DNA of 34,362 nt, from NCBI GenBank assembly GCA_018825785.1, contig JAHKAY010000055.1, forward strand, positions 1-34,362, written 5' to 3'. The number at the start of each line of letters is the position of its first letter. Position 1 is the stretch's first letter. Of this stretch, positions 1 to 34,362 are shown one piece after another. The notes under the pieces were generated by a model. That model was not told where the DNA came from. It ran no database searches and saw only the letters and a program-made list of their open reading frames with translations. Source of the DNA: Chloroflexota bacterium. Its GTDB lineage: Bacteria > Chloroflexota > Dehalococcoidia > JACVQG01 > JAHKAY01. Made by a program: the position numbers and the translations under genes.

Positions 1-710
1 CGGATATGGTCGGGCGGGGGTTAATTAGCGGGGGGGCCTTTACGGGGCTGGTGGTCTTTGCCATCCTGGCGCTGGTCATGGTGGCGGTGATAGTCGTCTT
101 TACCGAGGCCCACCGCCGTATCCCTGTTCAGTATGCCCGCAGCCAAATCCGGGGGGGCAAGATGTATCGTGCCTCCGGTTCCACCCACATACCCCTCAGG
201 GTTAATATGGCCGGGATGATCCCCCTAATCTTTGCCATGTCCATGATGATATTCCCGGGGACGGTGGCCAGCTATTTTATGCAGAGCCCGGGCTTTGTTG
301 GCCAGGCGGCCAATTTCATCTTCCGCCTCTTTGATACCACCCATCCCCTCTACTGGATAATCTATTTCCTCCTGGTGGTAGGATTTGCCTTCTTCTATAC
401 TTCGGTCATCTTCCAGCAGATGAACTTGGCGGAGACGCTTCAGAAGCAGGGGGGCTTCATCCCCGGCCTCCGCCCCGGGCGCAACACCGAGGAGTATCTG
501 AACCGGGTCATCAACCGCCTCACCTGGGGTGGGGCGGTCTTCCTGGCGTTGATAGCGGTAAGCCCATTCCTGGCCAGGACGGTTACCAATGTCCAGGTGC
601 TTCAGCTCTCCAGCACCGGCATCCTCATCGTGGTAGGCGTGGTGCTGGATACCATGAAGCAACTGGAGGCCCAGCTCCTGATGCGGCACTATGAGGGGTT
701 TGTCCGCTGA
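1..710 (+). CDS. secY: Protein translocase subunit SecY, C-terminal part
   Basis: SecY is the channel-forming membrane subunit of the Sec translocon. The reading frame is open from the left edge (codons in phase with position 3) to the TGA at 708-710, so the N-terminal half, roughly 200 residues of a usual 420-440, lies outside the window. The visible part has the family's late transmembrane helices, the cytoplasmic loop with EAHRRIPVQYARSQ and the PLIFAMSMM segment, the QMNLAETLQKQGGFIPG stretch, and the C-terminal helix ending MRHYEGFVR. The stop overlaps the adk start by one base (TGATG), so the two are probably translationally coupled. The order secY-adk-map-infA-rpmJ is classical. Confidence 0.97.
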   Translation, partial: DMVGRGLISGGAFTGLVVFAILALVMVAVIVVFTEAHRRIPVQYARSQIRGGKMYRASGSTHIPLRVNMAGMIPLIFAMSMMIFPGTVASYFMQSPGFVGQAANFIFRLFDTTHPLYWIIYFLLVVGFAFFYTSVIFQQMNLAETLQKQGGFIPGLRPGRNTEEYLNRVINRLTWGGAVFLALIAVSPFLARTVTNVQVLQLSSTGILIVVGVVLDTMKQLEAQLLMRHYEGFVR

Positions 711-1369
711 TGGTGCTGGTCTTTCTGGGACCGCCCGGAGCGGGTAAGGGGACTCAGGCGGCCCTCCTGGCCCGCCGCCGGGGCCTGAAGCACCTTTCCA
801 GCGGGGATCTCCTGCGCAGGGCGGTGGAGGCGGGGAGCGCCCTGGGGAAGGAGGCTCAGAAGTATATGGATAAGGGCCTCCTGGTCCCCGATGAGGTGGT
901 CATGGGCCTCATCCTGGAGCAATTGCAGGGCCAGGATGGGGTGGTGCTGGACGGTTTCCCCCGCACCCTGGAGCAGGCCCGGGCCCTGGACCAGGCCCTG
1001 GGGAAGGGGGGGGTGGAGTGGGCCCTTTTGCTCCGGGTGGACCCGGAGGAGCTGGTCCGGCGCATCTCCTCCCGCTGGACCTGCCGGAACTGCCAGGCCC
1101 CCTACAATCTTCTGACCAACCCACCCCGGGAGAAGGGGAGGTGTGATAAATGTGGCGGGGGGCTTTACCAGCGCCCCGATGATACCCCGGCGGGGATAAG
1201 GAAGCGCCTGGAGGTCTACCAGGCCCAGACCATGCCGGTGATAGAGTATTATAAGGAGAAGGGCAGACTTCTGGAGGTGGACGGGGGTGGTGGGGCAGAG
1301 GAGATAAGCCAGGGGATGGAAAAGGCCCTTTCTTCCCTGAAGGGGGTGGGGTGGAGGGGAAGGGGATAG
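710..1369 (+). CDS. adk: Adenylate kinase (zinc-LID type)
   Basis: This enzyme catalyses ATP + AMP = 2 ADP in the cytoplasm. It has 219 residues, normal for long-form bacterial Adk. The P-loop GPPGAGKGT is at residues 7-15 and the AMP-site motif DGFPRT at 81-86. The LID carries four cysteines (C125, C128, C145, C148) in a CxxC...CxxC arrangement, as in the structural-zinc form of Gram-positive and thermophile enzymes. The ATG overlaps the secY stop. The 3' end overlaps the map start by 19 bases. Confidence 0.97.
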   Translation: MVLVFLGPPGAGKGTQAALLARRRGLKHLSSGDLLRRAVEAGSALGKEAQKYMDKGLLVPDEVVMGLILEQLQGQDGVVLDGFPRTLEQARALDQALGKGGVEWALLLRVDPEELVRRISSRWTCRNCQAPYNLLTNPPREKGRCDKCGGGLYQRPDDTPAGIRKRLEVYQAQTMPVIEYYKEKGRLLEVDGGGGAEEISQGMEKALSSLKGVGWRGRG

Positions 1370-2109
1370 TCATCAAATCGTCCCGGGAAATCGAGCTAAT
1401 GAGGGAGGCAGGCAGGGTAGTGGCGCAGGTTCTGGAAAGGCTCAAGAATGAGGCCGCCCCCGGGCGGAAGACCGGGGAGTTGGACGGGATTGCCGCCGAG
1501 GAGATAGCCCGGCGGGGTGCCCGTTCCTCCTTTTTTGGCTACCGTGACTATCCTGCCCATATCTGCACCTCGGTGAATAATGAGGTGGTCCATGGTATCC
1601 CCGGAGGGAGGGTGCTCCAGGAGGGGGATATCATATCACTGGATGTGGGGGCCATCCTGGAGGGCTTCCAGGGCGATGCCGCCATCACCGTAGGTGTGGG
1701 TAAGGTCTCGGAGCAGGCCGGGAGGCTCCTGGGGGTCACCCATGGGGCACTGGAAACGGCCATCCGACGCTGCCGAAGGGGCCAGCGACTGGGGGATGTC
1801 TCCTTCGCTATCCAGAAGTATGTGGAGGAGAGGGGTTTCTCCGTGGTGAGGGAATACTCCGGCCACGGGATTGGGCGGGAGCTGCATGAGGAGCCCCAGA
1901 TACCCAACTTCGGCCTGCCGGGGCAGGGGCCCCTTCTCAGGCGGGGCATGACCCTGGCCCTGGAACCCATGGTCAACGCCGGGGGCTGGCGCACCCGACT
2001 GGATACCAACGGCTGGACGGTCCTCACCGATGATGGTGGCCTCTCCGCCCACTTTGAGCACACGGTTGCCATCACCGATGGGGATGCCGAAGTGCTGACG
2101 GTCCTCTGA
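1351..2109 (+). CDS. map: Methionine aminopeptidase, type I
   Basis: This metalloenzyme removes the initiator methionine from new proteins. It has 252 residues. The N-terminus reads [17 protein letters not shown], as in the type I family. The metal-binding set is visible: SLDVG and DAAITV (two Asp), the His of [14 protein letters not shown], Glu in LEPMV and Glu in FEHTV. The start is a GTG at 1351 inside the adk 3' end, preceded by a G-rich AGGGGGTG stretch that could act as a ribosome binding site. No later ATG would keep the conserved N-terminus. Placement between adk and infA is classical. Confidence 0.95.
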
Positions 2110-2116
2110 GGAGCGG

Positions 2117-2335
2117 ATGTCCAAGAAGGATACTATTGAGGTTGAAGGCACAGTTGCGGAGTCACTTCCCAATGCCATGTTCCGGGTGGACCTACCCAAC
2201 GGCCACCGGGTGCTGGCCCATGCCTCGGGGAAGATACGCCTTCATTATATACGCATCCTCCCCGGGGACAGGGTGCTCGTGGAGCTTTCCCCCTATGACC
2301 TCAAGCGGGGGAGAATAACCTATCGCTTCAAATAG
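2117..2335 (+). CDS. infA: Translation initiation factor IF-1
   Basis: IF-1 binds the A site of the 30S subunit during initiation. The product is 72 residues, the standard length, with the single OB-fold sequence ([58 protein letters not shown]). The ATG follows a GAGGAG ribosome binding site within the 7-base gap after map. Confidence 0.98.
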
Positions 2336-2344
2336 GGGTGAGAG

Positions 2345-2458
2345 ATGAAGGTAAGGGCTTCCGTCAAGGTCCGATGTGAGAAGTGCAAGATAGTGCGCCG
2401 CAAGGGGGTGGTGCGGGTCATCTGCTCCAACCCCAAGCATAAGCAGCGGCAGGGCTAG
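2345..2458 (+). CDS. rpmJ: Ribosomal protein bL36
   Basis: This is a 37-residue protein of the large ribosomal subunit. It starts [15 protein letters not shown] and ends NPKHKQRQG. The C11, C14, C27 and H32 pattern is the zinc ribbon of the C+ form of L36. A GGGGTGAGAG sequence directly before the ATG serves as ribosome binding site. It lies between infA and rpsM as in most bacteria. Confidence 0.97.
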
Positions 2459-2466
2459 GAGGGGAT

Positions 2467-2856
2467 ATGGCCAGGATAGCGGGGGTGGATATACCGGCGG
2501 GAAAGAAGGTGGGGGTGGCCCTCACCTATATCTTTGGCGTGGGGCCCTCCAACGCAAAAGTGATAGTTGCCCGCGCCGGCGTCAACTCCGATAGGAAGGT
2601 GAAGGACCTCACCGAGGAGGAACTGGCCCGCCTGCGGGAGATTATTGACAAGGAATACAAGGTGGAGGGGGAACTTAGAAGAGAGGTGAGCTTCAACATA
2701 AAGAGGCTCGTTGAGGTCAACACCTATCGGGGCCTCCGCCACCGGCGCAACCTGCCCGTGCGGGGCCAGCGCACCCGCACCAATGCCCGCACCAAGCGTG
2801 GTCCCAGGAAGACCGTAGCCGGCCGGGGCCAGAGACGCGGCGTGGGCAAGAAATAA
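2467..2856 (+). CDS. rpsM: Ribosomal protein uS13
   Basis: S13 is a small-subunit head protein that contacts the P-site tRNA and the 50S bridge. The product has 129 residues with the typical [15 protein letters not shown] start, the helix-two-turn-helix region, and the basic tail ([30 protein letters not shown]). It has a GGAGGGGAT ribosome binding site. It lies 8 bases after rpmJ and 11 bases before rpsK. Confidence 0.98.
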
Positions 2857-2867
2857 TAGGGGGAAGG

Positions 2868-3458
2868 ATGCCTGAGAAGACAGATAAGCCCGAAAAGGCT
2901 GAGAAGCCTGCAAAGGCCGAGAAGCCTGCAAAGGCCGAGAAGCCTGCAAAGGCTGAGAAGGCCGAAAAGGCTGAGAAGCCCGAAAAGGCTGAGAAGCCCG
3001 AAAAGGCTGAGAAGCCCGAAAAGCCCCCAAAGGCAGAAAAGGCCGAGGAGGCCGGAAAGCCCGAGAAGCCTGAAAAGAAGAAGACCAGGGCCCGAAAGCG
3101 GGAAAAGAAGGGAGTGGCCCGGGGCCGGGCCTATATCCATTCCACCTTTAACGACACCATGGTAACCCTGACGGATGGTCAAGGTAACGTTCTGGCCTGG
3201 GCCAGCGCCGGCACCGCCGGTTTCAAAGGTTCCAGGAAAGGGACCCCCTACGCTGCCCAGATGGCCTCGGAGCAGGCCGCCAGGAAAGCTGTAGAGGTGG
3301 GACTTAAGCAGGTGGAGGTGTGGATGAAGGGGCCGGGAAGCGGGCGGGAGGCGGCCATCCGGGCCCTCCAGGCGGCGGGCCTTCTCGTCACGGGCATCCG
3401 GGACGTGACTCCCATCCCCCACGATGGCTGCCGTCCCCCCAAAAGGAGGCGGGTATAG
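2868..3458 (+). CDS. rpsK: Ribosomal protein uS11 with long repetitive N-terminal tail
   Basis: S11 sits on the platform of the small subunit near the mRNA exit. The protein has 196 residues against about 129 for the usual family member. The normal S11 domain begins near residue 78 ([18 protein letters not shown]) and is complete to the typical [10 protein letters not shown] end. Residues 2-70 are almost only Lys, Glu, Ala and Pro in KAEKP and KPEKAE units, encoded by short tandem DNA repeats between about 2880 and 3075. The ATG at 2868 has a GGGGGAAGG ribosome binding site and no start codon occurs between the tail and the domain, so the tail is very likely translated. The rpsD start codon follows its stop with no gap. 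Confidence 0.95.
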
Positions 3459-4091
3459 ATGGCCAGAAGTACTGACCCCAGTTGCCGTCTCTGCCGGCGA
3501 GTGGGAGAGAAGCTCTTCCTCAAGGGGGCTCGCTGTCTTGGGCCTAAGTGTGCCGTGGACAAGAGAGGGACGCCCCCCGGGATGCACACCCTGCGCAAGC
3601 GCAAGCGCAAGCTCTCCGACCGGGGCCTTCAGCTCAGGGAAAAACAGAAGGCCCGCTACATCTATGAGGTGCTGGAGAGGCAGTTCCGTCGCTTCTTTGC
3701 AGAGGCTTCCAAGGCCCCCGGAGCTACAGGGGAGACCCTCCTCCAGCTCCTGGAGCGGCGGCTGGACAGCGTGGTCTACCGCCTGGGCCTCGCCGATTCC
3801 CGCGCCCAGGCCCGCCAGATTGTCCACCACGGCCATATCCAGGTCAACGGCCGCCGCACTGATGTGCCGTCCTGCCTGGTCGAAATAGGGGATGTCATTT
3901 CCTTCTGGGAGGCCAGCCGGGACACCTTCTTCTATAAGGCCCTTAAGGGAAACCCCCCTTCCCGCCCTGTCCCCGCCTGGCTCAGCCTGGATGGGGAGAA
4001 GCTGGAAGGAAAGGTGCTGGCCGTGCCCAGCCGAAGCGATATTGAGATAAGCATCAATGAGAAGGCCATTGTGGAGTACTATGCCCGCTAG
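3459..4091 (+). CDS. rpsD: Ribosomal protein uS4
   Basis: S4 is a primary 16S rRNA-binding assembly protein. It has 210 residues. The N-terminal zinc-type cysteines are visible (SCRLCRRVGEK, ARCLGPKCAV), so this is the C+ form. The S4 RNA-binding domain follows (LERRLDSVVYRLGLADSRAQ, ARQIVHHGHIQVNG). The ATG at 3459 comes immediately after the rpsK TAG, so translation is probably coupled. It precedes rpoA, the usual arrangement. Confidence 0.97.
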   Translation: MARSTDPSCRLCRRVGEKLFLKGARCLGPKCAVDKRGTPPGMHTLRKRKRKLSDRGLQLREKQKARYIYEVLERQFRRFFAEASKAPGATGETLLQLLERRLDSVVYRLGLADSRAQARQIVHHGHIQVNGRRTDVPSCLVEIGDVISFWEASRDTFFYKALKGNPPSRPVPAWLSLDGEKLEGKVLAVPSRSDIEISINEKAIVEYYAR

Positions 4092-4100
4092 GAGATTCCA

Positions 4101-5066
4101 GTGGTAGAGATAGTCCTGCCCAAGGTAGAGCAGGTGGAGGAATCCGCCAACTACGGGAAATTTGTGGCCGAGCCCCTGGAGAGGGGCTTTGGCACCACCC
4201 TGGGCAATGCCTTGAGGCGGGTGCTTTTGAGTTCCCTGCCCGGGGCCGCTATCACTTGGATGAAGATAGATGGGGTGCTCCATGAGTTCTCCACCATACC
4301 CCATGTCAAGGAAGACACCATGGAGTTCCTCCTCAATGTCAAGACCATCCGTATCCGGCCCCTGGCTGGCCGCTCCGGGACACTCCTTCTGGAGGCAAAG
4401 GGCGAGGGGGAGGTGACCGCCGGCCATATCCAGCCTTCAGCGGACTTTGAGATTTTGAACGCGGACCAGCGCCTGGCCACCCTCGACTCCCCCGAGGCCC
4501 GGCTCGCCGTGGAGTTCAATGTGGAGCTGGGCAGGGGCTACCGGCCGGTGGGGAAGGGCTATCTGGAGGGAAGGGACAGCGGTCTCCCCATAGGGGTTAT
4601 CCCTGTGGATGCCATCTTCACCCCGGTGAGGAGAGTAAACTTTACCACCGAACCTGTCCGCCCTGGCCTGGAGACCGCCCACGAGCGCCTTACCCTGGAG
4701 GTGTGGACCGATGGCACTGTCCCTCCTATTGAAGCAGTAAGCCAGGCGAGCCAGATCCTCGAGGACAACTTCATCCCCTTCCTGGAACTCACCCGCCCCA
4801 GGGCGCTGGCGGAGAAGGAGAAGAGGGTGCCGGTCCTGCCCCCGGAGAAGTATAATGTGCCTCTGGAGGAGCTGGGGCTCTCTATGCGCACCTACAACTG
4901 CCTGAAGCGGGCAGGTATAGATTCCCTGGGCCAGCTGGTGGAGAAGACTGAAAAGGAGCTGATGGAGTTGAGGCACTTCGGGCAGAAGTCCCTGGATGAG
5001 GTGCAGGAACGCTTGAGCGTCCTGGGACTGGCCCTGGGAGGAGGCAAGAGCGGTGAGGCACAGTAA
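4101..5066 (+). CDS. rpoA: RNA polymerase alpha subunit
   Basis: RpoA drives assembly of RNA polymerase and contacts regulators and UP elements. It has 321 residues. The N-terminal dimerisation domain has the family sequence FVAEPLERGFGTTLGNALRR and covers about residues 1-235. After a linker, the C-terminal domain (about 255-310) has the helix-hairpin-helix region with NCLKRAGIDSLGQLV and LRHFGQKSLDEVQERL. The start is a GTG at 4101 preceded by GGAG. The end overlaps the rplQ start by 14 bases. Confidence 0.97.
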   Translation: MVEIVLPKVEQVEESANYGKFVAEPLERGFGTTLGNALRRVLLSSLPGAAITWMKIDGVLHEFSTIPHVKEDTMEFLLNVKTIRIRPLAGRSGTLLLEAKGEGEVTAGHIQPSADFEILNADQRLATLDSPEARLAVEFNVELGRGYRPVGKGYLEGRDSGLPIGVIPVDAIFTPVRRVNFTTEPVRPGLETAHERLTLEVWTDGTVPPIEAVSQASQILEDNFIPFLELTRPRALAEKEKRVPVLPPEKYNVPLEELGLSMRTYNCLKRAGIDSLGQLVEKTEKELMELRHFGQKSLDEVQERLSVLGLALGGGKSGEAQ

Positions 5067-5406
5067 GGCAGGCTGGAAACTGAGCCGCGCCACGGACCAG
5101 CGCCTGGCCCTTTACCGCAACCTGGTGAAAGAGCTGCTGGACCATGAGAGGATTGTCACCACCGAGGCCAAGGCCCGGGCGGTGAAGCCCATCGTGGAGA
5201 AGGTCATCACCCTGGGCAAGGGGGCTACCCTCCATGCCCGCCGCCAGGCCCTGAGCCTGTTGGCCGATGAAGAGGTGGTGGACAAGGTCTTCACCCAACT
5301 GGCCAAGAGGTACGCCGAGCGGCCCGGCGGCTATACCCGCATGGTGAAGCTGGGCCCCCGCCTGGGGGACGGGGCCCCTCAGGCCCTGCTGGAGCTGGTG
5401 GCATAG
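5053..5406 (+). CDS. rplQ: Ribosomal protein bL17
   Basis: L17 lies near the peptide exit tunnel of the large subunit. It has 117 residues, a normal length. It begins MRHSKAGWKLSR with the family's ATDQRLALYRNLVKELLDHERI stretch slightly changed, followed by TTEAKARAVKPIVEKVITL. The start is a GTG at 5053 inside the 3' end of rpoA. The stop (TAG) ends one base before the truA ATG. Confidence 0.97.
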   Translation: MRHSKAGWKLSRATDQRLALYRNLVKELLDHERIVTTEAKARAVKPIVEKVITLGKGATLHARRQALSLLADEEVVDKVFTQLAKRYAERPGGYTRMVKLGPRLGDGAPQALLELVA

Positions 5407-5407
5407 G

Positions 5408-6157
5408 ATGTCCAAGATAGTCCTTCTCCTGGAATACGATGGCACTTGCTACCACGGCTTCCAGTTTCAGGCCAATGCCTCCACTGTCCAGGCCGAGCTG
5501 GAAGGGGCCCTCCACCGTATTACTGGGCGGGCGATAAGGGTCATTGCTGCCAGCCGCACCGATACCGGTGTCCATGCCAGGGGCCAGGTGGTGAGCTTCA
5601 GGACGGACCTGGACTATCCACCCCAGGTATGGCAGAGGGCCCTCAACGCCTATCTGCCCGGGGACATCTCGGTGAGAAAGGCCCACCGGGTGGAAGACGA
5701 ATTCCATGTCCAGAAACAGGCGGTGAGCCGGGAATACTGTTACGCCATCTGGAACGGCCCCTACCCCTCCCCGCTCCGGGCCCGTTTCAGCTACTATGTC
5801 CCCCATCCACTGGATGTAGAGGCCATGAACCGCGCCTGTTCCTGCCTACTGGGGGAGCATGATTTTTCCTCCTTTTCCCCTCTTCCCCACCCCCGCCCGG
5901 TGAGGAATGTTTTCAGGGTGGATGTAGGGGAAAGGGGAGGGATGGCCTGCTTCCGTGTGGAAGCCAGTTCCTTTCTTCCTCACCAGGTGAGGCACACCGT
6001 GGGGGCCCTGCTCCAGGTGGGGAGGGGGAAGAGGAAGCCGGAGGGCCTGGCAGAGTTGCTCCGGGCCAAGACCCCAGGCCTGGCAGGGCCGGCCGTCTCT
6101 CCCCGTGGCCTCTGTCTGCTTAAGGTAAATTATCCCCGGCCCCTGGAGGAAGAATGA
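5408..6157 (+). CDS. truA: tRNA pseudouridine(38-40) synthase TruA
   Basis: TruA converts U38-U40 of the tRNA anticodon arm to pseudouridine. It has 249 residues. The catalytic aspartate lies in [17 protein letters not shown] (about residues 49-65). Other family segments are [35 protein letters not shown] and [17 protein letters not shown]. Its last four bases (ATGA) contain the rplM start, so it is coupled to rplM-rpsI, a common order in Gram-positive bacteria and Chloroflexota. Confidence 0.96.
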
Positions 6158-6585
6158 AGACCTATTCTACCAAGATTAGCGATATCGAGCGGAAATGGTA
6201 TGTGGTGGATGCCAAGGACCAGACCCTGGGCCGCCTCGCCACCAGGATCGCCATGCTCTTGAAGGGGAAGGGGAAGGCTATCTATACCCCGAGCCTGGAT
6301 ACGGGCGACTACGTGGTGGTGATAAATACCGGCCAGGTCCGGGTGACGGGCAAGAAGGGCCACGACAAGTTGTATCGGCGGCACTCCGGGTATCCCGGGG
6401 GCTTCAAGGAGTTCAGCTTTGATGAGATGATGGCCAAGGACCCAACCGAGGTCATGAGGCACGCTGTGAAAGGGATGCTCCCAAAGAACTCTCTGGGGAA
6501 GGCTATGCTGCGCAAGCTGAAGCTCTACGCGGGGCCGGACCACCCCCACCAGGCCCAGATGAAATCGGAGAAAGAGAAGGAATAG
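6154..6585 (+). CDS. rplM: Ribosomal protein uL13
   Basis: L13 is an early-assembly protein of the large subunit. It has 143 residues with typical segments: [48 protein letters not shown] and [18 protein letters not shown]. The ATG overlaps the truA stop by four bases. The C-terminus is a short charged tail (KSEKEKE). Confidence 0.98.
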
Positions 6586-6588
6586 ACA

Positions 6589-6981
6589 ATGGCAGAGCAG
6601 TATACCCCCGCCACCGGCAAGAGGAAGTCGGCCATTGCCCAGGTGAGGCTTGTTCCCGGGCAGGGCAAGATAGAGATTAACGGCAAGGAGTTCTACCAGG
6701 TCTTCACCCGGCAGGAGCACCGCCGGCAGGTGCTGCAGCCCTTCGTGGCCACGGAGACCATGGGGAAGTTTGACATCATGGTGAAGGTAACGGGCGGGGG
6801 GCTCACCGGACAGGCAGGGGGGATAAGGCACGGCATCGCCCGGGCGCTCGTCAAGTTCAACGAAAGCTACAAGCCCCTGCTCCGGGCAGCCGGGCTCCTT
6901 ACCCGCGACTCGCGGGTAAAAGAACGCAAGAAATACGGCCTCAAGCGGGCACGGAAAGCCCCCCAGTACACCAAGCGCTAG
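6589..6981 (+). CDS. rpsI: Ribosomal protein uS9
   Basis: S9 has a C-terminal tail that reaches the P-site tRNA anticodon. The product has 130 residues with TGKRKSAIAQVRL, GGGLTGQAGGIRHGIARAL, LTRDSRVKERKKYG and the expected end (KAPQYTKR). It lies three bases after rplM. Its stop overlaps the stop of the convergent isomerase gene on the shared CTAG at 6978-6981, and I see no separate terminator between them. Confidence 0.98.
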   Translation: MAEQYTPATGKRKSAIAQVRLVPGQGKIEINGKEFYQVFTRQEHRRQVLQPFVATETMGKFDIMVKVTGGGLTGQAGGIRHGIARALVKFNESYKPLLRAAGLLTRDSRVKERKKYGLKRARKAPQYTKR

Positions 6982-8018
6982 ACCTCTTCCAGGGGGTGCT
7001 GGGCTAGCCGTTCTTTCAGCAGGTCTATGGTGGGGACAGGTGAGGGGTCAACCCCGTGTAGGCCCGCCAGGTAGTAGCTCACCCAGTCCCCCAGATAGAG
7101 CAGGCCCATCATCTGGCTGAGGACCGCTTTACCCTCCCTCATCACCTCTTCATAGGCTACCCTTTCCCTGTGGAGGACCTCCCGGGTGATTTCCAGGCGC
7201 AGGCGGTGGCGGGGTGAAAGGAGGGGGGAGGTGAGGAGCACCACCAGGCTCCCGGCTCTTACCCCAGCGGGAAAAGAATACCCCACCACCGAGTTGTGGT
7301 GGGCCTCCGGCAGGGTGTCAAAGAAGGCCCAGGATTTGGCATTCTCATTGAGCTGGTTCTTCCAGCGCCGGGACACGCCTTGGAGGAACCCGGTCCCATA
7401 GACCACCACCAGGCGACGGGCTAACCTCCGGGCCAGGGTCTTGGCGGGGTTTCCCCTTTCCATCCCCAGGGCCCCGGCCATCTTCTCCAGGACCCCCACC
7501 ATCTCCGCCACCCCGGCGGACTTGTCGCGGAGCAGGCCCAGGCGCTCCAGGGCCCCCACCAGCCCCAGGAAGCTGTAGCCTACCGCCGCCCGGGGCGGTG
7601 CCTGATAGTCTATCGAGAAGACCGGTATGTCTTCCTTCTTGGCCAGCTCCCCCAGCCGGCCGCCGGAGGTTATGGCCAGCTTTCTGGCCGGGCTCTTGAG
7701 GCTGGCGAGAAAGCTGGAGAGGGTCTCTTCAGTATTGCCGGAGTAGCTGGAGAAGATGGCGAGTGTGCGCTTGTCCAGGAAGGGAGGGGGGGTGTAGTCC
7801 CGGTGGACGATGACCGCCAGGCCCTCCTCGCCGGCCAGCCCTGCCAGCAGGTCCCCTGCGGTGGCGGAGCCTCCCATTCCCACCAGCACCAACTTGTCCA
7901 CCTGCCGGTAGCTCCTGGGGAGCTTCAGCCCCAGCCCCTTCTTGTAGGCCAGGAGGCACTGCTGGGGGAGCGCCAGGAGATGGGCCTTCATGCCCCCGGC
8001 GTCTCGCACCTTGACCAT
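6978..8018 (-). CDS. Bifunctional phosphoglucose/phosphomannose isomerase (SIS family)
   Basis: The product interconverts glucose 6-phosphate or mannose 6-phosphate with fructose 6-phosphate, joining glycolysis to sugar-nucleotide synthesis. It has 346 residues with two SIS modules. Visible motifs are VGMGGSATAGDLL, the phosphate-binding FSSYSGNTEETLS, TSGGRLGELA, and NENAKSWAFFDTLPEAHHN, which in the archaeal/Chloroflexota enzymes holds the catalytic Glu and the proton-shuttling His. The ATG follows directly on the stop of the upstream phosphohexomutase, a partner in the same pathway. It is the last gene of the minus-strand run. Confidence 0.9.
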   Translation of the reverse strand: MVKVRDAGGMKAHLLALPQQCLLAYKKGLGLKLPRSYRQVDKLVLVGMGGSATAGDLLAGLAGEEGLAVIVHRDYTPPPFLDKRTLAIFSSYSGNTEETLSSFLASLKSPARKLAITSGGRLGELAKKEDIPVFSIDYQAPPRAAVGYSFLGLVGALERLGLLRDKSAGVAEMVGVLEKMAGALGMERGNPAKTLARRLARRLVVVYGTGFLQGVSRRWKNQLNENAKSWAFFDTLPEAHHNSVVGYSFPAGVRAGSLVVLLTSPLLSPRHRLRLEITREVLHRERVAYEEVMREGKAVLSQMMGLLYLGDWVSYYLAGLHGVDPSPVPTIDLLKERLAQHPLEEV

Positions 8019-9437
8019 CTACAGCCCCGCCAGCCTTTTCCCTCCCTTTAGGAGCTCCTCTACCTGCTGAGGGGACAGGCCCTCGGCATAGATGCGCAGC
8101 AGGGGCTCGGTGCGGGAGAAACGCACAAGGAGCCAGGAGCCGTCGGCCATGATGAAGCGGAGGCCGTCCACCGTATCCCGGGAGACTACCTTCTGACTGG
8201 CCAGGAGCTTGGGGGCGGCCTCCTGGACGGACTTCTCAATCTCAGAGGCCCTTTCCGGGGGATAGGTCAGGTCCAGGCGCTGGAAGCAGTGGGTCCCCAC
8301 CTTTTCAAAGAGGTAGTCCACTAGCTGGGAGGGGGTCTTGCCCGTTTTCCGCATCAGGTCCAGGAAGAAGAGCGCGCCCAGGATGCCGTCCCTCTCCAGG
8401 GCATGGCCCCGGAAGCCGTAGCCGCCGCTTTCCTCCCCCCCCAGGAGGGCCTCTTCCCTCACCATCATGGGGGCCACATATTGGAAGCCTATCGGGGTCT
8501 CAAATACAGGCACGCCAAAGAGCTCCCCCAGGCGGAAGAGCATGCGGCTGGAGGTGACCGTCTTTATGATAGCCCCCCTCTCCCCCCTCATCTCTAGGAG
8601 ATAGAGGGCCAGGAGGGTAAAGACCTGGGCCTGGCTGATGAAGTTGCCCTTTTCATCCACCACCCCCATCCGGTCAGCGTCCCCATCGTTAGCCAGGCCC
8701 ACCTGGGCCCCTTCTTGCCTTACTACCTGGGAAAGCTCCCCCAGGTTTTCCGCGATGGGTTCGGGGCGGAGGCCGGGGAAGAGGGGGTTTCGCTCCCCGT
8801 GGAGCTCCAGGACCCGGGTCCGGCCCCCCTCCAGGAGGGCCTTCAGGTATCCCGCCCCGGCCCCATACATAGAGTCCACCACCACTTTGAGCCCGGCCCC
8901 TTTGAGTTCCTCCACCGGGACCAGGCGGCGGACCTGCTCCATATAGGCGGGCAGGGGGTCCAGGTCCTGCACCATGCCCTCCTTCCTGGCCAGGAGGAGG
9001 GGCAGGCTCCTGGTCTTGCCCTCCACGAGGGTCCTCTGGATGTGTCTTTCAATCTTGTCCAGCACCTCCGAGGGGGCGCTGGCCCCATCGGAGGTGCGGT
9101 ATTTGAAGCCGTTGTATTTGTAGGGGTTGTGGCTGGCGGTGATGATTACCGCCCCGGCGGCATGCTTGAGGCCCACGGCGAAGCTGATGACGGGGGTGGG
9201 GGTGGGGCGGGGGGTGAGATAGACCAGGATGCCGTTCCCCGCCAGGACCTCAGCGGTGGCCTGGGCAAAGTCCTCCGAGGCAAAGCGCGTGTCATAGCCC
9301 ACCACCACTCCCTTATCCACCAGGCCCGATTCTCTAACATGAAGGGCCACACCCTGGGCACAGGCCCGCACATTATCAAAAGTGAAGTCCTGCCCTATGA
9401 TGGCCCGCCAGCCATCGGTGCCAAATCTTATGGGCAT
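8019..9437 (-). CDS. Phosphoglucomutase/phosphomannomutase family protein
   Basis: This alpha-D-phosphohexomutase moves phosphate between C6 and C1 of glucose or mannose. It has 472 residues and the four family signatures: the phosphoserine loop TASHNPYKYNGFKY (about residue 120), the metal site DGDADRMG, the sugar-specificity loop GGEESGGYG, and the phosphate-binding loop FSRTEPLLRIYAE. In the last one an Arg replaces the more usual SGTEP glycine. Whether glucose or mannose is preferred cannot be told from sequence. It lies 4 bases after metK and touches the isomerase gene, giving a two-step route from hexose 6-phosphate to hexose 1-phosphate. Confidence 0.92.
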   Translation of the reverse strand: MPIRFGTDGWRAIIGQDFTFDNVRACAQGVALHVRESGLVDKGVVVGYDTRFASEDFAQATAEVLAGNGILVYLTPRPTPTPVISFAVGLKHAAGAVIITASHNPYKYNGFKYRTSDGASAPSEVLDKIERHIQRTLVEGKTRSLPLLLARKEGMVQDLDPLPAYMEQVRRLVPVEELKGAGLKVVVDSMYGAGAGYLKALLEGGRTRVLELHGERNPLFPGLRPEPIAENLGELSQVVRQEGAQVGLANDGDADRMGVVDEKGNFISQAQVFTLLALYLLEMRGERGAIIKTVTSSRMLFRLGELFGVPVFETPIGFQYVAPMMVREEALLGGEESGGYGFRGHALERDGILGALFFLDLMRKTGKTPSQLVDYLFEKVGTHCFQRLDLTYPPERASEIEKSVQEAAPKLLASQKVVSRDTVDGLRFIMADGSWLLVRFSRTEPLLRIYAEGLSPQQVEELLKGGKRLAGL

Positions 9438-9441
9438 CAGC

Positions 9442-10656
9442 TCAGGAAACGGCCCCCTTTATGCCGGCTTCTTCGCGGAGGATGGCTGCCTTGTCCGTCT
9501 TTTCCCAGGGGAAGTCCCCATCCTCCCGGCCAAAGTGGCCATAGACCGCCGTGGGCCGGTAGATGGGCCGTCTCAGCCTCAGGGTCCGGATGATGCCCTC
9601 GGGGCGGAGCTCAAAGTGCCTCTTGATAAGCTCCGAGATAACCTCATCGGGGACCTTCCCCGTGCCGAAGGTCTCTATGGAGATGGAGACAGGGTGGGCT
9701 ACCCCCAGGACATAGGCCAGCTGGAGCTCCAGGCGCTCCGTCAGCCCCGCCGCCACCACATTCTTGGCGACATACCGGGCCACATAGGCGCCCGAGCGGT
9801 CCACCTTGGTGGGGTCTTTCCCCGAGAAGCACCCCCCGCCGATGCGGGCGAAGCCGCCGTAGGAGTCCACCATGAGCTTTCGCCCGGTCACCCCGGTATC
9901 GGCCACCGGGCCCCCGACGACGAACTTGCCCCCGGCGTTCACCAGGAAGCGGGTGCGGTCCAGGAGGTGGGGGGGGGCCACCGGCTTTATCACCGCCTCT
10001 ATGACGTCGCTCCGTAGCTTCTCCAGGTCCACATCGGGGTCATGGTTGGCGGCGATGACTACCGCTTCCACCCTCTTCGGCTTTCCCCGGGAGTATTCCA
10101 CCGTCACCTGGGACTTGCCGTCGGGGCGGAGGTAGGGCAGGGCTCCCTCCCTCCTTACCTGGGCCAGGCGTCGGGCCAGCCGATGGGCCAGGGAGATGGG
10201 CAGGGGCATAAGCTCGGGGGTCTCAGTGCAGGCATAGCCTGTCATCATCCCCTGGTCCCCCGCCCCTGTCCCCTCCAGGTCATCCGCCTTGCCCCCCTGG
10301 GCTTCCATGGAGCGGCTGACGGCGTGGTTGATGTCTGGGGACTGAGGCTGGATGGAGACCATGGTGCCCACGCTCTGGTAGTCAAAGCCCAGCTCCGGGC
10401 GGGTGTAGCCGGCATCCTTCAGCACCCCCCGGATGATGTCCGGTATTTCTATATAGCAGTCGGTGGTTATCTCCCCCATGACTATGACCAGGCCCCGGGT
10501 CACCGCTGTCTCACAGGCCACCCGTCCTGAGGGGTCCTGGGCCAGGACAGCGTCCAGAACGGCATCCGCTACCTGGTCGCAGAGCTTGTCGGGGTGGCCC
10601 TCGGCGACGGACTCCGAGGTGAAGAGGTAGCTGGGAGAGGTGAGAAAGGTATTCAT
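9442..10656 (-). CDS. metK: S-adenosylmethionine synthetase
   Basis: MetK makes SAM from methionine and ATP. It has 404 residues. Family motifs are [22 protein letters not shown] (ATP and metal site near the N-terminus), the central [12 protein letters not shown] hexapeptide region, and the P-loop-like [16 protein letters not shown], in which Cys replaces the more usual Ala. The ATG has a clear GGAGG ribosome binding site. It lies 8 bases after ahcY and before the sugar-phosphate genes. I see no SAM riboswitch upstream. Confidence 0.97.
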
Positions 10657-10664
10657 GTTGCCTC

Positions 10665-13481
<2,817 letters not shown>

Positions 13482-13489
<8 letters not shown>

Positions 13490-14003
13490 GGCCGGCCTTC
13501 TTCTCCTGGCAGCGGGGGCAGAAGGCCCGGCCCTTTCTATCGGTGTCCTCCAGGGAGTTGGAGAAGGTCATAACACAGCCGGGGTCGGGGCAGTGCCCCA
13601 GGGTGAGGAGGTGGCCTATCTCGTGGACGGCCTCTCTGACGGCCCTCTCCAGGAGGAGGTTCTTGTCAGGGGGCTGGCCGTGGTATTCGGGCCGCAGGCG
13701 GGTGAGGGAGATGACCGCCGTCTGAATCCCCGGCGCCGCCAGGCCGAAGACAAAGTCCAGCCCGGGGCTGTAGATGTCCACATCCGCCACCCCCAGCAGC
13801 CTCTCCCCCTGCCGGGGCAGCCGGGCGAGGGCATAGAGGAACTCCGAGGCCTGGTGCTGCCCCCGCTTGGGGTTGTACGCTGACGGGGGAAGGGGCATGC
13901 TGTTCCCTAGTTCGGCCCCCTCCACAAAAACCTCCGCCAGGGCCTCCCTGAGCCCGGAGAGGACATGGTCCTCTATCTCGCCCACCGGGACCAGGCGTAT
14001 CAT
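13482..14003 (-). CDS. amzA: Archaemetzincin-type zinc protease
   Basis: The protein has 173 residues and the full archaemetzincin signature. The catalytic helix HEIGHLLTLGH holds zinc ligands H127, H131 and H137 and the general base E128. It is followed at once by C138 and C143, then M145 (Met-turn) and the C162-x2-C165 pair, which in known structures form a second, structural zinc site. No signal peptide is seen, so it is probably cytoplasmic. Its natural substrate is unknown in any organism. The ATG overlaps the stop of the THEP1-like gene (ATGA), and it overlaps the kinase fusion, so it is part of the operon. Confidence 0.92.
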
Positions 14004-14524
14004 GCCGTTTGCAGCCAGGCCCTGACCTCCTGGAGGCAGGCCTGGAAGTTGGAGCGGGTAAGCAAGAGGACCCGCACCTGGGGCAGGGCTTTTATGCGGT
14101 CGGCGACGGGGTGGGGTGCCAGCATGATGGTCCCCAGGACCCTGCCCATCTCCAGGGCCCGGGCCACCGCCTCCTGGAAGGCGGTGGAGAAGAGCTCCAT
14201 CTTGCCTATCTCATCCACCACCACCAGCCTTTTCTCCTCTAGCGCTTTCCTGAGGGCTTTCACCCCCACCCTTTCCAGGGCGGCCACATCCACCCCATAT
14301 TTGCCCACCCGGAAGGGACCGGGGAAGTCCACATGGGCCAGGACTGCCGTTTCCCCCTCCAGGGTCACCAGGCGGAAGCCCTGCCTTACCCCCCCGGCCC
14401 GGATTTCCTCGGTATAGAACCCCCCTGCCCCGCCGGAGTAAGAGGCCAGGGCCTCCTTGATGAGGGTTGTCTTGCCCGAGCCGGGGCCCCCTGTGAGGAG
14501 GCAGGCGGTCTTGGCAGAGCCTAT
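14000..14524 (-). CDS. THEP1-like nucleoside-triphosphatase, start codon unclear
   Basis: THEP1-family P-loop NTPases hydrolyse nucleotides; their cell role is not settled. Visible are the Walker A region LLTGGPGSGKTTLI near 14495-14460, GGFYTEEIRAGGVRQGF, and Walker B RLVVVDEIGKMEL, ending at the TGA at 14000-14002. The frame has no ATG, GTG, TTG or CTG between the upstream in-frame stop (14624-14626) and Walker A. A start at the GTG of 14368 would delete Walker A. The best-placed codon is an ATA at 14522-14524, overlapping the TAG stop of the small upstream gene. A -1 frameshift out of that gene is the alternative. Family identity is firm and the start is not. Confidence 0.75.
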   Translation of the reverse strand: MGSAKTACLLTGGPGSGKTTLIKEALASYSGGAGGFYTEEIRAGGVRQGFRLVTLEGETAVLAHVDFPGPFRVGKYGVDVAALERVGVKALRKALEEKRLVVVDEIGKMELFSTAFQEAVARALEMGRVLGTIMLAPHPVADRIKALPQVRVLLLTRSNFQACLQEVRAWLQTA

Positions 14525-14610
14525 GCCTTCCGCTCTACCTTCTTTCTCTCCGCGTATTTCTTCGCTTTGACCCGATGTTTGGCTATGGCTACCCTTTTTC
14601 TTTTGTTCAT
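14521..14610 (-). CDS. Small, very basic protein (29 residues), function unknown
   Basis: The product begins MNKRKRVAIAKHRVKAKK and is more than 40% Lys, Arg and His. The ATG at 14610 has a good ribosome binding site (AGGGGAGA) 2-3 bases upstream. Tiny basic proteins of this kind are often ribosomal or RNA-binding, but I do not recognise a named family. It is the first gene of the minus-strand run that continues into the THEP1-like NTPase. Its stop codon overlaps the only plausible initiation site of that NTPase. Codons further upstream in the same frame run through an intergenic repeat and are not part of it. Confidence 0.6.
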   Translation of the reverse strand: MNKRKRVAIAKHRVKAKKYAERKKVERKA

Positions 14611-14667
14611 CTTCTCCCCTGAGCTATTACTTAGGCTGTAAGAGTTCCCGTCATAGGGGGGCAAGGA

Positions 14668-14731
14668 GAGACCCTTCGCTCCGCTCAGGGTGACAAGTAG
14701 CTCTGTCATTCTGAGCGTAGCGAAGAATCTC
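14668..14731. repeat. Two inverted copies of a 28-bp intergenic repeat
   Basis: Copy A (14668-14695) begins GAGACCCTTCGCTCCGCTCA. Copy B (14704-14731) is the inverse complement with four differences, separated from A by eight bases. The RNA could fold as a long imperfect hairpin in either direction. It lies between the 3' end of the MetE-like gene and the small basic gene. A third copy lies at 20198-20225. Very similar sequences are scattered between genes in many environmental bacterial genomes. No transposase or target-site duplication is visible. Confidence 0.85.
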
Positions 14732-14760
14732 GCTTTGCTGATTTCCGCAACCAAGCGCCA

Positions 14761-15786
14761 TTATAGTCTCTTTCTCATCTCCTGGGAGAGCTGGGAGAGG
14801 AGCTCCAGGGCCCTCAGGGAGGCTTCAGGGGAGAGGGGGGCCAGGCCGCAGGAGGGGGTGACCAGGCCCTGGGAGAGGAGCTGGCGGTGGGGGATGCCCT
14901 TCCGGGTGAAGGGGACCATGGCCTCCTCCAGCCGGTCCCGGAGGCTGGAAAGGGTCTCCCTGGCCAGGCTCTCTTCATCGTTGGGGATAATCCCCCAGGC
15001 GATGGCCCCGCCCTGGCCCAAGAAGGCCTTCACTTCATCGGGGTAGAGGGGGAGGGTGTGGGCATAGTTATAGGCATCAAAGCTGATAATCTGGGCGGAG
15101 GTGGAGAGGAGCACCGACCAGTCGGTGTTGCCGCAGCAGTGGACCCCCTTCACCCCCTGGATGCCCCCCAGGACTGTCTCCAGAAGGGACGTGGCCTGCT
15201 CCCGGTTTAGGGCGAAGTGGGCCGAGCCAAAGGCGCTCATATAAGGCTCGTCCACGAAGATGATAGTGGGGTAGCCCAGGGAGGCCAGCTTCTTTTCCTG
15301 CCGGGCGGCTTTCAGCCGGAGGTGCTTGGCCAGGGCGTCGGAGAAGATATCGTGGTAGAGGATGGGCTTCCTGTCCTGGTCGGTGATGGAGAGGCCACAG
15401 CTTATGGGCCCGGTTATCTGCCCCTTGACCGCCCTGGGGTTGCCCAGCCGGGAGGCGAGGAAGGCATGGAAGCCCGCCGCCCTTTCCCGGCTTGTAGCGT
15501 AGCTGTCCACGGCCATGGCCTCGTAGTCATCCTGGAGCTGCCTTAAAGGCTGGTCCACATCCCTGTTTGTGTCTATGAATATCCGCTCGCCCTCTTCTAT
15601 CGCCCCGGGCAGGCCCTCCCCGAACTGGAGATACATGCCCTCGTAGAAGGAGCGCTTGGGGAGCTGGGGCCAGGCGGGGAGGTGGGGCAGGAACCTGAGG
15701 ACCGCCTGGCAGGCGGCTTCGGGGTCGGCATGGGGCATACTGCCTATGGCCGTGGCCAGGAAGCCCGCCTCCACTTTCGCCATCAT
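14761..15786 (-). CDS. MetE-like (cobalamin-independent methionine synthase C-terminal domain) protein
   Basis: This 341-residue single-domain protein belongs to the UROD/MetE barrel superfamily. It starts MMAKVEAGFLATAIGSMPH. A HCCGNTDWS segment and a later VTPSCGL match the positions where MetE-type proteins bind zinc and the homocysteine thiol. It lacks the MetE N-terminal domain, as in archaeal core methionine synthases that take the methyl group from a corrinoid protein rather than folate. The ATG at 15786 overlaps the stop of the MTA phosphorylase (ATGA); the next codon is also ATG. Context beside mtnA, mtnP, ahcY and metK supports a role in methionine or methylthio metabolism. Methyl donor and exact reaction are unknown. 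Confidence 0.8.
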   Translation of the reverse strand: MMAKVEAGFLATAIGSMPHADPEAACQAVLRFLPHLPAWPQLPKRSFYEGMYLQFGEGLPGAIEEGERIFIDTNRDVDQPLRQLQDDYEAMAVDSYATSRERAAGFHAFLASRLGNPRAVKGQITGPISCGLSITDQDRKPILYHDIFSDALAKHLRLKAARQEKKLASLGYPTIIFVDEPYMSAFGSAHFALNREQATSLLETVLGGIQGVKGVHCCGNTDWSVLLSTSAQIISFDAYNYAHTLPLYPDEVKAFLGQGGAIAWGIIPNDEESLARETLSSLRDRLEEAMVPFTRKGIPHRQLLSQGLVTPSCGLAPLSPEASLRALELLSQLSQEMRKRL

Positions 15787-16658
15787 CCCTCCGGCGGCAG
15801 GTATTTCCCTATCAGGAGGGCCAGTTCCTGCCTTTTCTGGGCCGGGATAAGCCTGGGGTCGGTGATAATGGCGTCTTTGAGGGTGGTGGGGCAGGGGCAG
15901 TCCCTCTCCCTGGGGATGGCCCCTATTAGTTTCCTCAGGACCGTCTTTGCCCTTTCCACATTCTTCTGGAGGTTGGAGATAACCATCTCTATGCTGACCG
16001 AGGCGTGCTCCTGGTGCCAGCAGTCGTAGTCGGTCACCGAGGCCAGGGTAGCGTAGCAAATCTCCGCCTCCCGGGCCAGCTTGGCCTCGGGCAGGGCGGT
16101 CATGCCGATGATATCGGCCCCCCAGGAGCGGTAGAGGAGGGACTCGGCCCTGGTGGAGAAGAGGGGTCCCTCTATGACCACCAGGGTCCCCCCCTTGTGC
16201 ACCCCCACCCCCTCCCCCTGGCAGGCCTTGTAGAGGGCCCGGGAGAGGGCCGGGCAGAAGGGGTCGGCAAAGGCCACATGGACCACCACCCCACCCCCGA
16301 AAAAGCTGCTCACCCGGCTCCGCGTGCGGTCAAGGAGCTGGTCGGGGATTACCAGGTCCAGGGGCTGGAGTGTCTCTTTAAGGCTGCCCACCGCCGAGAC
16401 CGATATAATCCTCTCCACCCCTAGGGACTTGAGGGCGTAGATATTGGCCCGCACCGGGATTTCCGTAGGGGAGATGCGGTGGCCCCGGCCGTGGCGGGGG
16501 AGGAAGGCCACCCTCTCCCCCTCCAGGGTGCCCAGGACGATGGCATCGCTGGGGTCGCCGAAGGGGGTCTTCACCCTGACTTCCTTCACGTCGCTCAGCC
16601 CCTCTATGTGGTAGAGGCCGCTGCCCCCGATGACCCCGAGCCTGGCCTCAGGCATCAT
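15783..16658 (-). CDS. mtnP: S-methyl-5'-thioadenosine phosphorylase
   Basis: The enzyme splits methylthioadenosine with phosphate to adenine and 5-methylthioribose 1-phosphate. It has 291 residues with the phosphate-binding GVIGGSGLY at the N-terminus, LPRHGRGHRISPTEIPVRAN, and SVSAVGSLKE. The family also includes purine nucleoside phosphorylases, but the gene directly follows and overlaps mtnA, whose substrate is the product of this reaction, so MTA is the likely substrate. The start may be either of two adjacent ATG codons (16658 or 16655) that overlap the mtnA 3' end. Confidence 0.92.
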   Translation of the reverse strand: MMPEARLGVIGGSGLYHIEGLSDVKEVRVKTPFGDPSDAIVLGTLEGERVAFLPRHGRGHRISPTEIPVRANIYALKSLGVERIISVSAVGSLKETLQPLDLVIPDQLLDRTRSRVSSFFGGGVVVHVAFADPFCPALSRALYKACQGEGVGVHKGGTLVVIEGPLFSTRAESLLYRSWGADIIGMTALPEAKLAREAEICYATLASVTDYDCWHQEHASVSIEMVISNLQKNVERAKTVLRKLIGAIPRERDCPCPTTLKDAIITDPRLIPAQKRQELALLIGKYLPPEG

Positions 16659-17709
16659 GGCCCGCCACGGCTTTCTTCAACCTCTCCTCGTAGGGCTCCT
16701 GGAGGACGCCCTTCTCGGTGATGATGGCGCTGATATAGTGGTGGGGGGTGACGTCAAAGGCGGGGTTGGCCGCCCGGGTGCCCCGGGGCGCTGTGGAGGC
16801 CCCGGCGAAGTGGGTCACCTCCCGGGGGTTCCTCTCCTCAATGGTGATTCCCTCCCCCGAGGCCAGGGAGAGGTCAACGGTGGAGGTGGGGACTACAATA
16901 TAGAAGGGGACCCCGTGCTCCATGGCCAGGACGGCCAGGGTATAGGTCCCTATCTTGTTGGCCGAATCCCCGTTGGCGGCTATCCGGTCCGCCCCCGTTA
17001 TCACTGCCTTGACCTCCCCTTTTTTCATGAAATAGCCCGCCATGGAATCGGTGATAAGGGTGAAGGGGATGCCCTCCTGCTTAAGCTCCCAGGCGGTAAG
17101 GCGGGCACCCTGGAGGAGGGGCCGGGTCTCGGAGACCAGGACCTGGATATGCTTCCCCTGCCGGTGGGCCACCTTTATTACCCCCAGGGCGGTGCCCACC
17201 CCCGCCGTGGCCAGGGACCCGCTGTTGCAGTGGGTGAGGACCAGGTCCCCGTCGGCCAGCAGCTCCGCCCCATATTGCCCCATCTTCTCCGACGCTTCCT
17301 CTTCTTCCCTTTCCAGGGAGAGGGCCTCCTCAAGAAGCCGGGCCTCTATCTCCCTGTGGCCGGTGCCCCCTGCCCAGGCCCGCCTCATCCGGTTGAGGGC
17401 CCGGGGGAGGTTGACGGCGGTGGGGCGGGTCTTCTCCAGGGCCCGGGCCACCTCTTCCAGCCCCTTCCTGAACTCCGGGAGGGAGGAGACCGGCAGGCCC
17501 CTTGCCCCCAGCACCACCCCGTAGGCGGCAGCGATGCCTATGAGGGGGGCGCCCCTCACCCTGAGGCCCCGGATGGCCTGGGCCACCCCTTCTGCATCCC
17601 TGAGCTCTCTATAGACCAGGCGGTGGGGGAGGTGGGCCTGGTCAAGGATGCGCAGCCTATCCCCCAGCCACTGGACTGCCCTGATGGACAAACCTACTTC
17701 GTCAGGCAT
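16648..17709 (-). CDS. mtnA: S-methyl-5-thioribose-1-phosphate isomerase
   Basis: The enzyme turns methylthioribose 1-phosphate into methylthioribulose 1-phosphate, the step after MtnP in the methionine salvage pathway. It has 353 residues. Family motifs are RGAPLIGIAAAYG (about residue 50), the catalytic-cysteine segment THCNSGSLATAGVGTALG, TGADRIAANGDSANKIGTY with the catalytic Asp, and PREVTHF near the end. It is first in the mtnA-mtnP-MetE-like set. No Shine-Dalgarno sequence is visible before the ATG. The later classical salvage genes (mtnB, mtnC, mtnD) are not in the window. Confidence 0.95.
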   Translation of the reverse strand: MPDEVGLSIRAVQWLGDRLRILDQAHLPHRLVYRELRDAEGVAQAIRGLRVRGAPLIGIAAAYGVVLGARGLPVSSLPEFRKGLEEVARALEKTRPTAVNLPRALNRMRRAWAGGTGHREIEARLLEEALSLEREEEEASEKMGQYGAELLADGDLVLTHCNSGSLATAGVGTALGVIKVAHRQGKHIQVLVSETRPLLQGARLTAWELKQEGIPFTLITDSMAGYFMKKGEVKAVITGADRIAANGDSANKIGTYTLAVLAMEHGVPFYIVVPTSTVDLSLASGEGITIEERNPREVTHFAGASTAPRGTRAANPAFDVTPHHYISAIITEKGVLQEPYEERLKKAVAGHDA

Positions 17710-17731
17710 TTTGCCTAAATACTACTACATC

Positions 17732-17753
17732 GGCCAGAAATTGGGAAATGGCC
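17732..17753. promoter_or_regulatory. Inverted repeat between mtnA and cooS
   Basis: GGCCA (17732-17736) and TGGCC (17749-17753) form an inverted repeat with a 12-base centre in the 114-bp divergent region. It lies about 12 bases before the cooS -35 element and 23 bases before the mtnA start, so it could be an operator for either gene. The arms are only 5 bp, so this may be chance. Confidence 0.25.
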
Positions 17754-17764
17754 CTCTTTTGTAT

Positions 17765-17794
17765 TTGACGGGAAAGGGGGGTGTCTGATAAAAT
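17765..17794 (+). promoter_or_regulatory. Sigma-70-type promoter of cooS
   Basis: The -35 TTGACG (17765-17770) and -10 TAAAAT (17789-17794) are separated by 18 bp in an unusually AT-rich stretch. Transcription would start near 17801, giving a leader of about 23 bases that carries the AAAGGAGGAG ribosome binding site (17811-17820). Confidence 0.7.
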
Positions 17795-17823
17795 ATATTG
17801 GTTTGTCATCAAAGGAGGAGATA

Positions 17824-19788
17824 ATGGCAGAGCACAAGACCATTGACCCCGCTACCCTGGAGCTTCTGGAAATCGCAGAGCAGGAAGGGATATCCACCTG
17901 CTTTTCCCGGAGTGAAGTCATCAAGCCCTGCCCCATAGGGCGGGAGGGGAACTGCTGTAAAGCCTGCTTTATGGGCCACTGCCGTCTGGTGGGCAAGACC
18001 ACCGTCGGCATCTGTGGGGCCACCCTGGAGGTGGTCCAGGCCAGGAACTTTGCCCGGGCCGTAGCCGGGGGCGCCGCCGCCCATAGCGACCACGGCCGGA
18101 ATGTGGCCTTTACCCTCATCGCCATCGGGGAGGGGAAGGCCCCGGGGTATGAGATAAAGGACGAAAAGAAGCTGAGGCGCGTTGCTTCCTATATGGGGCT
18201 CAAGACCGAGGGCAAGTCCACGCAGGAGCTGGCCCTTGAGGTGGGGAGGTTCGCCCTCAACGATTTTGGTCGGCAGGATGGGGAGCTCTACAACCTGCGC
18301 CGGGCGCCTCCCAAGCGTCAGGAGCTGTGGCGTCGCCTCGGTATCGCCCCGCGGGGGGTGGACCGGGAGGTCTGCGAGATGATGCACCGCACCACCATGG
18401 GGGTGGACCAGGACCCTGAGCACATCCTCACCCAGGCTATGCGTTGTGCCCTGGCCGATGGCTGGGGAGGCTCTATGATTGCCACCGACCTCTCGGATAT
18501 CATCTTCGGCATCCCCACCCCCGTTTTGGGCACCTCCAACTTCGGTGTCCTCAAGGAAGAGGATGTCAATATGGTCATCCACGGGCATGAGCCCACCCTG
18601 GCGGAGATGATTGTGGCGGTAGCCAAGGAGCCGACGCTGCTGGAATATGCGCGCTTAAAAGGTGCCAAGGGGATAAATGTGGTGGGGATGTGCTGTTCAG
18701 GAAACGAGCTCCTGATGCGTCACGGCGTCCCCATCGCCGGTAACTTCCTCCAGTCGGACCTCATCATGGTGAGCGGGGCGGTGGAGGCCATGGTGGTGGA
18801 CTACCAGTGCGTGATGCAGGGGATAGTGGAGGTGGCAAAGCATTTCCATACCAAGGTCATCACCACCACGGACCGGGCCAAGATACAGGGGGCCACCCAC
18901 ATTGAGTTTGACGACCACCGGGCGCAGGAGGTAGCCCGCCTCATCGTGCGCACCGCCATAGATAATTTCCCCAACCGCAAGAGGGTCCATATCCCGGCCT
19001 ATGTGGACCCCCTGGTCTCGGGGTTCTCCCATGAATACCTGAACTACATGCTGGGGGGCACCTTCCGGGAGTCCTTCCGCCCCCTCAACGACAATATCAT
19101 CAATGGCCGCATCAGGGGGGCAGCCGGGGTGGCGGGGTGCAATAATCCCCATACCGCCCACGATGAGTCCCATATCGGCATCATCAAGGAGTTCATAAAG
19201 AACGATGTTCTGGTGGTGACCACCGGGTGCAACTCCATCGCCTGCGCCAAGCACGGGCTTCTGACCCCGGAGGTGATGGAGATGTGCGGGCCTGGCCTCC
19301 GCGAGGTGTGCCAGACCATAGGTATTCCTCCTGTCCTGCACATGGGCTCCTGTATTGACAACTCCCGTATTCTCACCGTCCTCTCCCAGATGGTCACGGA
19401 AGGGGGCCTGGGTGAGGACATCTCCGACCTGCCCGGTGTGGGCCTGGCCCCGGAGTGGATGTCCGAGAAGGCCCTGACCATTGGCACCTACCTCGCGGCC
19501 TCGGGGGTCTATACCATCTTCGGCATGCAGTCGCCGGTGGCGGGGAGCCCGGAGATAACGCGGATGATAACCCAGGGCTGGGAGGAGAAGGTGGGGGGCA
19601 AGCTGGAGTTTGAAGCGGACTGGCATAAGGCGGTGGAGAAAGGCCTGGAGCACATTGACAAGAAGCGCAAGGCCCTCAAGCTGGAGCCCTACGACCCCGC
19701 CCGCTACGCCAGGAGCTCCGCCTACCTCCCGGGGGAATACCTCGGCTTCAAAGAGCACGCCGAGGGCAAATACAGCCTGGAGAAATAA
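17824..19788 (+). CDS. cooS: Anaerobic carbon monoxide dehydrogenase catalytic subunit
   Basis: CooS oxidises CO to CO2 (or reduces CO2) at a Ni-Fe-S centre. The product has 654 residues from the ATG at 17824, which has an ideal AAAGGAGGAG ribosome binding site; a TTG at 17803 lies upstream of that site and is unlikely. D- and B-cluster cysteines are in CFSRSEVIKPCPIGREGN, CCKACFMGHC and ICGA. C-cluster ligands are all present: His in IHGHEPTLAE and Cys in VGMCCSGNE, DYQCVMQ, AGCNNPH, TTGCNSIACAKHG and HMGSCIDNSR. The Lys of SEKALTIGTYLAASG fits the catalytic base. Genes for the electron partner (cooF), nickel insertion (cooC) or acetyl-CoA synthase are not adjacent, so the partner is unknown. 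Confidence 0.97.
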   Translation: MAEHKTIDPATLELLEIAEQEGISTCFSRSEVIKPCPIGREGNCCKACFMGHCRLVGKTTVGICGATLEVVQARNFARAVAGGAAAHSDHGRNVAFTLIAIGEGKAPGYEIKDEKKLRRVASYMGLKTEGKSTQELALEVGRFALNDFGRQDGELYNLRRAPPKRQELWRRLGIAPRGVDREVCEMMHRTTMGVDQDPEHILTQAMRCALADGWGGSMIATDLSDIIFGIPTPVLGTSNFGVLKEEDVNMVIHGHEPTLAEMIVAVAKEPTLLEYARLKGAKGINVVGMCCSGNELLMRHGVPIAGNFLQSDLIMVSGAVEAMVVDYQCVMQGIVEVAKHFHTKVITTTDRAKIQGATHIEFDDHRAQEVARLIVRTAIDNFPNRKRVHIPAYVDPLVSGFSHEYLNYMLGGTFRESFRPLNDNIINGRIRGAAGVAGCNNPHTAHDESHIGIIKEFIKNDVLVVTTGCNSIACAKHGLLTPEVMEMCGPGLREVCQTIGIPPVLHMGSCIDNSRILTVLSQMVTEGGLGEDISDLPGVGLAPEWMSEKALTIGTYLAASGVYTIFGMQSPVAGSPEITRMITQGWEEKVGGKLEFEADWHKAVEKGLEHIDKKRKALKLEPYDPARYARSSAYLPGEYLGFKEHAEGKYSLEK

Positions 19789-19791
19789 GGA

Positions 19792-19813
19792 GGCCAACTG
19801 AGACGGGTTGGCC
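19792..19813 (+). terminator. Hairpin just after cooS
   Basis: GGCCAAC (19792-19798) and GTTGGCC (19807-19813) form a perfect 7-bp stem with an 8-base loop, starting 4 bases after the cooS stop. No T-run follows, so it may stabilise the 3' end rather than terminate on its own. Confidence 0.45.
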
Positions 19814-20197
19814 TGAACTTGAGCGAAAACGGGCGAAAGGGAGAGAATCTGAGCCTAAGATGGGGCTGAGTGACCCCTGGTAGTCTACGATGTCCGGAGA
19901 GGGGCTCTGGATATTTCAGGAGAGGGGCCGGACACCGCAGGGTGGTCACGGGGCTTCTCAAGGGGCTTGACGCTGTGGGGGCAGGGTCTTATCATCAGCG
20001 TAGATGGCAGGGAGGGCTGGGCATGGCCCTATCAAGAGTGATATGGGGAATCCCGGTTGATAACTTGTGGAAGTGAAAACTGGTATTTAATAAAGGTACG
20101 CTAAGCATAGAAGCAGAACATCGAGACAATAAAACAATACTAAACCACTAGCCACAAAGAACATCCGCCTTTACAGGTTATCTTCTCTAAATGAGCT

Positions 20198-20225
20198 GAG
20201 ACCCTTCGCTTCGCTCAGGGTGACC
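20198..20225 (+). repeat. Third copy of the 28-bp dispersed repeat
   Basis: The sequence begins GAGACCCTTCGCTTCGCTCA and matches copy A at 14668-14695 in 26 of 28 positions. Here it stands alone, without an inverted partner close by. Confidence 0.85.
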
Positions 20226-20341
20226 GTTCGGGGGCGATGGCGAAGGTTTCTTTGTTTCTGCGGCGGGTGTTAGAACCCCCAGCTTCTCCTTGTTATCCCT
20301 CTTTCTGCAGTTCACTTCGCAGGCTCAGGAGGGTCAGCGCC

Positions 20342-21064
20342 CTATTTGAAGCCCAGGCCCTTTTCCCGGAGGCTGATGAAGCGGGTGTGGGCCACGATGA
20401 GGTGGTCCAGGACCTCTATGTCCAGGAGCTTCCCCGCCTCTACTATCTGTTTGGTCACTTCAATGTCCTCGGGGCTGGGGGTGGGGTCGCCGGAGGGGTG
20501 GTTATGGACCACCACTATGGCTGGGCAGTTCTCCCGCACCGCCTCCCGCAGGACCTCCCCCACCCGCACCAGGGAGGTGTTGACGCTTCCCCGGTAGACC
20601 TCCTTCACCGCCACAATCTGGTTGCGGGTATTGAGGAGGACCACCCGCAGGTGCTCCTGTTCCAGGTAGCCCATCTCTGCCAGGAGGAGGTTGGCCACGT
20701 CCTGGGGGGAGCGGACCTGGGGCCTATCCTCGGGGCCCAGGGCAAAGAGCCTCTTCCCCAGCTCCAGGGCCGCCTGGAGCTCCACCGCCTTGGCCTCCCC
20801 GACCCCTTTCTGGGAGCGGAGCTCGCCCAGGCTGGCCCGGGCCAGGCCCCTCAGGCCGCCGGAGCGGGCCAGCAGGCGGGAGGCCAGGGAGAGGACGCTC
20901 TCGGAGGCCGTGCCGGTGCGCAGGATGATGGCCAGGAGCTCAGCGTTGCCCAGCGCTGAGGGCCCGAAGGCCCGCAGGCGCTCCCGGGGCCTCTCCGAGG
21001 GGGGCAGGTCCCTGATGAGGGGGGCGTACTCCAGCCCCGGCTTTGTGGGCCTTTCTTCAGCCAT
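20342..21064 (-). CDS. radC: RadC family JAMM-type protein
   Basis: The 240-residue product has the family plan: an N-terminal helix-hairpin-helix part ([39 protein letters not shown]) and a C-terminal JAMM metal domain with [14 protein letters not shown]. The ATG at 21064 has a GAGGAGG ribosome binding site; a TTG six codons upstream would have none. Despite the name, a role in DNA repair is not established for this family. It follows rplL on the same strand after a terminator-like hairpin. Confidence 0.93.
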
Positions 21065-21125
21065 GCCCGCCTCCTCAGCCAATAATACGGCATTTGGCGG
21101 GATGTTTCACCATCCCCCCTAGGGG

Positions 21126-21151
21126 AAAATCGGCTATTCGGGGGAGCCCGA
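21126..21151 (-). terminator. Terminator-like hairpin after rplL
   Basis: Reading the minus strand, TCGGGCT pairs with AGCCGA (one bulge) around a short loop and is followed by TTTT, 16 bases after the rplL stop. This would end the tuf-to-rplL transcript before radC. Confidence 0.5.
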
Positions 21152-21166
21152 AGACAAAGCCCCTGG

Positions 21167-21553
21167 CTACTTCACCTCCACCACTGCTCCGGCGGCCTCC
21201 AGCTTGGCCTTGAGGGCCTGGGACTCCTCTTTGTTCACCCCCTCTTTTACCGGCTTGGGGGCGGCCTCCACCAGGTCCTTGGCCTCCTTCAGGCCCAGCG
21301 CCGTTATCTCCCTGACTACCTTGATGACGTTGATCTTGTTGGGGCCGACCTCCTTGAGGGTGACGGTGAACTCGGTCTGCTCCTCAACGGCTGGGGCAGC
21401 CGCTGCTCCTGCGGCGGGGGCGGCGGCCGCAGCCATGGGGACAGCCGCTGTTACCCCCAGTTCCTGTTCCAGGGCCTTGACCAGCTCGGAGAGCTCAAGG
21501 ACGGTCATCCCCTTTACGGCTTCAATCAGTTGCTCTCTGGTTATCTTGGACAT
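21167..21553 (-). CDS. rplL: Ribosomal protein bL12 (L7/L12)
   Basis: L7/L12 forms the stalk that recruits translation factor GTPases. It has 128 residues. The N-terminal dimerisation helix region ([20 protein letters not shown]), an Ala-rich flexible hinge (about residues 38-55) and the C-terminal domain ([40 protein letters not shown]) are all standard. It starts just after the rplJ stop. No rpoB follows within the window. Confidence 0.98.
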
Positions 21554-22078
21554 TTACGAACCTCCTTCTATTTGCTTGGACCTGGCTTGGAGGACCAGCA
21601 GGAGCCCCGCCATGGGGGCCTGGAGGACACCCAGGAGCCGGGCCAGGGGTGCCTGCATGGTCCCCAGGACCTTGCTGAGGAGCACCTCTCTGGGTGGCAG
21701 GGCCGCCAGGGCCAGGACTTCCTCGGGGCGCAGCACCCTGTCCACGAGGAGTGCCCCTTGTAGCTTGAGGGTCTTGCTCTGCCGCAGGAACTCGGCAAAT
21801 ATTCTGGCGGTCTCCACCTCCTCCCCGTAGCCTACGGCGACGGCCGTTGGCCCCTGGAGGAGGACTTTCCCCTCCCCTTTCCCCGCCTTATCCAGGGCGA
21901 TGGCCATCAGGGTGTTCTTTATCACCCGGTAGTCCACCCCCTTTTCCCGCAGGCGCCTTCTCAGTTCAGTCATCTCCGGGGAATGCATCCCCCGGAAGTG
22001 AGTGAACAGGGCCAGGCGGCCCTTTTCCAGCATCTCTGTCAGCCTTGCTACCTCCTGGACCTTCTCTTCTTTGGGCAA
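21554..22078 (-). CDS. rplJ: Ribosomal protein uL10
   Basis: L10 anchors L7/L12 dimers to the ribosome. I choose the TTG at 22078 as start: it gives 174 residues beginning MPKEEKVQEVARLTEML, the normal length, and follows the AGGAGG at 22088-22093. An upstream ATG at 22141 would translate through the leader hairpin. The RNA-binding domain has LFTHFRGMHSPEMTELRRRL and YRVIKNTLMAIAL; the C-terminal helix (about residues 135-170) carries the L7/L12 sites. The last base is followed directly by the rplL start. Confidence 0.93.
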   Translation of the reverse strand: MPKEEKVQEVARLTEMLEKGRLALFTHFRGMHSPEMTELRRRLREKGVDYRVIKNTLMAIALDKAGKGEGKVLLQGPTAVAVGYGEEVETARIFAEFLRQSKTLKLQGALLVDRVLRPEEVLALAALPPREVLLSKVLGTMQAPLARLLGVLQAPMAGLLLVLQARSKQIEGGS

Positions 22079-22100
22079 ATCCTTCTGCCTCCTTTCAAAG

Positions 22101-22130
22101 CCTGGGCCCTGGCACCTGCCAGGGCCCAGG
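22101..22130 (-). promoter_or_regulatory. Perfect 14-bp palindromic hairpin just upstream of the rplJ ribosome binding site
   Basis: CCTGGGCCCTGGCA (22101-22114) and its exact complement (22117-22130) are separated by two bases. On the transcript the hairpin ends 7 bases before the AGGAGG of rplJ. A smaller palindrome, GGAACAGTTCC (22129-22139), overlaps its far end. The placement between the L10-binding leader and the start site suggests a switch for rplJ translation or transcription. Confidence 0.7.
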
Positions 22131-22138
22131 AACAGTTC

Positions 22139-22200
22139 CACCTATTCCTTTGCCTCGACAGGTTATTTAAGCCCTCCGGGCCCCTGCGGTCTCAGGCTAT
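22139..22200 (-). ncRNA. Ribosomal L10 leader (cis-regulatory RNA)
   Basis: The minus-strand sequence between rplA and rplJ contains AGACCGCAGGGG, then a small hairpin region ending in TTAAATAACC, then TGTCGAGGC. This is the pattern I know from L10-binding leader RNAs, in which L10(L12)4 represses its own operon. It lies immediately upstream of the strong palindrome and the rplJ start. No covariance search was possible, so the boundaries are approximate. Confidence 0.75.
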
Positions 22201-22238
22201 TTTGTTTTGGGCTATATTATAGCACCATCTCCTGCCGA

Positions 22239-22952
22239 CTATCCAGCTGCCAGGGCCTGGGTGCTCTTGAGGTCCAGCTCCAGGCCCGGGCCCATAGTGG
22301 TGGTGAGGAAAGCGCTCCTGATATACTGCCCCTTGGCCCCCGAGGGCTTGGCTTTTGTCACCGCCTCCATCACAGCGGTCAGATTCTCCAGGAGCTTTTG
22401 CTCTTCAAAGCTCACCTTGCCCAGGGGGACATGGATAATAGCGGTGCGGTCCAGCCGGAACTCCACCCTGCCCTTTCCGGCCTCGGCGATAGCCCGGGGC
22501 AGGTCGTTGGCGGGGACCACAGTCCCGGCCTTGGGATTGGGCATGAGGCCCTTCCGGCCCAGAATCTTGCCCAGTTTGCCCACCTTGCCCATCATATCGG
22601 GGGAGGTGATGGCCACATCAAAGTCCAGGAAGCCCTCCTCTATCTTCTTGATGAGTTCCTCCCCGCCCACGGTGTCGGCCCCGGCCTCCTGGGCCAGCCT
22701 TGAGGCCTCTCCCTGGGCGAAGACCAGGACCCTCACCTTCTTCCCGAGTCCGTGGGGGAGGGTGGCCACGCCGCGCACCTGCTGGTCGGAGTGCCTGGGG
22801 TCCACCCCCAGGCGCAGGTGGAGCTCCACAGTTTCATCGAACTTGGTAAAGCTGGCCTTCTTGGCCAGGGCCACGGCCTCCTGGGGGGCATAAGAACGGT
22901 CTGCCTCCACCAGCTTTACTGCTGCCTGATATTTCTTGCCTCTTTCTGCCAT
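22239..22952 (-). CDS. rplA: Ribosomal protein uL1
   Basis: L1 binds 23S rRNA at the mobile stalk that guides tRNA exit, and often represses its own mRNA. It has 237 residues with [16 protein letters not shown], the two-domain L1 layout, [14 protein letters not shown] and [14 protein letters not shown]. The ATG is one base after the rplK stop. It is followed by the L10 leader. Confidence 0.97.
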
Positions 22953-22953
22953 C

Positions 22954-23376
22954 CTATTTCACCTCCACCCCCATACTGCGGGCTGTCCCCTCAATTATGC
23001 GCATGGCTGCTTCCAGGTCCTTGGCATTGATGTCCTTCATCTTGAGTTGGGCTATCTCCTTGAGCTTCTCCCGGGAAAGGGCGCCCACCGGGGCCCGCCC
23101 GGGGGTAGCGCTTCCCTTTTCCAGGCTCAATGCCTTCTTGATGAGCTCGGAGGCGGGTGGTGTCTTGGTGATAAAGGTAAAAGAACGGTCCTCGTAGATA
23201 ACAATCTCCACTGGGATGATATTGCCCGCCTGGGATGCGGTGCGCTCATTGTAGTCCTTGCAGAAGGCCATGATGTTCACCCCATGCTGTCCCAGGGCGG
23301 GCCCAACCGGGGGGGCCGGGGTGGCCTTGCCTGCTGGTATCTGGAGTTTGACGATAGCCTTTATCCTCTTTGCCAT
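22954..23376 (-). CDS. rplK: Ribosomal protein uL11
   Basis: L11 forms the GTPase-associated centre with 23S rRNA. It has 140 residues with [52 protein letters not shown] and the C-terminal [13 protein letters not shown]. It lies 2 bases after nusG in the standard order nusG-rplK-rplA. Confidence 0.98.
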
Positions 23377-23378
23377 AT

Positions 23379-23933
23379 TTACAGCCTTTCTGCCTGAAGG
23401 AAATCCAGCTCTACTGGTGTCTCCCGGCCGAAGAAAGAGACCAGGACCTTTACCTTGCCCTTCTCCGGACTTACCTCATCCACGACCCCTACAAAGTCGA
23501 TAAATGGTCCGTCCACGATCCTCACGCTCTGGCCCTTGGTAAAGCCTACCTTGACCCGGGGCACCTCAGACTCCATCTGCTTCTTAACCTGCTGGACCTT
23601 TTCCTCCTCCAGAGGGACAGGGACCAGCTTGCCCTCACTGTCCTGGGCGGAGACGAAGCCGGTTACCGCCGGGGTATTGCGCACCACATTCCAGCTCTTA
23701 TCGTCCATGACCATCTCCACCATAAGGTAGCCGGGGAAGATCTTCCTCTCCACGGTGCGTTTCTGGCCCTCCCGGACTTCAATCTCCTTCTCGGTGGGGA
23801 TGAGGACCTGGAAGATTTGGTTCTGGGCGTCCATAGAGCGGATGCGCTGCTCCAGGTTCCTCTTCACCCTCTCCTCGTAGCCGGAGTAGGTGTGGATGAC
23901 ATACCATCTCCGGGCGTCCTTTTCCTCGGTCAT
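23379..23933 (-). CDS. nusG: Transcription termination/antitermination factor NusG
   Basis: NusG binds RNA polymerase and modulates pausing and termination. It has 184 residues. The NGN domain ([20 protein letters not shown] ... [16 protein letters not shown]) covers about residues 8-120, and the C-terminal KOW domain has [20 protein letters not shown]. The start is one base after the secE stop. Confidence 0.97.
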
Positions 23934-23934
23934 C

Positions 23935-24156
23935 CTACTTCACAGGGAACAAGAGGCGGACCATCTGGGTAAAGGCATAGTCAATGCCCCCCAGGGCCAC
24001 GCCCACGCTTGCGGCAACAGCTATCACCATAAGGGTGAGCCTTGCGGCCTCCCTCGGTGTAGGCCAGACCGCTTTTCTAAGTTCGGCCACGGTCTCCGGG
24101 ACGAACCTGAAGCGGGAAGGCTTCTTGGGGGCAAGGGTCCTACTCTCTTTGGGCAT
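23935..24156 (-). CDS. secE: Preprotein translocase subunit SecE
   Basis: This is the small SecYEG subunit that clamps the channel. It has 73 residues: a basic N-terminus, the conserved amphipathic segment ETVAELRKAVWPTPREAARL, and one transmembrane helix (about residues 40-62). The single-helix form is typical outside enterobacteria. It lies 10 bases after rpmG. Confidence 0.96.
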   Translation of the reverse strand: MPKESRTLAPKKPSRFRFVPETVAELRKAVWPTPREAARLTLMVIAVAASVGVALGGIDYAFTQMVRLLFPVK

Positions 24157-24166
24157 AGAAAGAGTT

Positions 24167-24334
24167 CTATTTTACCTCGCGGTGGGGGGTATGGACCCGG
24201 CAATGGGGGCAGTACTTCCGAAGCTCCAGCCTTTGGGAGTCGTTCTTCTTGTTCTTTTCCGAGGTGTAGGTTCTCTCCTTACACTGACCGCAGGCCAGGT
24301 GGATGATGGACCGGGCTTCCCCTTTTTTGGCCAC
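24167..24334 (-). CDS. rpmG: Ribosomal protein bL33
   Basis: This 55-residue protein of the large subunit begins [20 protein letters not shown] and ends PHREVK. It is the C+ form, with zinc cysteines in CGQC and CPHC. The start is a GTG at 24334, three bases after the tuf stop. The order tuf-rpmG-secE-nusG is common. Confidence 0.97.
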
Positions 24335-24337
24335 AGT

Positions 24338-25537
24338 CTACTCTAGGATCTTGGTGAAGACCCCGGCGCCGACGGTCTTGCCCCCTTCTCTCATGGCAAA
24401 GCGGAGCCCCTCCTCCAGGGCCACCGGGTAGATAAGTTTGATGGTGAGGTTAACTCTATCCCCCGGCATCACCATCTCCACCCCCTTGGGTAGCTCCGCA
24501 GTGCCGGTAACATCGGTAGTGCGGATAAAGAACTGGGGCTTGTAGCCGGTGAAGAATGGGGTGTGGCGGCCGCCTTCTTCCTTGCCCAGGACGTAGACCT
24601 CGGCCTCTGCCCTGGTATGGGGGTTGATGGAGCCCGGGGCGGCCAGTACCATCCCCCTCTCCACATCCTCCCGCTCAATGCCCCTGAGGAGAGCGCCCAC
24701 AGCGTCCCCCGGCTCGCTGAAGTCCAGTATCTTGTGGAACATCTCCAGGCTGGTGGCCACCGTCTTCCTGGTCTCCTTCAGGCCCACAAGCTCCACCTCA
24801 TCCCCGGGCTTGATAATTCCCCTTTCCACCCGCCCGGTGACCACGGTCCCCCTTCCCTTGATGCCAAAGACGTCCTCAATGGGCATGAGGAAGGGTTTGT
24901 CTTTGGCCCGTAGGGGCAGGGGGACATAATCGTCTACTGCCTGGATGAGCTTCAGGATAGGCCCGCACCACTCGCAATCGGGCTTGCCACAGCCGTGCTC
25001 CATGGCCTTCAGGGCGCTCACCCGTATCACCGGGACCTTGTCCCCCGGGAAGCCATACTTGGTAAGGAGTTCTCTTACCTCCATTTCCACGAGTTGAAGG
25101 AGTTCCTCGTCCTGGAGAGCATCCACCTTGTTGAGGGCCACTATCATGGCCGGGACCTCCACCTGGTGGGCGAGGAGGATATGCTCCCTGGTCTGAGGCA
25201 TAGGGCCATCGGGCGCGCTCACCACCAGGATAGCCCCATCCATCTGGGCGGCCCCGGTGATCATGTTCTTGATGTAGTCGGCATGGCCCGGGCAGTCTAT
25301 ATGGGCATAGTGCCTCTTGGCGGTCTCATACTCCACATGGGCTATATTGATGGTCAGCCCCCTGGCCTTCTCCTCCGGGGCGCTGTCAATGGAGTCGTAG
25401 GGCCGGAACTGGGCCGAGCCCGCTTTGGACAGGATCAGGGTTATGGCAGCGGTAAGGGTGGTCTTGCCGTGGTCCACGTGCCCGATGGTCCCCACGTTGA
25501 GATGTGGTTTGACCCTTTCAAACTTCTTCTTGGCCAT
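24338..25537 (-). CDS. tuf: Elongation factor Tu
   Basis: EF-Tu delivers aminoacyl-tRNA to the ribosome. It has 399 residues with G1 GHVDHGKT (19-26), G3 DCPGH (81-85), G4 NKVD (136-139) and G5 SAL (174-176). Just after G5, a short stretch CGKPDCEWC (183-191) has three closely spaced cysteines where many bacteria have a shorter loop. Domains 2 and 3 are complete ([36 protein letters not shown]). It has an AAGGAGG ribosome binding site. It follows a tRNA cluster and shares its transcript with rpmG onwards. Confidence 0.98.
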
Positions 25538-25569
25538 GATAAACCCTCCTTACTATGATTACTATTATA

Positions 25570-25644
25570 TGGAGCCCACAACCAGATTTGAACTGGTGAC
25601 CCCGCCCTTACCAAGGGCGTGCTCTACCACTGAGCTATGTGGGC
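25570..25644 (-). tRNA. tRNA-Thr (anticodon GGU)
   Basis: The cloverleaf has acceptor stem GCCCACA/TGTGGGC, a D arm in AGCTCAGTGGTAGAGC, anticodon loop CTTGGTAAG and T arm with GTTCAAATC. The 3' CCA is encoded (bases 25570-25572), unlike in the two neighbouring tRNA genes. It lies 32 bases upstream of tuf. Confidence 0.96.
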
Positions 25645-25653
25645 CCTTGGGTG

Positions 25654-25737
25654 TGGAGGGGGTAGGATTCGAACCTACGCAGGCATTTCGCCAGCAGATT
25701 TACAGTCTGCCCCGATTAACCGCTCCGGCACCCCTCC
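25654..25737 (-). tRNA. tRNA-Tyr (anticodon GUA)
   Basis: Acceptor stem is GGAGGGG/CCCCTCC, anticodon loop ACTGTAAAT, and a long variable arm typical of bacterial tRNA-Tyr is present (84 bases in all). The T arm has GTTCGAATC. CCA is not encoded and must be added by the CCA enzyme. It lies between two tRNA-Thr genes. Confidence 0.96.
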
Positions 25738-25740
25738 CTG

Positions 25741-25813
25741 AGCCCGAGAGGGGATTCGAACCCACTAACCTACCGATTACAAATCGGTTGCGCTTCCATT
25801 GCGCCACTCGGGC
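25741..25813 (-). tRNA. tRNA-Thr (anticodon UGU)
   Basis: Acceptor stem is GCCCGAG/CTCGGGC, anticodon loop ATTTGTAAT within a 5-bp stem (CCGAT/ATCGG), and T arm with GTTCGAATC. CCA is not encoded. It is the first RNA of the tRNA-tuf transcript, starting a few bases after the predicted transcription start. Confidence 0.96.
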
Positions 25814-25826
25814 CATAACTCGGTAA

Positions 25827-25855
25827 AGTATAGAATAGACCCTGTTTGCTGTCAA
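25827..25855 (-). promoter_or_regulatory. Near-consensus sigma-70 promoter of the tRNA-tuf-ribosomal operon
   Basis: On the minus strand TTGACA (25850-25855) and TATACT (25827-25832) are separated by exactly 17 bp. This is the strongest promoter match in the window and lies just upstream of the first tRNA, as expected for a highly expressed stable-RNA and translation operon. Confidence 0.88.
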
Positions 25856-25930
25856 GCCACTTCCCCTGATTTTGGGCAGTGGGGCAGAGGGATGAAGAGT
25901 GCGTTTATGTCTGTAGGTCGACAGGGGGGG

Positions 25931-25966
25931 GCAACGGAAACGGGCTTAGGAGCTCGTTTCCATTGC
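25931..25966 (-). terminator. Long hairpin after the coiled-coil gene
   Basis: GCAACGGAAACG (25931-25942) and CGTTTCCATTGC (25955-25966) pair over 12 positions with one mismatch, and the loop can extend the stem. It begins 10 bases after the stop of the gene at 25977 and precedes the tRNA promoter. There is no T-run, so termination efficiency is uncertain. Confidence 0.5.
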
Positions 25967-25976
25967 CCCGGTGCTG

Positions 25977-26951
25977 CTATTCTGTCCTGGCTGGCTGGGC
26001 TGCTGGCCTGCCGGCCTCCACCAGATCTACCCGGAGGGCTGCCCCGTGGGACAGGACGCCTTTCGGCGAGCGCCAGGGTTGCCAGCGGTGGGAATCTTCA
26101 GCCGTAACTTTTTGCACCTGGGGCAGGCCCAGGAGCATCTCCTTCAGGGCCATCGGTTTTTCCAGCTCAAGGGTGAGTTCCATGCTCTCTGAGGAACCCC
26201 TCTCTGCTGCTATCTTCACGTCCCTCAAGCTGGCGAGCTGCTGGTGGAAGGACTTCATGGCCCCGTCCCCCTTGGGACTGTGGACCAGCAACAGAACCCG
26301 GCTATCGAAGACCTCTTCCCCGCCTGCCTTTTCGTCCTCAGGCTCCGCCTCTTCCTCCGGGGTGGCTGTGTCCTGCGGACCTTCAGCTGCCGGGGATGCT
26401 TTGGCCGGAGGTGCACCATCCACCTTCAATCTGGCGGTCATGGCCTCTTCGGCCTGGGCTTTGAGTTTGGAGACCAGCTCGCTCTGAATCCGCTGGCCGG
26501 CCTCCAGGAGGACAGCACTGGCCCTCTCGCTGCTCATGGCCACGAGCTCACTGGCCTGCTTCCTGGCAACAAGGAGGATGGACTCAACCTCGGCCTTGGC
26601 CGTGGCCAGGGCCTCATGGGCTTCTTTCTTGATGGCCTGGGCCGAGTGCTGGGCCTGGGCCTGAGTTTCCTGGGCCCTGTTATAGGCTTCCTTGAGGACG
26701 CGCTGTTTTTCCTGCTCTACTGCCTTGAAGGCCGTCTCCCGGGCCCCCACGAGGACGGTCCTGGTCTCCCGGAGGACGCCCTCTATCTGCTCGCAGGCCT
26801 GGCATAGCTCTGTAAGGGGGTCCCCGTGTTCTGACATGGCCTTCATCTGGGCCATGACCTCGGTGAGGCAAGCGGCCACCTGGGCCTCTGACAGCCCCTG
26901 CTCAACTATGTCAAACTGCTGGCCACAAAGGGTTACCCTTTTTCTCCCCAT
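25977..26951 (-). CDS. Coiled-coil protein with C-terminal alpha/beta domain, function unknown
   Basis: The ATG at 26951 has a GGAGG ribosome binding site, giving 324 residues. The N-terminal ~45 residues (GRKRVTLCGQQFDIVEQGLS) look folded and are followed by an Ala/Glu/Gln-rich helical region (about 50-185) likely to be a coiled coil. A Pro/Ala/Glu-rich linker (about 190-225) leads to a compact domain (about 228-300) with VLLLVHSPKGDGAMKSFHQQ, MELTLELEKPMALKEMLLGL and PQVQKV, a strand-helix-strand-strand-helix-strand pattern. The layout recalls DivIVA/GpsB-like scaffold proteins of Chloroflexota, but I cannot name a family. It lies after pilT on the same strand but has its own promoter-like sequence. 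Confidence 0.8.
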   Translation of the reverse strand: MGRKRVTLCGQQFDIVEQGLSEAQVAACLTEVMAQMKAMSEHGDPLTELCQACEQIEGVLRETRTVLVGARETAFKAVEQEKQRVLKEAYNRAQETQAQAQHSAQAIKKEAHEALATAKAEVESILLVARKQASELVAMSSERASAVLLEAGQRIQSELVSKLKAQAEEAMTARLKVDGAPPAKASPAAEGPQDTATPEEEAEPEDEKAGGEEVFDSRVLLLVHSPKGDGAMKSFHQQLASLRDVKIAAERGSSESMELTLELEKPMALKEMLLGLPQVQKVTAEDSHRWQPWRSPKGVLSHGAALRVDLVEAGRPAAQPARTE

Positions 26952-26967
26952 CGTTGCCTCCAATCGC

Positions 26968-26996
26968 AATATATACCGGGGCTAACTGCCGGACAA
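26968..26996 (-). promoter_or_regulatory. Possible promoter of the coiled-coil gene
   Basis: On the minus strand TTGTCC (26991-26996) and TATATT (26968-26973) are separated by 17 bp. Transcription would start about 10 bases before the ATG, with the GGAGG near the very 5' end of the mRNA. Confidence 0.45.
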
Positions 26997-27036
26997 CCGC
27001 CGAAAGGTCCTGATGGCAGTAGCCCCTTTATCTCCC

Positions 27037-28146
27037 CTACCGGGGTCCTTGCCGGACGAGGGTCTTCTTTATTATCTGGCCATTGAGGTTCTTCTTCAGG
27101 GCCTGCCCGTTTTTGGCTACGGACAGGGCCGACTCCGGGCTTATTGTCCCTGTGTGAACAAGCTCATCCAGGTGCCGGTCCATAGTCTGCATCCCCTCCT
27201 GTCGTCCCAGCTCAAGATAGGTGGGGATTTCATGGGTCTTGGCCTCCCGGATGAGGTTCTTGATGGCGGGGGTGCCTATCAGGACCTCGAAGATAGCCAC
27301 CCTCCCCGTGCCCCGGTCCCGGGGCAGGAGGAGCTGGGCCAGGACCCCTTCCAGTACCAGGGAGAGCTGAAGGCGTGCCTGCCGCTGCTGGTGGGGGGGG
27401 AACATGTCAACAATCCGGTCCACCGTCTGGGTGGAGTCTGGGGTGTGGAGGGTGCTCAACACCAGGTGGCCGGTCTCAGCCGCGGTGAGCGCGGTGGCCA
27501 TGGTCTCAAGGTCCCTCATCTCCCCGATGGAGATGACATTGGGGTCCTGACGCAGGGCACCGCGCAGGCCGTCAAAGAAGGAGTCGGTATCAGTGCCCAG
27601 CTCCCTCTGCACGATCATGCACATCTTGTCGGTGTGGACATACTCAATGGGGTCTTCAATGGTGATAACGCGGCGGCCCTGGGTCTCATTGATGTAGTTG
27701 ACCATCGCCGCTATTGTGGACGACTTGCCGCTCCCGGTGGGGCCCGTCACCAGCACCAGGCCACGGGGAAGTGAGGCCAGGTCCTTGCAGATGGGGGGCA
27801 GGCCCAGGTCCTCAATAGTGGGCACCTTCAGGGGCAGCACACGACAGGCGAGGCTGATGGACCCCCGTTGATAGCAGGCGTTTATGCGGAAACGGGCCAG
27901 TTCCGGCAGGCCAAAGGCAAAGTCCAGCTCTTTCTTCTCGTAGAAGGCCTGGCGCTGGCTCTCCGGGGTGAGGGCCTCAAATATTCTCTTGGTTGCTTCA
28001 GGGGTGAGGGGTGGAAACAGCAGGCGGTGAAGCTCCCCTTCCAGACGCATCACCGGGGGACTGCCTGCCCTGAGGTGCAGGTCTGAGGCCCCCTTTTCTA
28101 CCGCCATTTGCAGTAGCTTATGTATGTCCATATAGTCTGTTCCCAT
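27037..28146 (-). CDS. pilT: Type IV pilus retraction ATPase PilT
   Basis: PilT powers depolymerisation of type IV pili. It has 369 residues (or 364 from the ATG at 28131). Residues 1-100 form the N-terminal PAS-like domain (GASDLHLRAGSPPVMR). Then come Walker A GPTGSGKS (135-142), the Asp box ITIEDPIEYVH, Walker B-like ISIGEMRD (205-212), the His box STLHTPDS, and a C-terminal AIKNLIRE segment close to the PilT AIRNLIRE signature. The EMRD replaces the common ELRD. No other pilus genes are adjacent, so it could be a relict or serve pili encoded elsewhere. No Shine-Dalgarno is visible upstream. Confidence 0.93.
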   Translation of the reverse strand: MGTDYMDIHKLLQMAVEKGASDLHLRAGSPPVMRLEGELHRLLFPPLTPEATKRIFEALTPESQRQAFYEKKELDFAFGLPELARFRINACYQRGSISLACRVLPLKVPTIEDLGLPPICKDLASLPRGLVLVTGPTGSGKSSTIAAMVNYINETQGRRVITIEDPIEYVHTDKMCMIVQRELGTDTDSFFDGLRGALRQDPNVISIGEMRDLETMATALTAAETGHLVLSTLHTPDSTQTVDRIVDMFPPHQQRQARLQLSLVLEGVLAQLLLPRDRGTGRVAIFEVLIGTPAIKNLIREAKTHEIPTYLELGRQEGMQTMDRHLDELVHTGTISPESALSVAKNGQALKKNLNGQIIKKTLVRQGPR

Positions 28147-28161
28147 TTTCAGCCAGGGACA

Positions 28162-28190
28162 AAGATAGGCCTTTCCCCCGCCACCGGCAA
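28162..28190 (-). promoter_or_regulatory. Possible promoter of pilT
   Basis: On the minus strand TTGCCG (28185-28190) and TATCTT (28162-28167) are 17 bp apart. Transcription would start near 28155, leaving fewer than 10 bases before the first pilT ATG. Confidence 0.45.
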
Positions 28191-28485
28191 TAGCCCAAAA
28201 GGGGGAGGACCTTTGGCGGTGACTCCTACTCTATTTGCCAGGAGAGGGTGCTCTGGCGCAGCTCCTCATTCATGGAAATCGCCGCCCCCTGCCCTCCCGA
28301 AGACGGCCTAAGCCGTTTCTCTATCCCTCTTGACTAGAAGTCTATCAGCCGTTCTGGCCGGGGGGAATGCCACAATTGTCCCTTCCCCTATGGGAATTTC
28401 AGGGGATGGCCCCTCATCAAAGTGGGAGGAGCCCTGGTGAAGGTAGGAGAATGGATAGAGTTCTGGATAATTCAGCAAGAAAGCG

Positions 28486-28514
28486 TTGACAGCAATGGTG
28501 GGCCTACCTAAGAT
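28486..28514 (+). promoter_or_regulatory. Promoter of the helical-repeat/glycosyltransferase genes
   Basis: TTGACA (28486-28491) and TAAGAT (28509-28514) are separated by exactly 17 bp. The predicted start of transcription, about 28521, falls 1-3 bases before the GTG at 28523, so the message would be leaderless. Confidence 0.7.
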
Positions 28515-28522
28515 GGGTCCTA

Positions 28523-30229
28523 GTGGAGGGGCGTTTTCCGGGCCGGTTGATATTCTGGGGCCCGAAGCGGGGGGGTCGGGAGGGACTCCGCTTGCTGGCC
28601 GAGAGGGGCGGCCCGGAGGTGGTGGAGCCCATCCTCTCCCAGCTTTCCTCATCTCACCCGGCCCAGGTCCAGGCGGCCATGGAGGCTATAGGCTCCCTCA
28701 AGGATGAGGGGGCTTTGGCCCGCCTTTTCTCGCTGGTCCCCTTCTATCCCAAGGAGCTCATTGCCGAGGCCCTGTTGAGCTACGGCTCCGGCATCATCCC
28801 CCAGGTAGGCCCCCTGGTCACTGCCGATGACCCCACCCTCCGCGCCTGGGCAGTGGACATCCTCTGCCAGATAGAGGCCCCCTCGGTGGAGGTCTTCTTG
28901 CGGGAAGCCCTGCGCGACCCCCAGGCGCTGGTCAGGGCGGCTGCTGGCGTGGCCCTGGCCAGGAGAGGGCAGGCCACGGGAGAGCTCTTGGCCCTTTTGC
29001 GCCATGAGGCCGAGGTCTCGGTGAAGTGCGCCCTGGCCGAGGCCCTGGCCGAGGCCGGGCGGAAGGAGGCCTCCCCGGTCCTGGGGGATGCCCTCCTTCA
29101 GCTCGCGGAACTGCGCTTGCCCTGGGATGCCCGCATGAGGCTGTGGCAGAGCCTGGTGAAGGCCCTGGAAAAGCTCGGCTCCCTGGAGATGGCCCTTATG
29201 CGGCTGGCTTCCTTTCCTTCTGCCTCCTTGCAGCGCTGGCTGGAGACAGGGGTTGTCCTGGTGGATGTAGATGTGCTTTGCCTCGTCCTATACTACCTGG
29301 GGGCAAGGCAGGAGCCGGTAGCTGCCCTGGAAAAGGTTCGGCAGGACTACGGCCAACGGCCTCTTGAGGAAGGCCTGGAGAAGGGCCTGGCCCGGGGCGG
29401 GGTCCACAGGGAGGCTGCCCTGGAGGCCATCAAACGCCTCTATCCCCCTGCCCAGGCCCCCGGTGGGGAGGAACTGAAGACCCGGGCACGCCCTCCGGAA
29501 TGGAAGGAGATGGAGGCCCGGCTGACTGAGCTCCTCCCGGGCAAGAAAGGGGAGGTCAGACCGGAAAAGTGGAAGCGGATGGAGGCGGGGCTGGCAGAGC
29601 TGTCCGAGGCCCAGAAAAGGTGGGATGAGACGGAAGCTGCGCTGGCAAAGCTCTTTCAGGTCGAGCAAGGTGAAAGGGGGGCTCCCCCACGGAAGGCACC
29701 GCCACCGCAGGCGGTGCGGCCACCGGTCCCCGCCCCCGACGACTGGGAGATGGGCCTGCTGGAGGCCCGTCAGGTCCTCTCTCGGCTGGGCGCTGAGGCC
29801 AGCGGGCCGGTGCCTCCGGTGCTGGCCCGGCAGCTCCTGGACATCGTTTCCTTCAGGCTGGTGCCCCAGGTGCTGGCGGCGGCGAAAAGGGGTGACGAGG
29901 CCCTGGTGGCGTTCCTTTCCCGCCTGGTTGAGGCGGCTCCCGTCCAGCTCCTGTCTCTGGCCCCCTTCCGTCCCGAGCCGGCCATAAAGCAGCTCTGGGC
30001 CAGTGACTCTTTCCTGAACTGGGCCCGGGCGACTATGGCCTCCCGCGACCCCGAGAGGCGCCTGCGGGGCCTGGCGTTAACGGGTTGGGCCCCGGTCCCG
30101 GGGCTTTCTAACCTGCTCCTTCAGGCCCTCCAGGACGCTCATCCGCCGGTGAGGCTGCTGGCGGTAAGCCTGCTCTCGGCCCATCTGGCCCGGCTCCCCA
30201 GGGCCACCGCTCCGGGACAGAGCCTTTAG
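28523..30229 (+). CDS. HEAT-like alpha-helical repeat protein, function unknown
   Basis: The protein has 568 residues from a GTG. Residues about 25-200 are HEAT-like helical pairs (PAQVQAAMEAIGSLKDEGAL, DPTLRAWAVDILCQIEAPSV, DPQALVRAAAGVALARRGQA, EVSVKCALAEALAEAGRKEA). A central part (about 325-395) holds charged repeats around PEWKEMEARLTELL, EKWKRMEAGLAELS and RWDETEAALAKLF, then a Pro-rich linker and a second helical region ending with a HEAT-like pair (HPPVRLLAVSLLSAHL). No signal peptide or membrane helix is seen. It ends 9 bases before the BcsA-like gene, so it is probably co-transcribed and may be a cytoplasmic partner of it. HEAT arrays bind proteins; no catalytic motif is seen. Confidence 0.85.
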   Translation: MEGRFPGRLIFWGPKRGGREGLRLLAERGGPEVVEPILSQLSSSHPAQVQAAMEAIGSLKDEGALARLFSLVPFYPKELIAEALLSYGSGIIPQVGPLVTADDPTLRAWAVDILCQIEAPSVEVFLREALRDPQALVRAAAGVALARRGQATGELLALLRHEAEVSVKCALAEALAEAGRKEASPVLGDALLQLAELRLPWDARMRLWQSLVKALEKLGSLEMALMRLASFPSASLQRWLETGVVLVDVDVLCLVLYYLGARQEPVAALEKVRQDYGQRPLEEGLEKGLARGGVHREAALEAIKRLYPPAQAPGGEELKTRARPPEWKEMEARLTELLPGKKGEVRPEKWKRMEAGLAELSEAQKRWDETEAALAKLFQVEQGERGAPPRKAPPPQAVRPPVPAPDDWEMGLLEARQVLSRLGAEASGPVPPVLARQLLDIVSFRLVPQVLAAAKRGDEALVAFLSRLVEAAPVQLLSLAPFRPEPAIKQLWASDSFLNWARATMASRDPERRLRGLALTGWAPVPGLSNLLLQALQDAHPPVRLLAVSLLSAHLARLPRATAPGQSL

Positions 30230-30238
30230 GCTCAGGGC

Positions 30239-32542
30239 ATGGACGGGCAAGCATTAGGCTGGTTGGGCTTGGCGGGCCTGGCCCTGCTCCTGGCCAACTG
30301 GAAGGTGCTGGGCTACCGGCTGCGCTGGGCACTGGCCTTTGCCGGGCTGGCCCTGCAACTTCGCTACCTCGCCTGGAGGGGCCTGGATACCCTGGTATTC
30401 TCCTCTCCCTCAGTGTTTATCAGCCTGGCCCTTTTCGCTGCCGAAATCTACTCCTTTCTCCAGCTCATCCTCTTCTATTTTCAGGTAGCCCGTCCCACCA
30501 GCCCCAGGGCGGACCTGGAGGGCCTCCCCTGCCTGCCTGAGGTGGATGTCTTCATCCCCACCTATGATGAGCCTCTGGAGGTCATCGAGCGGACGGCGGT
30601 CTGCTGCCTGGGAATGGACTACCCCGGGAAGACGGTGTATATCCTGGATGATGGCCGCCGCCCCCAGGTTGAACAGCTCGCCTCCCGGCTGGGATGCCGC
30701 TACCTCACCCGGCCCAACAACCGCCATGCTAAGGCTGGCAACATAAATGAGGCCCTGGCCCGGACCTCGGGGGAGATGGTGGTCATCTTTGACGCTGACC
30801 ATGCCCCGGTGCAGAGCTTCCTCCGGGAGACGGTGGGCTTTTTCAGCGACCCCCGGGTGGCCTTTGTCCAGACCGAGCAGCATTTCTACAACCCCGACCC
30901 CTTCCAGCACAATCTCCTCCTCCAACGGGTTTTTACCAATGAGCAGGACCTCTTCTTCAAAGGGATAATGCCCGGCAGGGACCGCTATAATGCGGCCTTC
31001 TGGACGGGCTCGGGGGCTGTCTTCCGCCGCCGCGCCCTCCAAGAAGTTGGCGGGGTCCGCCCCGAGACCCTCACCGAGGACTTCCATACCAGCCTGGAAC
31101 TCCATTCCAGGGGCTGGCGCTCCGTCCACCTGAACCGGGTCCTTTCGGCGGGGCTCTCCCCCGAGAGTTATTCCGGCTATATCCTTCAGCGTGTGCGCTG
31201 GGCCCATGGGGCGTTTCAGACCTGGTGGCGGGCCAACCCCCTCTTCAGGAAGGGCCTAAGCCTGGGCCAGCGCCTCTGCTACTACTCCTCTATCCACTAC
31301 TTCATGTTCGGCTGGGCCCGGATGGTTTTCCTCCTGGCCCCTCTCGCTTTCCTCCTTTTCGGGCTGATGCCCCTCAGGGCCACCCCCCTGGAGCTTGCCA
31401 TCTACTATCTGCCACAGATGGCCGTTATCCAGGCGGTTTTCCCCCTGCTGAGCGGGCGGAGGCGGCTGATGCCAGCCTCGGACCTCTATGAGACAGCCCT
31501 CTGTTTCTTCCAGGCCCCCGCGGCCGTCAAGGCCCTTCTCTTCCCCCGGAGCGGCGTCTTTAAGGTAACGCCCAAAGGGGAGAGGCGTCAGCGGGGGCAA
31601 TTCGATCTCGTGATGGCCCTACCCCATCTGGGTCTGGCCCTGCTCATCGGGCTGGGGCTTGGCCTGGGGCTGTGGCGGCTACAACATGGCCTGGCCGACC
31701 GGAACGCCACTATCATAAATGGGGTATGGGCCATGTATAACCTCTTCCTGGCCCTGGGGGTGCTGCTGGTAGCCCGGGAGTTGCCCCAGAGGCGGAGGGC
31801 CCACAGGCTTTCGGTGGGGCTGCCCTGTGAGGTGGAGGCCCTGGGAGCTACCCTCTCGGCTAGGACGGTGGATTTCAGTGAGGCAGGGGCGTCCATCAGG
31901 CTGGGGGCCGGGTCCCTCCCCCCAGTCGTGCGGGTCAGCATCTTCCCTCCGGGGAGGGATTCGGTCAGGGTGGCCGCATCTGTAACCCACTCAGAACGGG
32001 AAGGAGATGGGCAGAAGGTCGGCCTCCGCTTCCTGCCGGCGACAGCTTCTGAGAAGGAGGCCCTCATCCGCCTGGCCTTTGGCCTGGGCCTGGCCTGGCA
32101 GGCGGAGAGGACGCCGCGGGTGGGCTTCTGGAGGTCCCTGGGCTACCTGGCCATGCTGCCCCTTGAGGCAGTGCCCTCTTGGCGGGCCCAGAGGCGGCGC
32201 TTCCCCCGCTTCTCCCTCAATCTCCGGGCAGGGCTGGAGGGGAAGGGGGGGGTCCTGCGGAGCTATACCATGGACTGTAGCCTGGAGGGGAAGGGGGGGG
32301 TCCTTCGGTGCTATACCATGGACTGCAGCCTGGAGGGGCTGGGCCTTGTGGTCAGGGGCCAGGAGGCCCCGGGGCGCGGCCAGCCTGTCTCCCTTTCCCT
32401 GGGGGAGAGTGGGAATGCCTTCTCTTTTGCCGGGGAGGTGGCGTGGGCGGCGGTGAGTGGGCCGTGGGTCCGCCTGGGGATAAGGCTGAAACTGCGGGAA
32501 GAACAGCGCCCACTCTGGGCCCGGCGCCTGGCCCGCCTCTAG
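30239..32542 (+). CDS. BcsA-like membrane glycosyltransferase (GT2) with two PilZ domains
   Basis: This 767-residue inner-membrane protein polymerises a sugar from a nucleotide donor and probably exports the chain. Two or three N-terminal membrane helices precede the GT2 domain with DDG (137-139), DAD (185-187), TED (279-281) and QRVRW (317-321), the processive beta-glycosyltransferase set. Four or more helices follow (about 350-515). PilZ domain 1 has RRRAHR (518-523) and DFSEAG (545-550). PilZ domain 2 has RRRFPR (652-657) and two tandem copies of DCSLEG (679-684 and 695-700) from a 48-bp duplication. The RxxxR and DxSxxG motifs predict c-di-GMP control. No bcsB or bcsC is adjacent, so the polymer need not be cellulose. 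Confidence 0.9.
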   Translation: MDGQALGWLGLAGLALLLANWKVLGYRLRWALAFAGLALQLRYLAWRGLDTLVFSSPSVFISLALFAAEIYSFLQLILFYFQVARPTSPRADLEGLPCLPEVDVFIPTYDEPLEVIERTAVCCLGMDYPGKTVYILDDGRRPQVEQLASRLGCRYLTRPNNRHAKAGNINEALARTSGEMVVIFDADHAPVQSFLRETVGFFSDPRVAFVQTEQHFYNPDPFQHNLLLQRVFTNEQDLFFKGIMPGRDRYNAAFWTGSGAVFRRRALQEVGGVRPETLTEDFHTSLELHSRGWRSVHLNRVLSAGLSPESYSGYILQRVRWAHGAFQTWWRANPLFRKGLSLGQRLCYYSSIHYFMFGWARMVFLLAPLAFLLFGLMPLRATPLELAIYYLPQMAVIQAVFPLLSGRRRLMPASDLYETALCFFQAPAAVKALLFPRSGVFKVTPKGERRQRGQFDLVMALPHLGLALLIGLGLGLGLWRLQHGLADRNATIINGVWAMYNLFLALGVLLVARELPQRRRAHRLSVGLPCEVEALGATLSARTVDFSEAGASIRLGAGSLPPVVRVSIFPPGRDSVRVAASVTHSEREGDGQKVGLRFLPATASEKEALIRLAFGLGLAWQAERTPRVGFWRSLGYLAMLPLEAVPSWRAQRRRFPRFSLNLRAGLEGKGGVLRSYTMDCSLEGKGGVLRCYTMDCSLEGLGLVVRGQEAPGRGQPVSLSLGESGNAFSFAGEVAWAAVSGPWVRLGIRLKLREEQRPLWARRLARL
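32234..32329 (+). repeat. 48-bp in-frame tandem duplication in the second PilZ domain
   Basis: Two 48-base units (32234-32281 and 32282-32329) differ at only three positions, and a third unit begins but diverges after about 10 bases. Each unit encodes 16 residues containing GGVLR, YTMDCS and LEG, so the c-di-GMP-binding DxSxxG motif is present twice. Confidence 0.95.
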
Positions 32543-33177
32543 GCCGCCCTGGCTACCAGGAGGGTGATATTCCGGTAGAAGGGCCGGAGCAGGGACAGCC
32601 TGGGCCGCTGGGAAAGAATATGAAATCCCGCCCCTCGTAGCTCCTTTCTCAGCTCCCCTGGGCTATAGACGTACACATAGCGGTAGAGGGTCTTCCCCCC
32701 CGTCTTCCAGGGGACCAGGACCTCCCGGGAGAATAGGCCCTGTCTCAGGTTCCACACGGTGATAAAGGCCTCCCCGCCGGGCCGCAAGACCCGCCATAGC
32801 TCCCGGAAGGCCTGACGGCGGTTTTCGCCGCCCCTTATATGATGATATGCAGCCACAGCGATAACAAAGTCAAAGGAGCTATCTCTGAAGGGGAGGGAGA
32901 CGGCATCGCCCAGGACCAGAGCGGGGGTGAAACGGAACTTATCAGCGTATTTCCGTGCAAAGCGCAGCATCTCCCCGGAGATATCCAGCCCGTAGAGTCC
33001 AAAGGTTCTATCTTTGAAGGGGAGGAAGTCGGGGCCGTGGCCGCAGCCGATGTTGAGGAGCCGGCCCCCCTGCCACCTTTCGGCCAGGGCCTGCAGCTCC
33101 CGGCGGAAGCGGGTGTAGTGGCGGAGGTGATACCAGCTCTCCGCCAGCTCATCATAGACCTTTGAGTTAGGGTCCAT
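32539..33177 (-). CDS. Class I SAM-dependent methyltransferase, Trm9-like
   Basis: From the ATG at 33177 the product has 212 residues. SAM-binding motif I is LLNIGCGHGPDFLP, motif II YGLDISGEML, and motif IV region SFDFVIAVAAYHHI followed by ELWRVLRPGGEAFITVWN. The start KVYDELAESWYHLRHYTRF and the AAYHHI...FITVW stretch resemble Trm9/ALKBH8-type tRNA methyltransferases, which methylate 5-carboxymethyluridine at the wobble position. The neighbouring divergent gene is elp3, whose product makes that carboxymethyl group in other organisms, which supports the assignment. A further ATG at 33201 overlaps the elp3 start and is less likely. Its stop overlaps that of the BcsA-like gene on CTAG. Membership of the methyltransferase fold is sure, the substrate is inferred. 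Confidence 0.85.
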   Translation of the reverse strand: MDPNSKVYDELAESWYHLRHYTRFRRELQALAERWQGGRLLNIGCGHGPDFLPFKDRTFGLYGLDISGEMLRFARKYADKFRFTPALVLGDAVSLPFRDSSFDFVIAVAAYHHIRGGENRRQAFRELWRVLRPGGEAFITVWNLRQGLFSREVLVPWKTGGKTLYRYVYVYSPGELRKELRGAGFHILSQRPRLSLLRPFYRNITLLVARAA

Positions 33178-33191
33178 GCCCCTGCTATGAT
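33162..33191 (+). promoter_or_regulatory. Probable promoter of elp3, overlapping the methyltransferase start
   Basis: TTGAGT (33162-33167) and TATGAT (33186-33191) are 18 bp apart. Transcription would start near 33198, giving a leaderless elp3 mRNA. The -10 box sits in CTATGATAG, whose complement CTATCATAG offers TATCAT as a -10 box for the methyltransferase, about 7 bases before its near-leaderless start. Confidence 0.5.
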
Positions 33192-33199
33192 AGACTAGC

Positions 33200-34362
33200 A
33201 TGAAGAAGCTTACCAGGACTATCTCCGGGGTGACGCCGGTAGCGGTGATGGCCCGGCCCTGGGGCTGTCCCGGGGAGTGTGTCTATTGCCCCGCCTTCCC
33301 CCAGGCCCCCCGGAGCTATACCCCCCAGTCCCCCGCCGTCCTCCGGGCCATGAGGTTCGGCTTTGAGGCCGGGGGACAGGTCCGGGCAAGGCTACAGCAT
33401 CTTGAAGCCATGGGCCACCCCACCGATAAGGTGGAGCTCATCATCATGGGCGGCACCTTCCTGGCCTGCCCCCAGGACTACCAGGAGGAGTTCATAAAGG
33501 AATGCTACCAGGCCCTCAACGGCAACGGGGTGGCCAATCTTGAGGAGGCCCAGGCCGTCAACGAGACTGCCCCCCACCGCTGTGTGGGCCTGTGTATAGA
33601 GACCCGGCCTGACTTCTGTGGGGAAGAGGAAATTAAGAGGATGCTCCGCTTTGGGGCCACCCGGGTGGAAATGGGGGTCCAGGCCCTGGATGATGACATC
33701 TACCGCCTCATCCGCAGGGGCCACGGTGTGGCCCAGGTGGCCGAGGCCACCCGCCTCCTCCGGCACTACGGCCTCAAGGTCCACTACCACTGGATGCCCG
33801 GCCTCCCCGGCTCCACCCCGGAGAAGGACCTTGAGATGAGCCGGAGGCTTTTTGAGGACCCCGATTTCCGCCCCGACGGCCTCAAGCTCTACCCCACCCT
33901 GGTGGTGGCAGGGACGGAGCTGGAGCGGTGGTACCGGGAGGGGAGGTATCAGCCCTACCCCCTGGAGGTCCTGGTGGAGCTCCTGGTGAGGATAAAGGCC
34001 CTGGTGCCCGAGTATGTGCGCATTTCCCGCCTCATGCGGGATATCCCCCCCCAGTTCATCGTGGCCGGACCCTGTGACTCCCGTCTCCGGGAGATGGTTC
34101 AGGAGAAGATGGGGCAGGAGGGCCTCTCCTGCCGCTGTATCCGCTGCCGGGAATACGGCCACCGCCTGCGCTCAGGATGGAAGATTGGGGAGCCCCGGCT
34201 CAGGATGCTGGACTACGAAACCTCCCGGGGCCGGGAGGTCTTCCTATCCTTTGAGGATGAGAATGACACCCTTTTCGGCCTCCTCCGGCTGAGGCTGGAA
34301 GGGGAGCAGGCCCTGGTGAGGGAGCTTCATATCTACGGGCCTGAGCTGGCCCTGGGGGAAAG
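33200..34362 (+). CDS. elp3: Elp3-type tRNA uridine(34) acetyltransferase/radical SAM enzyme, partial
   Basis: Elp3 adds a carboxymethyl group to C5 of the tRNA wobble uridine using SAM and acetyl-CoA. The frame is open from the ATG at 33200 to the window end (387 codons, no stop), so the C-terminal acetyltransferase domain is mostly outside. The radical-SAM cluster motif is CPGECVYCP (about residues 23-31). Also visible are LIIMGGTFLACPQDYQ, CIETRPDFC, TRVEMGVQALDDDIYRLIRR, HYHWMPGLPGS and the LYPTLVVAGTELE segment, then the cysteine-bearing CRCIRCREYGHR linker region. No Shine-Dalgarno is seen. It diverges from a Trm9-like methyltransferase with which it probably shares a pathway. Single-subunit Elp3 is known from Dehalococcoides. 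Confidence 0.96.
   Translation, partial: MKKLTRTISGVTPVAVMARPWGCPGECVYCPAFPQAPRSYTPQSPAVLRAMRFGFEAGGQVRARLQHLEAMGHPTDKVELIIMGGTFLACPQDYQEEFIKECYQALNGNGVANLEEAQAVNETAPHRCVGLCIETRPDFCGEEEIKRMLRFGATRVEMGVQALDDDIYRLIRRGHGVAQVAEATRLLRHYGLKVHYHWMPGLPGSTPEKDLEMSRRLFEDPDFRPDGLKLYPTLVVAGTELERWYREGRYQPYPLEVLVELLVRIKALVPEYVRISRLMRDIPPQFIVAGPCDSRLREMVQEKMGQEGLSCRCIRCREYGHRLRSGWKIGEPRLRMLDYETSRGREVFLSFEDENDTLFGLLRLRLEGEQALVRELHIYGPELALGE

Follow-up and report, generated by a model that had tools for sequence, protein, structure and literature searches.

A candidate AUA start codon overlapping the stop codon of a small basic gene at a THEP1-like NTPase locus of a Chloroflexota bacterium

The gene for a THEP1-like NTPase in the window analyzed here (the whole stretch of 34,362 nucleotides from a Chloroflexota bacterium) raises the question of where its translation starts. 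The original prediction held that the frame lacks ATG, GTG, TTG and CTG ahead of the Walker A motif, and this was borne out: 44 open codons separate the upstream in-frame stop (TAG 14626-14624, minus strand) from the Gly that opens Walker A, and from this stop to Walker A the frame contains none of these four codons and no ATT or ATC either. The first canonical codon is GTG 14368-14366, and starting there would delete Walker A. Upstream of Walker A, the near-cognate codons are ATA 14557-14555, which lies within a small upstream gene, and ATA 14524-14522; reading the junction confirmed that the latter is the sole well-placed codon and that it overlaps the TAG stop of the small gene (Table 1). 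Read from this ATA, the frame has no internal stop and its translation matches PF03266 over the full length of the domain in a profile search (E 6.5e-41, profile positions 3-167 of 168), includes a Walker B motif with the catalytic Glu (VVVDEIGKME), and scores 147.3 bits with NF010248, which is under the cut-off of 156 of that model. The THEP1 NTPase of Aquifex aeolicus belongs to the same family and likewise has Walker A near the N-terminus and a Walker B with glutamate (PMC1079890); compared with it, the window gene is unusual only in its start codon and in its overlap with the small gene.

Table 1 Features of the THEP1 locus in the window and of other genes discussed in the text (G000, source genome)
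Feature	Position	Strand	Description
Small basic gene MNKRKRVAIAKHRVKAKKYAERKKVERKA	14521..14610	-	29 codons; stop TAG 14523-14521
Shine-Dalgarno (SD) sequence GGGGAG of small gene	14614..14619	-	3 nt ahead of the ATG of the small gene
Weak SD-like stretch AAAGAAGGTA upstream of ATA	14536..14545	-	Best duplex -5.4 kcal/mol
ATAG junction, proposed start ATA (14524-14522) over stop TAG (14523-14521)	14521..14524	-	Based on sequence and on junctions of relatives
THEP1/NTPase_1 gene read from ATA	14000..14524	-	174 codons + TGA; PF03266 match
Walker A GGPGSGKT	14468..14491	-	From translation; first Gly 11 codons past ATA
Downstream archaemetzincin gene	13482..14003	-	NF033823, E 8.9e-54; ATG overlaps THEP1 stop as ATGA
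ahcY-like gene, ATAG overlap with stop of preceding gene	11933-11930 (window)	-	GGAGG 6 nt before ATA
pyrH without NTG start	L207 (G000:C19), just upstream of 11788	-	Strong SD GGAGG 6 nt ahead of an ATC that occupies the usual start position
pepP-like gene without NTG start	L232 (G000:C24), near 7265	-	GGAGG 7 nt before ATC
ispF-like gene	L314 (G000:C45), 16152	+	GGAGG 5 nt before ATC; no NTG start before GYDVH motif

We suggest that THEP1 is probably initiated at AUA 14524-14522 by coupling to termination of the small gene, as a variant of NTGA coupling with a rare start codon. Specifically, the small gene would be translated from its own ribosome binding site, and ribosomes terminating at its UAG would restart on the overlapping AUA with initiator tRNA, the junction being the usual 4-nt NTGA coupling site apart from its UAG stop and from an A replacing G at the third start-codon base, which the two codons share. 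As a weak codon, AUA should hold synthesis of THEP1 well below that of the small protein and may also render it sensitive to IF3. Among the three options in the original prediction, which were an ATA start through stop-start coupling, a -1 frameshift and a sequence error, the first is the best supported, on the grounds of the NTGA geometry, the recurrence of ATA in relatives and the predominance of ATA at the start position of infC in the class. Counted against it are the weak SD-like stretch, the lack of enrichment of ATAR overlaps over CTAR and GTAR in half of the genome, an alternative GTG start in one of the relatives, and the reliance on one metagenome-assembled genome (MAG) with a split atpG, all of which are considered below.

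The GGGGAG at the predicted ribosome binding site of the 29-codon gene has a modeled duplex energy of -6.5 kcal/mol. Because a 16S rRNA was not found in the source MAG, the standard anti-SD tail was assumed for this and all other duplex energies. A profile of the small-gene family matches the locus with an E value of 2.4e-10 in the source genome and also matches other genomes of the class, and M1, N2, K3, A8, K11 and H12 are invariant in an alignment of 18 members; comparison of the small protein with Pfam, NCBIfam and PDB gave no convincing match. The small basic gene is also located directly downstream of THEP1 in two genomes (L383 in G040 and L382 in G028) and is present in genomes without a THEP1 match, for example G022 and G048, and we therefore regard it as an independent gene.

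The small gene and THEP1 are co-directional with a -4 nt overlap, and THEP1 lies in the -1 frame of the small gene. The SD-like stretch ahead of ATA (-5.4 kcal/mol) is weak compared with the median of -8.1 kcal/mol for 45 ATGA overlaps in the same genome and with the energies of -10.8 to -11.4 kcal/mol in genus g155 (see below) and -10.9 kcal/mol at infC; for this reason, we infer that the terminating ribosome would supply initiation. The predicted RNA fold at the junction is ordinary (z-score -0.58).

To place this junction among its relatives, we compared 99 THEP1 loci from the same class, in which start codons were picked by a scripted rule within 5-16 codons before Walker A and not inspected singly. 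A canonical codon is present in this interval in 91 of the 99 loci (ATG in 76, GTG in 13 and TTG in two); the remaining eight are the window, G040, two species of g155, three species of genus g194, and one locus cut by a contig end. The small basic gene is found within 450 nt upstream of THEP1 in 47 loci, and the commonest junction between the two genes is the 4-nt overlap (21 of 47), with 16 ATGA, one GTGA, one TTGA (in G003, a relative from the same order) and three ATAR cases, namely ATAG in the window and ATAA in both g155 species; a 1-nt overlap occurs in nine. Because the 4-nt overlap recurs in relatives, the ATA in the window sits at the start-codon place of a recurring arrangement. Most relatives start THEP1 at codon -8, and three loci (L154, L165 and L181) have ATG at the identical codon -11, with MPESKTAFLLTG in L154 versus IGSAKTACLLTG in the window. 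As a side observation, one THEP1 copy (L116, G180:C34:9758-10264) holds an in-frame TAG.

In both g155 species, which belong to one genus, an in-frame TAA immediately precedes the ATA of the ATAA junction, making translation of the THEP1 frame from upstream impossible, and the only later canonical codon is a TTG at -3, from which a start would cut the first strand. Between their THEP1 genes, 22 codons show synonymous and 15 non-synonymous differences (dN 0.043, dS 0.245, dN/dS ~0.17), and this low dN relative to dS indicates that the protein is kept under purifying selection. G040 has ATAG behind a different, rhodanese-like gene, and here a GTG 10 codons upstream is an alternative start. In genus g194 (L186, L187, L188 and L037; three species), codon -8 of THEP1 is a GTT behind AAGGAGG-ACAAA; dN/dS is about 0.12-0.16, and two of the species have a TTG at -21. 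A change from ATGA to ATAA takes a single G to A substitution and retains the stop, while ATGA to ATAG takes at least two changes. In a tree of the 99 THEP1 proteins, in which the window pairs with the TTG-starting G003, four changes account for the seven non-canonical rows when ATA and GTT are pooled, and at least three of the four are forced by supported branches; separate origins of the putative non-canonical starts would thus be needed.

The proposed junction resembles a known mechanism. In stop/start coupling at NTGA (PMC6728339, PMC12548453), two genes on the same strand share bases of stop and start at -4 spacing, as they do in the window, and NTGA is by far the commonest close spacing among coupled genes (PMC12548453); most relatives of the small gene/THEP1 pair with -4 spacing have NTGA as well. 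The window differs in its ATA start and, as a consequence of this start, in its overlapping TAG stop (TAA in g155), and the parts of these sources available to us describe NTGA and not NTAR. Because an ATA takes the place of the NTG start in the overlap, our claim is that the junction works like stop/start coupling and not that it is an ordinary member of this class. Native AUA starts have been measured in Staphylococcus aureus at infC, ccpN and citZ, and the non-canonical starts in that study reached about 10 to 30 per cent of the AUG level (PMC13009471). These chromosomal genes have the same start codon, AUA, as is proposed for THEP1; in contrast, their AUA sites have an extended SD, whereas the window has a weak SD and a codon that overlaps the upstream stop (PMC13009471). 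By analogy to infC (ATT/ATC, autoregulation by IF3) and sigR (GTC, repressed by IF3), which have non-NTG starts as the candidate AUA would be, discrimination by IF3 would be expected at the window gene; sigR differs in its GTC start, and the accessible text describes no such overlap for it (PMC5472188). A search of the literature available to us for Chloroflexi together with non-canonical start codons returned no papers.

The main rival to AUA restart is that a sequencing or assembly error in the source MAG conceals a canonical start, which we consider unlikely although more probable than the remaining alternatives. In its favor, the species is known from a single MAG, in which a wrong base may be present at the junction; moreover, the two parts of atpG lie in different frames on either side of a G-rich run (L233, G000:C25, minus strand), perhaps owing to an assembly base error, and the assembly may therefore contain an indel error. 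However, an ATG at this position would abolish the stop of the small gene and extend it by ~45 codons, ATAA is common to two independently assembled g155 species and ATAG is present in G040, and several further genes of the genome have a strong SD that is not followed by a canonical start, a pattern that random errors would not explain. Initiation at another non-canonical codon, such as ATA 14557-14555 or one located past the junction and ahead of Walker A, appears improbable: the GTT that g194 seems to use at -8 behind AAGGAGG in three species indicates that odd starts do occur in THEP1, but codon -8 in the window is GCC, and ATA 14557-14555 falls within the small gene and lacks the geometry of the junction. 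Slightly less probable still is that THEP1 is a degenerating copy that no longer has a start. The missing canonical start would fit with decay, as would the lack of a THEP1 match in both same-family genomes, and yet the domain is full length with both Walker motifs and without a stop, the overlap with the next gene is retained, and purifying selection acts on THEP1 in relatives whose junction is of the same type.

The least probable alternative, to which we give very little weight, is a fusion of the basic tail of the small gene to THEP1 through a -1 frameshift shortly before the small gene ends. It would agree with the THEP1 frame being open across the small gene, in whose -1 frame it lies; however, the last codons of the small gene (AGA AAG AAG GTA GAG CGG AAG GCA TAG) contain no slippery heptamer X XXY YYZ, no stimulating RNA structure is predicted, the two are separate genes with their own starts in most relatives, and in g155 the TAA directly ahead of ATA closes the frame. 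On these four grounds, we rejected a conserved -1 fusion, and the frameshift in the original prediction is unsupported; the A-rich stretch proposed as its site does exist and is not recognizable as a frameshift site. Across relatives, the junctions show a recurrent ATA (ATAA in g155, ATAG in G040).

If AUA restart is correct, then replacement of a UGA stop by UAA or UAG allows the start codon overlapping it to drift to AUA, and restarting ribosomes may, therefore, accept codons that are rejected in de novo initiation. Gene finders limited to NTG starts would truncate or miss such genes. Moreover, the small gene/THEP1 pair, whose junctions in nature include ATGA, GTGA, TTGA, ATAA and ATAG, would be a ready test set for codon choice in coupled restarts and for proofreading by IF3.

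Next, we asked whether other genes have non-NTG starts in the source genome and in the class. In a rule-based scan of stretches covering ~51% of the genome (815 kb, 645 ORFs), 17 ORFs had no usable NTG start, and these were then read by eye. Several of these are apparently antisense or wrongly bounded, one is prfB with its known RF2 frameshift and one is atpG; by eye, the ones we accept as genuine genes that lack an NTG start are infC (ATA), pyrH, pepP and ispF (all ATC) and THEP1. In G003, 236 kb (149 ORFs) scanned by the same rule yielded four such ORFs, but none was convincing on reading by eye and without homology tests. Neither type of site forms a class of its own: 4-nt ATAR overlaps are not enriched in the half of the genome scanned (16 ATAR versus 15 CTAR and 16 GTAR), leading us to reject them as a genome-wide class, and ATA, ATC and ATT codons led by an SD are not enriched either, such that the support comes from single genes without another start. 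Loss of IF3 was rejected as a cause because infC is present, and an odd initiator tRNA was also rejected, the one candidate (L318) having the GGG/CCC anticodon-stem pairs by eye.

The infC gene of the source genome has ATA at its start (L191, G000:C3, near 15449; further infC loci, L351-L376). Among 30 relatives, 16 were unreadable by motif, and the 14 readable ones have ATA in nine, ATC in three, ATT in one and none of these in one at the start position. Because infC of the class mostly has ATA, AUA initiation is plausible in the class. By comparison, pyrH has ATG in the same-family genomes G001 and G002, and among 29 relatives, one had no motif match and 27 of the other 28 have a canonical codon at most 18 codons from the motif, the remaining one, L256, having its nearest at -20; thus, in this sample, the ATC at pyrH looks particular to the source genome. 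For pepP, six of 29 relatives had no motif match and one (L294) lies at a contig edge, and all 22 readable relatives have a canonical codon in the printed range, in most cases an ATG between -24 and -30 relative to the motif; these starts were not assigned gene by gene, and several candidates exist in, e.g., L287 and L295. Unreadable loci (seven for pepP and one for pyrH) were counted neither way. The ATC of the source genome lies at -24 from the pepP motif and is probably also particular to this genome.

More speculatively, and in our view doubtfully, the AUA and AUC starts might form a translationally regulated, IF3-repressed set comprising infC and THEP1 (AUA), pyrH, pepP and ispF (AUC) and perhaps ahcY (AUA), in which overlapping genes would be fed by the preceding termination and ATAR would be an overlooked coupled start. 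In the ahcY-like gene, a GTG four codons past ATA may be the start instead.
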